Positions 1-64,000 of a stretch of DNA of 64,000 bases are shown piece after piece; the stretch's first letter is position 1; the number at the start of each line of letters is the position of its first letter. The DNA comes from Thermoplasmatota archaeon (lineage in GTDB: Archaea > Thermoplasmatota > Thermoplasmata > Thermoplasmatales > Thermoplasmataceae). The notes under the pieces were generated by a model. The model was given only the letters and a program-made list of their open reading frames with translations, made no database searches and was not told the origin of the DNA. The position numbers and the translations under genes were made by a program. The stretch covers positions 1 to 64,000 of the forward strand of contig JAMDBD010000034.1 in NCBI GenBank assembly GCA_023484105.1. The letters are read 5' to 3'.

Positions 1-322
1 CCCATCAGGAACATCTTGGTATGTGAATCTCAGCAACGGCGTGGATTCAGGAGCAATCACTAGTTCATCATACTCATTCTCCCTCACAAATGGAACATAT
101 TCTTACACGATAAGTAACGTGTCAGGATATTCTGTGTCGACATCATCCGGTTCAATATCGCTCAATGGTGCCAGTGTATCAAGAACTGTTACGTTCGCGC
201 CTATCAAGAAGTCGTCTTCGCCATCTGGAATATCCAGTACTGAGCTATACGGTATAATAGGAGCAATGGTGGCAGTTGCAGTAATTGGCACTGCGTTAGC
301 AATTATGAGAAAGAGGAGGTAA
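1..322 (+). CDS. C-terminal end of a repeat-containing surface protein (5' end outside window)
   Basis: The reading frame is open from base 2, so the gene starts upstream of the window; an internal GTG at 23 is not a convincing start. The visible part is the end of a repeat unit (PSGTSWYVNLSNG ... NGTYSYTISNVSGYSV ... SGSISL), a serine-rich linker, one hydrophobic helix and a final Arg-Lys-Arg-Arg, so the protein is anchored by its C-terminus with its repeats outside the cell. This end closely matches the last repeat of the 41784-43349 protein, so the two are paralogues. Asn-X-Ser/Thr sites suggest N-glycosylation. The function is unknown; an S-layer-like or adhesive role is inference. Confidence 0.8.
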   Translation, partial: PSGTSWYVNLSNGVDSGAITSSSYSFSLTNGTYSYTISNVSGYSVSTSSGSISLNGASVSRTVTFAPIKKSSSPSGISSTELYGIIGAMVAVAVIGTALAIMRKRR

Positions 323-353
323 ACCCTGTTTCAAAATTATTTGTTCCATGATA

Positions 354-375
354 TTCGATTAAAACCATAATCGAA
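354..375 (+). terminator. AT-rich hairpin just downstream of the surface-protein gene
   Basis: TTCGATTA and TAATCGAA form a perfect 8-bp stem with a 6-base loop, 31 bases after the stop codon. It could end the transcript or protect its 3' end. No long T-tract follows, so calling it a terminator is tentative. Confidence 0.3.
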
Positions 376-449
376 CACGGCCCTCCGCACTTTCATCGGA
401 AGCAAGTGGTTTCTTGATAGGATTGAGAGCGATGAGGATTAGTATCCAT

Positions 450-581
<132 letters not shown>

Positions 582-1058
582 TTGAATCGGGCAAAAATGT
601 CCAGACTATATTTAATGATAGCGGGCACAAAAATCTTTCGGGCTCTTCCTAAAACCTTCACTTCAACTTTATATCTTTCCCATAATTCGTGACACCAGTC
701 AATTTTGCCTGAATAGCGGCAAAACATGGCGTGTTTCAACTTCTTTGTAGAGCTCAGACAATCCAGTATGGTAAAGGCTCATGGATGTTTATTACGATGA
801 GGTCATGAAAAAGGTTTTTCGGGGGAAAATTTTTGGAACTCTCTTTCAATTATTCATGAATATTGTATGAACTGAACCAGAGGTGTCTATTTGACAGGCT
901 TTTAAAGGGCATTTGATAATAAATATCATATATAATACCAATATTCTCACCATCATATTCCACTTATCCAATAATGCTTCGTGGATTCCATTCTAAAATA
1001 TGCTCTAAGTTACTGTCGATGCAAAAAATTTAATCATCAGTGTATTGTAGTTGCCACG
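582..1058. other. intergenic stretch between two divergent tRNA-Val genes
   Basis: Apart from the promoters of the two tRNAs (boxes near 605-616 and 1024-1035) I see no gene. A 29-codon frame at 781-870 lacks a promoter, a ribosome site and recognisable composition. The stretch 890-1010 is very AT-rich. Confidence 0.6.
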
Positions 1059-1132
1059 GGGCTTGTGGTCCAGTTGGTTATGACATCGCTCTCACACAGC
1101 GAAGATCGCCGGTTCGAATCCGGCCAAGCCCA
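1059..1132 (+). tRNA. tRNA-Val (anticodon CAC)
   Basis: The acceptor stem GGGCTTG pairs with CAAGCCC, the anticodon stem TCGCT/AGCGA encloses the loop CTCACAC, and the T-arm has GGTTCGAATCC. The anticodon CAC reads GUG (Val). The discriminator base is A and CCA is not encoded. A box AAAAATTTAATC at 1024-1035 is the likely promoter. With the GAC isoacceptor at 511-581 it forms an inverted pair. Confidence 0.96.
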
Positions 1133-1200
1133 CTTAGAAATGTAAGCAAATCCTATTTTTAGCCAAATAGGTGGGGAGTTGATTATTTAACTTAGCGGAT
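1133..1200 (+). repeat. tRNA-Val 3'-flank hairpin element, copy B
   Basis: The bases after tRNA-Val(CAC) contain TAAGCAAATCC, a 7-bp hairpin CCTATTT/AAATAGG with a 6-base loop, then GTGGGGAGTTG. Stem and flanks match copy A while loop length and sequence differ, which suggests that the hairpin itself is what is kept. Confidence 0.75.
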
Positions 1201-1302
1201 CCAAAAACCCAACTGATTTGTTCTCCTTTCAAAATAAGCTCTTTACGAGAACTGCATAGTCATTTATTGACAATCTCATTGGGCAATGGTCTCTAAGTGA
1301 AA

Positions 1303-1320
1303 AGTTACATATATGTAACT
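1303..1320. promoter_or_regulatory. perfect 18-bp palindrome
   Basis: AGTTACATATATGTAACT is its own reverse complement. It looks like a dimeric regulator site but no intact gene starts nearby, so its role is unknown. Confidence 0.4.
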
Positions 1321-1692
1321 CTCAGTCCCGTTCTGGGATATCTGCGCCATCTAAAATGATACCATGAAGTAATGACCATCCCGCAAATTTGAATTTACTC
1401 GCAGGCAATTCGAATTAGAAATACAGGTAAGCCACTCTCAGCTAGGTCTCGCTTTTCAGTGTCAATTGTATCATACGCCTGCGTTTGAAGGCAGGCTATT
1501 TTAGCAGTGAAATCACAAATCCAACAGACAGTCCATTATGGTTATACAGCCCATTATACGATACTCACTGCAGCCTGCAGAAAGGCTCAAAAAGAACCAC
1601 AGAGTTGCCATGCTTTTCGTTCCTGGGTGAGTAAATAAGCGTAACATCTCTGTGTTTTTTTGAATATTTCTATAAATCCAGCAAGATATCTT

Positions 1693-1890
1693 TTATCTTT
1701 CAACTTTTCTAAACACCTCGGTCTGAAGATCTCTCCACATAGTATCCTCGCGGTCAAACCAGTTCCTGAATCCGTCTGACAGAGCAATGTCCTTCAGTCA
1801 AATTCACATGCGCCTTCTCCTTAGAAACCCCTCCGGGACATAATCCCTGCGCAAGTACGCTGAAACTGTCTTCCTTGGAATGAGGTTCAT
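1693..1890 (-). pseudogene. small reading frame broken by two in-frame TGA codons
   Basis: From an ATG at 1890 one 66-codon frame reads RKTVSAYLRRDYVPEGFL, then TGA-Ile-TGA (about 1798-1806), and continues in the same frame as LKDIALSDGFRNWFDRE...VFRKVER before TAA. Both halves have ordinary protein composition (charged, aromatic-rich), unlike random sequence. I do not recognise the family; an accessory or transposon-borne gene is possible. Two stops so close together argue for decay, not recoding. Confidence 0.4.
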
Positions 1891-2072
1891 AGACCATATT
1901 CGGTTTCAGAAAGTGTCAGTTAACGATCATATGGCAGATAAATAACTCTATAATACCAGTTTTCAGCGGAAAGGCGTATAATTTAATGAAACCGGCAATT
2001 CCATGCCTGCACTGCAAGGATAAGCACATATTCAGGCTGATCACGGGTATGCCTGCCGGATCAGATAGATGG

Positions 2073-3710
2073 TCACTGAAGCCCTGTGATCTCTCCATCA
2101 TCGGTTATGTCTATGTTTTCAGCAGAAGGCTTTCTTGGCAGACCAGGCATTGTCATTATGCTGCCCATCAACGGAACAAGGAAACCGGCACCTGCAGATA
2201 TATTGATCCCTTCCACCTTTACCTTGAAGTTTTCAGGGGCATTCAGCATTTTTGGGTCGTCGCTGAGAGAATTCTGTGTCTTTGCTATGCATATCGGAAG
2301 CCCTTCAAGGCCAAGCTTTTCAATTGTCTTAAGATCAGACAGCGCTTTTCTGTCGTAGATAACGCCAGAAGCACCGTAAACCCTTCTTGCGACTTTCTCA
2401 ATCTTTTCTCTGACGGGATCGCTGAAGTCATAAACGTAGTTAATCTTCGGAGTTCCCTGTTCCAGGTGCTTAAGAACCTCTCTGGCAAGATCAAGACCTC
2501 CTTCACCGCCGCCAGAGAAGATGTCAGATACGGAGAAGCTGACATTTTTCTCTCTCAGGATGGATGAGAGCATATCCAGTTCTTTTTTCGTATCACCTGA
2601 GAAACGGTTTATCGCCACCACCGGATCAAAGCCGAATGACCTGATGTTTTCTATATGCCTGAACAGGTTTGCAGTTCCTTTTATCATTGCTTCCGTGTTC
2701 TCCTCAGACAGGTTTACGGCACCGCCATGATGCTTCAGGGCCCTTACGGTCGCAACTATGACAACGGCATTCACAGGAATACTGCCAATCCTGCTGACAA
2801 GGTCGAAAAATTTCTCAGCTCCCAGATCTGATCCAAATCCAGCTTCGGTGATAACTATTTCAGAGGTCCTGAGGGCAAGCCTGTCGGCGATTATGCTTGA
2901 TGTCCCATGGGCAATGTTTCCAAACGGCCCTGTGTGAATAAATGCAGGAACGCTCTCGGTGGTTTGGACCACATTTGGTTTAATCGCGTCAGTCAGCAGA
3001 GCTGCCATCGCACCGTGTGCATTGATATCTTTCGCATGGACTGCCTCACCTGCTGAATTCATTCCTATTATTATCCTTCCAAGCCTATCCTTCAGGTCAC
3101 TGTATGAGGTGCTCAGCCCAACTATTGCCATTATCTCTGATGCGGGCGTTATCACGAAGCTATCTTCAGCAAGCGCACCGTTCTCATGGCCTCCCACACC
3201 AACTATAATTGATCTCAGAGATCGATCGTTCATGTCAATAGTTCTCGGAAATAGGATGCGTTTGGTATCAATGTGAAGCGTGTTTCCAAAATGTATGTGG
3301 TTGTTGATCATTGCCGAGAGAAGATTGTGTGCTGCAGTTATGGATGGAAAATCACCAGTGAAGGAGAGGTTGATGCGGTCGCTTGGCTCCACTTTGGAAC
3401 GGCCACCTCCAGTTGCCCCTCCCTTCACGCCAAAACACGGCCCGAGCGACGGCTCCCTTATGGCAATGCTCACCTTTCTTCCAAGCCTGCGCATAGCCTG
3501 CGCCAGGCCTATCACTGTGGTTGTCTTCCCCTCGCCGGCAGGAGTGGGTGTAATGGCGGTAACAAGCACAAGTTTTCCTTTAGGTTCCAGTGCGAATGCC
3601 TTGTTGTCCAGGGGAATCTTTGCCATGTATTTTCCATAATTCTCCACAGTTTCCGGATCTATTCCAAGATCCTTAACAACCTCACCAATGGGCCTGAGAT
3701 CTGTTTTCAT
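2073..3710 (-). CDS. fhs: formate-tetrahydrofolate ligase
   Basis: This enzyme makes 10-formyl-tetrahydrofolate from formate, ATP and tetrahydrofolate in the cytosol, feeding one-carbon units into purine and serine/glycine metabolism. The 545 residues match the family length of about 555. A P-loop-like TPAGEGKTT lies at about 56-64, followed by the family block EPSLGPCFGVKGGATGGG and many further conserved segments (HNLLSAMINNHIHFGN, VRALKHHGG). It lies 63 bases behind the H+-ATPase on the same strand; an AT-rich box near 3740 could give it its own start. Confidence 0.97.
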   Translation of the reverse strand: MKTDLRPIGEVVKDLGIDPETVENYGKYMAKIPLDNKAFALEPKGKLVLVTAITPTPAGEGKTTTVIGLAQAMRRLGRKVSIAIREPSLGPCFGVKGGATGGGRSKVEPSDRINLSFTGDFPSITAAHNLLSAMINNHIHFGNTLHIDTKRILFPRTIDMNDRSLRSIIVGVGGHENGALAEDSFVITPASEIMAIVGLSTSYSDLKDRLGRIIIGMNSAGEAVHAKDINAHGAMAALLTDAIKPNVVQTTESVPAFIHTGPFGNIAHGTSSIIADRLALRTSEIVITEAGFGSDLGAEKFFDLVSRIGSIPVNAVVIVATVRALKHHGGAVNLSEENTEAMIKGTANLFRHIENIRSFGFDPVVAINRFSGDTKKELDMLSSILREKNVSFSVSDIFSGGGEGGLDLAREVLKHLEQGTPKINYVYDFSDPVREKIEKVARRVYGASGVIYDRKALSDLKTIEKLGLEGLPICIAKTQNSLSDDPKMLNAPENFKVKVEGINISAGAGFLVPLMGSIMTMPGLPRKPSAENIDITDDGEITGLQ

Positions 3711-3773
3711 GTTTCCTTCACGGCATCAATAGAAATAAACATTACAGTTAACATGTTTGCATGTCCTTTCATG

Positions 3774-6161
3774 TCATATGCTGTAGTGCCTGAAGACCAT
3801 ACCCTTGACATTATCTATCAAGGCCATGGCTACAAATGTTAAAAGGAGAACCAGAAGGCTTGCATAGAGAGGTACTGGCGCGACCAGTATCCCGAATGTG
3901 GATATCGCAAGTACGACAGCGATGTCTCCTGCAGACGCAGTGATCAACCATTTTCCAGGTATGGATTTCCAGAACCTGGATCGCTCCCTCACCATGTAAA
4001 CTGTGAACTGGCCTGAAAAGACAAGCATCTCGAATATGTATGTGTGTATCTCAGGCACGCTCAGGCCAAGGAAGATTCCTATCTGCAGTATCACGAACGA
4101 TTCCAAAACCACAAGTATCGCCAGCGATATGGATGATCCCATCAATGAATTGACCCTCCATTTCTCCGGTTTTTTTGAAAATGAAACGTTATCCGTTGCT
4201 ATTGATATGGTAACAAAATCATTGGCGAATATGAGTAGAATCACATCGAAGGGCGTGGTCACGAAGAAACGGTATATGAAAAACGAAATTGTCAGGAAAA
4301 TTGCCACCTGTACAGTCTTTATGATCTTGTTCAGCGTGTAGGTGAGCATCCTCTGGTATATTTTTCTCCCGTCTTCTACAGCACTCACTATGTCTGAAAG
4401 GCCTTCATGTGTCAGTACTATGCTTGCAGAAGCCTTTGCAACGTCTGTTGCAGTGGCCACTGCTATTCCCACCTCAGCCTGCTTGAGGGCAGCTGCGTCA
4501 TTGACCCCATCTCCAGTCATGCCGGTAATATGCGATGATTTCTGGAGAGACTTCACAATATTGTATTTATCCTCCGGGAATACCTCTGCAAACGCATCAT
4601 AGCTGTCTATGGAGCTTTTATCAGCAGAGAATTCTGACATCCTGAAGACCCTGCTTCCAATTCCAACCTCTGTGGATATCTCCTGTGCAATCTGAACAGA
4701 ATCGCCTGTTATCATCTTTGTTGAAAGCCCAAGATCCTTCAGTCTTCTAACCAGCTCCTTCGAATCCTCCCGCGGAGGGTCATGCAGCGGTATAAGGCCA
4801 CAAAATTCAGGTTTCCCTTGCTCGGTTTCTGCAGATACCCCTATGGTCCTGTATCCCCTGACAGCGTAATCTCTGGCAATTTTCATCACATTTTCTGGGT
4901 CCTCAAACTTGCAGATGTTCAACAGGATCTGCGGAGCGCCCTTTGCCACACGTATCTTTTTACCGTTGAACGTCACTTCAGCTTCAGTTCTTTTTCTCGA
5001 CGGGTCGAACGGGTAGAACCTGTCGACAGAATATCCATTGGAATCTATGCCGTTTCTCCTTGCATAATCAATCACTGCCATGTCGATAGAATCCTGGCTT
5101 GCCTCATCAGATGCCAGGAGTGCATATCTGACAAGGGTTTCCCGATCGCACTGAAATGCCACAGGATCAGCAACAGTGAGCCTGTTCTGTGTGAGCGTGC
5201 CGGTCTTATCGAAACATATGGTGTCCATAGAAGCTGCATCCTCTATTGCCGTTAGGCGTGTGACCAGTGAGCCTTTCCTGGCAAGATCCAGCGCCCCGTA
5301 TGCTGAAGCCACAGTGAAGGTGGCAGGCAGGGCAACCGGTATTGACGCTATAAGAACAACCAGCGAGAATGGTATAGCATCAACCAGATCCGTTCCCGTG
5401 ATGTATGAAAATATGAGGAGAGAGGCCACCAGAATGGTGTCGATTGCCGCAAGGTATTTCACGATGTCCAGAATGAGCGTCTCAAGATGGGACTGTGATC
5501 TGGCACTCTGCACAAGCTCAGTGGTCTTTCCATAGAGCGTGCTTCCGCCGGTTGCATACACAAGCCCGGTTGCTTCTCCCCTCTTCATTATGGAACCTGA
5601 ATATATGGATTCCCCGGGTCCGCGCCTCACCTCCTTTGACTCACCGGTCAGGGCGGACTGATCGCTGAGGACCTCTCCGCTGATAATTTTGATGTCCGCG
5701 GGAACTATATCACCCATCCTGACATGTACAATGTCTCCAGGAACCAGTTCGTCTGCGCTGATGGCATTCCACGTGGAATCCCTCCTGACGCGCGCCATCA
5801 CCCTGATTTTTTTGTTGAGCATCTCAACGGCGTCCGTTGCCTTGTTTTCCTGCAGGAAGCCCACTATGCTGTTGAATATGAGCATAGCGAGAATGATATA
5901 GGTATCCAGTAGTTTCCCGAGAATATAGGTCACTGCTGCGGTTATTTCAAGCATCCAGGCGATCGGATTCCAGAACCTTTTTGCCAGGCTTACTATCCTG
6001 CTCTCCTTCCTGGCTTCTACGGCGTTTTTCCCGTACTTTGCAAGTCTTGAGGCAGCCTCCTGGCTGCTCAGCCCACTTTCAGTGCATGATAGTGCTGAAA
6101 AGATCTGCTGGATATCCATCTTTTCAAGGCTTTTCAGATCGATCTGAGCTATTATGGCCAC
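3774..6161 (-). CDS. plasma-membrane proton-pumping P-type ATPase (P3A)
   Basis: This predicted pump exports H+ at the cost of ATP. At 795 residues it has the P-type order: N-terminal cytoplasmic segment, M1-M2 (about 65-105), actuator domain with TGES at 172-175, M3-M4 with PVALP at 275-279, phosphorylation site DKTGT with Asp318, hinge TGDGVNDAA, and M5-M10 at the C-terminus. It resembles plant and fungal P3A pumps but lacks their long C-terminal regulatory tail. Such pumps are known in Thermoplasmata and suit an acidophile. Substrate assignment by homology is strong; K+ or other cations cannot be strictly excluded. Confidence 0.93.
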   Translation of the reverse strand: MAIIAQIDLKSLEKMDIQQIFSALSCTESGLSSQEAASRLAKYGKNAVEARKESRIVSLAKRFWNPIAWMLEITAAVTYILGKLLDTYIILAMLIFNSIVGFLQENKATDAVEMLNKKIRVMARVRRDSTWNAISADELVPGDIVHVRMGDIVPADIKIISGEVLSDQSALTGESKEVRRGPGESIYSGSIMKRGEATGLVYATGGSTLYGKTTELVQSARSQSHLETLILDIVKYLAAIDTILVASLLIFSYITGTDLVDAIPFSLVVLIASIPVALPATFTVASAYGALDLARKGSLVTRLTAIEDAASMDTICFDKTGTLTQNRLTVADPVAFQCDRETLVRYALLASDEASQDSIDMAVIDYARRNGIDSNGYSVDRFYPFDPSRKRTEAEVTFNGKKIRVAKGAPQILLNICKFEDPENVMKIARDYAVRGYRTIGVSAETEQGKPEFCGLIPLHDPPREDSKELVRRLKDLGLSTKMITGDSVQIAQEISTEVGIGSRVFRMSEFSADKSSIDSYDAFAEVFPEDKYNIVKSLQKSSHITGMTGDGVNDAAALKQAEVGIAVATATDVAKASASIVLTHEGLSDIVSAVEDGRKIYQRMLTYTLNKIIKTVQVAIFLTISFFIYRFFVTTPFDVILLIFANDFVTISIATDNVSFSKKPEKWRVNSLMGSSISLAILVVLESFVILQIGIFLGLSVPEIHTYIFEMLVFSGQFTVYMVRERSRFWKSIPGKWLITASAGDIAVVLAISTFGILVAPVPLYASLLVLLLTFVAMALIDNVKGMVFRHYSI

Positions 6162-6372
6162 TCTCCTGAATATTGGTAAATGCTCCAGTCCAGCTTCATG
6201 TGAAATCCGCTCCAGTCTGTATATACTCCAACGTAATATTGATTGCCGATACCATTAACTTGTCTCGTGGATGCTGCCCTTTGATCTGAAGAGAAGACAA
6301 ATCACTTCATACTAAGAAGTTAGGCTAATCCAATATCTGTACTTGGATGATACAGTATCAGGTGAAAAGGAT

Positions 6373-6786
6373 ATGTCAGGAAAACTCTCTCTGATACTGT
6401 TTTCAGGCGAAATGGACAAACTGATGGCAGGATCCATAATAGCTTCCGGGGCAGTCGCAAACGAGATGAAGGTTGATATTTTTGTGACCTTCTGGGCGCT
6501 GCTGCAGGTGACGAAGGAAGGCGTGCACCAGATTTCGCTGAGTCCTGAAGCAGGTCCCCTTGCAGGTGAGGTCATGAGGGTGATGCATGAGAAGAAGATA
6601 CCGTCATGGCTCGACACAATAAGGCAGATAAGCGAGGTAGGGGACGTCACAGTCTACGGCTGTGCCATGTTTGCAGACATGATGGGCATAAAGAAGGAGG
6701 AGCTTGATCCTATAGTGAAAGACATCATCGGGGTTTCGCAGTTCATGGGCATGGCGAAGGATTCAACCATGACACTGTTTCTGTGA
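6373..6786 (+). CDS. DsrE-family sulfur carrier protein
   Basis: The 137-residue protein has the DsrE/DsrE2 fold pattern: a hydrophobic beta strand near the start, the Ala-Asn-rich helix after it ([16 protein letters not shown]) and a conserved cysteine in VYGCAMF (Cys97), where DsrE2-type proteins carry persulfide. I chose ATG 6373 because GGTGA lies 7 bases ahead of it; the TTG at 6343 has no ribosome site. It is the first gene of a five-gene operon with TusA and two SQR-like flavoproteins, so it probably passes sulfane sulfur between them. Partners are inferred from context. Confidence 0.85.
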
Positions 6787-6796
6787 GGTGAATGAA

Positions 6797-7039
6797 ATGG
6801 GAGATGAAGTAAAACCTACAAAGGTGATAGACGCAAGGGGAAGTTTCTGTCCAGGGCCTCTGATGGAGATGATCAAGGCATACAAGCAGGGGAAGATTGG
6901 AGATGTCATCTCCATCTATTCTACAGATTCCGGAACGAAGAAGGATGCCCCGGAGTGGATAAAGAAATCAGGAAATGAACTCATCGGCGTGTATGACCGG
7001 CAGGGCTATTACGAAATTGTCATGAAAAAGATCAGGTAA
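6797..7039 (+). CDS. tusA: TusA-family sulfurtransferase
   Basis: The 80 residues contain the TusA signature Cys-Pro-Gly-Pro with reactive Cys18 ([17 protein letters not shown]), the usual helix after it, and the late segment [21 protein letters not shown]. TusA proteins hand persulfide sulfur from donor to acceptor; in sulfur oxidisers they work with DsrE proteins and rhodaneses. Here DsrE lies 10 bases upstream and an SQR-like flavoprotein starts 5 bases after the stop. The ATG at 6797 follows GAGGTGA; a GTG at 6788 sits inside that ribosome site and is unlikely. Confidence 0.92.
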
Positions 7040-7044
7040 GATTT

Positions 7045-8190
7045 ATGCCGACCAATCTCAAAACAGTTGTGATCATAGGGGACGGAGCTGCAGGAACAAT
7101 AATGGCAAACAAGCTGCGCTTTCATTCAGATCCGTCTGAGATAAGGATTGTTGTGATAGGCAATTCCAGCAGGCACTATTTCAAGCCTGATGGCGTTCAC
7201 ATACCATTTGGATTCAGGGACTACAGGAACAGTGTGAAGCCCTCGGCAGCCCTTTTCAACTATGGCGTGGAATATCTCAGGGACACTGTAAGCGGGATAA
7301 ATCTTGATGACGGGTCCGTTACGACAGTCTCCGGGAAAACGATCGAATATGACTATCTCGTAATAGCAACCGGTGACAGGTTCACCACAGGGGATTTGCC
7401 TGGATATGACCAGGAGGCGTTCCATTTCTACAGCCTTGAAGGTGCACTTAAGCTGAAGGACCGGCTGAAGGATTTCAAAGGCGGAAGAATAGTGATAGGG
7501 CAGGCAAGCATACCCATACAGTGCCCTCCTGCACCTTACGAGTTCACCTTCCAGCTGGATCAGTTCCTCAGGCTGAAAGGGATAAGGGAAAGGACTGAGA
7601 TACATTATGTATATCCACTCAACAGGGTCTTCACGATCCAGAATGTGGCAGCATACATAGAGGGACTGTTCGAGGAGAAGGGGATCATAGTCCATAAGAT
7701 GTTCAACGTTGACACGATAGATTCCGGGTCGAAGAGGATCAACTCCATCGAAGGCGAGAGCCTGCCATATGACCTCCTTATACTTGTTCCGCCTCACAGG
7801 GGGCAGGAGCTTCTCACAAAAGCTGGAATGGCAGATGAAAGCGGATATGTGGATGTAGATCGATCACATCTCAACTATGGCAGCTATGATAACGTCTTCG
7901 TGGTAGGGGATGCAACCAACCTTCCCATATCAAAGGCAGGGGCTACGGCGCACTTTGAGTCGGAGTATCTGGCCAACAGGATATCAAGCGAGGTGAACGG
8001 AAACGCTTTCTTTGAGTCATACAACGGCGAGGTGGCCTGTACTACCATAACAGGCCCAAATGAAGGTATAACGCTTTTCTTCAGCTACACAAAGCCTCCA
8101 AGGGCGAATTTCCAGAGCAAGTCGGATTACTTCCTCAAGTGGACTTCCTCAGACACGTATTTTTCGGCAATGATCAGGGGAATAATGTGA
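7045..8190 (+). CDS. sulfide:quinone oxidoreductase-like flavoprotein 1
   Basis: This 381-residue FAD protein belongs to the SQR/flavocytochrome c sulfide dehydrogenase group. It shows an N-terminal dinucleotide fold (GDGAAG, 12-17), the second FAD motif VFVVGDAT (285-291) and the SQR redox cysteines Cys160 in QCPPAPYE and Cys332 in VACTTITG; the third cysteine of classic SQRs (near 128) is absent, as in several SQR types. Family members oxidise sulfide to polysulfide or sulfane sulfur and reduce quinone at the membrane. Neighbouring DsrE, TusA and DUF1641 genes support a sulfur role. Confidence 0.88.
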   Translation: MPTNLKTVVIIGDGAAGTIMANKLRFHSDPSEIRIVVIGNSSRHYFKPDGVHIPFGFRDYRNSVKPSAALFNYGVEYLRDTVSGINLDDGSVTTVSGKTIEYDYLVIATGDRFTTGDLPGYDQEAFHFYSLEGALKLKDRLKDFKGGRIVIGQASIPIQCPPAPYEFTFQLDQFLRLKGIRERTEIHYVYPLNRVFTIQNVAAYIEGLFEEKGIIVHKMFNVDTIDSGSKRINSIEGESLPYDLLILVPPHRGQELLTKAGMADESGYVDVDRSHLNYGSYDNVFVVGDATNLPISKAGATAHFESEYLANRISSEVNGNAFFESYNGEVACTTITGPNEGITLFFSYTKPPRANFQSKSDYFLKWTSSDTYFSAMIRGIM

Positions 8191-8200
8191 GGTGACATAA

Positions 8201-8671
8201 ATGGCAGAAAATAAGGAAAATGACAGATTTGAATCTTTGCTGATGGGAATCATGGACAACGCAGATGTGATAGAATCACTGCTGCCTCTTATGAAAAGGC
8301 TCAGACAGGCTGGGATTTTTGACCTGTTTTCCTCTGTGGCCAGGGACTATGTTCCCACAGACATTGAGTTTCTTGGGCACTTCTTCTCATCTAGGGAGTT
8401 CACATATGCCGCACTGAAGAGTGCAAATCTTCTTCTGAGTTTCATGTACGCCTTTTCTGATGAAAAGGTTTCTGACATGCTGAAGAATATAATGTTCAAT
8501 CTCAGAGGGGTGGTGGATCAGGCAGAATCGGTTTCCACGACTCAGGGAAAGCAGATTCCACTTGAGGTCTACAGACTTCTGCGTGATCCGGATACTAGGG
8601 CTGGGATTCTCGCCTCTCTTGGAGCCATGAAAGCCATAGGCGAAATCATAAGAAAGGGCGAGAAGGTATGA
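8201..8671 (+). CDS. DUF1641 family protein
   Basis: The 156-residue, mostly helical protein has the DUF1641 layout: an acidic N-terminus, helical repeats rich in Leu/Met and a C-terminal segment ending LGAMKAIGEIIRK. DUF1641 proteins are often encoded next to SQR-like or formate-dehydrogenase-like oxidoreductases and may anchor or cap them; their biochemical role is not established. ATG 8201 follows GAGGTGA. Lying between two SQR-like genes, it probably serves one or both of these flavoproteins. Confidence 0.8.
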   Translation: MAENKENDRFESLLMGIMDNADVIESLLPLMKRLRQAGIFDLFSSVARDYVPTDIEFLGHFFSSREFTYAALKSANLLLSFMYAFSDEKVSDMLKNIMFNLRGVVDQAESVSTTQGKQIPLEVYRLLRDPDTRAGILASLGAMKAIGEIIRKGEKV

Positions 8672-8717
8672 TCCGATCTTTCCAAACGAATATAAGGAAA
8701 CATGTGATAATAAAACA

Positions 8718-9941
8718 ATGAAGAAGATAGTCATTATCGGTGCCGGTTTCGCGGGTTTGAGGCTTCTATACAGGCTTTCAAGGGCTCTCAGGGGAGAGGC
8801 GGCAGTAACAATAGTGGATAAGTCAGAGTTCAGCATAGAGAAACCTTCTCTTCCAGAAGTTGCCTTTGCGGGAAAGGAGGTTTCCAAGGTTCGCATTCCG
8901 ATTTCAAGGGCCGCAAAGAGGAAAGGGGCAGAGTTCCTCAGGGAGGCTGTCGTACGGATAGAACCTGAAAAAAATCACGTGATAACAGAGAGCGGAAGGA
9001 AGGTGGAATATGACATTCTGGCAATAACAACCGGTGCAGTGAAGGATTACGATTCAATAAGCGGTTTCAGAAATTACGGTTTTTCCATATGCGATGATAT
9101 TGAAGCGGATCGCCTTTCCAAAAGACTCGAAAGCTTTGCCGGTGGGAACGTAGTCATAGGATCAGCCAGAACCACTTGGGATGAGAAGAGCACCAGCATA
9201 AGGCTTGATGCTCCCTGTGAAGGGCCTATCGGGGAGGTGATGTTCATGATTGACAGCTATCTCCGGGAGCGCGGTATCAGAGAAAAATCCTCAATAACTG
9301 TATTCACTCCCGGGAAGGTTTTCTTCGACGACGTTGGAGAAAGCATTCACCAGGAGCTTGCACCGATGATCAAGGATCACGGAATATCTGTGCTGAATGA
9401 GAAGGTGATCGACAGTATTTCCAAAGACCATGTGCATTTTGCGGATGGGACATCCATAAGGAGCGATCTTTCTATAATAATACCTCCATATAGAGGGCCA
9501 GATGTGATCATCAACTCAGAACTTGGGGATAGCAGGGGATTCATAAAAACGGACAGGAATATGAGGCATGGCAGATTCCCTAATATTTTTGTGGCCGGTG
9601 ATGTGAATGCAGACTCAATGCCAAAGCTCGGGCACATCGCCATAATGCAGGCGGATGTAGCTGCTGCAGCCATAGAAAGAGAGGTCACCGGAAAGGGAAA
9701 TGTACCAGCTCCGTCGCCGGAGATATTCTGCATCATGAACCGCGGTGATTCCGGCGCAACTGTGATACTCTCAGATATTCTATATGGAGGAAAAAGGGAT
9801 ATCGCGTACAGCGGGAAGCTTGCATCCACGTTCAAGTGGGGTTTTGACTCATATTATTTCTACACGCACGGACATATGCCTCCTGAAGCCCTGCAGGAGC
9901 CGGTTGAATTCTTCATAAAACTGATGAGGACTAACCGGTAA
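8718..9941 (+). CDS. sulfide:quinone oxidoreductase-like flavoprotein 2
   Basis: This is a second 407-residue FAD protein with GAGFAG at 8-13, a second FAD motif FVAGDVN and two cysteines at SQR-like positions: Cys167 (APCEGPIGE) and Cys338 (IFCIMN). Its first cysteine motif differs from the Cys-Pro-Pro-Ala-Pro-Tyr-Glu of the neighbour, so it is a divergent paralogue and may use another sulfur substrate or acceptor. It closes the sulfur operon 46 bases after DUF1641. A NADH dehydrogenase-like function remains possible. Confidence 0.82.
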   Translation: MKKIVIIGAGFAGLRLLYRLSRALRGEAAVTIVDKSEFSIEKPSLPEVAFAGKEVSKVRIPISRAAKRKGAEFLREAVVRIEPEKNHVITESGRKVEYDILAITTGAVKDYDSISGFRNYGFSICDDIEADRLSKRLESFAGGNVVIGSARTTWDEKSTSIRLDAPCEGPIGEVMFMIDSYLRERGIREKSSITVFTPGKVFFDDVGESIHQELAPMIKDHGISVLNEKVIDSISKDHVHFADGTSIRSDLSIIIPPYRGPDVIINSELGDSRGFIKTDRNMRHGRFPNIFVAGDVNADSMPKLGHIAIMQADVAAAAIEREVTGKGNVPAPSPEIFCIMNRGDSGATVILSDILYGGKRDIAYSGKLASTFKWGFDSYYFYTHGHMPPEALQEPVEFFIKLMRTNR

Positions 9942-9948
9942 TTATCTC

Positions 9949-10587
9949 TCAATGGTTTTTTGCCAAACCGCTGAGAAAATTCTTTACAGCTTTCAGGAAT
10001 TCTTCCGGTCTATCCAGATACACCGCATGGCCGGCACCTCTGATTATCTCCAATTTGCTGTCTTTGATAAGACTTGAATATTCCTTTGCCATGGACACGG
10101 GAACGGATCTGTCGGATCCGCCCCAGACAAACAGTGTTGGAACCTGTATTTCGTCGAATTTTCCCTTAATATCCTCAACCCAGGCAGGTGCCACCCCAAT
10201 CAGGGCGGATACGTTTGACTGGTGGAGAAGAGTATATCTGACAGCAATTCCACCTCCCATGGATGCACCCATTACCACGGCCTTTTGGATGTTAACCGCC
10301 CTCATGTAATCATTTACGAAAAGCGGCCCGTTTTCAATGTTTCCCTGAGTGATCTGATATCTCTCATCACCATGTGATTCGCCAAAGCCAGGGTAGTCTG
10401 GAGCAAAGACATTATATCCCAGGGATGAAAGCGTGCCAAAAAGATCCAGTTTTGTCCAGTCCAATGAGGTGAAGGACCAGCCATGCAGCAATACTATATT
10501 GGAAGTTCTGGAGGGATCATAAAGCTTCCGATGAAATACCCTTGATACACCAAGCTTTATTGTTTCAGCCTGAATAGTGACCGCCAT
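9949..10587 (-). CDS. alpha/beta hydrolase
   Basis: A short 212-residue alpha/beta hydrolase: oxyanion-hole motif LLHGWS (about 33-38), nucleophile elbow GASMGG with Ser109, acid Asp in WGGSDRSVP and base His in GAGHAVYLDRP. The cap domain is minimal. The substrate is unknown; an esterase or acyl hydrolase is likely. It converges on the sulfur operon and is divergent from the acetyltransferase at 10681; a box at about 10608-10619 is its likely promoter. Confidence 0.88.
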   Translation of the reverse strand: MAVTIQAETIKLGVSRVFHRKLYDPSRTSNIVLLHGWSFTSLDWTKLDLFGTLSSLGYNVFAPDYPGFGESHGDERYQITQGNIENGPLFVNDYMRAVNIQKAVVMGASMGGGIAVRYTLLHQSNVSALIGVAPAWVEDIKGKFDEIQVPTLFVWGGSDRSVPVSMAKEYSSLIKDSKLEIIRGAGHAVYLDRPEEFLKAVKNFLSGLAKNH

Positions 10588-10680
10588 GGCCGGATATTTC
10601 AGCGCGTCTAATAAGATTTACATGGCTTATTCAGCAAATCTGGCAGGATAGATATATATACAGATAGAATTCCCAGAAAC

Positions 10681-11520
10681 ATGAATACCTCCAGCCTTAA
10701 AGCCTTCATCGACATGACGTGTAATGAGACAAACTCAAGATTTTCTGAACCTGGAGAGATAGAGCCCCTGGGGATAGAAGGAGTGACTGGCCGGATATCA
10801 TCAATTGATTCATTCGCACTTAACTGTGTCGGCCATTCAACACTCACAGAGGAAGCGGCTGAAGAAACCATAAAGAAAGTCATCAACCGTTACGCAGAAA
10901 GGTCAAAAAATTTCACGTGGATTGTCGGGCCATCCTCATCACCCATTAATCTGGGCGATATGCTTGAAAAATCCGGCCTGATAAAGGTGGATCCGAACTG
11001 CATGGCTGGTATGTACATGCCAGTCAGCGGACCGCTGCCGGAGGCAAATGAGGAGGTTATAATTGAGAAGAAGGGAATTTCTAAACTTCATGAATATGCA
11101 GCGCTTGCGGCATCAGCATACGGATTCGGTGAGTCTCCGGATGCACATTACATAAGATCAAAGCTGATCGCGAATTCCGGCGATCATGGCGATCTGTATC
11201 TGGCATTTTATGGAGGAAGCGATGAACCTGTTGCGTATGGCGTGAGTGTCTATTATAAGAAGGAAAGGATTGTTATTTTACAGGGATCAGCTACTATCAG
11301 AAAATTCCGGGGAAAAGGGATATATACCAGCCTTGTGGCTGCAAGAATGAAAGATGCAAAACTCATGGGCATGGAAACTGCCGTTATTCAGGCAATAAAG
11401 AGCACGTCCATGTCAATATGCCAGAAGATTGGTTTCCAGAAAATTTCTGATATTGATTTGTACGCCTACGGACTTGCCAACGAGGAGCATTTAAGGAGAG
11501 TAATGTCAGGTTCCGGATAG
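10681..11520 (+). CDS. GNAT-family N-acetyltransferase
   Basis: The 279-residue protein carries a GNAT domain in its C-terminal half: the acetyl-CoA pyrophosphate loop RKFRGKGIYTSLV, followed by the helix-strand MGMETAVIQ and the closing segment SICQKIGFQKI. The N-terminal half (1-130) is a more divergent region, possibly a degenerate GNAT-like domain. TATATATAC at about 10653-10661 lies 25 bases before the ATG, fitting a leaderless mRNA. The substrate cannot be predicted. Confidence 0.83.
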   Translation: MNTSSLKAFIDMTCNETNSRFSEPGEIEPLGIEGVTGRISSIDSFALNCVGHSTLTEEAAEETIKKVINRYAERSKNFTWIVGPSSSPINLGDMLEKSGLIKVDPNCMAGMYMPVSGPLPEANEEVIIEKKGISKLHEYAALAASAYGFGESPDAHYIRSKLIANSGDHGDLYLAFYGGSDEPVAYGVSVYYKKERIVILQGSATIRKFRGKGIYTSLVAARMKDAKLMGMETAVIQAIKSTSMSICQKIGFQKISDIDLYAYGLANEEHLRRVMSGSG

Positions 11521-11892
11521 CGCAATTCTCTTATCGTTTCTTCCTGAATTGCATGGCGGTCATGCACACAAGTGTGAGTTCATTTTAAGCAATCTCTGAT
11601 TGTAATTGGCTAAGTACGCACCTTCCAGGAGATAATATCCACGTTTTCTGGCAGTCACCACATCAACTTTCTCCAAAGCATCTGCAGGCATATTACAAAG
11701 GAAAATAATCAAAAATCTGGTCCTGCATATGCTTCAACGCTTCAGTTGTTCTGGACAACCATTACTTTTTTGAAATATGTAAAATTGTGAAGTTATAATT
11801 CAGTACAACGCAAGATTTGCAGTCAAGATAACTGGCATATATGCAGGAGATCAACAAGGTAAAAGCTCTTTATCGGCATATACAAAATACTA
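11521..11892. other. gene-poor stretch before tRNA-Phe
   Basis: It holds only the small minus-strand frame at 11560-11691 and AT-rich sequence; I see no further gene or repeat. Confidence 0.5.
11560..11691 (-). other. 43-codon frame, possible gene remnant
   Basis: An ATG-initiated frame encodes MPADALEKVDVVTARKRGYY followed by LLEGAYLANYNQRLLKMN. The composition is protein-like, with a credible helix (EGAYLANYNQRLLK), but there is no ribosome site and no family that I recognise. It may be the tail of a decayed accessory gene. Confidence 0.3.
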
Positions 11893-11965
11893 TGCCGTGA
11901 GCCGGGATTGAACCAGCGACCTCCAGATCTTCAGTCTGGCGCTCTCCCAACTGAGCTATCACGGC
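11893..11965 (-). tRNA. tRNA-Phe (anticodon GAA)
   Basis: On the minus strand the acceptor GCCGTGA pairs with TCACGGC, the D-arm contains AGCTCAGTTGGGAGAGC, the loop CTGAAGA gives anticodon GAA, and the T-arm has GGTTCAATCCC. No intron or CCA is encoded. A box at about 11994-12008 (plus-strand numbering) is the likely promoter. Confidence 0.97.
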
Positions 11966-12098
11966 CTAATCCTCACAGGGATGCTGATCATCAGACCTTA
12001 TTTAATTTCTTTGACCATACGGTGGTTGAAGTAAAGCCTTATATCTTAGGTATTCTTGCTATATCTGGAATTGAAATAACCCTAAAGGTGCCAGAAGA

Positions 12099-12752
12099 AT
12101 GAAACTGAGCAACGAAAAGTTAACTTATGCAATTCTCATAGTAATCATACTGGTTGGAGGTACATCGGTGGGTCTCCTTGCTGGAAACGTCATAGAGCAC
12201 GGGGAAAGTCCAACAAGCAGCACACAGAGCGTTTATTCTCTGACGCTCATCGTACAGCACCACATCTTCTTCAACAGTAGCGTTGGATACCAGCCTGCGT
12301 TTTTTGTCCTTCAGAATGGGACTCTGGAAAACTCTTCAATGATCTATGTACCGGCTCATACTTTGATAGACCTGACAATAGTATGTTACGATAACGGACT
12401 TTCACCACTTGAGTCAGCGCAGTATGCCAATGTGAGCGGAACCGTTGGCGGTATTCAGTATGTTTTTAACAGCACGATTCCTGTTAACATGGGCCTTAAC
12501 AAGACAATATCCACATATTTCCAAGTTGTGAAGAGTGAAAACGCATCAAACATAGCGCACACGTTCACAGTACCACAGTTGAAACTCAACATACCACTTG
12601 AGCCAATATCCACCACATTCGCCCAGTTCTACGCCAACACAACCGGATCTTTCATGTGGCAGTGTTTCGCTGAATGCGGTTCAGGTCCCTACGGTACTGC
12701 CGGGGCTATGGCTACCCCTGGATGGATGACCGGCACACTTGTTGTTTACTGA
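12099..12752 (+). CDS. membrane-anchored cupredoxin with a CuA-like but incomplete copper site
   Basis: The 217-residue protein has one N-terminal helix (about 9-29) and an extracytoplasmic domain with many Asn-X-Ser/Thr sites. Its C-terminal part looks like the copper domain of cytochrome oxidase subunit II: His154 (AHTF), a Cys-X3-Cys pair Cys189/Cys193 (WQCFAECGSG) and methionines at 204 and 210. The second CuA histidine, expected four residues after the second Cys, is replaced (Pro197). It may bind a single copper or be a modified electron carrier. No oxidase subunit I is nearby; the partner gene starts 4 bases after the stop. Confidence 0.65.
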   Translation: MKLSNEKLTYAILIVIILVGGTSVGLLAGNVIEHGESPTSSTQSVYSLTLIVQHHIFFNSSVGYQPAFFVLQNGTLENSSMIYVPAHTLIDLTIVCYDNGLSPLESAQYANVSGTVGGIQYVFNSTIPVNMGLNKTISTYFQVVKSENASNIAHTFTVPQLKLNIPLEPISTTFAQFYANTTGSFMWQCFAECGSGPYGTAGAMATPGWMTGTLVVY

Positions 12753-12756
12753 TGGC

Positions 12757-13806
12757 ATGTCAAATATCCCATCATTTATTTTATTAAGATTTTATGAAAT
12801 TTCACTGATCTTTATCATAATCATAATTGTTCTGGTTCTAAGTTCGCTTTTGTTTCTCGGGAAGAATGCCCGTGAACACCCGCATGTTAAGGCGCTGCGC
12901 GTTATGTTTGGCTTCCTGTGGTTACTGGACGGTTTGTTGCAGTTGCAGCCGCTGATGTCCGTAGGATTTGCTGAAGAAACTATCAATCCTGGCCTTATAA
13001 TGGGAACATATCAGCCATGGCTTTCCTCTGTAATAAAATTCTTCGTATATATCTGGGATCTGCACCCAATCACTTACGATGCTCTTGCAGCTGCAATACA
13101 GATATTCATAGGTTCTTCCCTGATTATTGGGCCCAGAGGTTTCCTCTACAGGGCAGGTCTCTATATCAGCATACCATGGTCAGTTCTGATATGGGTAGTT
13201 GGAGAGGGGTTGGGTAACTCTTTTTCAGGAGGTGCTTCCTGGATAATCGGTTCTCCCGGTTCAGTGCTTGTATATCTGTTTGCGACCTTCATACTGATAA
13301 TGTATATTCGCAGGGAAGATTTCAACATGCGGGCATATGTAAGATATGCCTTTGCTGCAATGTTCGCGGTTGCTTTCATATGGCAGGTTTTGCCGCAGAA
13401 CGGATACTGGAACGGGATAAACCTGTCAACAAACACTCTTTTTATGGCATTTACAAAACAGCCGCATTTTCTTTCTATCATGACATTTGATGTTGCTATG
13501 GCTCTTGCTGCGAATCCGTTATTATACAATTCACTGATAGCAGTATCGCTTGTGGTGGCTTTTCTTCTATGGGCATTGATTCCTGGGCGGATAGCCGCTT
13601 CTTATACAATTGCCATCTCCGTTGTTACATGGATACTGTTTCTAGATCTTGGGGAAATATTCAGCGGATACAGCACTGATCCAAACACGCCAATACCAGT
13701 GATCGCCATTTGCATATCTTATATTATGATGCTTTACGAGCGATTCTCAAACAGTGCAGTCGATGGAAGCGCCTCAAAAAATTATGTTCCAGAGGCAAGA
13801 ATATAG
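12757..13806 (+). CDS. polytopic membrane protein of unknown function, paired with the cupredoxin
   Basis: This protein of about 349 residues has roughly eight to nine membrane segments. Conserved-looking motifs are FLWLLDGLLQLQPLM after the first helix and VVGEGLGNSFSGGASWIIGS in a loop; from memory, similar motifs occur in uncharacterised actinobacterial membrane proteins. The ATG at 12757 directly follows the cupredoxin stop; a TTG at 12739 would overlap it. Co-transcription suggests that the two proteins form a copper-dependent membrane unit, but the reaction is unknown. Confidence 0.7.
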   Translation: MSNIPSFILLRFYEISLIFIIIIIVLVLSSLLFLGKNAREHPHVKALRVMFGFLWLLDGLLQLQPLMSVGFAEETINPGLIMGTYQPWLSSVIKFFVYIWDLHPITYDALAAAIQIFIGSSLIIGPRGFLYRAGLYISIPWSVLIWVVGEGLGNSFSGGASWIIGSPGSVLVYLFATFILIMYIRREDFNMRAYVRYAFAAMFAVAFIWQVLPQNGYWNGINLSTNTLFMAFTKQPHFLSIMTFDVAMALAANPLLYNSLIAVSLVVAFLLWALIPGRIAASYTIAISVVTWILFLDLGEIFSGYSTDPNTPIPVIAICISYIMMLYERFSNSAVDGSASKNYVPEARI

Positions 13807-13941
13807 GTGCCACTCAGTCTGCCTGTCATTCATCATAAATCAGCAACAGGTATCACATCATCGTGGCAAGTCATGAATACCCATTGAGATATTAAGTTAA
13901 GAATCAGTTCACATTAAGCAGAGTGCAGATTTGTTTTACTT

Positions 13942-14027
13942 GGCTTTGCGCTTAAAAGTGCATCTTTAAAATGGTATAGATTCAGCTTTCGTCTTTTAGG
14001 TGCAAGTTTGACTTTAGGTGCAAAGCC
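13942..14027. repeat. inverted repeat with repeated TTTAGGTGCAA motif before tRNA-Pro
   Basis: GGCTTTGC (13942-13949) and GCAAAGCC (14020-14027) are inverted copies 70 bases apart, and TTTAGGTGCAA occurs twice between 13995 and 14024. It could be an operator region or a small RNA. No function can be assigned. Confidence 0.3.
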
Positions 14028-14073
14028 GTTTTACTGGAAAAACTTAAACATATGCAGATGCATAACCCAGACA

Positions 14074-14146
<73 letters not shown>

Positions 14147-14226
14147 TGGGAATTCCGCATTACCTGTGACAATTTTCCAGAAAGACATTATATAACAAGT
14201 GATATACACTGATCAAGGGGATCTTA

Positions 14227-14682
14227 ATGAGCAGCGAATGCATTTTCTGTAAAATAGCCACAGGAGAACTTCCCTCATACAAGATCTACCAGAACAGCAA
14301 TTATATCGCATTTCTGGACATTTACCCGACTCTCACTGGCCAAACCCTTGTTATTCCGAAAAAGCACGTGGGAAGCTACGCGTTTGATCTGGAGGATAAT
14401 GCCCTTTCAGATCTGGTTATTACGTCAAAGAAGGTTGCCAAACTTTTGGAGCGAGGACTCAATGTCGATAGGGTGTATCTCGTTCTGGAGGGTTCCGGAG
14501 TGGACCATCTTCACGCAAAGCTCTATCCTGCCATTGGCCGCAAGGGCCAGGGATTCATAGAGATGCATGGAAATGATCACGTACGTTTCGAAAAATATGA
14601 GGGTTACCTCAACACTTCAATGGGCCCAAAGGCAGAGGAAGAGGAACTCAAAAGAGTATGTGACATGATTGTCAGAATATGA
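14227..14682 (+). CDS. HIT-family (histidine triad) protein
   Basis: The 151 residues match HIT nucleotide hydrolases/transferases: an N-terminal Cys-X2-Cys (ECIFCKI), the segment FLDIYPTLTGQTLVIPKKHV and the catalytic-site region GVDHLHAKLYP. The usual His-X-His-X-His triad is reduced to His-Leu-His-Ala-Lys, so the third position is Lys; activity may be altered. Family members cleave dinucleoside polyphosphates or adenosine phosphoramidates. It stands alone downstream of tRNA-Pro. Confidence 0.88.
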   Translation: MSSECIFCKIATGELPSYKIYQNSNYIAFLDIYPTLTGQTLVIPKKHVGSYAFDLEDNALSDLVITSKKVAKLLERGLNVDRVYLVLEGSGVDHLHAKLYPAIGRKGQGFIEMHGNDHVRFEKYEGYLNTSMGPKAEEEELKRVCDMIVRI

Positions 14683-14785
14683 CCTAATGCATATGCTGAT
14701 CTGCATATTGCAGGATGAATAATATTCACTCCGGTCCTTTCCCGTGCATATCACCAATTAAATATATCATAGTGTTCAACACCTT

Positions 14786-15364
14786 GTGAATTACGCCTTT
14801 TACCTGCTGATGATCACCGCAGTTATCGCCACTCTCCACATGATTGCTCCTGACCACTGGATACCGATTTCCGCACTTGCATCCAAAAGGCACTATGCTT
14901 TCTCAAGAACAGCAGCAACATCATTCTCGATAGGCACAGCACATGGACTGACTTCCACAATTCTTTCACTGCTCGTGGGATATTTAGGAATATATATCTT
15001 CGGCGTAGCCTATGTGAAACTTGGTTCAGTGATTTTACTTGTGGCAGTCTCGGTTTATATTGTCATAAATTCATTTTTGGAAAGAAAAGCTAAGGAAGTT
15101 GTTGAAAACACCTCACTTGTGGTGAGCTTTCTGCCGGATCCTGCATTTCTTCCTATTATTTTGCTTGCGACAGGTCTTGGAAATATCTTTGTTGCAGAAC
15201 TCAGCATATTCTTCATAGGTCTGAGCGGAATTGCACTCTTGACAGTTGTTCTTCTGGTCAGGATAAGCCTGTTCAGGAGGATAGAGAAGCTCGAACCTTA
15301 TCTTATCGATTACATAGTGTCTGCAGTTCTGATCGGTACAGCTGCCTTCATATTTTTTACATGA
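14786..15364 (+). CDS. NicO/HupE-like membrane transporter
   Basis: The 192-residue membrane protein has about six helices and a His-X4-Asp-His motif in the first (HMIAPDH), as in nickel/cobalt exporters and related families, plus a second histidine in GTAHGLTS. Metal transport is the best guess. ATTAAATATATCAT at 14757-14771 lies about 25 bases before the GTG at 14786, so that GTG is the start of a leaderless mRNA. Cobalt or nickel specificity cannot be told apart. Confidence 0.65.
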   Translation: MNYAFYLLMITAVIATLHMIAPDHWIPISALASKRHYAFSRTAATSFSIGTAHGLTSTILSLLVGYLGIYIFGVAYVKLGSVILLVAVSVYIVINSFLERKAKEVVENTSLVVSFLPDPAFLPIILLATGLGNIFVAELSIFFIGLSGIALLTVVLLVRISLFRRIEKLEPYLIDYIVSAVLIGTAAFIFFT

Positions 15365-15385
15365 AATGCATCTAATGCCATATCG

Positions 15386-16006
15386 TCACTGAGAACGGTT
15401 CCTGAAGAATGGTGATCCATGGCCTGAAAGAATGATTTTAGCCCCATGACTGAGTATCTTCTGCTCAGACTTTTCTGCCTCATCAATGTCATAAGCCAGC
15501 CCCCGGTTGATTATCAACTTTCCACTTCTGTTGACCAGTGCGTCGCCAATGAAGAGCACACCCTCATTCCTGAAGTAATACGAGGTGCTGCCTGGTGTGT
15601 GTCCAGGCGTATCCAGAACTTCAATGCCAGGATAATCAAGATCAGCCGTGCTCTTTACCGAATCAACGGGAGGGGCCTTGAACATCCTGGTTATTATTTT
15701 GGAACGCATGGTTTTGCCAGGAGTTATCTTATCCTTGCCGGTCGCAACACCAGCTTCGAGAGGAGATATATATACATCCGATCCAAACTCATTCTTCAGG
15801 AACCGCAGACCGCCTATGTGATCCGTGTGATAATGCGTGATGAGAATAACAGATGGCTTCGCTCCGATCTGCCTGTAGTAATTTGCGATTCTCAGCCCGG
15901 AACTCCGGAGACCTGCATCCACTAGGACGTGGCCATTTTCAGTCTCAACGTCATAGCAGTTTGCCATAGTTCTGTCTATAAGAGTTATGTGATCAGTTAT
16001 GCGCAT
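15386..16006 (-). CDS. metallo-beta-lactamase-fold hydrolase
   Basis: The 206 residues show the MBL metal motif HYHTDHIGG (about 58-66), TPGHTPGS with the third histidine, the bridging Asp in GDAL and the late LSGHGSP. Family members include glyoxalase II-like and thiol-ester hydrolases; the substrate is unknown here. It converges with the NicO-like gene, 21 bases between the stops. Confidence 0.9.
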   Translation of the reverse strand: MRITDHITLIDRTMANCYDVETENGHVLVDAGLRSSGLRIANYYRQIGAKPSVILITHYHTDHIGGLRFLKNEFGSDVYISPLEAGVATGKDKITPGKTMRSKIITRMFKAPPVDSVKSTADLDYPGIEVLDTPGHTPGSTSYYFRNEGVLFIGDALVNRSGKLIINRGLAYDIDEAEKSEQKILSHGAKIILSGHGSPFFRNRSQ

Positions 16007-16260
16007 AGGTGATCAGCATCACGCTTCATTCAATACCACTTATAAAATTTTGCGAATACAGAACCACCATCCACGCAACCATACGATTTGCAGACAAAAT
16101 AAATTCAGAACGTTGAACCACAAGCGAAAGGCGTGTTGGTTCTAATGCCATTCAGAAAGCGAGATCATTGGAGAAAAATCGCAGAGAAATAATGCAAATG
16201 TGCGCTAAAATTTACTCAACTCTTAAATAGACTTATACCAATATGAGGGCAGGTTGTTAG

Positions 16261-16455
16261 ATGCCCACCAAGATATGCGACGTCGTTGACTGCAGTAATG
16301 AATCATTTCAGACTGTTCCCATGGACAAGGCTTCCAAGGTCTTCAGCTTCAAAAGCGAGAAAACGAAAGTCCATCTGTGCAGGGAACACTACAAGGAATA
16401 CAAGAAGAAAACAAAGAAGGAGAGGGATATAGACAGGTTGGACTGGATAAGGTAG
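16261..16455 (+). CDS. small zinc-binding protein
   Basis: The 64-residue, highly charged protein has Cys6-X4-Cys11 and Cys40-X2-His43 (HLCREHY), consistent with one zinc site, and a lysine-rich C-terminus (YKKKTKKERD) that could contact nucleic acid. The ATG lies about 25 bases from an AT-rich box (16220-16240). The glycosyltransferase ATG follows 2 bases after the stop, so the two are probably co-transcribed. The function is unknown. Confidence 0.7.
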   Translation: MPTKICDVVDCSNESFQTVPMDKASKVFSFKSEKTKVHLCREHYKEYKKKTKKERDIDRLDWIR

Positions 16456-16457
16456 TT

Positions 16458-17312
16458 ATGGCCGAAATGAAGGGGGAACTAGGGATTTCAATAGTAATTA
16501 CGGTCTACAACGAGGCCAGGAACATAGCGGAGCTTCTGGAGAGCCTTGTATCACAGGACCCCCCTGTGGAGATAGTTATAGTTGACTCTATGAGCAATGA
16601 CGGCACCCAGGATATAATCAGAAGTTACCAGAATAAATATGATTTCATAAAAAATATAAGGGTCAGAAGTTCAAGAGGGGAGGGCAGGAATATAGGGGTG
16701 TCGAATGCCACCTACGACTACGTTGCATTTACAGACGGAGATGCCATAGCCCATCCGTTCTGGATCAGGAACATGAGGGAGAAATTCAAGGAAGGGTACG
16801 ACATAGTGGCTGGAAGAACAATCCAGATGGGCTACACCCCGTTTGAAAAGCTGGGAAGAGTTGAGCTCTACTTTGAGGGATATGAAGTTACATACCCGTC
16901 CGTGAATCTTGGTTATAAGAAGTCCATGTTCCAGGAGGCAGGAGGTTTTGATCCCAAGTTCATTACAGCAGAGGATATAGATCTGAACATCAGGGCGGTC
17001 ATGAACGGTGGCAAGATAAAATACTGTGATGAGTGCATAATATTTCACAGGACAAGGACATCACTTTCATCTTTTGTGATTCAAGCCTTCTGGAACGGCT
17101 TCGGCAGAAAGCAGTTAACCTACAAGCACAAGCATGTCTGGTCGCATTTCAAATTCTCAACAATTCTGCAGCGTGATCAGATAGGAATGTGGCAGTTTAT
17201 CAGGGGAATTTTCGCAGTCATGGGTTACCTTGTTTGCAAGATATTCGGTGATGATTTTATCAGGCATTACAGGAAGGAAAGGCTGAAGAAGACATCGAGG
17301 GATCTTACATGA
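16458..17312 (+). CDS. family 2 glycosyltransferase
   Basis: This protein of 284 residues has the GT-A fold: SIVITVYNEARNI at the start, VDSMSNDGTQDII, the metal-binding FTDGDAIA (DXD-like), the acceptor-side TAEDIDL and a C-terminal part with one membrane-associated helix. Family members add sugars to lipids, polysaccharides or protein-linked glycans; N-glycosylation of surface proteins is a reasonable guess. The ATG at 16458 overlaps no upstream coding and is preferred to the longer frame inside the zinc-protein gene. Confidence 0.88.
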   Translation: MAEMKGELGISIVITVYNEARNIAELLESLVSQDPPVEIVIVDSMSNDGTQDIIRSYQNKYDFIKNIRVRSSRGEGRNIGVSNATYDYVAFTDGDAIAHPFWIRNMREKFKEGYDIVAGRTIQMGYTPFEKLGRVELYFEGYEVTYPSVNLGYKKSMFQEAGGFDPKFITAEDIDLNIRAVMNGGKIKYCDECIIFHRTRTSLSSFVIQAFWNGFGRKQLTYKHKHVWSHFKFSTILQRDQIGMWQFIRGIFAVMGYLVCKIFGDDFIRHYRKERLKKTSRDLT

Positions 17313-17350
17313 TCCCATTTGGATGAAGTTAGCCTATTTCTGCTTGAAAT

Positions 17351-17360
17351 CTTTTTATTC
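17351..17360 (+). promoter_or_regulatory. TATA-like box of the methylmalonyl-CoA mutase operon
   Basis: CTTTTTATTC is centred about 25 bases before the ATG at 17381, the spacing of leaderless archaeal mRNAs. This decides between that ATG and a TTG at 17372. Confidence 0.5.
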
Positions 17361-17380
17361 GCTGAAATACTTTGAGATGC

Positions 17381-19099
17381 ATGCAGTCTTCCGATAATTC
17401 ATTCTGGAAAAAAAAGCTGAATGAAATTTCAGAAAGAGTTTATAATTCTGACGGGAAGTACGATAAATGGAAGAAAAATACGCTGCAGCCATGGCTTTCG
17501 GCAACTGGCAGGAACATGCCGGAAAACGAAAATTCCTCAGGCATAAGGATCAAGGATCTTTACACGCCGGAAGACCTGAGCAAGGATCAGTATTCGCGTA
17601 TTGGGTTTCCTGGAGAGTATCCTTTCACAAGGGGGATCTATCCGAACATGTATCTGGGCAGAAGATGGACCATGCGAATGTTCTCAGGATTCGGAACCCC
17701 AGAGGACACTAACAGGAGGCTCAAGTATCTGATAAAACATGGAGAAACAGGGCTGAGCATAGCGTTTGACATGCCAACACTTTACGGGTATGACTGTGAC
17801 AACACAAGAGCAGACGGTGAGGTTGGAAAGTGCGGTGTGAATGTCACGACCCTCAGGGACATGGAGGTGATATTCAGGGGTATTGACATGTCCAAGGTAA
17901 GCACCTCCATGACTATCAACGCCCCTGCTGCTGTTCTCACGGCAATGTACATTGCCGTTGGCAAGAAGAATGGATACAGGGTAAGCGATCTCTCTGGAAC
18001 GGTTCAGGCAGATATACTGAAGGAATACATCGCGCAGAAGGAATGGATGTATCCTCCTGAGCACCATCTCAGGATAATCAGGGACATGATGGTGTACTGC
18101 AGCAAAAATATGCCGAAGTGGAACTACATAAGCATATCCGGCTACCATATAAGGGAGGCCGGTTCGAGTGCAGTGCAGGAACTCGCCTTCACTCTCGCTG
18201 ACGGCTTTTACTATATTGACCTTGGGCTCAAGAACGGGCTGGATCTGGATGAGTTCGCCCCCAGACTGTCATTCTTTTTCAACTCATCCATAAACTTCTT
18301 TGAGGAGATAGCCAAAATGCGTGCAGCAAGAAGGATATGGGCCAATGTCCTTAAGGAGAAGTATGGGGCAAAAAAGGAGAGGACAATGCTTCTCAGGTTT
18401 CACACACAGACGTCAGGTTATACGCTCACCTGGCAGCAGCCCATGAACAACATTGTCAGGACAACAATAGAGGCCATGGCTGCTGTGCTTGGCGGGACAC
18501 AGAGCCTTCATACAAATTCGTATGACGAAGCTTGGGCACTGCCATCCGATGAGGCTGTTAAAGTAGCCCTCAGAACACAGCAGATAATATCCGAGGAGAC
18601 TGGCATAGCAGATACAGTTGATCCCCTTGGAGGATCCTATTACCTGGAATGGCTTACCGACAGAATGGAGGAGGAGGCATACAGGTACTTTGACAGGATC
18701 GAAGCTATGGGCGGCATACTTGAAGCGATAAAGAAAGGGTATATACAGAAGGAGATAGCAGCCACATCATACAGGAGGCAGACAAGACTTGAAAGCGGCC
18801 AGGAGGCGATGGTAGGGGTCAACAAATATGTTGAGAAGGAGGAACAGCCAATCAGCATTCTCAGGATAAGCAAAAGGGCCCAGACCAACCAGTTGAAGAG
18901 GCTGAAGGAAGTAAGGGCAGAGAGAAATGAGGATAAAGTCAGATCATCTCTTTCAAGGTTGGAGGATGCAATGAGGGATGAAAACGTCAATCTAATGCCA
19001 TATTTCATAGAGGCAGTGGAGAACTACTGCACACTTCAGGAAATTTCGGATGTAGGAAGGAGGGTTTTCGGTGGTTGGAAAGAGCCAGTCATTGTTTAA
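17381..19099 (+). CDS. mcmA1: methylmalonyl-CoA mutase, catalytic (large) subunit
   Basis: With the B12-binding subunit it interconverts methylmalonyl-CoA and succinyl-CoA, linking odd-chain and branched amino-acid breakdown to the citric acid cycle. The 572 residues form the TIM barrel only, with family segments GEYPFTRGIYPNMY, GLSIAFDMPTLYG, NYISISGYHIREAG and HTNSYDEAWALPS. The cobalamin domain is encoded separately by the next gene, overlapping by 29 bases, as is usual in archaea. Confidence 0.96.
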   Translation: MQSSDNSFWKKKLNEISERVYNSDGKYDKWKKNTLQPWLSATGRNMPENENSSGIRIKDLYTPEDLSKDQYSRIGFPGEYPFTRGIYPNMYLGRRWTMRMFSGFGTPEDTNRRLKYLIKHGETGLSIAFDMPTLYGYDCDNTRADGEVGKCGVNVTTLRDMEVIFRGIDMSKVSTSMTINAPAAVLTAMYIAVGKKNGYRVSDLSGTVQADILKEYIAQKEWMYPPEHHLRIIRDMMVYCSKNMPKWNYISISGYHIREAGSSAVQELAFTLADGFYYIDLGLKNGLDLDEFAPRLSFFFNSSINFFEEIAKMRAARRIWANVLKEKYGAKKERTMLLRFHTQTSGYTLTWQQPMNNIVRTTIEAMAAVLGGTQSLHTNSYDEAWALPSDEAVKVALRTQQIISEETGIADTVDPLGGSYYLEWLTDRMEEEAYRYFDRIEAMGGILEAIKKGYIQKEIAATSYRRQTRLESGQEAMVGVNKYVEKEEQPISILRISKRAQTNQLKRLKEVRAERNEDKVRSSLSRLEDAMRDENVNLMPYFIEAVENYCTLQEISDVGRRVFGGWKEPVIV

Positions 19100-19520
19100 G
19101 GAAAAGCCTATAAAGGTCCTGCTCGCCAAACCTGGCATTGACGGGCATGATCGTGGGATGTTCGTTCTGGCTAAAGCGTTCAGGGATGCCGGGATGGACG
19201 TACTTTATGCCGGGCTTCTGCCAACCCCGGAAGAGGTGATAGACACAGCAGTCAACGAGGATGTTGATGTGATAGCCTTGAGCCTTCTGAACGGAGCGCA
19301 TCTCACAGTTTTCAAGAAGATCGCTGATCTGCTGAAGAAGCGGGGAATTGAGGATATCGCTCTTGTTGGCGGCGGAACAATTCCTGACGCGGATAAGCCG
19401 AAGCTTGAGAAGATGGGCATAACCGGGAATTATGGTCCGGGAACACCTCTGTCGACAATAGTAAAACACATAACGGAGAGAGCTACTGAGGCCAGGAAAA
19501 AGAAACTCGGTTTCAGGTGA
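19071..19520 (+). CDS. mcmA2: methylmalonyl-CoA mutase, cobalamin-binding (small) subunit
   Basis: The 149 residues form a B12-binding Rossmann domain. Asp24-X-His26-X2-Gly29 in PGIDGHDRG supplies the histidine that coordinates cobalt; later segments are LSLLNGAH and VGGGTIPD. GTG at 19071 overlaps the large-subunit gene, suggesting translational coupling. The two chains make one functional mutase. Confidence 0.95.
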   Translation: MVGKSQSLFKEKPIKVLLAKPGIDGHDRGMFVLAKAFRDAGMDVLYAGLLPTPEEVIDTAVNEDVDVIALSLLNGAHLTVFKKIADLLKKRGIEDIALVGGGTIPDADKPKLEKMGITGNYGPGTPLSTIVKHITERATEARKKKLGFR

Positions 19521-19524
19521 ATTC

Positions 19525-20466
19525 TTGGACACAGATCATCTTGCCAGAATGGTTATTTCAGGTGACACAAGAGCAATATCAAGGGCTATCTCCATAGCAG
19601 AAGACAGATCAATGTCCGAAGAATGCAGGCTTCTGATGAGAGCCTTATACCCTAAAACTGGAAACATACATGTCATTGGAATCACCGGCCCTCCGGGAGT
19701 TGGTAAGAGCACCATAATAGGGCAGATAGCACTTGAGATGGACAGGAGAAAGATAAGGACATCAATAATCGCGGTGGATGCAACGAGCCCTTTCAGCGGC
19801 GGGACTCTGCTTGGCAACAGGATAAGGATGCAGGAATCCCTGAACAGGACATCCATATTCATGAGAAGCCTTGCCTCCAGGGGTTTCAAAGGTGGGCTAT
19901 CATCAGCCACACTCAGCACTATAAAGATACTTGACGCTGCAGGATATGACACTGCAATAATTGAAACCGTTGGGGCAGGACAGACCGACATAGACATAAT
20001 GAAGATAGCAGACACCACGGTGGTGATGCATGCACCAGGTCTGGGTGACATCGTTCAGTCCATAAAGGCAGGCATAATGGAGATAGGGGATGTGTTTGTG
20101 GTCAACAAGATCGACAGGGAAGGATCATTTCTTGCGATAAAGGATATACAGGATTCGCTTGCAATAAACCCGTCAGGCGAATACCATAAAAAGGTGATAG
20201 GGGTGAATTCCCTGAACGGAGAGAATATTCCTTCACTTGTTGATGAGCTGATGTCACACAGATCCTTCATTTCAAAGAAGAGGAAGGACAGCAAAAGCAG
20301 GTTCATGCTGGAACTTCAGATATACATCGAGGATGAACTGAGGCGTATAATAGATGAGAGATCAGAGGGAAATGGTGATCTGCACAGGGAAATGATCAGC
20401 GTGGCAAGAAAGGGCATAGATCCATTTAACGGTGCAGAGATAATTCTTGCAAAGTTACTGAGATGA
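19525..20466 (+). CDS. meaB: MeaB/ArgK-type GTPase, chaperone of methylmalonyl-CoA mutase
   Basis: This G3E-family GTPase loads and protects adenosylcobalamin in the mutase. Its 313 residues include the P-loop GPPGVGKST (55-63), the base-binding NKID and the family segments DATSPFSGG and ETVGAGQTDID. The start is TTG at 19525, chosen because GGTGA ends 4 bases before it. It lies directly behind both mutase genes, as in many genomes. Confidence 0.95.
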   Translation: MDTDHLARMVISGDTRAISRAISIAEDRSMSEECRLLMRALYPKTGNIHVIGITGPPGVGKSTIIGQIALEMDRRKIRTSIIAVDATSPFSGGTLLGNRIRMQESLNRTSIFMRSLASRGFKGGLSSATLSTIKILDAAGYDTAIIETVGAGQTDIDIMKIADTTVVMHAPGLGDIVQSIKAGIMEIGDVFVVNKIDREGSFLAIKDIQDSLAINPSGEYHKKVIGVNSLNGENIPSLVDELMSHRSFISKKRKDSKSRFMLELQIYIEDELRRIIDERSEGNGDLHREMISVARKGIDPFNGAEIILAKLLR

Positions 20467-20547
20467 GATCAATTCCCAGACCATGATATGATCCGCAGCA
20501 ATGCGTTATTATGGCAAATTCCGTGCAGCCTGTAATGTATGCGCCTT

Positions 20548-20569
20548 CTTTACTTAATGTTTAAATAAT
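20548..20569 (+). promoter_or_regulatory. TATA-box region of the small heat-shock gene
   Basis: An AT-rich box (TTACTTAATG followed by TTTAAATAAT) lies 13-34 bases before the ATG at 20582, fitting a leaderless start. Confidence 0.5.
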
Positions 20570-20581
20570 CTGTAAAATTGC

Positions 20582-20968
20582 ATGTTCATGTACGGACCGC
20601 TCAGATTTTATGCCCAGGAGATGGTGAAGAACATCGGAGAGAGGGGCAAGGAAATTCTCAGTTTAATGTATCCGCCTGTGACAATGTACGAAAATGGCGG
20701 CGAAATTATCATAGAGGCAGACATCCCGGGATTTGACAAGAAGGAAATCAAGGTCAGGCTCGAAAAAGATGCAGTTATAATTACTGCAAGCAGGGAGAAG
20801 GTGGACAACGGGACAATCATACTTGATCAGAGGCCGGACAAGGTTAATAAGAGAATCAGGCTCCCATATGAAGTTGATCAGGGATCAGACATGACGGCGA
20901 AGTACCTGAATGGTGTTCTAACTCTCAGAATCCCTGCAAAAGGGCTGAAGAGCATAAAGGTGGAATAG
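20582..20968 (+). CDS. hsp20: small heat-shock protein (Hsp20/alpha-crystallin family)
   Basis: The 128-residue ATP-independent chaperone holds unfolding proteins. The alpha-crystallin domain runs from about residue 38 (ENGGEIIIEADIPGFDKKEI) to the conserved GVLTLRIPAK near the end. The N-terminal arm is short. It is a monocistronic gene with its own box, convergent with the UbiB-like kinase. Confidence 0.95.
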   Translation: MFMYGPLRFYAQEMVKNIGERGKEILSLMYPPVTMYENGGEIIIEADIPGFDKKEIKVRLEKDAVIITASREKVDNGTIILDQRPDKVNKRIRLPYEVDQGSDMTAKYLNGVLTLRIPAKGLKSIKVE

Positions 20969-20989
20969 GCAGAAAACAGTATTTTCAGA

Positions 20990-22555
20990 TCATTTTCTTC
21001 TGATCAGCGCGATAAGGAAACCAACACCAGCGGCAGCCATTAGAATGAGCGATGGCAGTTCGTAGTACCTGTACATGAAAGCAAGGGCAACAAGCGAGAA
21101 ACCCAGGAATATGGATATTTCAACAAACCTGGAGGACTTGGTGCGGGCATCCCCATTTTCCTCCTCAAGTTTCCTCTTCATCAGCGGAAGCAATTCCAGC
21201 CCTTTCTCCACGCTGATTATGGACTGGGATATGAACTTCTTCAGCTGGGAACTATAGAACGTGTTCAGTACACCTTCGTTATAGAGTATCTGCCTCAGTA
21301 CACGGATGAACCTGAAATCTGGATCGAGATGCATGCATATTCCCTCAAGAAGGCTGGACATCCTCATGTAGAGCACAAGGGCCCTTGGAAGCCTGAATGG
21401 GAATTCAAATATGACGTCGTTTGCAATGGCAAATATCTCCCTGACCTCTCGTTCGTCCGGATTTATCCCACGAAGCCCTGCCATAGAAACCTCTATGCTC
21501 CTCCTTATTATCCCTCGGTTTGCAGCAGGTGACAGTGCATTCAGAGACAGCAGGGCATCTATTATCAGATCGGCATCCGAAGAGAGCAGGCCAACGTAGA
21601 GAGTTATAAGGGAATCCCTGGTCTTTCCATCCAGTCTCCCGACCATTCCAAAATCATAGAGAATTATAGTACCGTCCTCCGTGACCGAAATGTTACCCGG
21701 ATGGGGATCCCCATGAAAAAGATCATCCTTCAGGATCATCCTTATGAACATCAGGTCAAGATGGAATGCCAGTTTCTGCAGATCTATGTTCTTTTCCATC
21801 AGCCTGTTCCGATCCGTGATCTTTATGCCGTCAATGTACTCCATAACGAGGACTTCTTTTGTTGTGAGATCCTCAATCACCCTTGGAATTATGACCTTCT
21901 CTCTGCCAGAGATGTTCTTTCTTATCTTATCCATATTTGATTTTTCCTTCAGATAGTCAAGTTCATCGTAAATCCGTGAGGAGAAGTCCTCGATCACATT
22001 TTCAAGGGAAATATACAGGAAGTTGTCAATTCTTCCCCGGGCAAATCTCAGGAGCCTACGGATGACGTAAAGATCCTTCCTTATTCTTTCTGAGACATTG
22101 GGCCTGTTGACCTTTACTGCAACCCTTTTCCCTCTGGTTCGGGCAAGATAAACCTGGCCAAGGGAAGCACCGGATATGGCCACAGGATCAAACTCTTCAA
22201 AAACGTCCTCCAGTTTTCCAAGATTCTTTTCCAGGAGAGGCTTTACAAGTTTGAAATCCTCTGGAGGGACATCATCCTGAAGCCTCTGAAACGATGCGAT
22301 ATATTCATTTGGAAGCAGATCAGGCCTGGCGGAAAGAACCTGACCCAGCTTTATGAACGTTGGACCGAGATCTATGAACGCTTCGACCGCACGTTTGCCG
22401 TTATACTCTATCTTCGGATCGAATTGATGATCCTTTTCTTTCTTGATCCTGTTCCGATCCTTAACGTAGCGGCGGAAGACAGGATAAAGCCTTCTTATTA
22501 CGTGAATTTCCTGTCTGAGAACACCTCTGTAAGGGTTTCCCTCATTTTCAGTCAT
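20990..22555 (-). CDS. ABC1/UbiB-family protein kinase-like protein
   Basis: The 521-residue protein has the UbiB hallmarks: KLGQ in the KxGQ motif (FIKLGQVLSARPDLLP), the glycine/serine loop ISGASLGQVY with the following AVKV lysine, HGDPHPGN and the YDFGMVG metal motif, then two C-terminal membrane helices (about 475-518). UbiB proteins support quinone biosynthesis in bacteria and mitochondria; with menaquinone genes in this window a link to quinone metabolism is plausible but not shown. AAATTTATAAATGC, about 25 bases before the ATG, indicates a leaderless mRNA. Confidence 0.93.
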   Translation of the reverse strand: MTENEGNPYRGVLRQEIHVIRRLYPVFRRYVKDRNRIKKEKDHQFDPKIEYNGKRAVEAFIDLGPTFIKLGQVLSARPDLLPNEYIASFQRLQDDVPPEDFKLVKPLLEKNLGKLEDVFEEFDPVAISGASLGQVYLARTRGKRVAVKVNRPNVSERIRKDLYVIRRLLRFARGRIDNFLYISLENVIEDFSSRIYDELDYLKEKSNMDKIRKNISGREKVIIPRVIEDLTTKEVLVMEYIDGIKITDRNRLMEKNIDLQKLAFHLDLMFIRMILKDDLFHGDPHPGNISVTEDGTIILYDFGMVGRLDGKTRDSLITLYVGLLSSDADLIIDALLSLNALSPAANRGIIRRSIEVSMAGLRGINPDEREVREIFAIANDVIFEFPFRLPRALVLYMRMSSLLEGICMHLDPDFRFIRVLRQILYNEGVLNTFYSSQLKKFISQSIISVEKGLELLPLMKRKLEEENGDARTKSSRFVEISIFLGFSLVALAFMYRYYELPSLILMAAAGVGFLIALIRRK

Positions 22556-22590
22556 CTGTCCTCTATAGCATTTATAAATTTGAAAGGTTG

Positions 22591-23100
22591 TTACCAGTAA
22601 TCGCGATTTATCAGGTCCTCATAGAGTCCCTCAAGCTTGGATCCGGCCATGTTGAGATGCTCCATTATCTTTGAGATAACAGACTTAACAGACTTTACGT
22701 TATACTCACTTTCCATTAAATTCAGAATATGCTGCAGATCCCTGTTCTTTTTGATTGTATTGAGCAGCACACTTCTTAAGTCATTTGGGTCTGTTTCCGG
22801 CACATCCTGAAGCAGATGCTCAAGAAGCTCCGGGCTTTTTTCATACTCCTCCGGTCCCTCAATCTCAAGGGTTTTTGAGGATAATGCATCATCTATGGTC
22901 GCTATAATGCTCGTATAATCTTCTCTGATATCGTGCAGTATGTCCTTGATATTGGTTAGGTTTGATAACTTGCTAATTTCCTGATTTTCTTTGTTCATTC
23001 TCTCAATTATTCTCTTAATCCTTTCCAGAATAGATACTGCAAGATCCCTTCCGCTCTTTCCAGAAATGGATTCCCGGTTTTTCGTCTTTGCATCTCCCAT
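22591..23100 (-). CDS. hypothetical coiled-coil protein
   Basis: The 169-residue protein is acidic and predicted mostly helical, with heptad-like stretches (ILERIKRIIERMNKENQEI) and no cysteines or recognisable domain. It lies 35 bases upstream of the UbiB-like kinase on the same strand but that gene has its own promoter box. Position effects suggest a structural or adaptor protein; I do not recognise a family. Confidence 0.65.
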   Translation of the reverse strand: MGDAKTKNRESISGKSGRDLAVSILERIKRIIERMNKENQEISKLSNLTNIKDILHDIREDYTSIIATIDDALSSKTLEIEGPEEYEKSPELLEHLLQDVPETDPNDLRSVLLNTIKKNRDLQHILNLMESEYNVKSVKSVISKIMEHLNMAGSKLEGLYEDLINRDYW

Positions 23101-23182
23101 TGTTAAATCAAAAGGAAGCCATGATATAATCTTTATTCATTTCAGATCATAAACAATTTATCACGTTCAGGCATTCCATTAT

Positions 23183-23845
23183 GTGAAGATTTCCCCCTCA
23201 ATAATATCATCAGACCTTCTGGAACTTGGAAGGCAGGTGGATCTTTGCACTTCTTCCGGTGCCTATTCCCTGCATCTGGATGTGATGGACGGCCATTTCG
23301 TCCCAAATCTCACCATGGGATTCGACATGATCAGGTCGATCAGATCAAGGACCAAACTGCCGCTGGAGGCACATCTGATGATTGAGAGGCCCGATATTTA
23401 TTATGCCAGGTTCATAGAAAGTGGAGCCAACCTGATTCTCGTTCATGTAGAGGCACCAGTGAGACTTGCATCTCTTCAGAATGATATAATCAGCCATGGG
23501 GGTAAGTTTGGCATTGTTGTCAATCCGGAGACGCCGCTTGAATATGCATATCCATTCCTGGAAAGATGCGCGGTTCTTCTGATCATGTCGGTGCATCCGG
23601 GCTTCTCCGGCCAAAAATTCATAACCAGCGCCCTGGAGAAGGTTTCGGAGGCCAGGCACTATATAGACAGTAAACGTCTTGAAACACTCATAGAGATAGA
23701 TGGAGGTATTAATGACAGAACTGGTCAGCTCGCAGTGGATGCTGGTGCCGATATTCTCGTATCAGCATCATATATATTTTCCGGGGACATTGAAGAGAGG
23801 ATAGCCAGGCTTTCATCCCTTGTCCATGGAAATGGGCAGACCTGA
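23183..23845 (+). CDS. rpe: ribulose-phosphate 3-epimerase
   Basis: The enzyme interconverts ribulose 5-phosphate and xylulose 5-phosphate. The 220-residue TIM barrel has the signature HLDVMDGHFVPNLTMG (metal ligand His31 and Asp33), LEAHLMIERP with His64, the phosphate-binding SVHPGFSGQ and EIDGGIN. Start GTG 23183 fits an AATTTATC box about 25 bases upstream. It serves the non-oxidative pentose phosphate route for nucleotide sugars. Confidence 0.95.
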   Translation: MKISPSIISSDLLELGRQVDLCTSSGAYSLHLDVMDGHFVPNLTMGFDMIRSIRSRTKLPLEAHLMIERPDIYYARFIESGANLILVHVEAPVRLASLQNDIISHGGKFGIVVNPETPLEYAYPFLERCAVLLIMSVHPGFSGQKFITSALEKVSEARHYIDSKRLETLIEIDGGINDRTGQLAVDAGADILVSASYIFSGDIEERIARLSSLVHGNGQT

Positions 23846-23857
23846 AAGCTGTAACTT

Positions 23858-24835
23858 TCATATTTTAATCAGGTAACGGCCTGTCTCCCTGCCGGAATAA
23901 GTTCTACAGGCTTCCACAATCTCGTCCAGACTGAATTTTTTCTGTACTGGAACTTTTATCCCGGATTCAGACATGATCCTGATTAGATTTTCCATGTCTC
24001 TCCTGTTGCCCCCGGTACTTCCTATTATCCTTATTTCGTTTGTGTAAAGCCTTCCCAGATCGATATATGCGGACGATCCACCCATAATTCCGTAGGTGAC
24101 ATATTCCCCTCCTCTTCTCAGCTTTGAAAGGGCATTACTGAACTCAAAGGATCCGAGGGGATTGATCACCATGTCATATGATTTATTGTCAGGAACTCTG
24201 TCTGCAGTGAAGACATTCTCAGCACCAAATCTGGTCACCCATTCCTTCCTGGATACAGCATCCGCATGCATCCCGAGTGCTTTTAATAGAATGAGTGAGA
24301 ATATGCCCGTATTTCCGGAAGCCCCATACACAAGCACGTTTTTTCCCGGAAAAAACCTGCCGGCAGATATGGCGTGCATAGCTGTAAGCCCGCCAACTGG
24401 AAGCCCCACAGCGGTCTCGTCGTCTATCTCATCTGGTACTCTGATCAGGTATTTTTCAGAAATGTTTGCGTTCTCGGCATAAGCCCCATTTGTGCCCACA
24501 CCAAATAATTTTCCGTTTACACAGATCTCCTCCATCCCGTTCACACAGTAATGGCATGTGCCGTCGTACATTCTTGGAAAAACAATCACCCTGTCTCCCT
24601 TTCTGATGAAGCGGCCGTCTTCCTCAGCCTCCCCAAAAAGCTCAACTCCCGGGATGTGCGGTATCGGATCAATACTGTAGAGGATCTTTCCTGCCATGAG
24701 ATTTATGTCTACTGGATTAAGGCCAGCGAGGCTCACACGGACACTTATTTCATCAGGTGCTTTTTTCGCAGGATCCACGTCACTCACGGATAGCCCTTCA
24801 AAGCCATTGAAATCTTTTATTACTGCAGCCTTCAT
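23858..24835 (-). CDS. medium-chain dehydrogenase/reductase
   Basis: The 325 residues show the MDR fold: N-terminal GroES-like domain with NPVDINLM in place of the usual catalytic-zinc cysteine, a cysteine-rich CHYCVNGMEEIC resembling part of a structural zinc lobe, and the Rossmann segment VLVYGASGNTGIF. The missing zinc cysteine points to the quinone-oxidoreductase side of the family rather than a zinc alcohol dehydrogenase. NADP and substrate preference cannot be read. It lies 32 bases behind GMP synthase. Confidence 0.85.
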   Translation of the reverse strand: MKAAVIKDFNGFEGLSVSDVDPAKKAPDEISVRVSLAGLNPVDINLMAGKILYSIDPIPHIPGVELFGEAEEDGRFIRKGDRVIVFPRMYDGTCHYCVNGMEEICVNGKLFGVGTNGAYAENANISEKYLIRVPDEIDDETAVGLPVGGLTAMHAISAGRFFPGKNVLVYGASGNTGIFSLILLKALGMHADAVSRKEWVTRFGAENVFTADRVPDNKSYDMVINPLGSFEFSNALSKLRRGGEYVTYGIMGGSSAYIDLGRLYTNEIRIIGSTGGNRRDMENLIRIMSESGIKVPVQKKFSLDEIVEACRTYSGRETGRYLIKI

Positions 24836-24867
24836 GAGGAATTATTGTCTCGTCGCTAAAAACTATT

Positions 24868-25803
24868 TCACTCCCATTCAATTGTTCCTGGGGGCTTGTT
24901 TGTTATGTCATAGACCACACGGTTGATCTCAGGGACCTCGTTTGTTATCCTTGTGGAAAGAGTTTCCAGGAAACTCCAGCTTGGTTTGGTAAAGGTTCCG
25001 CTCATGCCGTCTATGGAGTCAAATATTCTTATTCCGACGGTAAGACCGTATGATCTTTTATCCCCGTGAACACCTGTGGTGCGGAATGGAAGAAGAACAG
25101 AAAAATACTGCCATGGTTTTCCGACCTCTCCATGCGAACTTTCAACCATTTCTTCAACAATGTCTGTAACCTTGCGGAGCGTATCTGCCTTCTCTCTGGT
25201 CACTTCTCCTATTATTCTGACAGCAAGCCCTGGTCCAGGAAACGGCTGTTTCACGGCGTCTATTCCAAGTGACTCCGAAATGTGCTTAACCTCATCTTTA
25301 TACAGATCCCTGAGAGGCTCTATCAGCTTAAGCTTCATATTCTCCGGGAGGCCTCCTACGTTGTGGTGGCTCTTTATTGTATCCCGGACACCTCCGCCAC
25401 TCTCTATCCAGTCAGGCGCAATGGTTCCCTGAAGCAGATATTCCGCACCAAGTTCGCTGGCAATTTCCTCGAAGACTTCGATAAACGTTCTCCCTATTAT
25501 CTTCCTCTTTTCCTCAGGATCGGTTACCCCTCTGAGTGCGGAAAAAAATCTGTCAGATCTGTCAAGTACCAGCCCCCTGAGGGAATAGGTGCTGAATAAC
25601 TTTCTTATGTTCTCTATGTCAGAAGCTCTTACCAAACCGGTATCGACGAACACCGCAGTGACCCTTTCTCTGACTGAGATGGAGCAGAGAACAGCCAGCA
25701 GGGTGCTATCAGTTCCGCCGGAGCAGGCAATTATGCCATTTCCCTGCAGTTCTCTTCTGAGAAGAGCCTCTGTCTCATCCACAAATTTTTTTACGTCAAG
25801 CAT
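24868..25803 (-). CDS. guaAB: GMP synthase, ATP-pyrophosphatase subunit
   Basis: It aminates XMP to GMP using ammonia from a separate glutamine amidotransferase subunit. The 311 residues carry the PP-loop SGGTDS (28-33), [29 protein letters not shown] and the GMP-synthase C-terminal [14 protein letters not shown]. Archaea usually split the enzyme; the amidotransferase gene is not in this window. The ATG at 25803 is preferred to a TTG at 25809. Confidence 0.95.
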
Positions 25804-25822
25804 CCGCAACGTCTTCTCAAAT

Positions 25823-26146
25823 TCAGGTCTTCATTATGGCAGCAAGAAAGATCAGCAGCCCGATTACAACCCCTATGACACCTGCAGCAACATAATAGAA
25901 GGTCGGGACTATCACAGATTCTATCAGTCCTCCGCTGGGATGGAATACATCGAGGGAAACAAATATGGTCAGTATACCCACAACTATTCCTATCACGAGA
26001 AGCGCAGCCCCCACAATTCTGCTCTTACCTGAACCAAAATAGGTTGTCAGGGCACCGAGTACCACAAGAGATATTGCGAGCAGGGATAGCACTACCAGAA
26101 AAAATATTTCCCAGTTCCATGGGTTCCAGAAATATACAGCCGACAT
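25823..26146 (-). CDS. small membrane protein
   Basis: The 107-residue protein has three strongly hydrophobic helices (about 12-37, 43-63, 78-104) joined by short loops and a Trp-rich N-terminus (YFWNPWNWE). GAGGT precedes the ATG. It lies between the Lrp-like domain gene and GMP synthase in one tight run. No family is recognised. Confidence 0.7.
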
Positions 26147-26155
26147 CTTATTACC

Positions 26156-26389
26156 TCACAGTTTAATACCAGTTAAAGTCTTTGTATCGATGACCCCATC
26201 GATCGTTCGTATATCATCGATGACGATCTTTCCAAGTTCGCTGAAATCCGATGCGTCAATCTTCACTATCAGATCGTATTCGCCGAAGAGAGGATGTATC
26301 TCCGCCACATATTTTATTTTGGAGATTTTGTTATAAACCTCATGCTCCTTTCCTGGCACCGTGCTGATAAGTACGAACGCAACAGACAC
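26156..26389 (-). CDS. stand-alone Lrp/AsnC ligand-binding (RAM) domain protein
   Basis: The 77 residues match the C-terminal sensing domain of Lrp/AsnC regulators (AFVLISTVPGKEHEV ... FGEYDLIVKI) with no helix-turn-helix. Such short proteins bind amino acids and can form mixed oligomers with full Lrp proteins. GTG is the start; a box (26419-26431) lies upstream. Ligand and partner are unknown. Confidence 0.88.
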   Translation of the reverse strand: MSVAFVLISTVPGKEHEVYNKISKIKYVAEIHPLFGEYDLIVKIDASDFSELGKIVIDDIRTIDGVIDTKTLTGIKL

Positions 26390-26486
26390 TTGAACTCAAG
26401 TAAGGGTAAAATCTAAAGAGATATAAATTTTGTCAGAACAGGAAACTTTAACAAATTTCTGGTCAAACCATTGCAGGCATTCCTGT

Positions 26487-27788
26487 TTAAATGTCACTTT
26501 CTGAACGTTTCTTGAGAAACCAACCTTTCAGTGTGGAGAAGGGTACGTGGTACTGCTCTCCGCTTATCATGTCTCTGACAGTGGCCTCTCCGCCGTCAAT
26601 CTCTTTTTTTCCGATGATTATGGCAAATCTTGAACGGTTTTTTGCGGCATCTGCCATCTGTGATGATAAGTTTTTGATTTCAGGCGGGATGAGAACAGAT
26701 ATTCCGGAGTTTCTGATTTCCGTCATCAGTGGAAGCACCTCCTTCAGAAATTCAACGGAAGTAAGGCATAGCGAAACCCTGAGATCATTGTTCTCCTCTC
26801 TCCATATTCCCGCAGACCTCATCACCAGCTCCAGGACCACGTCACCCATCCCAAAACCTACCGCAGGAATCTCTGTGCCTGAGATCACAGAGGTCAGATT
26901 GTCATACCTTCCACCGCCAAGTATTGCCCTGTTATCCCCTTTAATGTCAAACGCTTCAAACACTATTCCAGTATAGTAATTGAATCCACGAACCACTGAA
27001 GCATCAAACACAGCCTCATTTATGCCGTAGGACGAAAGAAGCTCTGCCACATGCTCCAGCCACGATATTTCATCTATTGATGTGAATTCAACGCCGTTTT
27101 CAGATAGAAATTGTCTAATTCCATTGAGTGGAACCTGTTTTTCCAGAATTCCTTCAAGCGCCCTGACTCTACTGCTGTCCAGGCCAGCTTTCTCCATCTC
27201 CATTTCAATATCATCCCTCTCCATCTTGTGGTATCTGTCTATTACCGGCAGAAGTTTCTCAGGGTGCTCGGCTCCGAACTGTCTTAATAACTTCTCCATC
27301 ATCCCTCTGTGGTTCACTCTTATGGAATAGAGCCCCTTAAGCCCAAGATCATTCAGTATGGAGCCGGCAAGAGCAATGATCTCCGCATCCGATACAGTGG
27401 AATAAGACCCGAAAAGATCGGCATTGTACTGATAGAACTCCCTCAGCCTTCCAGATTGCGGCTCTTCATATCTCCAGAACTTCTGAAAACTGTACCATCT
27501 GACAGGCCTCGGGATATCTTTTCTCTCAGCAAGCATCCTTGAGACCGAAGGGGTGGCCTCAGGAATGAGAGTCACCTCTCTCCCTCCTTTATCGGTGAAG
27601 GAATAAGTCTGCCTCATAATCTCCTCACCGGATTTTATGCGAAACAGGTCCAGCGGCTCAAGGCTTGGAAAAGATATTTCCTCATATCCGAAAACCCTTG
27701 ATATCCTTTCAGCGGATCTGAATATTTTATTCCTTTCTCTTATGTCTTCCGGATAGAACTCTCTGAACCCCTTCAACTTCTCAATCAT
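26487..27788 (-). CDS. hisS: histidyl-tRNA synthetase
   Basis: It charges tRNA-His. The class II features are visible: motif 2 RYEEPQSGRLREFYQ, the histidine-specific GGGRYDNL, and a C-terminal anticodon-binding domain from about residue 330. The ATG at 27788 (433 residues, starting MIEKLKGFREFYPED) is chosen because an AT-rich box at about 27808-27818 lies 25 bases away; longer starts exist at 27800 and 27821. Confidence 0.95.
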   Translation of the reverse strand: MIEKLKGFREFYPEDIRERNKIFRSAERISRVFGYEEISFPSLEPLDLFRIKSGEEIMRQTYSFTDKGGREVTLIPEATPSVSRMLAERKDIPRPVRWYSFQKFWRYEEPQSGRLREFYQYNADLFGSYSTVSDAEIIALAGSILNDLGLKGLYSIRVNHRGMMEKLLRQFGAEHPEKLLPVIDRYHKMERDDIEMEMEKAGLDSSRVRALEGILEKQVPLNGIRQFLSENGVEFTSIDEISWLEHVAELLSSYGINEAVFDASVVRGFNYYTGIVFEAFDIKGDNRAILGGGRYDNLTSVISGTEIPAVGFGMGDVVLELVMRSAGIWREENNDLRVSLCLTSVEFLKEVLPLMTEIRNSGISVLIPPEIKNLSSQMADAAKNRSRFAIIIGKKEIDGGEATVRDMISGEQYHVPFSTLKGWFLKKRSESDI

Positions 27789-27856
27789 TGTGAAAGTCAT
27801 ACAACCTGAATAAAAAAACACATCGGTAAGCAGATGAAATTGTTATAATCTTGGAA

Positions 27857-29404
27857 ATGCATTACCGAAAATTGCTTTCCAACAAATCACCCATTCTAAT
27901 CGCCCAGAACCTTATTAACGCAGTTCTGGGGCTCTTAGGACTGTTCTTTATAACAAGACTATTTCCAACAGCATGGGGCATACTCTCATTCGGAATAGGT
28001 TTTGTAGGAGTATTTTCCCTTGTTGGAGATCTTGGTTTCTCAACAGCTGCTGTGAGAGCGCACTCTGCTGGGGAGAGTGAGGAGGACGTTAACTCCACCT
28101 ATCTTCTGGTGAAAATAGTACTGGGGCTGATATTCTCGGCACTGGCCATTTCATCAGTTTTTGTCTGGACTGATGTACTCAGAAAGGGATTCGAATACAC
28201 ATCTGAACTGTGGGTAATCGTAGAGCTTGTCCCTTACTATTTCGTAAGAAACCTTCTCGCTTTCCCGCAGTCCAATTTTACCTCGAAGCTTCAGGCTGCC
28301 AGAATGGGCATACCTTCCATACTGGAGTCAGCTATACGGAACGGATTGTTCATCTCCATAGGCGTTCTTTATTACAGAAACCTGATAAACATAGGCCAGG
28401 GTGAAGTTGTCTATATACTTCCGCTGATATATGTCGTAAGCTTTTCTGCTTATTTCATATCATCCATGATCCTTGGCAGGCCATGGAAGTTTAGAAAGCC
28501 TAGCTACAGAATGTTTAGGACGCTGGCAGTGATTGCAATTCCTCTATCCCTGTCGATGGGGCTTTCCACTGTTAATCAGAACATTGATAAGGTGATAATC
28601 CAGCTGTTCTGGCACGCCCAGGCTACGGGCGCGTTCTACCTTAACCAGAGGATAGCCGTTATACTGCTGAATTTTTCACTCGCAATATCTGTATTTTTCA
28701 TACCACTCCTGACACGCTATATGAAGGAGGGGGACATGAAGAAGGTGAATGCAAACATCAATGATTTCGAAAGGATAGCCGTAATGTTCATCCTGCCATT
28801 CATAATCATTACATTCATTTTGAGCCCATTCATCCTCAACATCTTCAACGGTTTCTACAAGCCCTATGCGCTCGTGCTTCCGCTTCTGGCACTTTCAGCA
28901 CTTTTCACCGCGTCATATCAGCCTTTCGACTCTGCCCTTGTTGCCGCAGGCAGAGCAAAGACAGTGGCAAAGGTGACTATAATATCAGTGATCCTGAACA
29001 TAGTACTTGACATTACACTTATACCGCCGGAAATCTTCGGAATGTCATTTCTGTCTATGGGGGTTGACGGAGCCGCAATGGCCACAGCAGTCGCATCACT
29101 ATACACGACGCTTCATATGAGGTATTACGTCGGAAAGGTGACCGGTTACAGGTTCCGATGGAGTGTGCTCAGGCTTATCGTACCGGGAGTAATAGAAATC
29201 ATATTCCTAAAGGCAGTGCTACTGTTTGTCCAGCCATATCCATTCGTGGAACTAGTCTCCATTTCACTGGTCGCTCTGATCATATTCTATCTCTTCACTA
29301 TACTTACAGGTGAAACAACTTTCAGCGAAATCAAGGAATTTATAGTGAACCTGAACCCGCTGGTATTCACAAAGCACCTGGAAAACGAAAAGAAAGGGGA
29401 CTAA
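27857..29404 (+). CDS. oligosaccharide flippase (MOP superfamily)
   Basis: The roughly 515-residue protein has 12-14 membrane helices and the Wzx/RfbX-like layout, starting with LIAQNLINAVLGLLGLFFITRLF. Such proteins flip lipid-linked sugars across the membrane for glycoprotein or surface polysaccharide assembly. The ATG at 27857 is preferred to a TTG at 27851. Its stop overlaps the convergent fur stop by 4 bases. Likely partners are the GT2 enzyme at 16458 and the glycosylated surface proteins. Confidence 0.82.
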   Translation: MHYRKLLSNKSPILIAQNLINAVLGLLGLFFITRLFPTAWGILSFGIGFVGVFSLVGDLGFSTAAVRAHSAGESEEDVNSTYLLVKIVLGLIFSALAISSVFVWTDVLRKGFEYTSELWVIVELVPYYFVRNLLAFPQSNFTSKLQAARMGIPSILESAIRNGLFISIGVLYYRNLINIGQGEVVYILPLIYVVSFSAYFISSMILGRPWKFRKPSYRMFRTLAVIAIPLSLSMGLSTVNQNIDKVIIQLFWHAQATGAFYLNQRIAVILLNFSLAISVFFIPLLTRYMKEGDMKKVNANINDFERIAVMFILPFIIITFILSPFILNIFNGFYKPYALVLPLLALSALFTASYQPFDSALVAAGRAKTVAKVTIISVILNIVLDITLIPPEIFGMSFLSMGVDGAAMATAVASLYTTLHMRYYVGKVTGYRFRWSVLRLIVPGVIEIIFLKAVLLFVQPYPFVELVSISLVALIIFYLFTILTGETTFSEIKEFIVNLNPLVFTKHLENEKKGD

Positions 29405-29850
29405 TGGTCCCTTTCGATGGCCTTTGCACAGTTCCTGCAGTAGCCCCTAACAAGTATTGTGCCTGATACAAAGGTTCCACCGCTCTCCTTTATCTTCTTC
29501 AGGATTGGGGTAATGTCTGATGCTTCATAGTCTTCGATAGATCCGCAGTTCTCACATATGAAGTTGACGTGCAGCGCACTGTTGGTCTCAAACCATCTGG
29601 ATCCATTGCTTTCGAAGGTATTCAGGATCCCGGCCTTTGTGAATATCTTAAGGATATTGTATACCGTGGCCAGAGTGATTGTTGGTTCGCTCTTTTTAAG
29701 GTTCCTGTAAGCCTCCTCAGCCGTGAAATGGCCCGGATTGGAGCAGACATATCTGATAAGACCCAGCCTCTGAGGCGTTATCTTGTGCTGATTCTTTCTG
29801 AGAATTCTGATGAACTCTGTTTCTTGTAGCATTGCTTTATAAGATTTCAT
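29401..29850 (-). CDS. Fur-family metalloregulator
   Basis: The 149 residues have a winged helix (HKITPQRLGLIRYV ... TLATVYNILKIF), the regulatory histidine segment HVNFICENCG and two Cys-X2-Cys zinc sites (CENC, CRNC). Fur proteins sense iron, zinc or peroxide. Neighbouring cbiA and the radical SAM enzyme make an iron or cofactor link plausible. It is divergent from cbiA, sharing a 30-base upstream region. Confidence 0.92.
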   Translation of the reverse strand: MKSYKAMLQETEFIRILRKNQHKITPQRLGLIRYVCSNPGHFTAEEAYRNLKKSEPTITLATVYNILKIFTKAGILNTFESNGSRWFETNSALHVNFICENCGSIEDYEASDITPILKKIKESGGTFVSGTILVRGYCRNCAKAIERDH

Positions 29851-29880
29851 CTTAGGTAATAAATATGGTGAATAAGATGT

Positions 29881-31191
29881 ATGGTCATGCTTGGAATCAT
29901 TGGTATAACTGCGCCTGCAACAGGATCTGGAAAAACAACAGTGGCACTTTCCCTGCTACGTTCATTTAAGAAATCCGTTGGTATCAAGATTGGCCCGGAT
30001 TACATAGATCCACAGCTAATGGCCATGGTGTCAGGTGAGAGAGCCTTTAACATGGACAGATGGATAATGGGAAGGTCGTACAGAGATATACCAGGCATGG
30101 CTGCGAAAGACCATGAAATCGCAGTTGTTGAAGGAGTCATGGGGATGTTCGATGGAAGGGAACCTGTCAACCTGAGCACTGACTACTATTTCAGGAATCT
30201 TAATTTACGGTATATAGTCGTACTGGATTCCTACAAGTCAGGGGAATCCCTATATTATATGTCCAGGGGTTTTATCGGCAGGAGGTCCATAGGAGTTGTG
30301 ATCAACAACTACACCACCGAAGGGCACCTAAAAAAGGTTTCAGGGGAATTTGAGAGACATGGAATCAGGGTAGTTGGATCAATACCTTTCGATGAATCCA
30401 TAAAAATTCCTGAGAGGCATCTCGGCCTCTCCCTCGACATCAGCAAAGAAAACATTGATAAAACTGCACGAAAAGCCTCTGAGTTTATTGATACTGATTT
30501 CATTGAGAAAAAAGCGACCATACCTGAAATTTCCAAAAACAATGAGACGGAAGTGAATAAGAAGAGTAGGCCATACAGAATAGCGGTTGCTCTGGACATG
30601 GCATTTTCATTTTATTACAGAACCTCTCTTGAGGCGCTCGCAAGCATAGCTGAACTGGAATTCTTCTCACCAATGAATAACGAAACACCATCACATGATC
30701 CTGATATGATATACATTGGCGGCGGATATCCTGAATTCTATGCCAGAGATCTGGAAAAAGCGGAAAGAACAAAAGAGTATCTGAGGGATTTCCACAGAAA
30801 TGGCGGCCTCATATACGCTGAATGTGGCGGAATGATGTATCTCTTCAGTGAACTTGTAAACGGGGACGACCATTACAATATGAGCAGCGTCATGGAGGGC
30901 AGATCGGTTATGAAACAGCATCCGACTATGAGATATGTAACGGGTGTGGCTGAAACTGGAAATCCATTATTTCCAGTTGGAGAAAGGATTAAGGGTCATG
31001 AGTACCATTACAGTTCTTCGGAGAGCAAAGAAAAAGCCGCTTTTACTTTGAACACGATTTCCGGTGAAAAATGTAAGGGAGGCTTTATGAAGGGAAGTGC
31101 GCTGGCCTCATATCTTCACATTGACTTCTACAGGTATCTGCAGTTTGCTGAGCGATCTATTAAGATCCGTTCAGGACGGAGACCCACTTAG
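29881..31191 (+). CDS. cbiA: cobyrinate a,c-diamide synthase
   Basis: It amidates the a and c side chains of the corrin ring using glutamine or ammonia and ATP. The 436 residues begin with a P-loop (GSGKTT, about 15-20), KIGPDYIDP and FDGREP, and end with a class I amidotransferase domain carrying the nucleophile in YAECGGMMYL. It is the only corrin-ring gene here and supports the B12-dependent mutase at 17381. The last 21 bases overlap the convergent radical SAM gene. Confidence 0.93.
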   Translation: MVMLGIIGITAPATGSGKTTVALSLLRSFKKSVGIKIGPDYIDPQLMAMVSGERAFNMDRWIMGRSYRDIPGMAAKDHEIAVVEGVMGMFDGREPVNLSTDYYFRNLNLRYIVVLDSYKSGESLYYMSRGFIGRRSIGVVINNYTTEGHLKKVSGEFERHGIRVVGSIPFDESIKIPERHLGLSLDISKENIDKTARKASEFIDTDFIEKKATIPEISKNNETEVNKKSRPYRIAVALDMAFSFYYRTSLEALASIAELEFFSPMNNETPSHDPDMIYIGGGYPEFYARDLEKAERTKEYLRDFHRNGGLIYAECGGMMYLFSELVNGDDHYNMSSVMEGRSVMKQHPTMRYVTGVAETGNPLFPVGERIKGHEYHYSSSESKEKAAFTLNTISGEKCKGGFMKGSALASYLHIDFYRYLQFAERSIKIRSGRRPT

Positions 31192-32286
31192 ATACTTGTG
31201 CCCGGAATGGTAGGGACATAATGGATCCTCTGCAAGATAATCCCCGAATGTTGCGTACGCACGTGATCTGGATCCCCCACATAGATAGACAAAATCGCAT
31301 TCTGAACATCTCCCTTTGACACTTGAAGGCATTTCCCTTAGATCTTTCAGGATCCTGCTGTTCCTGTATATGCTGTAAAGGCTCTCCTTCCTGACGTCAC
31401 CAGCCTCTACAGGAAGAAATCCTGAAGGATACACCTTTCCCGTACTGGAAATAAAAATCGTCTCGGTTCTCTTTTTTGGGGACTGTACAGTCATGCCGGA
31501 TTCCAGAACATTCTTCTCTGTCCTTGAAATCAGGTCATTGTAGAAGGCGGATCCGATCACGTTGCCGCCGAGAACTTCTATTCTGGCTCTGTTTAGCTGC
31601 GGGCCCTCAACCGTTCTCACTGAAATGGATCCAGGGCTTATTGACGCAAGCCAGTCAAGTACGTCATGGTACTCCTCAGTAGTGATATTTTCTACAGTTT
31701 CACCTCTCCCTGTATTCACAAGGAAGAAAATTTCCCAGACATTTATACCCAAACGGATCAGAAGGCTGAGCATATCGGGAAGGTCAGATGCATTCCTCTT
31801 CATCACTGTTGTGTTCACCTGCACTGGAAGACCGATCTTCTGTGCACTGTTTATCACGCTTATAGTTCTAGCAAAAGAATCGTATCTCCGGATGGAATTA
31901 TGCAGATCCGCAAAAGATCCGTCCAGGCTTACAGATATGGAGGACGCTCCTGCATTCCTGATTCGCCTGAGGTTATTTTCACTTAATCTTTCCGTGACCG
32001 CAGGGCTCACGGAAAAATGCAGATGGTTGGTTTTGGCGAATTCCATGAGTTCGAATATATCGCTCCTCATCATCGGATTCCCTCCGGTAAATATCAGATA
32101 AGGAGTAGCGCCTTCTATATTTGATACCTGAAGTATTACACTCTTGGCTTCTTCAGTGGTCAGTTCCTCAGGGGATCTTTCAAGCGATGCACTCGCCCTG
32201 CAGTGGATACAGTTAAGTTCACATGCATCTGTTACCTCAAAGAAAGCAAGGAGAATTTTGGTAGATAAGACAGCCTTCATTTTCAA
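31171..32286 (-). CDS. radical SAM/SPASM enzyme, heme-synthase (AhbD)-like
   Basis: The 371 residues have the radical SAM site Cys-X3-Cys-X2-Cys (DACELNCIHCRAS), the GGNP motif and a C-terminal SPASM-type site CSECDFVYLCGGSRSRAYA followed by GDYLAEDPLC. This tail is typical of the AhbC/AhbD/NirJ group and related peptide-modifying enzymes. Archaea make heme by the AhbA-D route, so an AhbD-like role is likely, but a TIGR04053-type function of unknown substrate is an alternative. Confidence 0.78.
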   Translation of the reverse strand: MKMKAVLSTKILLAFFEVTDACELNCIHCRASASLERSPEELTTEEAKSVILQVSNIEGATPYLIFTGGNPMMRSDIFELMEFAKTNHLHFSVSPAVTERLSENNLRRIRNAGASSISVSLDGSFADLHNSIRRYDSFARTISVINSAQKIGLPVQVNTTVMKRNASDLPDMLSLLIRLGINVWEIFFLVNTGRGETVENITTEEYHDVLDWLASISPGSISVRTVEGPQLNRARIEVLGGNVIGSAFYNDLISRTEKNVLESGMTVQSPKKRTETIFISSTGKVYPSGFLPVEAGDVRKESLYSIYRNSRILKDLREMPSSVKGRCSECDFVYLCGGSRSRAYATFGDYLAEDPLCPYHSGHKYLSGSPS

Positions 32287-32330
32287 ATAATGAGGTATGA
32301 GATAAAAGAAAATGACCTAACATGATAGGA

Positions 32331-33980
32331 TCATGTAAGTTCCTGTCTCAGTATTGAGGTAATAAATCCCTTCACCTGCCTGAAATTCAGTTTTGGCGGC
32401 ATAGGCTTTTCATCGGGATCAACAACCACATCCAGCACTGCAGGACCCTCGTGAGCCATAAATTTCTCCACAGTCTGATCAAGATCTTCCCTCCTTTCAA
32501 CCCTGAAACCACCTATACCTGTAGCTTCAGCTATCTTTGAAAAATCCGGGTTCAGCAGATCAACGCCAAACTCGGGGAATCCCATGATCATCTCCTCGAA
32601 CTTTATCATTCCAAGCTTGGAGTTGTTGAAAACGACCACCTTGATGTTCCTGTTATATTTTCTTGCTGTTATGAGCTCCATCATGCTCATTGCAAAACTG
32701 CCGTCACCAACCATTGCTATCACCGGCTTTCCGGTTGCAAAGGATGCACCGATCGAACCAGGAATGCCCGCACCCATTGTACCGAGCCATGGTGAGATGA
32801 GAAAGGTGGTATCCCGAGGGACCCTCATGTTTCTGGCAGACCATACGGTTACATTGCCGGTGTCAGCAACTATCACAGTTCCTGCACTGATTTTTTTGCA
32901 TACTGCTGCTGCGACGGCCTCAGGTTTTATTGGATTCCCCATATCCGATTCCCTTTTTTCCATTTCAGAGATCCATTTCTTCTTTGAATCAGCAAATGAC
33001 AGGTAGTACTTCTCCGGTTTCTCTGCGGGTTCAATAGCTTCCAGAAAATCAATTACGGAGGATTCTATCTTACATGTTACCGGGTATCTCTTTCCGAGGT
33101 TGGCAGGATTTATATCCACCTGAATAGCCGGAATTCCATTTTTGAGAAACGAAGTATATGGAAATATTGTTCCCAGGAATATGAGCAGATCAGCATTGTG
33201 CATGGCCTCAACAGATGGTTTGGTTCCAAGAAGACCTATGGATCCCATCACTTTAGGATCATTGTCGTCCACTATCCCCTTTCCATTAAGAGCGTATATT
33301 ACAGGGCTACCTATTCTCTCTGCCAGCCTGAGTACGGCGTCGCCATAACCTCTGCATCCGTTTCCAATGAAAAGGAGCGGCGCATTGCTGTGGTCTATCA
33401 GATCCCTGGCATGAGTCAAGTCAGGATTATACTTCCTGGATACTGGAGAATATGCTGCAGGATATTCATCAACATCACACCTCTGCATCAGTATGTCCAC
33501 CGGCATATTTATATGACTTACCCCTCCTAGTGCAATACTGCTTTCAAAGGCCCTCTTTGTGATCTCAACCGCACTGTCAGCGCTTCTGATCTGCTGGTTG
33601 TACACGCTGACATCCTCCATTAGCGCATTCAGGTTTACCTCCTGAAAATAATCTGTACCAAGGAGTTCAGTTTCTATCTGGCCGGTAAGTGCTATCACCG
33701 GCACATGATCCATTTTAGCCTCGTAAAGCCCGTTAAGAAGATGAATGGACCCGGGCCCTGAGGTTCCCATGCATACTGCAGGCATATGAGTTATCTTTGC
33801 CTCGAATGCAGCCTCAAGGGCAGCTCCCTCCTCATGACGGGTCTGCACAAATTCAACGTTTCTGTTTTCGCGTATGGCGTTCATTATAGGATTAAGGGAG
33901 TCACCAGGTATTCCGTATATTCTCTTTACGCCAAGTGAAACAAGCGTTCCAACTATTGCATCCGCAACGTTTTTAGTCAT
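32331..33980 (-). CDS. thiamine-diphosphate enzyme, pyruvate oxidase (PoxB)-like
   Basis: The 549 residues have the catalytic Glu region RHEEGAALEAAFEAK, the TPP-binding GDGSFAMSMMELITARKYNRNIKVVVFNN and a central FAD/structural domain. N-terminal sequence (LVSLGVKRIYGIPGDSLNPI) is closer to PoxB/pyruvate oxidase than to acetolactate synthase. It may oxidatively decarboxylate pyruvate to acetate with electrons going to quinone. Acetolactate synthase activity is the alternative; no small regulatory subunit gene is adjacent. Confidence 0.82.
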   Translation of the reverse strand: MTKNVADAIVGTLVSLGVKRIYGIPGDSLNPIMNAIRENRNVEFVQTRHEEGAALEAAFEAKITHMPAVCMGTSGPGSIHLLNGLYEAKMDHVPVIALTGQIETELLGTDYFQEVNLNALMEDVSVYNQQIRSADSAVEITKRAFESSIALGGVSHINMPVDILMQRCDVDEYPAAYSPVSRKYNPDLTHARDLIDHSNAPLLFIGNGCRGYGDAVLRLAERIGSPVIYALNGKGIVDDNDPKVMGSIGLLGTKPSVEAMHNADLLIFLGTIFPYTSFLKNGIPAIQVDINPANLGKRYPVTCKIESSVIDFLEAIEPAEKPEKYYLSFADSKKKWISEMEKRESDMGNPIKPEAVAAAVCKKISAGTVIVADTGNVTVWSARNMRVPRDTTFLISPWLGTMGAGIPGSIGASFATGKPVIAMVGDGSFAMSMMELITARKYNRNIKVVVFNNSKLGMIKFEEMIMGFPEFGVDLLNPDFSKIAEATGIGGFRVERREDLDQTVEKFMAHEGPAVLDVVVDPDEKPMPPKLNFRQVKGFITSILRQELT

Positions 33981-34189
33981 GCCCTTTCGATCTACGTAAT
34001 AGTATTTATAGATTCATGTAGCATTTCATGTGAGAATGTACTTTATCATAAATGAGGCAAAAGTAAATACGTCAGAGTGATCAGATCGTCAGTTCCAAGG
34101 TTTTCCAAATAGGCTGGTTGAAAGCTCAATATTTATCCACTTATAAAATAAAAACCACTCTTTATTAACACAGGTTCAGATCCCAATTC

Positions 34190-34489
34190 ATGATCGTGGT
34201 TCAGAACAGCATACCTGTGAAAGATGAATACAGAGATGAGTTTGAGAAGAGATTTATTGGCAGGGACAGATCCGTGGATAAATTCCAGGGATTCATCAGG
34301 AATGAAATACTCAGGCCAATAAAAGGTGAAAACTATATCGTTATGACTTACTGGAGAACAATGGAGGATTTCAAGCGATGGACAGAGAGCGAAGAATTCA
34401 GGAAATCCCATAGTGGTATCAACGATTCTATGTTTTCCGGAAAGAACATCTTAACAATACACGAGGTAATAGACAGCACCGGCAAATGA
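34190..34489 (+). CDS. antibiotic biosynthesis monooxygenase-like (HmoA/IsdG fold) protein
   Basis: The 99-residue alpha+beta protein has the ABM pattern: MIVVQNSIPVKDEYRDEFEK, FIRNEILRP, YIVMTYWRTMEDFKRWTES. Relatives degrade heme or oxidise small aromatics; a heme-iron ligand cannot be fixed from sequence. A box (about 34158-34166) lies 25-30 bases upstream. It stands between PoxB and RNase P RNA. Confidence 0.8.
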   Translation: MIVVQNSIPVKDEYRDEFEKRFIGRDRSVDKFQGFIRNEILRPIKGENYIVMTYWRTMEDFKRWTESEEFRKSHSGINDSMFSGKNILTIHEVIDSTGK

Positions 34490-34500
34490 ATAGTTGTCAT

Positions 34501-34515
34501 TGCATAATAAAAATT
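34501..34515 (-). terminator. T-rich terminator of RNase P RNA
   Basis: The minus strand reads AATTTTTATTATGCA just after the P1 helix; a T-tract of this kind is the usual archaeal termination signal. Confidence 0.5.
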
Positions 34516-34826
34516 TGGGCAAATGCCCGGAGTAAGCCCCCTTCTGTTCACCTTCCGGCTGGCAACATTCAACTTCGGGCTTTTGGCCCCGTCTTACCCG
34601 ATCCTCCCGGCAGCCTCACTGGATCTTCTTAGACTTTCTCCATCTGGGAAGGTTTTCCATCGGTATTTCGGGAACGTCAATCAGATATCATCCTTAGCCG
34701 AATACCGTCTTTTTCTTTTACCTGAACCATCCCTCTCGGGATGCCAACTTACGGTGGCCAGATCCGCCTGTGGAGGGGGGACTTTCCTCACCTTTTAGGC
34801 GTCAGTTGCCCTCGGGCTTTTGCCCC
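34516..34826 (-). ncRNA. rnpB: RNase P RNA (archaeal type)
   Basis: The RNA subunit of RNase P trims tRNA 5' ends. The minus strand contains the universal core: GAGGAAAGTCC (34779-34789 region) near the 5' end and ACAGAAGGGGGCTTAC (34532-34549 region) near the 3' end. Helix P1 is formed by GGGCAAAAGCCCG at the 5' end and CGGGCATTTGCCC at the 3' end with one mismatch, which sets the ends at about 34826 and 34516. It lies 12 bases behind the GINS stop and may be co-transcribed. Confidence 0.95.
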
Positions 34827-34838
34827 AACATGATCATT

Positions 34839-35486
34839 TCATGCATTATTTCTTTTCTGCTGTCCGGGGAGGTTAAAATTAACCGGGACAGCAATTTTTC
34901 TTTTCATGAGAAGTTCAGCAAGAGCACCTCTTATAAACACCACATCTCCATCCCTGAAGTGATAGTTTCTGTCAGCCTGCGCGATTCTGGGCTGATCTCC
35001 CACTATCCTCACCATGACGTAGTCATCCTGATTCGAACGCATGGTGGAATCCTTCTTCTCATCAGAATTCAGCACTATCGCTTTTTCCTTTGCTTCAACA
35101 GTCTTTATGCCGAGAAGCTGGTTGAACTGTTCCTTTACTTGAGAGTAAATCACGTCGATGAACTCTCTCTCCTCTTCTGAGAGGTTTCCGATTTCATCGC
35201 TTTTGTTATCGAACACAGGTATTCTCACGATCTTGCTGTAACGTATCTGAAAAAGGCTCTTGAATGCTCTCTCTATCTGCCTTAGCCTCTCCTTGATCTG
35301 GATATACCTGTCTATATCCGTTGCAGCACTCTTTTCGGCCTCGTCCTGGAGGAACCTGATCAGCTCAGGCACCGTTACAAACAGAGAGGGGTCTATCTTC
35401 CTGACCTTCTTCGTGCTTTTCTCCGCCCTGATCGCACTCTGCAGATCTAGAAACAGATTTTCGACATCCTGGGGGGAGAAGTTCAT
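34839..35486 (-). CDS. gins51: GINS complex subunit (Gins51 type)
   Basis: GINS binds MCM helicase and Cdc45-like nuclease at the replication fork. The 215 residues have a helical A domain (about 1-140) and a C-terminal beta B domain (YVMVRIVGDQPRI ... FIRGALAELLMKRKIAVPV); this order marks the Gins51/Sld5 class. Thermoplasma species are known to use one GINS protein as a homotetramer. It lies directly upstream of RNase P RNA. Confidence 0.9.
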   Translation of the reverse strand: MNFSPQDVENLFLDLQSAIRAEKSTKKVRKIDPSLFVTVPELIRFLQDEAEKSAATDIDRYIQIKERLRQIERAFKSLFQIRYSKIVRIPVFDNKSDEIGNLSEEEREFIDVIYSQVKEQFNQLLGIKTVEAKEKAIVLNSDEKKDSTMRSNQDDYVMVRIVGDQPRIAQADRNYHFRDGDVVFIRGALAELLMKRKIAVPVNFNLPGQQKRNNA

Positions 35487-35525
35487 CCAGAGTAAATAGT
35501 ATAACTATTTATTAATCATACCAGA

Positions 35526-36371
35526 TCATAGTGTTTTGTATTCAAGACCGTAAAGCCTCTCAGGTAGCTCCACGAAGGCCTGCGCAAATATTTCCTCGTA
35601 ATTGGGAAACTCCTGTGATATCATCAGAGACCTCTTAGGAACAGAATCTGGCGGAAGGACCCTCTGCGGATGCTGCCTGTCATCCACGTAGTCGGACTCA
35701 AGCATGAATGGCTTGCCAGTGCTGCATGCATCTCTCACCGCTGACCTTGAAGCCGGAACGGATGGTATTATACAACAGTCATTCCGAAATACCTCGGAGG
35801 TTGCATGATGCTTTATGACCCTGCCAGGATCAAGCCCTGCACTGCCGGCACTTGTGCAGATGCGCCTCAGTGAGGTTGAATCAAGATCCTCGGTATGTAG
35901 CATGACAGGTGATCCTGCGTCTGCGCATCTGGAAAAACAGTACTCCAGCACTTCATAAATTTTGGCCCTGGCATCAGGATCAACGTCAAAATGGGGTGTA
36001 CCTATCTCTCCTATGCACTGACAGTTTCCTTCAATGAATTCACCGATTGCCAGATCAACACCCTTCTTCATCTCCTCAACAGGGTCCATCCCAGCGTTCT
36101 TGAAGAAGAAAAAGTCAAGCGGATAAGGGCCCAGGGTTGTCACCACGGGCACATTCAATTCCTTTCTAACTGCTTCGGATAGGCTTACGGTTATCTCGTA
36201 AAGTTTTTCATAATAACCGGCATGGGAAATAGTATAGTCTGGAAGGTTAACCAGGTTGAATGCGGTCCCTCCAGCCTTCTTGAATGATCTCACAGCATCC
36301 AAAAAAAGCCCATCCTTTCTCAGGTGAAAGTGGTCATCAAAAACATTGTAAAAGATACCGTTCACCTGCAT
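35526..36371 (-). CDS. TatD-like metal-dependent hydrolase
   Basis: The 281-residue TIM-barrel amidohydrolase has metal ligands in DDHFHL near the start, the Glu of CIGEIGTPH, His of MLHTEDLD, His-His in IKHHATS and Asp of MLESDYVDD. TatD proteins are DNases or related hydrolases; this archaeal branch is divergent and its substrate is unknown. It lies 39 bases upstream of GINS on the same strand. Confidence 0.85.
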   Translation of the reverse strand: MQVNGIFYNVFDDHFHLRKDGLFLDAVRSFKKAGGTAFNLVNLPDYTISHAGYYEKLYEITVSLSEAVRKELNVPVVTTLGPYPLDFFFFKNAGMDPVEEMKKGVDLAIGEFIEGNCQCIGEIGTPHFDVDPDARAKIYEVLEYCFSRCADAGSPVMLHTEDLDSTSLRRICTSAGSAGLDPGRVIKHHATSEVFRNDCCIIPSVPASRSAVRDACSTGKPFMLESDYVDDRQHPQRVLPPDSVPKRSLMISQEFPNYEEIFAQAFVELPERLYGLEYKTL

Positions 36372-36746
36372 TAATATACACCTCCAGGAAATGCGTAACG
36401 ATGGCTTGCATTAAGGGCATAAACTGTTGTGCGGAACGCAACAATATTGACCTTCAGGGAAGGCCTGACAAAAACACGTTCAACTGCAAAATGAACTCCG
36501 GGCATGTGCAACAGCAACCTTAGGCCTTCTGCAATTTAAAACTTTGACGGCCGCATGATAATGAAGCAACGAGAATTATAGCAAAGTTTTTTTGCGGAGA
36601 ATTAGATCAGAGGCTGAAAATAGGCTGCATATAAGTATCACTGATTGAGTCACATTGGACATTATGAAGGATAGATCATCACCTATGTATCCCTAGAATA
36701 ATAAATATAAAAGTTAGTCATATACCGCAACCGTAGAAGTGATTAG
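36372..36746. other. 375-base stretch between TatD-like gene and uS2
   Basis: There is no protein gene. It contains a 7-bp hairpin TGTTGTG/CGCAACA with loop CGGAA (36425-36443), a second hairpin CCTTC/GAAGG (36451-36463) close behind it, and the uS2 promoter at its right end. A small RNA is possible but unproven. Confidence 0.4.
36701..36713 (+). promoter_or_regulatory. TATA box of ribosomal protein uS2
   Basis: ATAAATATAAAAG lies about 40 bases before the ATG, and GTGATTAG directly before the ATG can act as a ribosome site, so this mRNA probably has a short leader. Confidence 0.6.
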
Positions 36747-37349
36747 ATGTCAACAGAAACATTGCTGATCCCAGAGGAGGACTATCAGAAATCGGGAATT
36801 CATATAGGCACACAGGTTAAATCAAAGGATATGGAGAAGTACATATTCAAGATCAGGAATGACGGTCTTTACATTCTCGACCTGAAGAAGACAAACGAGA
36901 TGCTTCAGATCGCGGGAAAGATGCTGGCGCGATTCAATCCGGAGGACATTCTAGTAGTTGCACAGAGGCAGTACGCGTTCCGTCCGGTTCTGAAATTCGG
37001 AGAGGTTACAGGATCAAGAACAATCACCGGGAGATTTGTTCCTGGCACTCTCACAAATCCACAACTCTCCAACTATCTCGAGGCAAAGATTATTGTGGTT
37101 ACAGACCCGCTTGCCGATATACAGGCAATGGGGGAGGCGCTCAAGGTAGGTATACCGGTGGTTGCGCTCTGCGATGCAAACAACAAGACAGCGAATGTTG
37201 ATCTTGTCATACCCTGCAATAACAAGGGAAGAAGATCCCTGGCTGTGGTCTACTGGCTGCTGGCAAGGGAGGTACTGAAGAACAGGGGACTAATTTCAGA
37301 TTATGCCGCATTTTCCAGCACTGCTGATGAATTTGAAGCGCAGGTCTAG
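36747..37349 (+). CDS. rps2: 30S ribosomal protein uS2
   Basis: The 200-residue small-subunit protein shows the archaeal S2 core: HIGTQVKSKDMEKYIFKIRND, RFVPGTLTNPQL, VVTDPLADIQAMGEALKVGIPVVALCDANN and DLVIPCNNKGRRSLAVVYWLLARE. It is monocistronic, with its own promoter, and its stop overlaps the convergent tRNA-splicing endonuclease gene by 4 bases. Confidence 0.97.
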   Translation: MSTETLLIPEEDYQKSGIHIGTQVKSKDMEKYIFKIRNDGLYILDLKKTNEMLQIAGKMLARFNPEDILVVAQRQYAFRPVLKFGEVTGSRTITGRFVPGTLTNPQLSNYLEAKIIVVTDPLADIQAMGEALKVGIPVVALCDANNKTANVDLVIPCNNKGRRSLAVVYWLLAREVLKNRGLISDYAAFSSTADEFEAQV

Positions 37350-38245
37350 GGGATCAGAGAATCCAGGGCAACTCTCCTGATCCATACATATGCTGGCCTG
37401 TTCTGATAAAATGCAGCATATATCATTTTTTTTCTGACAGCTGTGGCAAGTCTGACTGCCCTGCTTATCTTGAACCACAGTTCTTTCTCATCCATCAGTG
37501 AGATCAGAAGTTCGGCATGATCATCAGTATTTTTCAGGTATACTCTGAAATTGCATCCATATTTGAAACCGGTCTTGACTATGCAGTGCCTTAATGTGAG
37601 ATCGCTGAATATCATTGATTCTTGTGTAGTGGGATTTCCGCTTATAAGCTCCTTTTCATAGCTGCTCAAAACTCTGTATGAGAGAAAAGGCTCACCCACT
37701 GCTTCATAATCAGATCTCACAATCTGCACTTCACCGAGGATCTTGACAGCTTTAGGAACAACATTATCGTTGGGGGCCGATCCTTCCGGATTGTAACGTT
37801 CGGTGATATAGAAGGTGACATCACCCTGATCATCCACTGTAGCCCATTTCTGATCATGTTCCCTGTAAAAGTCACTGAAGGATACGCCACTTGCTTCTGA
37901 AACTATCCTTAACGGCCTTGAATATTCATCGGTGGAATACTTCCTGAAGGAGAGACCGTCAGGCTCCTTCCTGACAAAGAGCCCCTTTTCCTTCAGTTTT
38001 GAATATACGCGAAATGTTTCCACATCCCCATAAGAAGTCACTGTCTCCTGGATAAATTTATCCAGAGCTTCTTCGCTCTCTGGATATATCAAGCCTTTTG
38101 ACAGCAGGAATAACGCTTCCATTTCGGTCAGCACAAGCAAATTCCTGATAATCCTGCCAACTCGAAGCCTCTGCCTTATATTATCTGGAGATCTGGCACA
38201 GGAGAATACGGTTTTACCACACAGCGCCTTGCCGGTTACTGTCAT
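37346..38245 (-). CDS. endA: tRNA-splicing endonuclease (two-unit, alpha2 form)
   Basis: It cuts introns from pre-tRNAs at bulge-helix-bulge motifs. The 299-residue length indicates two fused alpha units. The C-terminal catalytic core shows Tyr in FKYGCNFRVYL, His in DDHAELL and Lys in AVRKKMIYA. The ATG at 38245 overlaps the GTPase stop as ATGA, so the longer frame (start 38302) is not used. It forms an operon with the GTPase-like gene. Confidence 0.93.
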   Translation of the reverse strand: MTVTGKALCGKTVFSCARSPDNIRQRLRVGRIIRNLLVLTEMEALFLLSKGLIYPESEEALDKFIQETVTSYGDVETFRVYSKLKEKGLFVRKEPDGLSFRKYSTDEYSRPLRIVSEASGVSFSDFYREHDQKWATVDDQGDVTFYITERYNPEGSAPNDNVVPKAVKILGEVQIVRSDYEAVGEPFLSYRVLSSYEKELISGNPTTQESMIFSDLTLRHCIVKTGFKYGCNFRVYLKNTDDHAELLISLMDEKELWFKISRAVRLATAVRKKMIYAAFYQNRPAYVWIRRVALDSLIP

Positions 38246-38757
38246 TTCTTTACAAACACTTGTATCAGATTCTCCGTTATATAGGAATACATTCGTTCCC
38301 ATTCAGAACCGGATTTACTGTTAACAATAAAATAGGGGATTTTGTAACGCTTCGAAACAGTCTGAAGTTCATCCTCCCAGAATTGTGCACTGTAACGCAG
38401 ATCAAGTTTCGTTGCAGCAAGTACTGTTACAGATTTATTCCTCATCCCTGTGACAAATTTGAGGATGTTTTCAGCATAATCGAGGGATCTGGCATTAGTA
38501 AGGTCTGAAACCACAATTATTGCATTTGAACCGGTTAGTAGCCTCTCTCCATCTCTTTCGCTGCTTATCTCAAGAAAGAGGAGTTCTGCGGTGATCTTTC
38601 CACCCTTCCATTCCAGATTGACAATCTTTCTCTGAATAGGCTTTGGCTGCAGGCCTACATTATTCGAATTGTAAACCATCCTGGATATAAGCGTGCTCTT
38701 TCCAGATCCATTGAGACCTGACACACTTATCTTCCAGGTCACCCTAGAACTCTCCAT
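38242..38757 (-). CDS. Ras-like P-loop GTPase, atypical switch region
   Basis: The 171-residue small GTPase-like protein has a P-loop GLNGSGKST (14-22), a base-recognition TKLD in VLAATKLDLRY and a G5-like VNSKSGSE. The DxxGQ switch II motif is absent: the site reads FLEISSERDG. This may mean slow or no hydrolysis. A box CTTTATAAAATAC (38775-38787) is centred about 24 bases before the ATG at 38757, so that start is favoured over 38874. Translation is coupled to endA (ATGA overlap). The function is unknown. Confidence 0.8.
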   Translation of the reverse strand: MESSRVTWKISVSGLNGSGKSTLISRMVYNSNNVGLQPKPIQRKIVNLEWKGGKITAELLFLEISSERDGERLLTGSNAIIVVSDLTNARSLDYAENILKFVTGMRNKSVTVLAATKLDLRYSAQFWEDELQTVSKRYKIPYFIVNSKSGSEWERMYSYITENLIQVFVKK

Positions 38758-38774
38758 CAGCCTTCGATTAAGAG

Positions 38775-38787
38775 CTTTATAAAATAC
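38775..38787 (-). promoter_or_regulatory. TATA box of the GTPase-endA operon
   Basis: On the minus strand the box reads GTATTTTATAAAG, about 24 bases from the chosen ATG, indicating a leaderless mRNA. Confidence 0.55.
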
Positions 38788-38868
38788 TTTGCTATGATTT
38801 AAACACGATCCGGTGAAAGAATTAGCGCCTATGTTTATATCAGGATATGTTATATTTGTCTGATATAT

Positions 38869-40077
38869 ATGCAATATAAATTTTCTTCACTGGCACAGAA
38901 TCTGAAGGCATCGGAGATCAGGGAGCTCCTGAAGTACAAGAACATTCCAGGAATGATATCCCTGGGTGGGGGGATGCCTCACCCGTCGTCGTTTCCGGTA
39001 TCAGACATCATGGAGATAACGGACGATCTTCTGAAGAGAGAGGGAAGGGAGATTCTGCAGTACGGTACGACAGAAGGCTATGAGATGCTGAGAGTGGAGC
39101 TTTCGAAGTTTCTCAAGGATACAGAAAACATTGACTGCACCAAGGATGATATAGTTTTGAGCGCAGGCTCGCAGCAGGCTCTCTATGCCATCTCCAAAAT
39201 AATGGTCACACCCGGAGAGGAGGTGATCACAGAATCCCCAACATATATAGGGACTATAACAGCTTTCCTTGCAAACGGTACTGTGATGCGCGGTGTACAG
39301 ATGGATGAAGAGGGGCTGATAACTGAGTTACTTGAAGAAAAGATCAAAAATATGCTCTCCAAAGGCAAACCTCCAAAATTCATATATGTCATCCCAACTT
39401 TTCAGAACCCTTCCGGAAGAACACTCTCGCTGGAGAGAAGAAAGCATCTGCTGGAGATCGCCTCCAGATACCAGATCCCAATAATTGAAGACAATCCGTA
39501 TGGCGAACTCAGGTATTCCGGGCAGAAGCTCCCCAGCCTGAAGTCCATGGACACCTCTGGCCTGGTTACATATATGGGTACATTTTCAAAGATTCTGACA
39601 CCCGGCCTGCGGGTTGGTTTCACTGTTGCTCCCAGAGAAGTTGTTTCAAAGATGAATCTGCTCAAACAGGCAACCAACCTTGCCACAAATACACTGGCAG
39701 AGGCAATTGCAGGGGAATATCTCAAGAGGGGGCTCGTGAAAAAAAATATGCCTAGGGTGGTTCAGATGTACAGGGAAAAGCGTGACACAATGTTGGCGGC
39801 ACTTTCCGAAAATTTTGGGGAAGATGCCACATGGTCACACCCTGACGGAGGAATGTTCCTTTGGCTACAGCTTGATAGCAGAATAAATACAACGAAAATG
39901 CTACCCAGAGCCCTGGAGAACAAGGTGGCTTATGTGAGCGGTTATTCATTCTACCCAGATAATCCAGAGTATAACACCATGAGGCTAAACTTTACCTACG
40001 CAGACAACGACCAGATTGTAACCGCAATAGAGCGGCTTTCGAAGGTTGTCGGCCAGGAAGCAATGATGGCAAAATAA
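38869..40077 (+). CDS. PLP-dependent aminotransferase (fold type I, LysN/MocR-like class)
   Basis: The 402 residues follow the class I aminotransferase pattern: GGGMPHPSSFPV, SAGSQQALYAISKIM, YVIPTFQNPSGRTLS, EDNPYGELRYSG and the PLP lysine in GTFSKILTPGLRVGF. This subgroup includes 2-aminoadipate and branched/aromatic aminotransferases with wide substrate range. Feeding 2-oxo acids to IorAB (57561) is a reasonable guess for a peptide-using organism. The CoaD fusion gene follows 12 bases later. Confidence 0.9.
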   Translation: MQYKFSSLAQNLKASEIRELLKYKNIPGMISLGGGMPHPSSFPVSDIMEITDDLLKREGREILQYGTTEGYEMLRVELSKFLKDTENIDCTKDDIVLSAGSQQALYAISKIMVTPGEEVITESPTYIGTITAFLANGTVMRGVQMDEEGLITELLEEKIKNMLSKGKPPKFIYVIPTFQNPSGRTLSLERRKHLLEIASRYQIPIIEDNPYGELRYSGQKLPSLKSMDTSGLVTYMGTFSKILTPGLRVGFTVAPREVVSKMNLLKQATNLATNTLAEAIAGEYLKRGLVKKNMPRVVQMYREKRDTMLAALSENFGEDATWSHPDGGMFLWLQLDSRINTTKMLPRALENKVAYVSGYSFYPDNPEYNTMRLNFTYADNDQIVTAIERLSKVVGQEAMMAK

Positions 40078-40089
40078 ATCGGGCTGCAA

Positions 40090-41058
40090 ATGGTAGTGAT
40101 TATCGGCGGAACCTTTTCCGTCATACATTTGGGACATGAGAGACTTTTCGATGCTGCTCTCGAGAGAAAAGAAAAGATAATAGTGGGTCTGACCACCGAC
40201 GATTACGTTGCAAGCAGCAAGGAGTATGATGGCATAAGGTACTCAGAAAGGAAGAAGGCCCTTGAAGAATACCTGGAATCCAGGAAGGCTGACTTTGAGA
40301 TAAAGCCTCTGACAAACTCTCTTGGAAATGCATCACAGTCTTCAGAATATTCTGCGATTGTCGTTTCCCCTGAATCATACCACAATGCAATCAGGATAAA
40401 CATGCAGAGGGAAAGGAATGGATTGCGGAATCTTGAAATAATAAAGGTTCCATATGTTCTTGGTGATGATTATTTTCCGATCAAATCATCCAGAATTCTT
40501 CAGGGGGAAATCGACAGAAATGGAAAAAGGCTCAGGCCGGTGAGAATTTCACTATCAACCTGTAACGCTTCAAAAATGGATGCCACCACTGAATTCTTTG
40601 GAAAACTGATAGCAGGTAGCATTGTGGTACAGAACAAAGAATATAGAACACCCTCTCCGCAGCCATTTGGAGGTGAAACTTATGAATATGCCAGAATCAG
40701 GGCAGAATCAGGAATCTCCGGGAATGACTATTCTGTTGGATTAGAGAGCGGGTTAATACCGGTAAACAACGGAGAACACTATCTGGATATTCATTACTGC
40801 TGCATTATTGATAGGTTCGGAAAGATTACGACAGGCTCAAGCAGCGGATTCCAGATACCTCTGCAACTTGTCATGGAGATCAAGAAAGGAAAGGAACTCA
40901 GCAATGCCTTTTCATCAGTTTATGGCAACGGCGGGATCTATTCTGAAAAGGGAATCGCCGGTCTTATTTCCGGGAATTTCCTGCAGAGAATTGATCTTTA
41001 CAGGGAGGCTCTAAGGAATGCCTTTGTACCGAGAATTAAGCCCGATTATTATTCATAA
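40090..41058 (+). CDS. coaD: fusion of phosphopantetheine adenylyltransferase and DUF84 (XTP/ITP phosphatase-like)
   Basis: Residues 1-150 are archaeal PPAT, which makes dephospho-CoA: nucleotidyl motif GGTFSVIHLGHERLF (HLGH) and PIKSSRILQGEID. Residues 155-322 match DUF84/YjjX, which removes non-canonical purine nucleotides: STCNASKMDATTEFF, SPQPFGGETYEYARIRAE, VGLESGL and GKELSNAF...GIAGLISG. The join is seamless with no internal start. Similar fusions are, to my recollection, annotated in Thermoplasmata. It is co-oriented with the aminotransferase. Confidence 0.88.
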   Translation: MVVIIGGTFSVIHLGHERLFDAALERKEKIIVGLTTDDYVASSKEYDGIRYSERKKALEEYLESRKADFEIKPLTNSLGNASQSSEYSAIVVSPESYHNAIRINMQRERNGLRNLEIIKVPYVLGDDYFPIKSSRILQGEIDRNGKRLRPVRISLSTCNASKMDATTEFFGKLIAGSIVVQNKEYRTPSPQPFGGETYEYARIRAESGISGNDYSVGLESGLIPVNNGEHYLDIHYCCIIDRFGKITTGSSSGFQIPLQLVMEIKKGKELSNAFSSVYGNGGIYSEKGIAGLISGNFLQRIDLYREALRNAFVPRIKPDYYS

Positions 41059-41134
41059 GTAAAAAGGATCATAATGTCTATAGTTCCTATAAAAAACAGT
41101 TAAGTAATGATTGGCAATATTAAAAGGATAACAG

Positions 41135-41434
41135 ATGGTAACCAAGGAAGAGATACTGGAACAGCTGAAAGCTGTATCTGATCCTGAGATTGGTATGGAT
41201 GTCGTCAACCTTGGTCTCATCTATGAGGTGGAGATAAACGGGGACAGAGTATATATTAAGATGACAATGACTGCGCCAACGTGCCCTGTCACCCCGTGGA
41301 TTTTATCAGAGGCACAGAGGATAGTGGAAAACATGGAGGGTGTTGAGGCGGCGGATATCGAACTTGTCTGGGAACCGCCATGGAATCCATCGATGATGAC
41401 AGACTATGCAAAGGAACAGCTCAATATGCTGTGA
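41135..41434 (+). CDS. SufT/MIP18-family (DUF59) protein
   Basis: The 99-residue protein matches the MIP18/PaaD-like family: LKAVSDPEIGMDVVNLGLIYEVEI, MTMTAPTCPVTPWI with the conserved cysteine, and the C-terminal DIELVWEPPWNPSMMT. Family members help deliver iron-sulfur clusters. It is probably monocistronic and could serve the many Fe-S proteins encoded here. Confidence 0.92.
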   Translation: MVTKEEILEQLKAVSDPEIGMDVVNLGLIYEVEINGDRVYIKMTMTAPTCPVTPWILSEAQRIVENMEGVEAADIELVWEPPWNPSMMTDYAKEQLNML

Positions 41435-41783
41435 ACCATTCGGATGATATTTTATGAATCTTAGCTCCACGATTTTTAGACAATATATCTGCTTCATTCA
41501 GGTCATATATTCGACATCTGAATGTATCTAGTTCAGTCTTTCTTTATTTCCCCTGCTATTCTGTACGCCTTCGAGAACTTCAGCAAGGCATCCATCAAGG
41601 ATATTTTATCCGTGATGCTGGCAGTTCTAATGAGCAGGAATAATCTACTATCGTAGTGTTCCGAATTATGTGTAAGATTAAGGATATCTCTTCCTTAACA
41701 TCCCTGTGATCTGATCCTTCATTTATGAGGTCCCTTTATGATTCTATGGGATCATTTCTCATCCAGTTCCACAACAAGCAGGA
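41435..41783. other. gap holding a frameshifted small gene
   Basis: Apart from the pseudogene at 41533-41722 on the minus strand I see no gene. Confidence 0.5.
41533..41722 (-). pseudogene. small protein gene with a single frameshift
   Basis: Frame 1 opens with ATG (41722) and MKDQITGMLRKR; after about base 41680 the reading switches frame to DILNLTHNSEHYDSRLFLLI, then RTASITDKISLMDALLKFSK and AYRIAGEIKKD before TGA. The span is 190 bases (3n+1), consistent with one inserted base. The composition is clearly protein-like and helical. The family is not recognised. Confidence 0.5.
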
Positions 41784-43349
41784 TCACCTTCTCTTCCTCA
41801 GGAACGCAAGTGCAGACAAGATTGCCACGGCCGTGATCACTCCTCCAGATATTTCATATATCTCATCTGCTGTTATTCCAGATCCTGAAGGTGTTTTCTT
41901 GACGGGAGTGAAGGTGATAGTATTTAATTCGTTTTTTCCACTTACGGATAATGAACCCGATGACGGAGATACAGAATATCCTGACACCTTACTGACAGTG
42001 TACGAGTACGTTCCGTTGGTTAGGGAGAACGAGTACGATGCTCCAGTTATTGCCCCTGAATCCATGCCGTTGCTGAGATTGACATACCATGTCGTTCCTG
42101 ATGGTAATCCGGATTCTGTGAATGTAACTGTGTATTTACTTACCGATGTTGTGGTTGGGGTGAATGTTATAGTTTGATTGAAGCTTTTGCCGCTGACAGT
42201 TATATTCCCTGACGATGGCATTCCCGTATACCCGCTTACGTTACTTACAATGTATGAATATGTTCCATTCGCTACAGGGAAGGATATCGTATTGCTGATG
42301 GATGATGATTCATGGTTTCCGTTAAGTGTTACGCCCCAGGAGGTTCCAGGCAAAAGGCCAGTCTCCGTGAAGTTTAAAAAATAATACCCGCTTGGCGGGG
42401 ACGTAGAAAATGTTACCGCGACTGAAACGTTATTGCCTGAGACCGAGATGGACCCGCTGGATGGATAGGCAAAATAACCACCGGGCACCGATGTACTGAT
42501 GCTGTAATACCAGGTGCCGTTAAATTCAGGTATCGTATAATTCGCCGCTGTCGCATAAACGGTATTAAAAATACCTTTGCTCTTCATCGAGGAATTTGCG
42601 ATGTTTATTGTCCAGATGCTGCTTGATGGCAGTCCTGTTTCTGTAAAATTGACATTGTAAGACATTATAAAATGGATGTACACTGTCATTGGCGATCCAT
42701 TAATATTCAATTCCTGGTATGTCTGATCGGAATTATTAAAATACGCTTCGTAGCCGCTGTAGCCACTGACAAAGGGAACAGCCGATGCAACCCATGTCCC
42801 ATTTACCAACTCAAAAACATGCGTGCTGCTGTTCGTGATGTTTGACGAACTTACGTCATTGTAGCTGAAGTCCGTTAAAGCTGCCATCCAGTTCATTCCA
42901 GATGGAAGACCGCTTTCAATCAGAGTAACAGCATATGTCTTGTTAAAGTAGACATTGTATGTTAGGTTGCTGCCGCTGATAGTTACGGCATCGGGTATCT
43001 GATTGGGAGTGGTCATGGTCACATTGCTGGCATAACCCACACTGGCAGGGGTAAAGGAATAATTGCCGTTTGCCAACGTGAATTGAATTATGGTGGAACT
43101 TGAGCTATTGATTGTTGACACGAATCCGCCAGATCCATCTCCTCCGAGAGAGACATTCCAGAGATGTCCTGCAGGAAGCCCCTTTTCCTTTATGGTAAGA
43201 GTATACTTTCCAGATGCGCCCTGAAAAGGTGAATTACCTCCAGTATAGTGAGAACCAGGGTTCGCATGGCCGCCTACCAACGCAAAAGACGTACCCAGAA
43301 ATGCGATTACTAAAACCGCGGAAAGGGCTTTAATCCATTTCTTTCTCAT
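41784..43349 (-). CDS. cell-surface protein with five repeats and a C-terminal anchor
   Basis: The 521-residue protein has an N-terminal signal peptide (MRKKWIKALSAVLVIAFLG), five repeats of about 80-90 residues with cores such as FTESGLPSGTTW and NGTYSYTVSKVSGY, and one C-terminal helix ending Arg-Lys-Arg-Arg. Many Asn-X-Ser/Thr sites imply N-glycosylation. An alternative GTG start at 43370 sits 25 bases from a box at 43391-43396. The last repeat closely matches the partial protein at 1-322. An adhesive or S-layer-like role is inference. Confidence 0.85.
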   Translation of the reverse strand: MRKKWIKALSAVLVIAFLGTSFALVGGHANPGSHYTGGNSPFQGASGKYTLTIKEKGLPAGHLWNVSLGGDGSGGFVSTINSSSSTIIQFTLANGNYSFTPASVGYASNVTMTTPNQIPDAVTISGSNLTYNVYFNKTYAVTLIESGLPSGMNWMAALTDFSYNDVSSSNITNSSTHVFELVNGTWVASAVPFVSGYSGYEAYFNNSDQTYQELNINGSPMTVYIHFIMSYNVNFTETGLPSSSIWTINIANSSMKSKGIFNTVYATAANYTIPEFNGTWYYSISTSVPGGYFAYPSSGSISVSGNNVSVAVTFSTSPPSGYYFLNFTETGLLPGTSWGVTLNGNHESSSISNTISFPVANGTYSYIVSNVSGYTGMPSSGNITVSGKSFNQTITFTPTTTSVSKYTVTFTESGLPSGTTWYVNLSNGMDSGAITGASYSFSLTNGTYSYTVSKVSGYSVSPSSGSLSVSGKNELNTITFTPVKKTPSGSGITADEIYEISGGVITAVAILSALAFLRKRR

Positions 43350-43451
43350 GCCTTTTTTTCGGTCATTCACGTGAAAGAAAAACCGTGTAAATATATTAGG
43401 TAGTACGACACAAAGAGTGATGGAATGTGACAAACATTATCAGTAAGAATT

Positions 43452-44420
43452 TTAGGCAAACCCAATTTTGGGCGGAGGGTATCTACAATGCGGGTTATTG
43501 TATGACCCATTTCTGTAAGTCAACATGCTTGCCGGGTCGATTTCTCTTGTAGCCCCGATTAACTTATCAACGATAGAAAAGGTCTCTGCGTAAAATATGA
43601 AAAAAGAAAACCGGCCCCAGTTCTTGTATAATAGCAATTTATCTCGAAGGAATTCTGATTCATTTATGGCTGGCAGCCATTTTTTGTAGTCACCTGATAT
43701 GATGATGCTGGGTAACAGGACCCCCTCAACTACATTCGTGTCAAACGAAACCTCTTCGTAAATTACCCCCGCATCAAGCATTTTTGTGATCTTCCTGCGA
43801 ACTGTACGGGCTGGCACTCTAAGTTCCTGAGCAATTTTATTTATGCTCATTGATAGAGGGTTCTGGTACATAACGGCATTCAAAACTAATTGCTCGCTGG
43901 GAGATATCAACCTTTCCTTTTGAGGAGAATCGTTCATAATTTCTACCAGATCTAAAGGGTGCCCAAGGGTTTTTTCAAGGTCGTGCAATTGCTTTTTCAT
44001 CTCAGATTCATCTGATGCAATCAGAGAAATACCGGAAAACTCTCTTTCGACATTCAAATCGCCATTAGAGCCTGCATGGTTCGGCAACTTAAGGGTACCA
44101 AAAATGACACGTTCTAACGTAGGAAATTCTGAAAAATGACCAGAAATTTCTTTCGCCAAACTATTTCCGGCACGGGTCAAAATGAAGTAACGATTCCATG
44201 GCATAAACCTGCTATCCGCGTAAAACTTTACCCCACGAACCAATCCTGATTCCAGCAGGTTGTTTATCCTGTTTTTAATAACTTCCGGATGCACGTGAAA
44301 TTCCTTTGCCATTTTGTATACAGAAGGCTTATTTGTATAATGGGAACCTCCACTGACTGGCCATTGGAATTTGCGTATAATCCTCTTTGATAATTCATCA
44401 AGCGGCAACTTGCTGCGCAC
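43452..44420 (-). CDS. transcriptional regulator with two winged-helix domains (Lrp-like)
   Basis: The 322-residue protein has two helix-turn-helix segments: VYKMAKEFHVHPEVIKNRIN (about 33-52) and INKIAQELRVPARTVRRKITKML (about 193-215), each followed by Lrp-like mixed alpha/beta sequence. It lies just upstream of the surface-protein gene on the same strand and divergent from TBP, so it may control either. Its ligand is unknown. Confidence 0.8.
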   Translation of the reverse strand: MRSKLPLDELSKRIIRKFQWPVSGGSHYTNKPSVYKMAKEFHVHPEVIKNRINNLLESGLVRGVKFYADSRFMPWNRYFILTRAGNSLAKEISGHFSEFPTLERVIFGTLKLPNHAGSNGDLNVEREFSGISLIASDESEMKKQLHDLEKTLGHPLDLVEIMNDSPQKERLISPSEQLVLNAVMYQNPLSMSINKIAQELRVPARTVRRKITKMLDAGVIYEEVSFDTNVVEGVLLPSIIISGDYKKWLPAINESEFLRDKLLLYKNWGRFSFFIFYAETFSIVDKLIGATREIDPASMLTYRNGSYNNPHCRYPPPKIGFA

Positions 44421-44524
44421 CTCTATGGCCTTTAATGATGATGGTCGAACTGTCCATTATGTAAACGTCAGATGAAAAATAGTTTCCATAGTTGTTTTTG
44501 GATAATCTCATAGGTTTATATAGT

Positions 44525-44540
44525 ATTTAAAAATATAAAG
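44525..44540 (+). promoter_or_regulatory. TATA box of the TBP gene
   Basis: ATTTAAAAATATAAAG is centred about 25 bases before the ATG at 44557, as for leaderless archaeal genes. TBP could bind its own promoter here. Confidence 0.6.
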
Positions 44541-44556
44541 CCCACTGTGGTTAGTT

Positions 44557-45111
44557 ATGAGTGAGAGAGAGAAGATCAACATAGAAAACATTGTAGCATC
44601 GACATCTCTGGCGGAGCACCTTGATCTGAGCAAAATCGCGCTTGCTCTGGATGGATCCGAGTATGAGCCCGAACAGTTTCCAGGCCTTATATACAGGCTA
44701 CATGAGCCAAAAACTGCGGTTCTCATATTCAGGAGCGGAAAGGTGAATTGCACTGGAGCCAAAAATCTGGAGAACGTCCGTCTCACCATAGAGACAATAA
44801 TAAAGAAACTAAAGAGTGCGGGAATAGAAGTATATGACAAGCCGGAAATAGTGGTACAGAACATCGTGGCTGTTTATGACCTTGAATCTGACCTGAATCT
44901 CACGGACATTGCAATGTCACTGGGTCTCGAAAACGTTGAATACGAACCGGAACAGTTCCCCGGTCTCGTATACAGGGTAGAGGAACCAAAGGTGGTACTG
45001 CTCCTGTTCGGTTCAGGAAAAGTAGTTTGCACAGGTGCAAAGGAAGAGAGTGAAATAGAGCAGGCCGTTATAAAGGTGAAGAAGGATCTCCAGAAAGTTG
45101 GTCTTATTTAG
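44557..45111 (+). CDS. tbp: TATA-box-binding protein
   Basis: The general transcription factor that binds promoter TATA boxes. The 184 residues are two direct repeats of about 90, each with the stirrup sequence YEPEQFPGLIYR/YEPEQFPGLVYR, and the strand motif VLIFRSGKVNCTGAK / VLLLFGSGKVVCTGAK. The N-terminus is INIENIVAS. It converges with truD. Confidence 0.98.
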   Translation: MSEREKINIENIVASTSLAEHLDLSKIALALDGSEYEPEQFPGLIYRLHEPKTAVLIFRSGKVNCTGAKNLENVRLTIETIIKKLKSAGIEVYDKPEIVVQNIVAVYDLESDLNLTDIAMSLGLENVEYEPEQFPGLVYRVEEPKVVLLLFGSGKVVCTGAKEESEIEQAVIKVKKDLQKVGLI

Positions 45112-45129
45112 GCCAATTCATCATTCTTT

Positions 45130-46401
45130 CTATCCTTTTATATTTCCTGAGAACTCATCCAGAAAAACCGGTTTAATCAGTTCTCTGAGAAAGGACGTTG
45201 CATACATCCCACGTCCAAGGGTGAAGGAGATCCTGTTTCCCTGATGAAGAATGAAATCCACCGGGAAGGATCTGATCGTTCTTCTGTCTCCGCTGGAACT
45301 TATCTCAGGAATTTCCCTGATCCGAAAATCAGAAGGGTTAACTCCCTCATCCTTCATTATGGAGTCGGCAATGCGTTCCATAGGGCTATCGCCTGCAACG
45401 AATCGGTATCCAGGAAGAGGAGCTGTAACTGAAAGATTTCTTGACTCTATGGCTGATCTGATCTTCGCCATGTTAAACTCATTAACATTGACTGTTTTAC
45501 CTGTAGGATTCCCCAAACTGTCAGTTTCATAACAGATATCTCCGGGTCTTGGTTCAGCTACTGATCCTTCAACATGAAGCCTTTCAGAGACTATTCTGTT
45601 GAACAGGAAGGACTGGTAAGCATGAACAAACAGCATTCTCAGCTGCACAGGGAATACAGAAAATGCCTTTTTTATCTGTCCGTTCAGGATGAACTGCAGG
45701 AGCGATCTCTCGTACGAAAGATGAATGGGAAAATTCTTCAGGGCCTCTCTTGCGTCCTGAGTTTTGTAAAATTCAAGTCTGTACCATTCATCATCCAGGT
45801 CGGGATCTGCGATGTACTCCATAACTGCCTCTTCCATCTTTCCCATTATGATCAACTTTCCCACTACATGGGTATTCGGCCTGATGGACCCGAATCTCTG
45901 AGGGCCGAAGAAATTAGGAAAACCGCCAACAGAGGCCACTTCTTCATATATATTCCGCACATCTTCTCCAAGATCACGTTCTGAAGCAAGTAATATTGAG
46001 AATCTGTTTCCAAGGAGATTTCCAAGCCTGAGCATATGATCAGAACGGAATGCTTCAAGTAAAGCAAAACCCGGGAATGAGAGATCATTCACGTCAATGT
46101 CTGAATTTATGCAGAAATACTGGGTGGTCAGTGCCGTCTTATCCTTGGAACCTGCATAAGTTATCCTTTTCCTGCTTATGCCCAGCCTCCTCGACAGTTC
46201 AATTAGAAACCTGTTTGTATCCCAGTCCCTGAGCTGCACCCTTATGTAAAGGAATTTCCCATTTTCCACTCTTTTGAAATCGACAGGAATTTCCTCTACG
46301 ACAAAGGATTCCGGTTCCATTTTTATCCTACCGTAAACCCTAACCAGAGGATTGGAGACATAACCGTATATTCCTATTCTCGACTCAGGGAATCTTCTCA
46401 T
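45130..46401 (-). CDS. truD: tRNA pseudouridine synthase D
   Basis: It makes pseudouridine at position 13 of tRNA. The roughly 423 residues contain the catalytic motif YAGSKDKTALTTQ, NFFGPQRFGSIRPNTHVVGK and LPGYRF. Archaeal TruD proteins carry a large insertion, as here. The ATG at 46401 is preferred to a TTG at 46410. It lies 34 bases behind mqnC on the same strand. Confidence 0.95.
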   Translation of the reverse strand: MRRFPESRIGIYGYVSNPLVRVYGRIKMEPESFVVEEIPVDFKRVENGKFLYIRVQLRDWDTNRFLIELSRRLGISRKRITYAGSKDKTALTTQYFCINSDIDVNDLSFPGFALLEAFRSDHMLRLGNLLGNRFSILLASERDLGEDVRNIYEEVASVGGFPNFFGPQRFGSIRPNTHVVGKLIIMGKMEEAVMEYIADPDLDDEWYRLEFYKTQDAREALKNFPIHLSYERSLLQFILNGQIKKAFSVFPVQLRMLFVHAYQSFLFNRIVSERLHVEGSVAEPRPGDICYETDSLGNPTGKTVNVNEFNMAKIRSAIESRNLSVTAPLPGYRFVAGDSPMERIADSIMKDEGVNPSDFRIREIPEISSSGDRRTIRSFPVDFILHQGNRISFTLGRGMYATSFLRELIKPVFLDEFSGNIKG

Positions 46402-46435
46402 AAAATGCAACCGGCACCATATTCTGAATACAGCA

Positions 46436-47536
46436 TCAGTACACTTTCACAGTCCTGTAGAGATTGTCTCTTTCCACAGGGACCTTGCCAATGTCCTTCA
46501 AGGCCTGGATAATTGTCTCCTTACGAAGGTTTCCCACATCCTTGCCGGTAGCCGGTATGACCTTTTCATCATATATTGTTCCACCCCAGTCATTGGCACC
46601 GGAACAAACTGTTATCTGCCCCATCTGGATGCCATTAGTCAGCCATGAGCTTTGGATGACAGGGATTTCATGGCCAAATGCTATTCGCGAGATGGCTATA
46701 TTCCTGACAACTGCGTCTCCTCCACTTCTGCGGGTCACAAGACCATCCCTCTCCAGCCTTGTCTTCCCAGGCTCGAAGTTCCATGGAGTAAATGATAGAA
46801 ATCCATGATATTTTCTCTGTAGGGTCAGAAGTCTGTAAAGATGATCTGCCCGATGGTAGCTATTTTCCACATGGCCGAACATCATTGTGGCAGTGGTTCT
46901 TATACCCATTCTGTGAGCAATTTCCATAACACCAAGCCATTCTGAGTCGCTTCCTTTTGGTCTTCCAAGCATCTTCCTGACATCCGCATCAAACATTTCT
47001 GCTCCAGCTCCAGGAACTGTCTCCAGTCCAGCATCCTTTAACTGACGCAGCAGGTCCTCGACAGAAATTTTTGCCTTCTTCGCTATGAATGAGATTTCGG
47101 AGGTCGAAAGCCCATTTATCCCAATTCTGGGAAACTCTGTCTTTATTCTTCTGAACAGCGACAGGTAATAATCAAGATCAAGTGAAGGATTAACTCCTCC
47201 CTGTATCAAAAGCTGGGTTATTCCAAACCTGTCATAGTATTTTTCAATTTCCTCTATTACGCGGTCTATTGTGAACGTATAGGAATCCTGTTCACTTCCA
47301 GTTCTGTAGAAGGCACAAAAATTGCATCTTACGTTGCAAACATTTGTGTAGTTCAGAATAAGATTGGAGACAAACGATACCCTGTTACCACTGATATCTT
47401 CAGTTATTGCAGAGGCGATACTGGCTAGGGTCGGGGTATCAACATAATCATAGAGATACCGAATCATGTCTACGGTCATCTCTTCTGTTCCAGCTATACT
47501 CATAAAGATTTCAGGATCATAATCTGCCTTCTGCAC
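46436..47536 (-). CDS. mqnC: dehypoxanthinylfutalosine cyclase (radical SAM)
   Basis: It catalyses the spiro-ring-forming step of the futalosine route to menaquinone. The 366 residues have the radical SAM site CNVRCNFCAFYR, QLLIQGGVNPSLDLDYY, ETVPGAGAEMF and ATMMFGHVE, in agreement with the MqnC/CofH group; ITVCSGANDWGGT is near the end. Because mqnD is also in this window, MqnC rather than F420-related CofH is favoured. GTG is the start. Confidence 0.88.
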   Translation of the reverse strand: MQKADYDPEIFMSIAGTEEMTVDMIRYLYDYVDTPTLASIASAITEDISGNRVSFVSNLILNYTNVCNVRCNFCAFYRTGSEQDSYTFTIDRVIEEIEKYYDRFGITQLLIQGGVNPSLDLDYYLSLFRRIKTEFPRIGINGLSTSEISFIAKKAKISVEDLLRQLKDAGLETVPGAGAEMFDADVRKMLGRPKGSDSEWLGVMEIAHRMGIRTTATMMFGHVENSYHRADHLYRLLTLQRKYHGFLSFTPWNFEPGKTRLERDGLVTRRSGGDAVVRNIAISRIAFGHEIPVIQSSWLTNGIQMGQITVCSGANDWGGTIYDEKVIPATGKDVGNLRKETIIQALKDIGKVPVERDNLYRTVKVY

Positions 47537-47838
47537 AGATTGAAATCAAACCGTGGTTTAATAAAATTTGTAAACTTCTAGAAATAATCTGTTGCAGGCC
47601 GTATTTAATCATACAACATCCATGCTGATCTGTCATACGATTCCTGCCCATAGGTTCAGTGGTTTTAAGGCTGTGTAACTTGATCAGTATGCCAAAACCT
47701 AACAGATTAGGGAGTGCCAACAAATACGATATTTTCATAAACAAAATTGCAGTAACGATATACAGTCAAATGGAACCATTAACATAAATAACAATCCGGA
47801 AAGTGAAACAAGGAGAGGTTCAGCATAGGTGATCAAAA
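47537..47838. other. stretch between mqnC and the Rieske gene
   Basis: No convincing gene. The right end holds AGGAGAGG and GGTGATC ahead of the Rieske start. A 32-codon frame (47689-47787) has no ribosome site. Confidence 0.5.
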
Positions 47839-48579
47839 GTGGATTTAGGCGACAAAAAAGATATTAAAAACGATACAAAATCCGAAGTTAGAGAGCCATC
47901 CGTGAAGGATAGTGGGCGAAGGAGCTTCATAAAGATGATGGGTGTTCTTGCAGTTGGTGCAGGACTGGCTGTATCACTCCGCGGGCTGGTTCAGAGCATC
48001 ATCCCGGCAAGTGTCGGGGTGACAAGTTTTCCAGATCTCACGCTTGTCGATCAGTCAGGAAATCCTATAACAACAGATTCTCTTAAGGTGAATGATTACA
48101 CCATAGTGCTGTTCAACTACCCGCTTCAGAATGAGCCTAACTTTCTTCTGCGTCTTGGAGATGCAAATGGCAATGACGTGGAGATTCCATCCATAACAGT
48201 TCACAACCCTGACGGTTCATCATTTACTTCTCCGGGTGGTAAAGGACCTTACAAATCCGTGGTTGCATCGAGTGCAATATGCGAGCATCTAGGGTGCACA
48301 CCACCCAACATAAGATTCTATCCTCCAACTATGACCGGCCCGTTTGCTGGAAAGATACACTGCGACTGTCATGGCAGCACCTATGATCCGTATAAGGGAT
48401 TTCAGGTGGTCACTGGGCCTACTGTTCTGGCTCTTCCAAATGTAGTCATGACTTACGATAACGGAAATTACAAGGTTTCAAACATGGTAGGGCCAACAAT
48501 TCACGGTCATCCAACAGATCTGACCGGAGGTAACCCGCTCAGCTCAACAACTTCGACAGCGATTTACACGCTTTCATGA
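47839..48579 (+). CDS. Rieske iron-sulfur protein
   Basis: The 246-residue [2Fe-2S] protein of a cytochrome bc-type complex. The N-terminus carries a twin-arginine signal (GRRSFIKMMG) and anchor helix; cluster ligands are in CEHLGC and CDCHGS, separated by an insertion as in archaeal SoxL/SoxF-like proteins. Start GTG 47839 is 6 bases after GGTGA. Cytochrome b follows 13 bases later, so the two form one operon. Confidence 0.94.
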   Translation: MDLGDKKDIKNDTKSEVREPSVKDSGRRSFIKMMGVLAVGAGLAVSLRGLVQSIIPASVGVTSFPDLTLVDQSGNPITTDSLKVNDYTIVLFNYPLQNEPNFLLRLGDANGNDVEIPSITVHNPDGSSFTSPGGKGPYKSVVASSAICEHLGCTPPNIRFYPPTMTGPFAGKIHCDCHGSTYDPYKGFQVVTGPTVLALPNVVMTYDNGNYKVSNMVGPTIHGHPTDLTGGNPLSSTTSTAIYTLS

Positions 48580-48592
48580 ACGGTGAAACAAT

Positions 48593-50218
48593 ATGAGTGA
48601 TGAATCTGAAATAAGAAAAGAAAATATGATTAGCCAGATAATGAACAGTCCGCAGCCTCTTCCGAGAAGGGTTCCGGATTACATGAGGAAGAAGGGTGGC
48701 ATATGGTACTGGACTGGCGCCATGGTTATGTTCGCATTCTTTTATGAGGTTATAACAGGCCTTGTTCTACTGTTCTTTTACCAGCCTTCCAATCCGTTCG
48801 GAAGCAGCGAAGCGCTTGTCTATAACGTTCCTTTCGGATCAATAATGCTCTCTACACATCTTTATGGCGCATATGTGATGATAGCGCTTGTTTACATCCA
48901 TCTTTTGAGGAATTACTTCGTAGGTGCATATAAGAAACCCAGGGAAATGCAGTGGATCACCGGTGTGCTTCTCCTGGTGCTGACGCTAGGTGCTGCATTT
49001 TTCGGATATACAATGGACGGTGATGTGCTTGCGAAGGCAGCCACATCAATTGGAAGCACCATAGCGGCAGGAACGCCGTATATCGGAAATGCAGTGAACG
49101 CAATATTTTTCGGTAATGGGACAGCTCTTTCTCTTTATTCAAGGCTGTTGGGCTGGCACATAGTCATGGTACTTCTCATAGGAGTTTTATTTGCAGTGCA
49201 TTTCTTTATGGCAGAATATAACACCATAATGCCAAGAGGAAAGGATGTAAATTACAGGGCTCCGGCTGTTGATACAGACAAGCCGGAATACAAACCATGG
49301 TATCCGCACAATTTGGCATTCATGATGGAACTCTTTTTCATAGTTGTTGCAGCAATAGTGCTCATTCCATCCGTGTTTGCACTCTGGCCATCCATTCCGG
49401 TTGTATTTTCACCTTTTCCTGCTTCTCCCACTGTTATAGCAAATACACCGCCCTGGTTCCTTCTCTTTGTTTACAAGGAACTGGACTTCAACTTTGCCTC
49501 GACATTATTGAATCCATTCTGGGATACTGTATTATTTGTAGGTGCTCCGCTCCTGTACCTGCTCATCATTCCGTACTTAGACAGAAGCAGTTCGCTAATG
49601 TTATCTGACCGCTGGATATTCGTTGCGCTGGGTGTAACAGGTGTTGTGTACCTTGTGGGCCTTTCCACATGGGCCTTTGTATATGGCGTTCTACAACCAA
49701 CAATGATAGTGCCAAATTATCAGGTCGCCATATTCTTCTTCGTGCCAGCAGTGCTCATCTTTCTGTTCACATATTTGGTGAGAAATAGCATTCACCTGAA
49801 CAAACTGAAACTGAAACGTCCTGAGGTGCTCTTCACAATCGTTGGCCTTATGGGATTCTTTTCTGTCGTATCCGGCATACTGATATATGAATCATACGTG
49901 CTCCATGATGCGTATGCCCTTCCTGGAATGGCTGCGATGCTCACCATCACCGCAATTCTGGCTGTGATTTCCGTGGCAATAATTCTTGGTATATTCAATC
50001 CCGGATATTCTGGTGATACCGTTCTTGCGACACCGAAGACCAGGATCATTGCCGCATCTATGTTTGGGGCGCTGTCGCTTTTCATTGCGATTGAGGTTTC
50101 TTTTATCAAACCGGATTCGCCTACGAACAACGCATATTATGGAATAGGACTGGCAATGATCCTGCTGGCAGTGGCTGGGATAATAAGGATTTACAGGGGA
50201 GAGTCCCTGGGAGAATAA
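48593..50218 (+). CDS. cytochrome b of a bc-type quinol-oxidising complex
   Basis: The 541-residue membrane protein has about 12-13 helices. Heme-ligand histidine pairs, each 14 residues apart, are in HLYGAYVMIALVYIH and HIVMVLLIGVLFAVH. The quinol-site motif is PPWF where most cytochromes b have PEWY. The b6 and subunit-IV parts are fused and followed by about five extra helices. Electrons from menaquinol (MqnC/MqnD) would pass to the Rieske protein; no cytochrome c gene is visible, so the next acceptor may be a cupredoxin. Confidence 0.93.
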   Translation: MSDESEIRKENMISQIMNSPQPLPRRVPDYMRKKGGIWYWTGAMVMFAFFYEVITGLVLLFFYQPSNPFGSSEALVYNVPFGSIMLSTHLYGAYVMIALVYIHLLRNYFVGAYKKPREMQWITGVLLLVLTLGAAFFGYTMDGDVLAKAATSIGSTIAAGTPYIGNAVNAIFFGNGTALSLYSRLLGWHIVMVLLIGVLFAVHFFMAEYNTIMPRGKDVNYRAPAVDTDKPEYKPWYPHNLAFMMELFFIVVAAIVLIPSVFALWPSIPVVFSPFPASPTVIANTPPWFLLFVYKELDFNFASTLLNPFWDTVLFVGAPLLYLLIIPYLDRSSSLMLSDRWIFVALGVTGVVYLVGLSTWAFVYGVLQPTMIVPNYQVAIFFFVPAVLIFLFTYLVRNSIHLNKLKLKRPEVLFTIVGLMGFFSVVSGILIYESYVLHDAYALPGMAAMLTITAILAVISVAIILGIFNPGYSGDTVLATPKTRIIAASMFGALSLFIAIEVSFIKPDSPTNNAYYGIGLAMILLAVAGIIRIYRGESLGE

Positions 50219-50252
50219 CCGGTGGTAAATTTAACAGTGCAGAAGCAACCAC

Positions 50253-51902
50253 TCATTCAAAATAGGGGGTCCTGAACTTAACCCCCCTGCCAATCAGTTC
50301 GCGGGATCTTTCATACCCTGCATCTGCGTGTCTTATCACACCTATGCCTGAGTCCGCATTCAAAACTCTGCTGATCCTCATGCTTGCCTCTTCTGTTCCA
50401 TCAGCAACAAGAACAAAGCCTGCGTGTATTGAATTTCCTATTCCCGTTCCTCCGCCGTGGTGCACAGATACCCATGTTGCTCCAGAGACAGCATTGAGAA
50501 GTGCGTTGAGTATGGGCCAGTCGGCAATTGCGTCACTGCCATCCTTCATTGACTCAGTCTCCCTGTAAGGCGAAGCAACAGATCCGGTGTCATGGTGGTC
50601 TCTTCCAAGAGCCACGGGTGCAGAAACTTCACCTTTCATTACCAGGTCATTAATTAACAGGCCAATCTTTTCCCTCTCCCCGTAACCTGCATAACATATT
50701 CTTGCTGGCAACCCCTGGAATTTTATATTATTCTTTGCCAGGTTGATCCATTTCACAAGGTGCCTGTTATCGCTCATCTGCCTGGAAATCTCTTCATCAA
50801 TCCGGTATATATCATCAGGGTTTCCAGAAAGAGCCACCCACCTGAACGGGCCGGATCCAACCTCAAACAGATCCCTGATGTACTCAGGAACATAGCCTGG
50901 TATGGTGAAAGCATCGCTGAAACCACCTTCCTTTGCCCTCGTTCTAAAGTCATTGCCATAGTCGAAAACAACACTCCCCCTTCTTTTGAACCCGATTATT
51001 GCCTCTGCCTCCTTCACAATTGAGTTATAGACAAGCTTTCTATAGGAGTTTATATCGCGCTCCCTGAGAGAGGCAGCTTCATCCAGGGAAAGGCCCGAGG
51101 GAATGTATCCGTTATCCAGATCATGAGCGGCTGTCTGATCTGAAACCACATCAGGGAGAATGTTCCTTTTCAGTATTTCCGGGTATACGTCTGCAGCATT
51201 TCCAAGAAGCCCTACGGATACTGGCGCTTTGTCAGAGGATTCTCGAATAATGCTGAATGCCCTCTCAATATCGTCAGTCCAGGTATCAAGATACCTTCCC
51301 CTGATCCTCCTTTCGATCTTCGATCTGTCGACTTCGACCACAATGCTGGATGCGCCGGCCATCTTCGCAGCGAGAGGCTGTGCGCCACCCATTTCTCCAA
51401 GTCCTGAAGAGAGATATGTCTTTCCTCTGAGATCGTCGGAATGAAAATTCTTTTTTGCAATGGCACTCAGGGTTTCATATGTTCCCTGTATTATTCCCTG
51501 CGTTCCAATGTATATCCAGCTTCCTGCGGTCATCTGTCCAAACATGGTCAGACCCCTGCGCTCAAGATCCCAGAAATAATCATCTGTGGCCCACCTTGGA
51601 ACAATCTGTGCATTAGAGATCAGAACGCGCGGACTTTCCTCTGTTGTTTTGAAAATGCCAACAGGCTTTCCTGACTGTATAAGCAGCGTTTCGTCATTTT
51701 CAAGGCTCTTTAGGGATTCTATGATCTTCTGAAGGGCTTCCATGTTTCTTGCGGCCTTTCCCTTTCCACCATACACAATGAGATTTGCCGGGTCCTTTGC
51801 CACCTCGGGATCAAGGTTGTTAAGCAAAAGCCTGAGAGCAGCCTCCTGTCTCCATCCCTTTGTATTCAGCTTTTTTCCGGTTGGAGTCTTAGGTATGTTC
51901 AT
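50253..51902 (-). CDS. hutU: urocanate hydratase
   Basis: Second step of histidine breakdown: urocanate to imidazolonepropionate. The 549 residues have [18 protein letters not shown], the NAD-binding region and the active-site segment [17 protein letters not shown]. The ATG at 51902 is preferred to a TTG at 51917. No other hut gene is adjacent. It may still serve a histidine-degrading path elsewhere in the genome. Confidence 0.96.
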
Positions 51903-52053
51903 ATAACGGACATGCAACGATGGTAAATATGGATTTATACAGAACTATTCGGTAATTAAAATATTTAGAATAAACAGGTAGTTCATAATCATGCTGGAAA
52001 GTGTTATATTCATATTAATAACAGGGCTTCTTATCAGATTTTTTCATGCATTC

Positions 52054-53340
52054 CTAAAGTCCCACAACAGGGGATCTGTTGAGCGTCAGATTTCTTGTGT
52101 TCCCGAAGGAAACAATGTTTATCTTTCTCTTCACAGAATGCTCAATGAAGTCTATGTAATCGGCAAGAGAGTCAGGAAGGGCAGAAAATCCATGCTTGGT
52201 CATTTCCAGAATCTTGTCTCTCTCAAGTTTGCCCCAGCTTTTAAATTCCTGGTACTGCACATTCTCAGGATTCTGAGGAGGGTTGCAGACATCTTCACAG
52301 TCATAGTCAACAATCACCTTCACGTTATCAAACGCTCCAAGCGTATCGATCCTTGTCAGCGCAAGATAATCGACGTCGTTGAGTCTTACCGCATAGTTAA
52401 GAAGCTTTAAATCAAGCCATCCAACCCGCCTTGGCCTGCCTGTGGTTGTTCCGAATTCATTTCCCTCTTTTCTCAATCTCTCAGCCTCTGGCCCAGTGAT
52501 CTCAGACGGGAAATTTCCAGATCCTACCTTCGACGTATATGCTTTGACCACTCCAATGACATTCTTGATCCTTCGGAATGAGAACCCGGCTGCGGTTGAT
52601 ATCGATCCGGCCAGGGTGTTCGAGGAAGTAACGTATGGATACATGCCATGATCTATGTCCAGCAGTGTACCGTGGGAACTCTCGAAAAGCAACTCCTGAC
52701 CTGCTGCATCCAGCTCGGCAAGTTTTGAAGAGGTATCACAGATATATCGCGACAGTTCCTGACCGGCCCTATAGAGATCATCAATCATTTTCGAACTTGA
52801 ACTTTCACTGGAGAGATCAGTGCCTTCCAGCAGATGGCCCTTAAGTGCCAGGAGAACCTTGACCTTCTGCGTCATAGATTCCCGCGAGTAAAGATCAGCC
52901 ATCCTTATGCCGGTTCTTGCATACTTGTCCTCATAAGCTGGGCCTATACCCTGTGCCGTCGTTCCTATCTTAAGGTCACCCCTCAGGCTCTCCTCCTTCT
53001 GATCGAGGTATTTGTGCAAAGGCGTCACAACATGGGCTTCCTTGCTGATATGGATACTCAGATTCCTGTTGTATTCCTTTATGGATTTAATCTCCTCAAG
53101 AAGAATGTAGGGATCCAGAACCATTCCATTGCCAAGAACTATGTGCTTGGCAGAAAGGCTGCCGGATGGGACAAGATGGAACTTGAAGGTCTTTTCATCT
53201 GTCACAACAGTATGGCCTGCATTTGATCCGCCGTTAAACTTTGCCACAACGTCAAAGGAGCTGCTCAGGTAGTCAACGATCTTCCCTTTGCCTTCATCGC
53301 CGAACTGTAAACCAACCACAACAGTGTTGTTTCTTCCCAA
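52054..53340 (-). CDS. purA: adenylosuccinate synthetase
   Basis: It joins IMP and aspartate with GTP to give adenylosuccinate in AMP synthesis. The 428 residues show the N-terminal GDEGKGK loop (14-20), NGGSNAGHTVV and GTTGRPRRVGW. The length is the bacterial/eukaryotic form (about 430) rather than the shorter archaeal form (about 340), which could reflect transfer. It is divergent from icd. Confidence 0.96.
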   Translation of the reverse strand: MGRNNTVVVGLQFGDEGKGKIVDYLSSSFDVVAKFNGGSNAGHTVVTDEKTFKFHLVPSGSLSAKHIVLGNGMVLDPYILLEEIKSIKEYNRNLSIHISKEAHVVTPLHKYLDQKEESLRGDLKIGTTAQGIGPAYEDKYARTGIRMADLYSRESMTQKVKVLLALKGHLLEGTDLSSESSSSKMIDDLYRAGQELSRYICDTSSKLAELDAAGQELLFESSHGTLLDIDHGMYPYVTSSNTLAGSISTAAGFSFRRIKNVIGVVKAYTSKVGSGNFPSEITGPEAERLRKEGNEFGTTTGRPRRVGWLDLKLLNYAVRLNDVDYLALTRIDTLGAFDNVKVIVDYDCEDVCNPPQNPENVQYQEFKSWGKLERDKILEMTKHGFSALPDSLADYIDFIEHSVKRKINIVSFGNTRNLTLNRSPVVGL

Positions 53341-53506
53341 TAGGTTCCCCGGTGATTGCAGATGCCAGTGGCTTATTTAGAATTTTGTTGAAAGCAATGA
53401 GAAAGAAAAGGATCCTTCCCAATTTGCAACATGACTCTTTGCAGTACATTGGCTTTCATGTTAGCAACCTAATTTAAATGAAGATGGGATTACCGCAGGA
53501 TAAAAA

Positions 53507-54724
53507 ATGGCGTTCATAGAGATAGAGTCTGAAACAGGTATTAAAGTGCCGGATTCCCCCACAATAGGTTATATTGAAGGGGACGGGATCGGTCCAGACA
53601 TCTCCAGGGTGGCAATAAAAGTCCTGAATTCAGCCGTTGAAATGGCATATCATGGGAACAAGTCCGTAGAGTGGAAAAAGGTGATCGCAGGGGACGAAGC
53701 ATATGAAAAAACTGGAAAGCACCTTCCTCAGGAGTCCCTGGACATGCTTAAGAAATGCGTAATATCAATAAAAGGACCACTGACAACGCCGATAGGCGAG
53801 GGCTTCAGAAGTCTCAACGTAACTTTGAGGCAGTACTTTGATCTTTATGCCAACGTGAGGCCTGTCAGGTATTTCCCGGGGGTACCTTCACCAGTGAAAA
53901 ACCCAGAGCTTGTGAACATGGTAATATTCAGGGAAAACACTGAAGATCTCTATGCTGGCATTGAATGGAGATACAACTCCGATGAGGCGAAGATGATAAG
54001 ATGGTACCTCAATGAGAAATTTCAGGTGAAGATTCCAGATGATGCAGGAATAGGAATAAAACCAATAAGCAAATTCAAGTCAACTAGGCTTGTACGCAAG
54101 GCAATTCAGTATGCAATACAGAACCACAGAAAGAGCGTTACCCTTGTTCATAAGGGCAACATAATGAAATACACTGAGGGAGCATTCAAGGAGTGGGGAT
54201 ATGAGGTTGCCAGGGAGGAATTCAAGGACTATACGGTTACAGAGGAAGAATACAGCAATTCCCCGGGGACGTCCTCGTGGAAGATAGTGATCAAGGACAG
54301 GATCACGGACAATATGTTCCAGCAGGTGCTCACCAGGACTCAGGATTACGACATAATTGCTACAACCAACCTGAATGGCGACTATCTTTCAGATGCAATT
54401 GCAGCACAGGTAGGAGGGCTGGGAATAGCTCCTGGGGGTAACATAGGAGATGTTTACGCCATATTCGAGGCTGTTCATGGCACTGCTCCTAAGTATGCGG
54501 GTATGGATATTGCCAATCCTACATCACTTATCCTTTCTGGTGCAATGATGCTGAGACACATAGGGTGGGTTGAGGCTTCAGATATAATAGAAGAAGCTGT
54601 TGGCGAGTGCTACAGGGAACAGAAAGTGACCCAGGATATGGCAAGAGTCATGAATGTGAAGGCGCTTAAATGCTCTGAGTTCGGCGACGAAGTTGTGAAA
54701 AGAATGAGGAAATCCTCATCCTAA
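53507..54724 (+). CDS. icd: isocitrate dehydrogenase (NADP-type)
   Basis: It converts isocitrate to 2-oxoglutarate in the citric acid cycle. The 405 residues contain GDGIGPDISRVA, the substrate region EGFRSLNVTLRQYFDLYANVR, VIFRENTEDLYAGIEW, the cofactor site AVHGTAPKYAGM and NPTSLILSGAMMLRHIGW. The C-terminal stop overlaps the convergent pseudo-dehydrogenase gene by 4 bases. NADP rather than NAD use is by family. Confidence 0.96.
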   Translation: MAFIEIESETGIKVPDSPTIGYIEGDGIGPDISRVAIKVLNSAVEMAYHGNKSVEWKKVIAGDEAYEKTGKHLPQESLDMLKKCVISIKGPLTTPIGEGFRSLNVTLRQYFDLYANVRPVRYFPGVPSPVKNPELVNMVIFRENTEDLYAGIEWRYNSDEAKMIRWYLNEKFQVKIPDDAGIGIKPISKFKSTRLVRKAIQYAIQNHRKSVTLVHKGNIMKYTEGAFKEWGYEVAREEFKDYTVTEEEYSNSPGTSSWKIVIKDRITDNMFQQVLTRTQDYDIIATTNLNGDYLSDAIAAQVGGLGIAPGGNIGDVYAIFEAVHGTAPKYAGMDIANPTSLILSGAMMLRHIGWVEASDIIEEAVGECYREQKVTQDMARVMNVKALKCSEFGDEVVKRMRKSSS

Positions 54725-56022
54725 TCGTAGTTTGTGTAAACTGCCTTTCCGCAAAGTTTTCCGGCAATTCTTCCATACAGTGAAGAAGGATATCCAAAGT
54801 CTGAAACTTTCATCCGGGAATTAGTATAGAAATTTATAAAAACGTCTCTTTTTTCAGTTTTTTCCGTCAGCAATGGAAGAAGATACAAATCGGAAGTGAA
54901 AAATGCAGCCGCCGAAATATCTTGCAGACTGTTAATTATTTCGAGGGATCCAGACACCGTTGGTGATTCCATAACCGTGAGTGCCTTAATTCCAAATGGA
55001 GGTATTCCAGGAAAACTGTAATGATCATCGGCAAAGAGTGCGGGCAAAACAAATTTTTCCCGTAAAATGTCACCGCCAAAAAGCTTTCTTCCTCCTGAAA
55101 GCTGGAATTGTTTTACGGATCTGCTGAACGCATCCATATCTTCCAGGTCTGAGACCGGGGCAAGAACAGCCTCCTCAGATGAGGGATTCATCGGAACGGC
55201 ATTTGATATTCTCTCTTTGATCTGGTTCACGAAATAGTCAGAGATCTCTGGATGAACTATGAGTAGCCTGATGTCCGGATTAGCCGTCCAGTTAAAGTAT
55301 GCGCCATTTAAAATATAGTCAAAGGCAGCGTTCAGGTCAGCATCCTTCGACACCATAGCGGCAGCGCTTCCGTTATCGTGAATGACAATTTCCACAGGGA
55401 TGCCAATCAGTCTGAAAATTCTGGAGATGCGATCTGCAGGTCCAAACAGATATGCCCTCCTTATCCGGCTCATACTGATTATTTTTGTAAGCCCTGCTCT
55501 GGAATAAAGACCCGTTATCACCGCCGGAAAATTACCGGTACCTGCAACTTCTCCAGTTTTTTCTGCAAATTTCATTGCCGTCAGAGGTGCAGTTTCAGGT
55601 GGAAAGACAACGGGTACACTTCCTGTCAGCAGAGAAGAAAGGATTCCGGTGACGGTGTCAAGAAGTATGTTTTCTACCCACGGAAAAATAGCAGAATAAA
55701 AGAGTGGTATGCTCTTACGCAGCATCAATCGCGGTATGTTTCCATATATACCTCCTGAATCGCAGTATGAATGTGCATATCTGATAACAGATATACAGGT
55801 TTCCACCTCAAATCTGCTGAATTTTATTGGTTTTCCTGTCTCCGCAGTTATGGAACGGGAAAAGTCTGCGCTATTCTTTGTAAGGGTGCTTTCCATAGCT
55901 TCAATAATTTCTGGAATCAAACCAGCACCTGAACTCATGATATAGTCTATTGCTTTTACCGGGCTTATTTCCCTGACTTTGCTGATAAGATCTCCTGAAT
56001 ACTTATCTCTTATTTCCAGCAT
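54721..56022 (-). CDS. aldehyde dehydrogenase homologue lacking catalytic residues
   Basis: The 433-residue protein aligns with the ALDH superfamily: PWVENILLDTVTGILSSLL, FPPETAPLTA, SRIRRAYLFGPADRIS, KDADLNAAFDYIL and FGIKALTV. However, the nucleophile Cys is Asn (NWTANPD, Asn248), the general base Glu is His215 (VIHDNGS), the Asn of the PWNxP motif is Val and the Lys of KPSE is Phe. The reading frame is intact, so this is a probable pseudoenzyme rather than a broken gene. It lies 6 bases upstream of nothing else coding on its strand; mqnD ends just before its start (same strand, 6 bases). Confidence 0.75.
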   Translation of the reverse strand: MLEIRDKYSGDLISKVREISPVKAIDYIMSSGAGLIPEIIEAMESTLTKNSADFSRSITAETGKPIKFSRFEVETCISVIRYAHSYCDSGGIYGNIPRLMLRKSIPLFYSAIFPWVENILLDTVTGILSSLLTGSVPVVFPPETAPLTAMKFAEKTGEVAGTGNFPAVITGLYSRAGLTKIISMSRIRRAYLFGPADRISRIFRLIGIPVEIVIHDNGSAAAMVSKDADLNAAFDYILNGAYFNWTANPDIRLLIVHPEISDYFVNQIKERISNAVPMNPSSEEAVLAPVSDLEDMDAFSRSVKQFQLSGGRKLFGGDILREKFVLPALFADDHYSFPGIPPFGIKALTVMESPTVSGSLEIINSLQDISAAAFFTSDLYLLPLLTEKTEKRDVFINFYTNSRMKVSDFGYPSSLYGRIAGKLCGKAVYTNYD

Positions 56023-56028
56023 AGGAGC

Positions 56029-56844
56029 CTACAGTATAACCGGGGTGAATGGTCCGGTAAGCCCAAGATCATGCGCTTTTCTGTAATAAAGTTCGAGGGC
56101 CTTCTTTCCAGGTTCTCCAAAGTCATAGGTGAGATCGTTAACATAAAGCCGGACAAACTTTCTTTCCAGCTCAATATCACTGTATCTCGCAAATTTCATA
56201 GAATATTTCAGGGCATCATCCTCATGCTGGAATCCATATTTTATGGAACGGCGAAAATCATCAAGAAAATTTTTAACGACATCATCCTGAAGGGTCGATC
56301 TTGCAGCGTTAAAGCCAAGCGGCACGGGAAGATTCCCTGAAAACTTTCTCCAGAGGTCTCCAAGATCAAGAACTTTCAGCAGCCCTTTCTTCTGAAATGT
56401 GAGCTGTTCATCATGGATGAGCAGGCCTGCGTCTATTTCTCCCTTTACAACCATGTCAGGTATGAGATCAAACCTGCATTCAACGAATTTCAAAGGGTCA
56501 GGTCCAAAAAATCTGTAGAGGAAATATGCAGAAGTGCCAAATCCTGGTATGCCTAAGCTGGAGGTTTTGAGATTAACCTCCCTTTTTGCAACAACTATGG
56601 GTCCAGTGCTGATGCCAAAACTGGCTCCTGCCGACAGCAGATTATATTTATTGTGCACAGAGGAATAGGCATTTGCGGATATAGCTGTGATATCATACAC
56701 ACTCTCCACGGACTTCTTGTTAAGAGATTCTATGTCCTCCACAACCTGCTCATAATCATAGTGTGTCTTGACAAAACCTTCGAACATACCATAGAACATA
56801 AAGGAATCGTCTGGATCCGGGGTATGTGCAATAGTGATCTTCAT
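56029..56844 (-). CDS. mqnD: 1,4-dihydroxy-6-naphthoate synthase
   Basis: A late step of the futalosine route to menaquinone. The 271-residue periplasmic-binding-protein fold matches MqnD: HTPDPDDSFMFYG, YDITAISANAYS, SAGASFGISTGPIVVAK and GEIDAGLLIHDEQL. The ATG at 56844 is about 25 bases from an AAAAATATAAG box (about 56864-56874), so the longer frame from 56919 is not used. The ALDH-like gene follows 6 bases after the stop, so the two are probably co-transcribed. Confidence 0.92.
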   Translation of the reverse strand: MKITIAHTPDPDDSFMFYGMFEGFVKTHYDYEQVVEDIESLNKKSVESVYDITAISANAYSSVHNKYNLLSAGASFGISTGPIVVAKREVNLKTSSLGIPGFGTSAYFLYRFFGPDPLKFVECRFDLIPDMVVKGEIDAGLLIHDEQLTFQKKGLLKVLDLGDLWRKFSGNLPVPLGFNAARSTLQDDVVKNFLDDFRRSIKYGFQHEDDALKYSMKFARYSDIELERKFVRLYVNDLTYDFGEPGKKALELYYRKAHDLGLTGPFTPVIL

Positions 56845-56947
56845 GGTTCCCCATCCCATACTCTTATATTTTTTCTTGCTGTGATCCGATAAGCAGCAAA
56901 GACCAGGCCGAAAGAACACAGACTATTCAGTTTGATAAGTGCAAATA

Positions 56948-57571
56948 TCAGGGATTTTTCCTGGTCTGCTCCATGTATTCTGTCTCTTTCAATGCCATAG
57001 ATTGGGCACCCATATGGAAAGCCCTTAGATTTGCCGTGGCATTCCTGTCCCCAAGGACATCCATTATTGATTTCTCAATGCTGTCTATGGAAACCTCCAG
57101 CACGCCAAGTGAAAAAGCAGCTCCCAGCATCACAGAATTTATCATTCTGTAGCCGCCTGAGCTTTCCGCCAGTTCTTTTGCAGGTACAATGTGAACTTTT
57201 AGCCTTTCAGATTCATCGCCGAAGAGGCTTCGCATGTCAGGATACTCCATCCTTCTTATTCCAAGCCAGATTGGCGGAAGCTTCTCATCACTGACTAAAA
57301 CGGATGCTCCATCCCTGAGGCATCTTCTGAACCTTGCCGCCTCAAGTGGCTCAAAAGCAAGGAGCAGATCAAGCGCAGAGCAAAGGGGTATTGGGGATCT
57401 GATATCTCCTGTTCTGACATCAACAGATACAGATCCTCCGCGCTGGGAAAGCCCGTGGATTTCGGACATGATAACATTTTGCCCTTCATTACGAAAAGCC
57501 TCTGCAAGAATAATACCAGCTGTTATAACACCCTGGCCTCCAACTCCAACAATCTTGATATCATTTGACGT
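56948..57571 (-). CDS. iorB: indolepyruvate:ferredoxin oxidoreductase, beta subunit, with ACG start
   Basis: The 207-residue partner of IorA. The conserved N-terminal IKIVGVGGQGVITAGIILAE is in frame, and the first ATG (57469) lies well after it, so the real start is upstream. No ATG, GTG or TTG exists between the in-frame stop (57578-57580) and this motif, but ACG at 57571 is 6 bases after a perfect GGAGGTGA and gives (Met)SNDIKIVGVGGQG. It overlaps the IorA end by 11 bases. An ATG-to-ACG change, real or a sequencing error, explains this best. Confidence 0.85.
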   Translation of the reverse strand, partial: TSNDIKIVGVGGQGVITAGIILAEAFRNEGQNVIMSEIHGLSQRGGSVSVDVRTGDIRSPIPLCSALDLLLAFEPLEAARFRRCLRDGASVLVSDEKLPPIWLGIRRMEYPDMRSLFGDESERLKVHIVPAKELAESSGGYRMINSVMLGAAFSLGVLEVSIDSIEKSIMDVLGDRNATANLRAFHMGAQSMALKETEYMEQTRKNP

Positions 57572-59441
57572 CTTGACTCACCTCCTTTATGGCCTGGAAT
57601 GGGCAGACATATGGTTCAGCGCATACACCGCAGCCATCGCACAGAGCAGGATTGATCACTATTTTTCCGTCAGTGAGATTTATGGCCGGACACGCAAAAT
57701 TCTCCACGCAATTGTAACAGAGACCACACTTTTCCTGATCTACAGTATACAGTGTCACCTGATGCTTCTTCCTCATCTCTCTATCCCTGATTATTGCGCA
57801 TTCCCTCCTGGCTATTATCACACTAATTCCATCTCTCTTTATTGCGGCTATGACCTCTTTAAGGGATGTTTTCAGGTCGTATGGATCAACAATTGCCACG
57901 TTGTCTATGCCAATGGCCTTCACTATTGATTCCATGGAGACGCTTCTGGCAGGTTTTCCCTCCTGATCATACGGTACACCAGGATTTGGTTCCTGGCCCG
58001 TCATTGCCGTCGTGCCGTTATCAAGAATTATGAGAATCATCCTTGATCCATTCCTGTAGGCATTTATCAGCGAGGGTATTCCGGAATGGAAGAACGTAGA
58101 ATCCCCTATGAAGGAAATCACGGTCTGCCCCGTGGCTAGGGCCATCCCCTGTCCCACACCGATTGATGAGCCCATCTCGATCATCGTGTCAGCCTCCCCA
58201 AACGGTTCATAAAGGCCAAGAGAGTAACATCCAATATCAGAGGAGTATATCACCTCCTTCAAGCCTGACATTTTGACCGCCCTCCGAACAGTGTAGTACA
58301 TATCTCTGTGGGGACACCCTGGGCAGAAGACCGGTGGTCTAGGCGGTAAATTCTGGTCTAACGTCTCCTCAGGAAGTGAGTGAGTAGATCCAGTAGCAGA
58401 GGAAATGGCCCTGATCACTGTTTCCTGTGTGTACTCGTGCGAGAAGGGAAATGTCCCATCGATTTTACCTCTTATGTCAGTATCGATCCCGTTGATCTGG
58501 GCAACGTTTCTCACCTTTGCCTCCAGGTATGGGTCAAGCTCTTCCGAAACTAACACCATTCTGTGATTCTGCAGGAACTCTGTTATCAGATGATTCGGAA
58601 TAGGATTTGTGAACCCTATTTTGAGGATGTCTGCAGCAATTCCAGTATATTTCACAGCATCATATGTGACATTATATGCAGCGCCGGATGTGATAATGCC
58701 AATCTCTGTGTGGCTGCTGCTGGCGTCAATGCTATTCAACGGGCTCTCAGAACTGGCTCCCTTCAAAAGCTCCTCCTTATGGATCAGCTCCTGCTTCAGC
58801 CGGTATGAATTTGAGGGAAGGGCAACAAACCTGTTCCTATCAGGTACAAACTTTCCTGTGCGATCGCTATTCCTGACAGACCCTATTTTTACGATACCCC
58901 TGAGATGGCTTATCCTCGTGGTCGTTCTGAATATTACTGGTATAGAGTACTTTTCTGATAAATCGAATGCATAGATCAGAAAATCCTTTGCCTCCTGGGG
59001 GGATGAAGGCTCCAGCATCGGGAGGTGGGTAAGTTCCGCATAGTGTCTGTTGTCCTGTTCATTCTGTGAAGAGTACATGGAGGGATCGTCAGCAGTCATT
59101 ATCACCATTCCTCCTCTGATACCTGTATAATTTATACTGTTCAGTACATCTGATGCCACATTCAGGCCGACATGCTTCATGAACACAATTGATCTGAGCC
59201 CAGAGATTGAAGCCCCGTATGCGATTTCAGCAGCCACCTTCTCATTAATAGAATATTCAAAGTAGATTCCGGCCTTGTCAGAGATGGATGCGAGAGATTC
59301 GCCAACCTCACTTGACGGGGTTCCAGGATATGTCGCGGCAAAACGGACACCGGCTTCCACAACCCCTCTTGCAATAGCTTCATTTCCAAGAAGAAGTAAT
59401 TCTTCACCGCTAGTTTTTGACAGAAGCCTGTCTGCTTTCAT
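57561..59441 (-). CDS. iorA: indolepyruvate:ferredoxin oxidoreductase, alpha subunit
   Basis: It oxidatively decarboxylates aryl 2-oxo acids from aromatic amino acids to acyl-CoA, reducing ferredoxin. The roughly 626 residues have the pyrimidine-binding N-domain (FAATYPGTPSSEVGE), the TPP site (GDSTFFHSGIPSLINAY) and a C-terminal double [4Fe-4S] domain (CGLCYNC, CDGCGVC). The ATG at 59441 is 25 bases from a box at about 59462-59470; the longer frame from 59501 is unlikely. iorB is translated from an overlapping frame. Confidence 0.94.
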   Translation of the reverse strand: MKADRLLSKTSGEELLLLGNEAIARGVVEAGVRFAATYPGTPSSEVGESLASISDKAGIYFEYSINEKVAAEIAYGASISGLRSIVFMKHVGLNVASDVLNSINYTGIRGGMVIMTADDPSMYSSQNEQDNRHYAELTHLPMLEPSSPQEAKDFLIYAFDLSEKYSIPVIFRTTTRISHLRGIVKIGSVRNSDRTGKFVPDRNRFVALPSNSYRLKQELIHKEELLKGASSESPLNSIDASSSHTEIGIITSGAAYNVTYDAVKYTGIAADILKIGFTNPIPNHLITEFLQNHRMVLVSEELDPYLEAKVRNVAQINGIDTDIRGKIDGTFPFSHEYTQETVIRAISSATGSTHSLPEETLDQNLPPRPPVFCPGCPHRDMYYTVRRAVKMSGLKEVIYSSDIGCYSLGLYEPFGEADTMIEMGSSIGVGQGMALATGQTVISFIGDSTFFHSGIPSLINAYRNGSRMILIILDNGTTAMTGQEPNPGVPYDQEGKPARSVSMESIVKAIGIDNVAIVDPYDLKTSLKEVIAAIKRDGISVIIARRECAIIRDREMRKKHQVTLYTVDQEKCGLCYNCVENFACPAINLTDGKIVINPALCDGCGVCAEPYVCPFQAIKEVSQDVK

Positions 59442-59601
59442 AAATAAGATAGAGGTTCTCGGTATATGTGTGGAAGTCCAAACATGTAAGGGAAAGCACA
59501 TTATTGCGGATTAACTGAAAAGGAAGCAACTTGGGAATTTAAATAGGAGCATTCTTCTCTTGCTTTCATACAAATAACAGGAAAGAAGTCAAAAGTGAAT
59601 A

Positions 59602-59613
59602 CTTATAATATAC
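59602..59613 (+). promoter_or_regulatory. TATA box of the exosome operon
   Basis: CTTATAATATAC is followed about 90 bases later by the rrp4 ATG (59702), which has AAAGGAGA as ribosome site; this operon therefore seems to have a leader. Confidence 0.5.
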
Positions 59614-59701
59614 AATATCATTCTTTCCGGAAGAGATTGAGGAAGAGTTGAACTGGAATTTAATGTCCAGTCTTTTTCCCGCTGAAAGGAGAGTAAATGA
59701 G

Positions 59702-60388
59702 ATGAAGACAAGAGAAATAGTGCTTCCCGGAGATGAGGTGAGGACAGAGGGGCTCAAGCCCAGAAACGGGCTTTACAAGGTAGGTGAGGATAAGTTCTGC
59801 TCTGCCTATTTTGGAACGGTACAGAGATCTGATCAGTTCATCGACGTTGTGCCGTTCTGGGGTACATACATGCCGAGAAGAGGAGATAGGATTATAGGCA
59901 AGGTAATAGAGATTGGCCCTTCTATGTGGATTGTGGACATAAATTCACCGTACACTTCACTGTTGCACATGAATGACAGCCCGTGGAGGGTTAATGCCGG
60001 GGATCTGAAAAGATACCTCAACATAGGCGATTTCATCACCGCAAAGGTACTTTCCATGAATGAAATAAAAGAGAGCTGGCTTACTCTGAAGGATGTAGGC
60101 CTCAGAAAGCTTGAGGGAGGAACGATAATATCCATTCAGGCCCCGAAGGTTCCTAGAATAATAGGAAAGGGCGGTACAATGGTTAACATGATTAAGGATG
60201 CAACTCGCACAAAAATAATAGTGGGGCAGAATGGCCTCATCTGGATCGATGGCCCGCAGGAAAATGTGATGGTGGCTATCGATGCGATTGAGCTTGTCAA
60301 GGAGCAGGCCCATACAATCGGGCTGACAGACAGGGTAAGGGCTTTTCTGGATTCAAAGAAAGGTGAGATGGTTGGGAACACAGAGTGA
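59702..60388 (+). CDS. rrp4: exosome cap subunit Rrp4
   Basis: An RNA-binding cap protein of the archaeal exosome. The roughly 228 residues have the N-terminal beta domain (IVLPGDEV), an S1 domain (PRRGDRIIGKVIEIG...) and a KH domain with GKGG in RIIGKGGTMVNMI. The ATG at 59702 is chosen; an out-of-frame ATG lies 5 bases before it. The next gene starts inside its last codons. Confidence 0.95.
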   Translation: MKTREIVLPGDEVRTEGLKPRNGLYKVGEDKFCSAYFGTVQRSDQFIDVVPFWGTYMPRRGDRIIGKVIEIGPSMWIVDINSPYTSLLHMNDSPWRVNAGDLKRYLNIGDFITAKVLSMNEIKESWLTLKDVGLRKLEGGTIISIQAPKVPRIIGKGGTMVNMIKDATRTKIIVGQNGLIWIDGPQENVMVAIDAIELVKEQAHTIGLTDRVRAFLDSKKGEMVGNTE

Positions 60389-61109
60389 TATCAAACTGAT
60401 AGATGAAAATGGACTGAGACTGGACGGTAGAAAGCCTGGAGATCTGAGACCGCTGAAAATTCAGGCAGGTGTACTGGAGAGAGCTGACGGATCTGCACTT
60501 ATTGAGTGGGGTGGTAATAAGATAATAGCTGCAGTTTACGGGCCAAGGGAAGCTTATCCCAAGCACAATCAGGATATAAATAAGGCAATCGTAAAGGCAA
60601 GATACAACATGGCCGCATTTTCTGTGGACGAGAGAAAAAGGCCAGGACCGGACAGGAGATCCATAGAAATTTCAAAGGTTCTCTCCGAGGCGCTAGAATC
60701 ATCAATAATGGTTGAGCAGTTTCCCAGAGCCCAGATAGATGTCTTTATCGAGGTTATACAGGCAGACGCCGGGACCAGGATAGCAGGTCTTACAGCATCT
60801 TCTGTGGCAATCGCGGACGCTGGCATACCGATGAGAGACTTCGTTACAGGCTGTACGGCAGGAAAGGTTGATGGTAAGGTTGTGCTTGACCTCTCCAAGG
60901 AGGAAGACAACTTCGGCCAGGCAGATCTTCCGATAGCCGTGCTTCCTAGAAATAACAGAATTGTTCTAATGCAGATGGACGGGGATCTGACGCTGGAGGA
61001 GTTTGATCAGGCGACATCAATGATAATGGGTGCAATCCCAAGAATAAACGAGATCCAGAGGAGCGCACTTTCTTCCAGAATAAAGGTACAGGATAGCGGA
61101 GGTGAGTAA
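60372..61109 (+). CDS. rrp41: exosome catalytic subunit Rrp41
   Basis: The active RNase PH-like subunit that degrades or tails RNA with phosphate. The 245 residues include LRLDGRKPGDLRP, RPGPDRRSIEISKVL and the active-site aspartate region LDLSKEEDNFGQADLPI. TTG at 60372 is 5 bases after GGTGA and overlaps rrp4 by 17 bases. Confidence 0.95.
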   Translation: MGTQSDIKLIDENGLRLDGRKPGDLRPLKIQAGVLERADGSALIEWGGNKIIAAVYGPREAYPKHNQDINKAIVKARYNMAAFSVDERKRPGPDRRSIEISKVLSEALESSIMVEQFPRAQIDVFIEVIQADAGTRIAGLTASSVAIADAGIPMRDFVTGCTAGKVDGKVVLDLSKEEDNFGQADLPIAVLPRNNRIVLMQMDGDLTLEEFDQATSMIMGAIPRINEIQRSALSSRIKVQDSGGE

Positions 61110-61110
61110 A

Positions 61111-61893
61111 ATGCCCAGAGACGAGCTAGGAATACTTTCTGAGATCAAGAGGGGTTACATACTCAGGCAGCTGAAGGAAGGGAAGAGGGGAGACGGCAGG
61201 TCACCCGATCAATTCAGGGAAGCTATAATCACAGTAGATTACGTGAAAAGAGCGGCTGGTTCTGCTATGGTACAGCTGGGCAGAACGAAGGTAGTGGCGG
61301 GTGTCAAGGTGGAGGCAGGTGAGCCTTTCCCGGATACACCAAATCAAGGAGTTTTGACGACAAACGTTGAACTTCTTCCGATGGCATTTCCGACATTTGA
61401 GGCCGGCCCGCCTAACGAGGGCTCAATTGAAGTTGCCAGGGTGGTTGACAGGGGTATTAGAGAGAGCAAAATGATCGATCTTGAGGCGCTCGTCATTGAA
61501 CCTGCTGCAAAAGTCTGGATTGTCTTCATAGATATTGATGTCATTGATTTCGACGGCAATCTTATCGATGCCTGTACCCTTGCAGCCGTTGCTGCACTCA
61601 GGAGTGCAGTGGTTCCTGGATCTGCGGAAGGAAAAGAGGACTTCAAACTCCCAGTCAGGAATATACCAGTTTCAGTCACAATGGTAAAGATCGGCGATAA
61701 CCTTGTGGTGGATCCGGATCTGGAGGAGGAGCAGATCTCCCAGGGCAGAATAACTGTTACAACTACCGAGGACGGAAGGCTCAGGGCAATGCAGAAAGGA
61801 GATGTTGGCTGGTTCACAATGGAAGAAATAAAAAAGGCTATATCCACCTCTGCCAATGTGGGTAAAGCCCTCAGGGAAAAGTACTTCAGGTGA
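61111..61893 (+). CDS. rrp42: exosome subunit Rrp42
   Basis: The inactive RNase PH-like partner of Rrp41 in the hexameric ring. The roughly 260 residues contain LKEGKRGDGRSPDQFRE, VELLPMAFPTFEAGPP, VDRGIRESKMIDLEAL and IDIDVIDFDGNLIDA. The ATG at 61111 follows GGAGGTGA inside the end of rrp41. Confidence 0.95.
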   Translation: MPRDELGILSEIKRGYILRQLKEGKRGDGRSPDQFREAIITVDYVKRAAGSAMVQLGRTKVVAGVKVEAGEPFPDTPNQGVLTTNVELLPMAFPTFEAGPPNEGSIEVARVVDRGIRESKMIDLEALVIEPAAKVWIVFIDIDVIDFDGNLIDACTLAAVAALRSAVVPGSAEGKEDFKLPVRNIPVSVTMVKIGDNLVVDPDLEEEQISQGRITVTTTEDGRLRAMQKGDVGWFTMEEIKKAISTSANVGKALREKYFR

Positions 61894-61899
61894 TGCTGC

Positions 61900-62163
61900 A
61901 TGGCAAGGAGAACACAGAAGGTTGGAGCAAGCGGGAGATTCGGGTCAAGATACGGTGTCCCTCTCAAGAAAGCATGGAACGAAATATACCGGCAGAAGAT
62001 AAGTTACTATGACTGCCCGTCATGCGGCAAGAGGAAGGTCTACAGGGTATCAAGCGGCATATGGCAGTGCAAACACTGCGATTATAAGTTTGCGGGAGGA
62101 TCATACAATCCCGGCCAGCCTGTTATAAGGGCTGAGACGGAGGAGGCAGAGGCAAGTGTATAA
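61900..62163 (+). CDS. rpl37ae: 50S ribosomal protein eL43 (L37Ae)
   Basis: The 87-residue ribosomal protein with a zinc ribbon: [19 protein letters not shown]...C (Cys-X2-Cys twice). The N-terminus [18 protein letters not shown] is typical. It ends 8 bases into rpoP. Confidence 0.96.
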
Positions 62164-62287
62164 ATGCATAAGATGCGGAAGACCTCTTGAAAAGTCCTAT
62201 GGAACAGCCGAGATTGAGTGTGAATGCGGTTCCAGGGTATTTGTCAAGAGAAGGCCCTCAACGGAGAAGGAAATAATAGTAAGATAA
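62156..62287 (+). CDS. rpoP: RNA polymerase subunit P (Rpo12)
   Basis: The 43-residue zinc-binding subunit of RNA polymerase: [17 protein letters not shown] then the second pair [13 protein letters not shown]. The start is GTG at 62156, inside the last codons of eL43. Order and sequence are as in other archaea. Confidence 0.93.
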
Positions 62288-62288
62288 A

Positions 62289-63452
62289 TTGAGGACAAAA
62301 ATACTGGAAGAAGCTTTCAGAGGATGCTGTCCCCGATGCATAGGAAGAATTCTGTACGGGGCAATACCTGTTGAAGGAAACGTGCCACGGGGGAAGCTGG
62401 CCTTATTTGTCATGGGAATACTTGGGTACGATATAAGGGAGGTCAGCGAATCAGAATGCAGACTTTGTAAGGGTCTGTTTATGGATATTGACAGGTATGC
62501 AGACAGGATAGTGCATGATCTGAGCGGCAGGGAGATATCATCAATTCTTGTTGGTTCCATAGTTTCAAGGGAATACACTGAAATTGAATCAGAAATTTTC
62601 AGCGCCACGGGATTCAAAGGGGAAAGGATAAAGAAGGAATTCAACAGAGAACTTGGGAAATCAGTGAGCGGAAGGATGGGGATAGAGGCAGAATTCAGCA
62701 ATCCAGATGTTATAGTGACAGTCGATCTAAGATATGATGACATTCAGTATTATGTAAGGCCGCTATTCATATATGGGAAGTACAGGAAACTGGTCAGGGG
62801 AATCCCGCAGACAAGGTGGATCCACGCCAAGTCCGATGAGAAGTCAGTGGAAGAGCTGATAGGCATTCCCGCAATGGAAATGGCAGCTGGGACTAACTTC
62901 TACCTCCACGGGGCCGGGAGGGAAGATGTTGACGTCAGAATGCTTGGAAATGGCAGGGAATTTATACTTGAAGTTTCCAATCCACGAATAAGAAAGATAG
63001 ACCTGGACAGGCTCGCGTCGTCAATTAACTCCACGGGAAGAGTAGAGGTCTTCGATATCCGGTTTTCTGACAGTAATGAAGTTGAAAGGATCAAGAGCGA
63101 GCGCAATGATAAGGTATATACAGCAAGGATACTTGCTGAAAGCCCTATATCAAAGGAAAGATTAGATCAGGCAGCCAAAACGCTGTGTGGAAAAATTATA
63201 TATCAGAGAACCCCATTGCGTGTAACCACACGCAGGGCCGATCTGATAAGGCAGAGGCTGGTGAAGCAGTTACGGATAGTGTCTATCCACGGTAATGAGG
63301 CTGGAATAGAGATTACAGCTGAGGCTGGAACTTACATCAAGGAGCTGGTAAGCGGAGATTCAGGAAGAACTGTGCCAAGCCTTTCATCCGAATACGGGGA
63401 GCCTTTGAGGGTTCTGGAACTGGATGTGATGAATATAATCAGAGAGGATTGA
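62289..63452 (+). CDS. pus10: tRNA pseudouridine synthase Pus10
   Basis: It makes pseudouridine 54 (and often 55) in archaeal tRNA. The 387 residues have an N-terminal cysteine-rich zinc region (CCPRCIGR, CRLC), a THUMP-like domain and the catalytic core GAGREDVDVRMLGNGR, then LRVTTRRADLIRQR and a C-terminal IIRED. TTG at 62289 starts one base after the rpoP stop. Confidence 0.93.
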   Translation: MRTKILEEAFRGCCPRCIGRILYGAIPVEGNVPRGKLALFVMGILGYDIREVSESECRLCKGLFMDIDRYADRIVHDLSGREISSILVGSIVSREYTEIESEIFSATGFKGERIKKEFNRELGKSVSGRMGIEAEFSNPDVIVTVDLRYDDIQYYVRPLFIYGKYRKLVRGIPQTRWIHAKSDEKSVEELIGIPAMEMAAGTNFYLHGAGREDVDVRMLGNGREFILEVSNPRIRKIDLDRLASSINSTGRVEVFDIRFSDSNEVERIKSERNDKVYTARILAESPISKERLDQAAKTLCGKIIYQRTPLRVTTRRADLIRQRLVKQLRIVSIHGNEAGIEITAEAGTYIKELVSGDSGRTVPSLSSEYGEPLRVLELDVMNIIRED

Positions 63453-63457
63453 TAAGA

Positions 63458-63754
63458 ATGGCGAAAATGTCACATGGACCAAGATCGGGTTCCAGGATGA
63501 AGATGAGGAAGGAACTTAAGGAAAAAGGCTTCCCTCAGATAACCAGCATCCTTAAACGATTTGAAGTCGGTGATCGCGCCGCCATAAAGATAGATCCATC
63601 AATTCATTCAGGAATGCCATTTCACAATTTTCATGGTTTAACCGGTGTAATAGTCGGAAAGCAGGGAAGATGCTATCTTTTGGAGATAAAGGTTGGAAGC
63701 GTCATTAAGAAGATTGTGGTGGCGCCTGTCCATCTTAAGAGGATTGTTTCCTGA
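63458..63754 (+). CDS. rpl21e: 50S ribosomal protein eL21
   Basis: The 98-residue ribosomal protein: HGPRSGSRMKMRKELKEKG, DPSIHSGMPFHNFHGLTGVIVGKQG and VGSVIKKIVVAPVHLKRI. ATG 63458 lies 5 bases after the pus10 stop. Confidence 0.96.
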   Translation: MAKMSHGPRSGSRMKMRKELKEKGFPQITSILKRFEVGDRAAIKIDPSIHSGMPFHNFHGLTGVIVGKQGRCYLLEIKVGSVIKKIVVAPVHLKRIVS

Positions 63755-63765
63755 GGGTGTTTCCG

Positions 63766-64000
63766 TTGAACAAGAAATATATAACTCAGGCAGAGGTACT
63801 GCACCTCATAAAAAACAAGGAAAATCCAACCGATCTGGTAACGTCAAATATTGAATTTCTTGAAAAATTCACGAGAATTAAGAATGGGAAGAAGCTAGCA
63901 GAGGAACTTTCTTCTGATCTTAAACTATCAGACAAGGTATCATCAAAAATTGTGGATCTCGCACCGGAAAGCAAGGAAGAACTCACTGCAATACTTTCCT
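63766..64000 (+). CDS. rpoF: RNA polymerase subunit F (Rpo4/Rpb4), 3' end outside window
   Basis: The visible 78 residues (NKKYITQAEVLHLIKNKE...DLKLSDKVSSKIVDLAPES) match Rpo4/RpoF, the small stalk subunit that pairs with Rpo7. TTG 63766 is 6 bases after GGTG; a GTG at 63757 is inside that site. It follows eL21, as in other archaea, and runs off the window. Confidence 0.88.
   Translation, partial: MNKKYITQAEVLHLIKNKENPTDLVTSNIEFLEKFTRIKNGKKLAEELSSDLKLSDKVSSKIVDLAPESKEELTAILS

Follow-up and report, generated by a model that had tools for sequence, protein, structure and literature searches.

Which of five closely spaced sulfur-related genes in an acid-loving archaeon form a functional unit, and where does sulfur go once an SQR-type flavoprotein in that unit has acted? 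The genes lie co-directionally on the forward strand between positions 6373 and 9941 of the 64,000-nucleotide stretch of DNA that we analysed (the window). A first-pass annotation had read them as a single operon whose layout suggests a direct persulfide relay between flavoproteins and carriers (a DsrE-type protein and TusA). Open reading frames (ORFs) and Pfam matches bear out the five genes and their named families, and the cysteines singled out earlier in DsrE (Cys97), TusA (Cys18, counted from ATG 6797), SQR1 (Cys160/Cys332) and SQR2 (Cys167/Cys338) are indeed present, although a third SQR2 cysteine, Cys125, had been missed. We correct the extent of the unit from five genes to four: it probably consists of dsrE-tusA-sqr1-DUF1641 (6373-8671), with SQR2 outside it (Table 1).

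Table 1 Features of the locus and their positions in the window
Feature	Position	Strand	Remarks
DsrE-like sulfur carrier	6373..6786	+	137 aa, single invariant Cys97; PF13686
TusA	6797..7039	+	CPGP motif, Cys18; PF01206
SQR1	7045..8190	+	381 aa, Cys160 and Cys332; two-cysteine SQR-like flavoprotein
DUF1641 protein	8201..8671	+	156 aa, all-helical, no cysteine; PF07849, ForE1 homologue
TATA-like ATATAA	8690..8695	+	~25 nt before SQR2 ATG
SQR2	8718..9941	+	407 aa, Cys125/167/338; Acidianus-type SQR

The DsrE protein matches PF13686 at 1.9e-21 in a Pfam search and PDB 2qs7 at 1.8e-25, a structure deposited as an uncharacterised protein and identified as SSO1126 elsewhere (PMC4175335); its Cys97 is invariant across 18 aligned sequences. 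Against the DsrE2 equivalog NF047629 it scores 35.9 bits for a cut-off of 210, and by that model it is classed as DsrE-like and not as DsrE2. TusA matches PF01206 at 7.9e-20 (70.9 bits) and scores 33.6 bits against the equivalog NF001423, short of its cut-off of 78; the CPGP motif is invariant across 17 aligned sequences. Its ORF opens at GTG 6788, and the start is most likely ATG 6797, which is preceded by a GAGGTGA site and gives Cys18. These are the sole PF13686 (DsrE_2) gene and the sole TusA found in the organism's own genome, which is 95% complete. SQR1 matches PF07992 (Pyr_redox_2) at 1.1e-18 and, in the PDB, has human SQR as its best phmmer match (8dhk, 3.6e-41), with Cys160 and Cys332 aligned to the cysteines of the human enzyme. 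An AlphaFold2 model made without FAD (pLDDT 91.5) matches human SQR with coenzyme Q (6oi6) at a Foldseek TM of 0.90, predicting the FAD-dependent two-dinucleotide-binding fold of the SQR/NDH-2 class. Because its best NCBIfam match, the type III SQR selenoprotein subtype NF049943, falls below the cut-off (332 bits, cut-off 525), SQR1 is likely, but not established, to be a type III SQR.

Conservation of the neighbourhood indicates that these genes belong together. Across 250 Thermoplasmata genomes that were searched, plus wider regions, the window and 15 further intact family clusters carry DsrE-TusA-SQR1-DUF1641 with order and strand unchanged; one further Thermoplasmata cluster of the four genes has a split SQR frame. 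A scan of GTDB contigs using the SQR1 alignment gave 80 named loci, 72 of them with room upstream, and DsrE and TusA lie directly upstream of the SQR on the same strand in 47 of these 72, including loci from Thermoplasmata, Nitrososphaeria, Heimdallarchaeota, Methanodesulfokora, Chloroflexota, Actinomycetota, Bacillota and Dormibacterota. Three more loci (two Geothermarchaeota, one Nitrososphaeria) have DsrE and TusA after the SQR in the opposite orientation. Since the loci were picked by SQR peptide patterns and not by their neighbours, the linkage is not circular. Duplicate-free, the two collections hold 30 distinct SQR1 sequences, one truncated, that have DsrE, TusA and DUF1641 beside them. 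A neighbourhood search for the exact gene order, proposed with the first-pass annotation, finds the four-gene order recurring in Thermoplasmata (~30 sequences) and the five-gene order in no relative examined. Formate-THF ligase is directly upstream and divergent in genomes of the same genus and in some near ones; in the window, the ligase and the cluster are separated by a P-type ATPase (3774-6161). No rhodanese or Hdr gene adjoins the five ORFs by inspection of ORFs and family searches at the locus, as had been remarked, but this absence is not exceptional, because DsrE-TusA-SQR is widespread and an H2S-induced example has been published (PMC10205796).

Retention of the redox cysteines follows the carriers. 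Both are kept in all 60 scorable SQRs near DsrE and TusA, in 9 of 9 near TusA alone and in 17 of 26 near DUF1641 alone, the other 9 of the 26 being without both, with the reservation that one of the two peptide patterns of the GTDB scan contains Cys160, which biases these counts, so that part of the contrast may be selection. Loci from the class-genome search are free of this bias. In the ASS_A1 genome, a copy linked to DUF1641 and TusA has Tyr and Trp in place of the cysteines. A functional link between the SQR flavoprotein and DsrE/TusA is strongly supported by the conservation of the neighbourhood across phyla together with the retention of two redox cysteines.

The DUF1641 protein is the most useful part of the locus. 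It matches PF07849 at 21.6 bits, just over the cut-off of 21, and family profiles match ForE1/YjgD (PDB 8rqz) at 1.1e-7 and 2.7e-8, with no other PDB match below 0.02; by sequence, it is a homologue of ForE1. Its AlphaFold2 model (pLDDT 81.6, pTM 0.43) recovered neither ForE1 nor any significant match in Foldseek, and we set aside the best-ranked match (Huc hydrogenase chain 7uus_Q, E 1.7). ForCE1 needs ForE1 for its formate:menadione activity, for menaquinone reduction and most likely also for menaquinone binding (PMC8808070), and a review assigns ForE1 a share in passing electrons on to the quinone pool (PMC13397495). By analogy, the DUF1641 protein probably couples SQR1 to quinone, connecting the enzyme to the membrane. 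We rejected the idea that it compensates for a lost C-terminal membrane helix of the SQR, as SQR1 keeps its helix (359-378); SQR relatives without DUF1641 are similar in length to SQR1 and differ from it in C-terminal sequence. Strong-scoring DUF1641 occurs in the GTDB scan only in Thermoplasmata loci, and the core can do without it, as shown by many DsrE-TusA-linked SQR relatives that lack it. The genome carries a second SQR-DUF1641 pair, without carriers, on contig 9 (8685-10302).

Taken together, we think it rather probable that the four-gene operon serves sulfide oxidation by SQR1, with quinone coupling by DUF1641 and sulfur passing to TusA/DsrE; the sulfide substrate, the quinone acceptor, the docking of DUF1641, the transfer to the carriers and the direction of flow are what we infer. 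SQR1 would oxidise H2S by way of FAD and the Cys160/Cys332 pair, with the sulfane sulfur held on one of its cysteines, while DUF1641 would dock on SQR1 and aid it in reaching or reducing membrane quinone. TusA (Cys18) and DsrE (Cys97) would then take the role of a small thiol as acceptors or buffers of the sulfane sulfur, and would deliver it to cytoplasmic users, for example thiolation and Fe-S pathways. If true, this names what accepts sulfur in the cytoplasm from a large and so far little-studied class of archaeal and bacterial SQRs, and gives DUF1641, a family of unknown function, a testable quinone-coupling role beyond formate dehydrogenase. A more demanding version, with SQR1 obligately passing the persulfide of its active-site cysteine directly to TusA or DsrE and not to a small thiol, and DUF1641 acting as a general quinone-docking subunit of the otherwise unrelated dehydrogenases ForCE, NDH-2 and SQR, seems to us possible but doubtful.

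An alternative is ordinary detoxification: SQR1 would make polysulfide or S0, and DsrE and TusA would only mop up or buffer reactive sulfane sulfur and not be direct acceptors. In its favour are Methylacidiphilum, which expresses these three gene families and converts the bulk of its sulfide to S0, and isolated Metallosphaera TusA and DsrE3A, which are inert to polysulfide and GSSH. The tight and very wide linkage of DsrE and TusA with this SQR class, and the cysteine retention tied to it, suggest more than incidental buffering, and we regard detoxification of this kind as unlikely. As to what might lie downstream of carrier-bound sulfur in the reading that we favour, no SOR gene and no separate HdrB-like gene were found in the 95% complete genome, nor was the sHdr gene set hdrC1B1A-hyp-hdrC2B2; SOR and sHdr were rejected as downstream oxidisers, and complete oxidation by those routes is therefore unlikely. 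The sole CCG-domain protein found is a TfrB/GlpC-like protein of 674 aa, which by eye adjoins ETF-like subunit genes. Rhodanese domains are present in ThiI and in two single-domain proteins, all on other contigs; a 490-aa frame on contig 24, considered as a persulfide dioxygenase-rhodanese fusion, was rejected because the frame encodes a ThiI that carries a rhodanese domain.

A five-gene relay in which both SQRs act on the carriers, one loading them and the other working on a carrier or polysulfide, draws on the common direction of all five genes and on an SQR2 that begins 46 nt past DUF1641. That gap compares with spacings of 1, 5 and 10 nt from dsrE through DUF1641 (ORFs as listed). SQR2 also has its own TATA-like box, with no Shine-Dalgarno (SD) site before its ATG in the upstream sequence, an arrangement consistent with a separate leaderless transcript; the AT-rich, SD-less upstream region is shared by several orthologues. 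It matches PF07992 at 1.6e-23, and its closest solved structure is Acidianus ambivalens SQR (PDB 3h8i/3h8l, 4e-59), with which all three of its cysteines align; it is an SQR of another type than SQR1. It stands beside dsrE-tusA-sqr1-DUF1641 in no other genome examined, two of the same genus included. Orthologues above 50% identity are patchy, occurring in six other class genomes among those searched. In G206 (72% identity) the orthologue lies ~300 kb from the four-gene cluster on the same chromosome; in G128 it is on a different contig from the cluster. Among the neighbours of the orthologues are genes resembling cytochrome bd subunits, judged by eye at L188 and by Pfam at L189 (there with subunit II below its cut-off), and genes resembling Rieske/cytochrome b (L186). 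On these grounds we reject the five-gene operon, find no support for the division of labour between two SQRs that had been proposed for it, and consider the relay very improbable. SQR2 is probably an independent SQR beside the operon that has spread laterally, a view that fits its 71%-identical orthologue in G218, a genome of another family.

Flow in reverse would have SQR1 dispose of persulfide: with electrons from quinol or some other donor, it would reduce the sulfane sulfur carried by TusA/DsrE and free sulfide. We hold this to be the least probable reading, since the structure closest to SQR1 is that of human SQR bound to coenzyme Q, and H2S induces the Methylacidiphilum operon under aerobic oxidation, even though flavoprotein chemistry is reversible in principle and the genome is without SOR or a separate sHdr gene set.

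How does the operon for sulfide oxidation that we favour compare with known systems? In Methylacidiphilum fumariolicum SolV, MFUM_v2_0219-0221 form an operon of type III SQR, TusA and DsrE2 that is ~1.7-fold up with H2S in aerobic oxidation; S0 is the main product, taking at least 80% of the sulfide (PMC10205796). Compared by description, it has the same three gene families; it differs in its bacterial host, in its mostly S0 product and in that DUF1641 is not mentioned. By analogy with that S0 output, most of the sulfur could go to acceptors other than the carriers. The DsrE/TusA homologues of Metallosphaera cuprina bind each other in a complex and pass sulfur groups between them; isolated DsrE3A and TusA react with tetrathionate only and not with sulfide, polysulfide or GSSH, and one DsrE group is described as encoded downstream of SQR (PMC4175335). 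With the Methylacidiphilum operon and this DsrE group, an SQR beside DsrE/TusA is an arrangement of a kind already known. The Metallosphaera dsrE3A-dsrE2B-tusA genes likewise place carriers side by side, with a TusA that has the same Cys18, but these carriers are linked to an Hdr-like complex and a dihydrolipoamide dehydrogenase and not to SQR, they move thiosulfonate groups from tetrathionate, and DsrE3A has two cysteines. The Acidianus ambivalens SQR (3h8l) resembles SQR2 only and not the four-gene unit.

For DUF1641, the comparison lies with Bacillus. ForCE1 of Bacillus subtilis likewise sets a DUF1641 subunit (ForE1 = YjgD; homology 1.1e-7) beside a redox enzyme, which there is a molybdenum formate dehydrogenase, unlike SQR1. 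YjlC, annotated as DUF1641 in B. amyloliquefaciens (PMC12020853), is modelled in PDB 9a63 with the flavoprotein YjlD, so that Bacillus YjlC-YjlD also pairs a DUF1641 protein (by annotation) with a flavoprotein whose fold belongs to the NDH-2 class, although the pair is an NADH dehydrogenase without sulfur carriers. Set against these systems, dsrE-tusA-sqr1-DUF1641 is the DsrE-TusA-SQR module in a Thermoplasmata form that includes an additional, ForE-like subunit.

The dsrE-tusA-sqr1-DUF1641 operon is flanked differently in the window and in related genomes. Formate-THF ligase immediately adjoins the operon in sister genomes; in the window the two are separated by a P-type ATPase. On the 3' side, near relatives (loci L035, L036, L105 and L110) carry a YceI-like gene, an assignment tested in L035, and an apparent HxlR-type regulator, called by eye; in the window the place of these genes is occupied by SQR2, the adjoining Acidianus-type SQR, and a hydrolase. 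Further along the window, the membrane protein that comes after a weak match to cytochrome oxidase subunit II had no family matches in Pfam or NCBIfam.

Features of the window and of loci elsewhere
Feature	Location	Note
Proton-efflux P-type ATPase	window 3774-6161	TIGR01647, above cut-off
Cytochrome oxidase subunit II-like protein (weak), then membrane protein	window 12099-13806	
YceI-like gene and apparent HxlR-type regulator	L035:10444-11447	
Second SQR-DUF1641 pair	L033:8685-10302	own genome, contig 9
TusA-SQR-DUF1641 cluster	L052:7833-9844	ASS_A1 (CP009479.1)

Parts of the operon recur in other combinations. A divergent second DsrE-TusA-SQR module, without DUF1641, is found in the family at L195 (genome G067), L196 (G162), L197 (G174) and L198 (G190). 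At L196 a 481-aa protein separates TusA and SQR, and at L198 a TusA search placed TusA between DsrE and SQR, where the ORF picker retained no such frame.

The second SQR-DUF1641 pair of the window's own genome retains the redox cysteines and has no carriers nearby. The second cluster of ASS_A1 (L052 and L129) lacks DsrE, and in its SQR Tyr and Trp replace both cysteines. Both are also missing in SQR-like flavoproteins with DUF1641 as sole partner (L062, L063, L066, L067, L071, L137, L138, L140, L148 and L151, some of these loci being duplicate entries of one sequence), for which the usual sulfide chemistry is unlikely.
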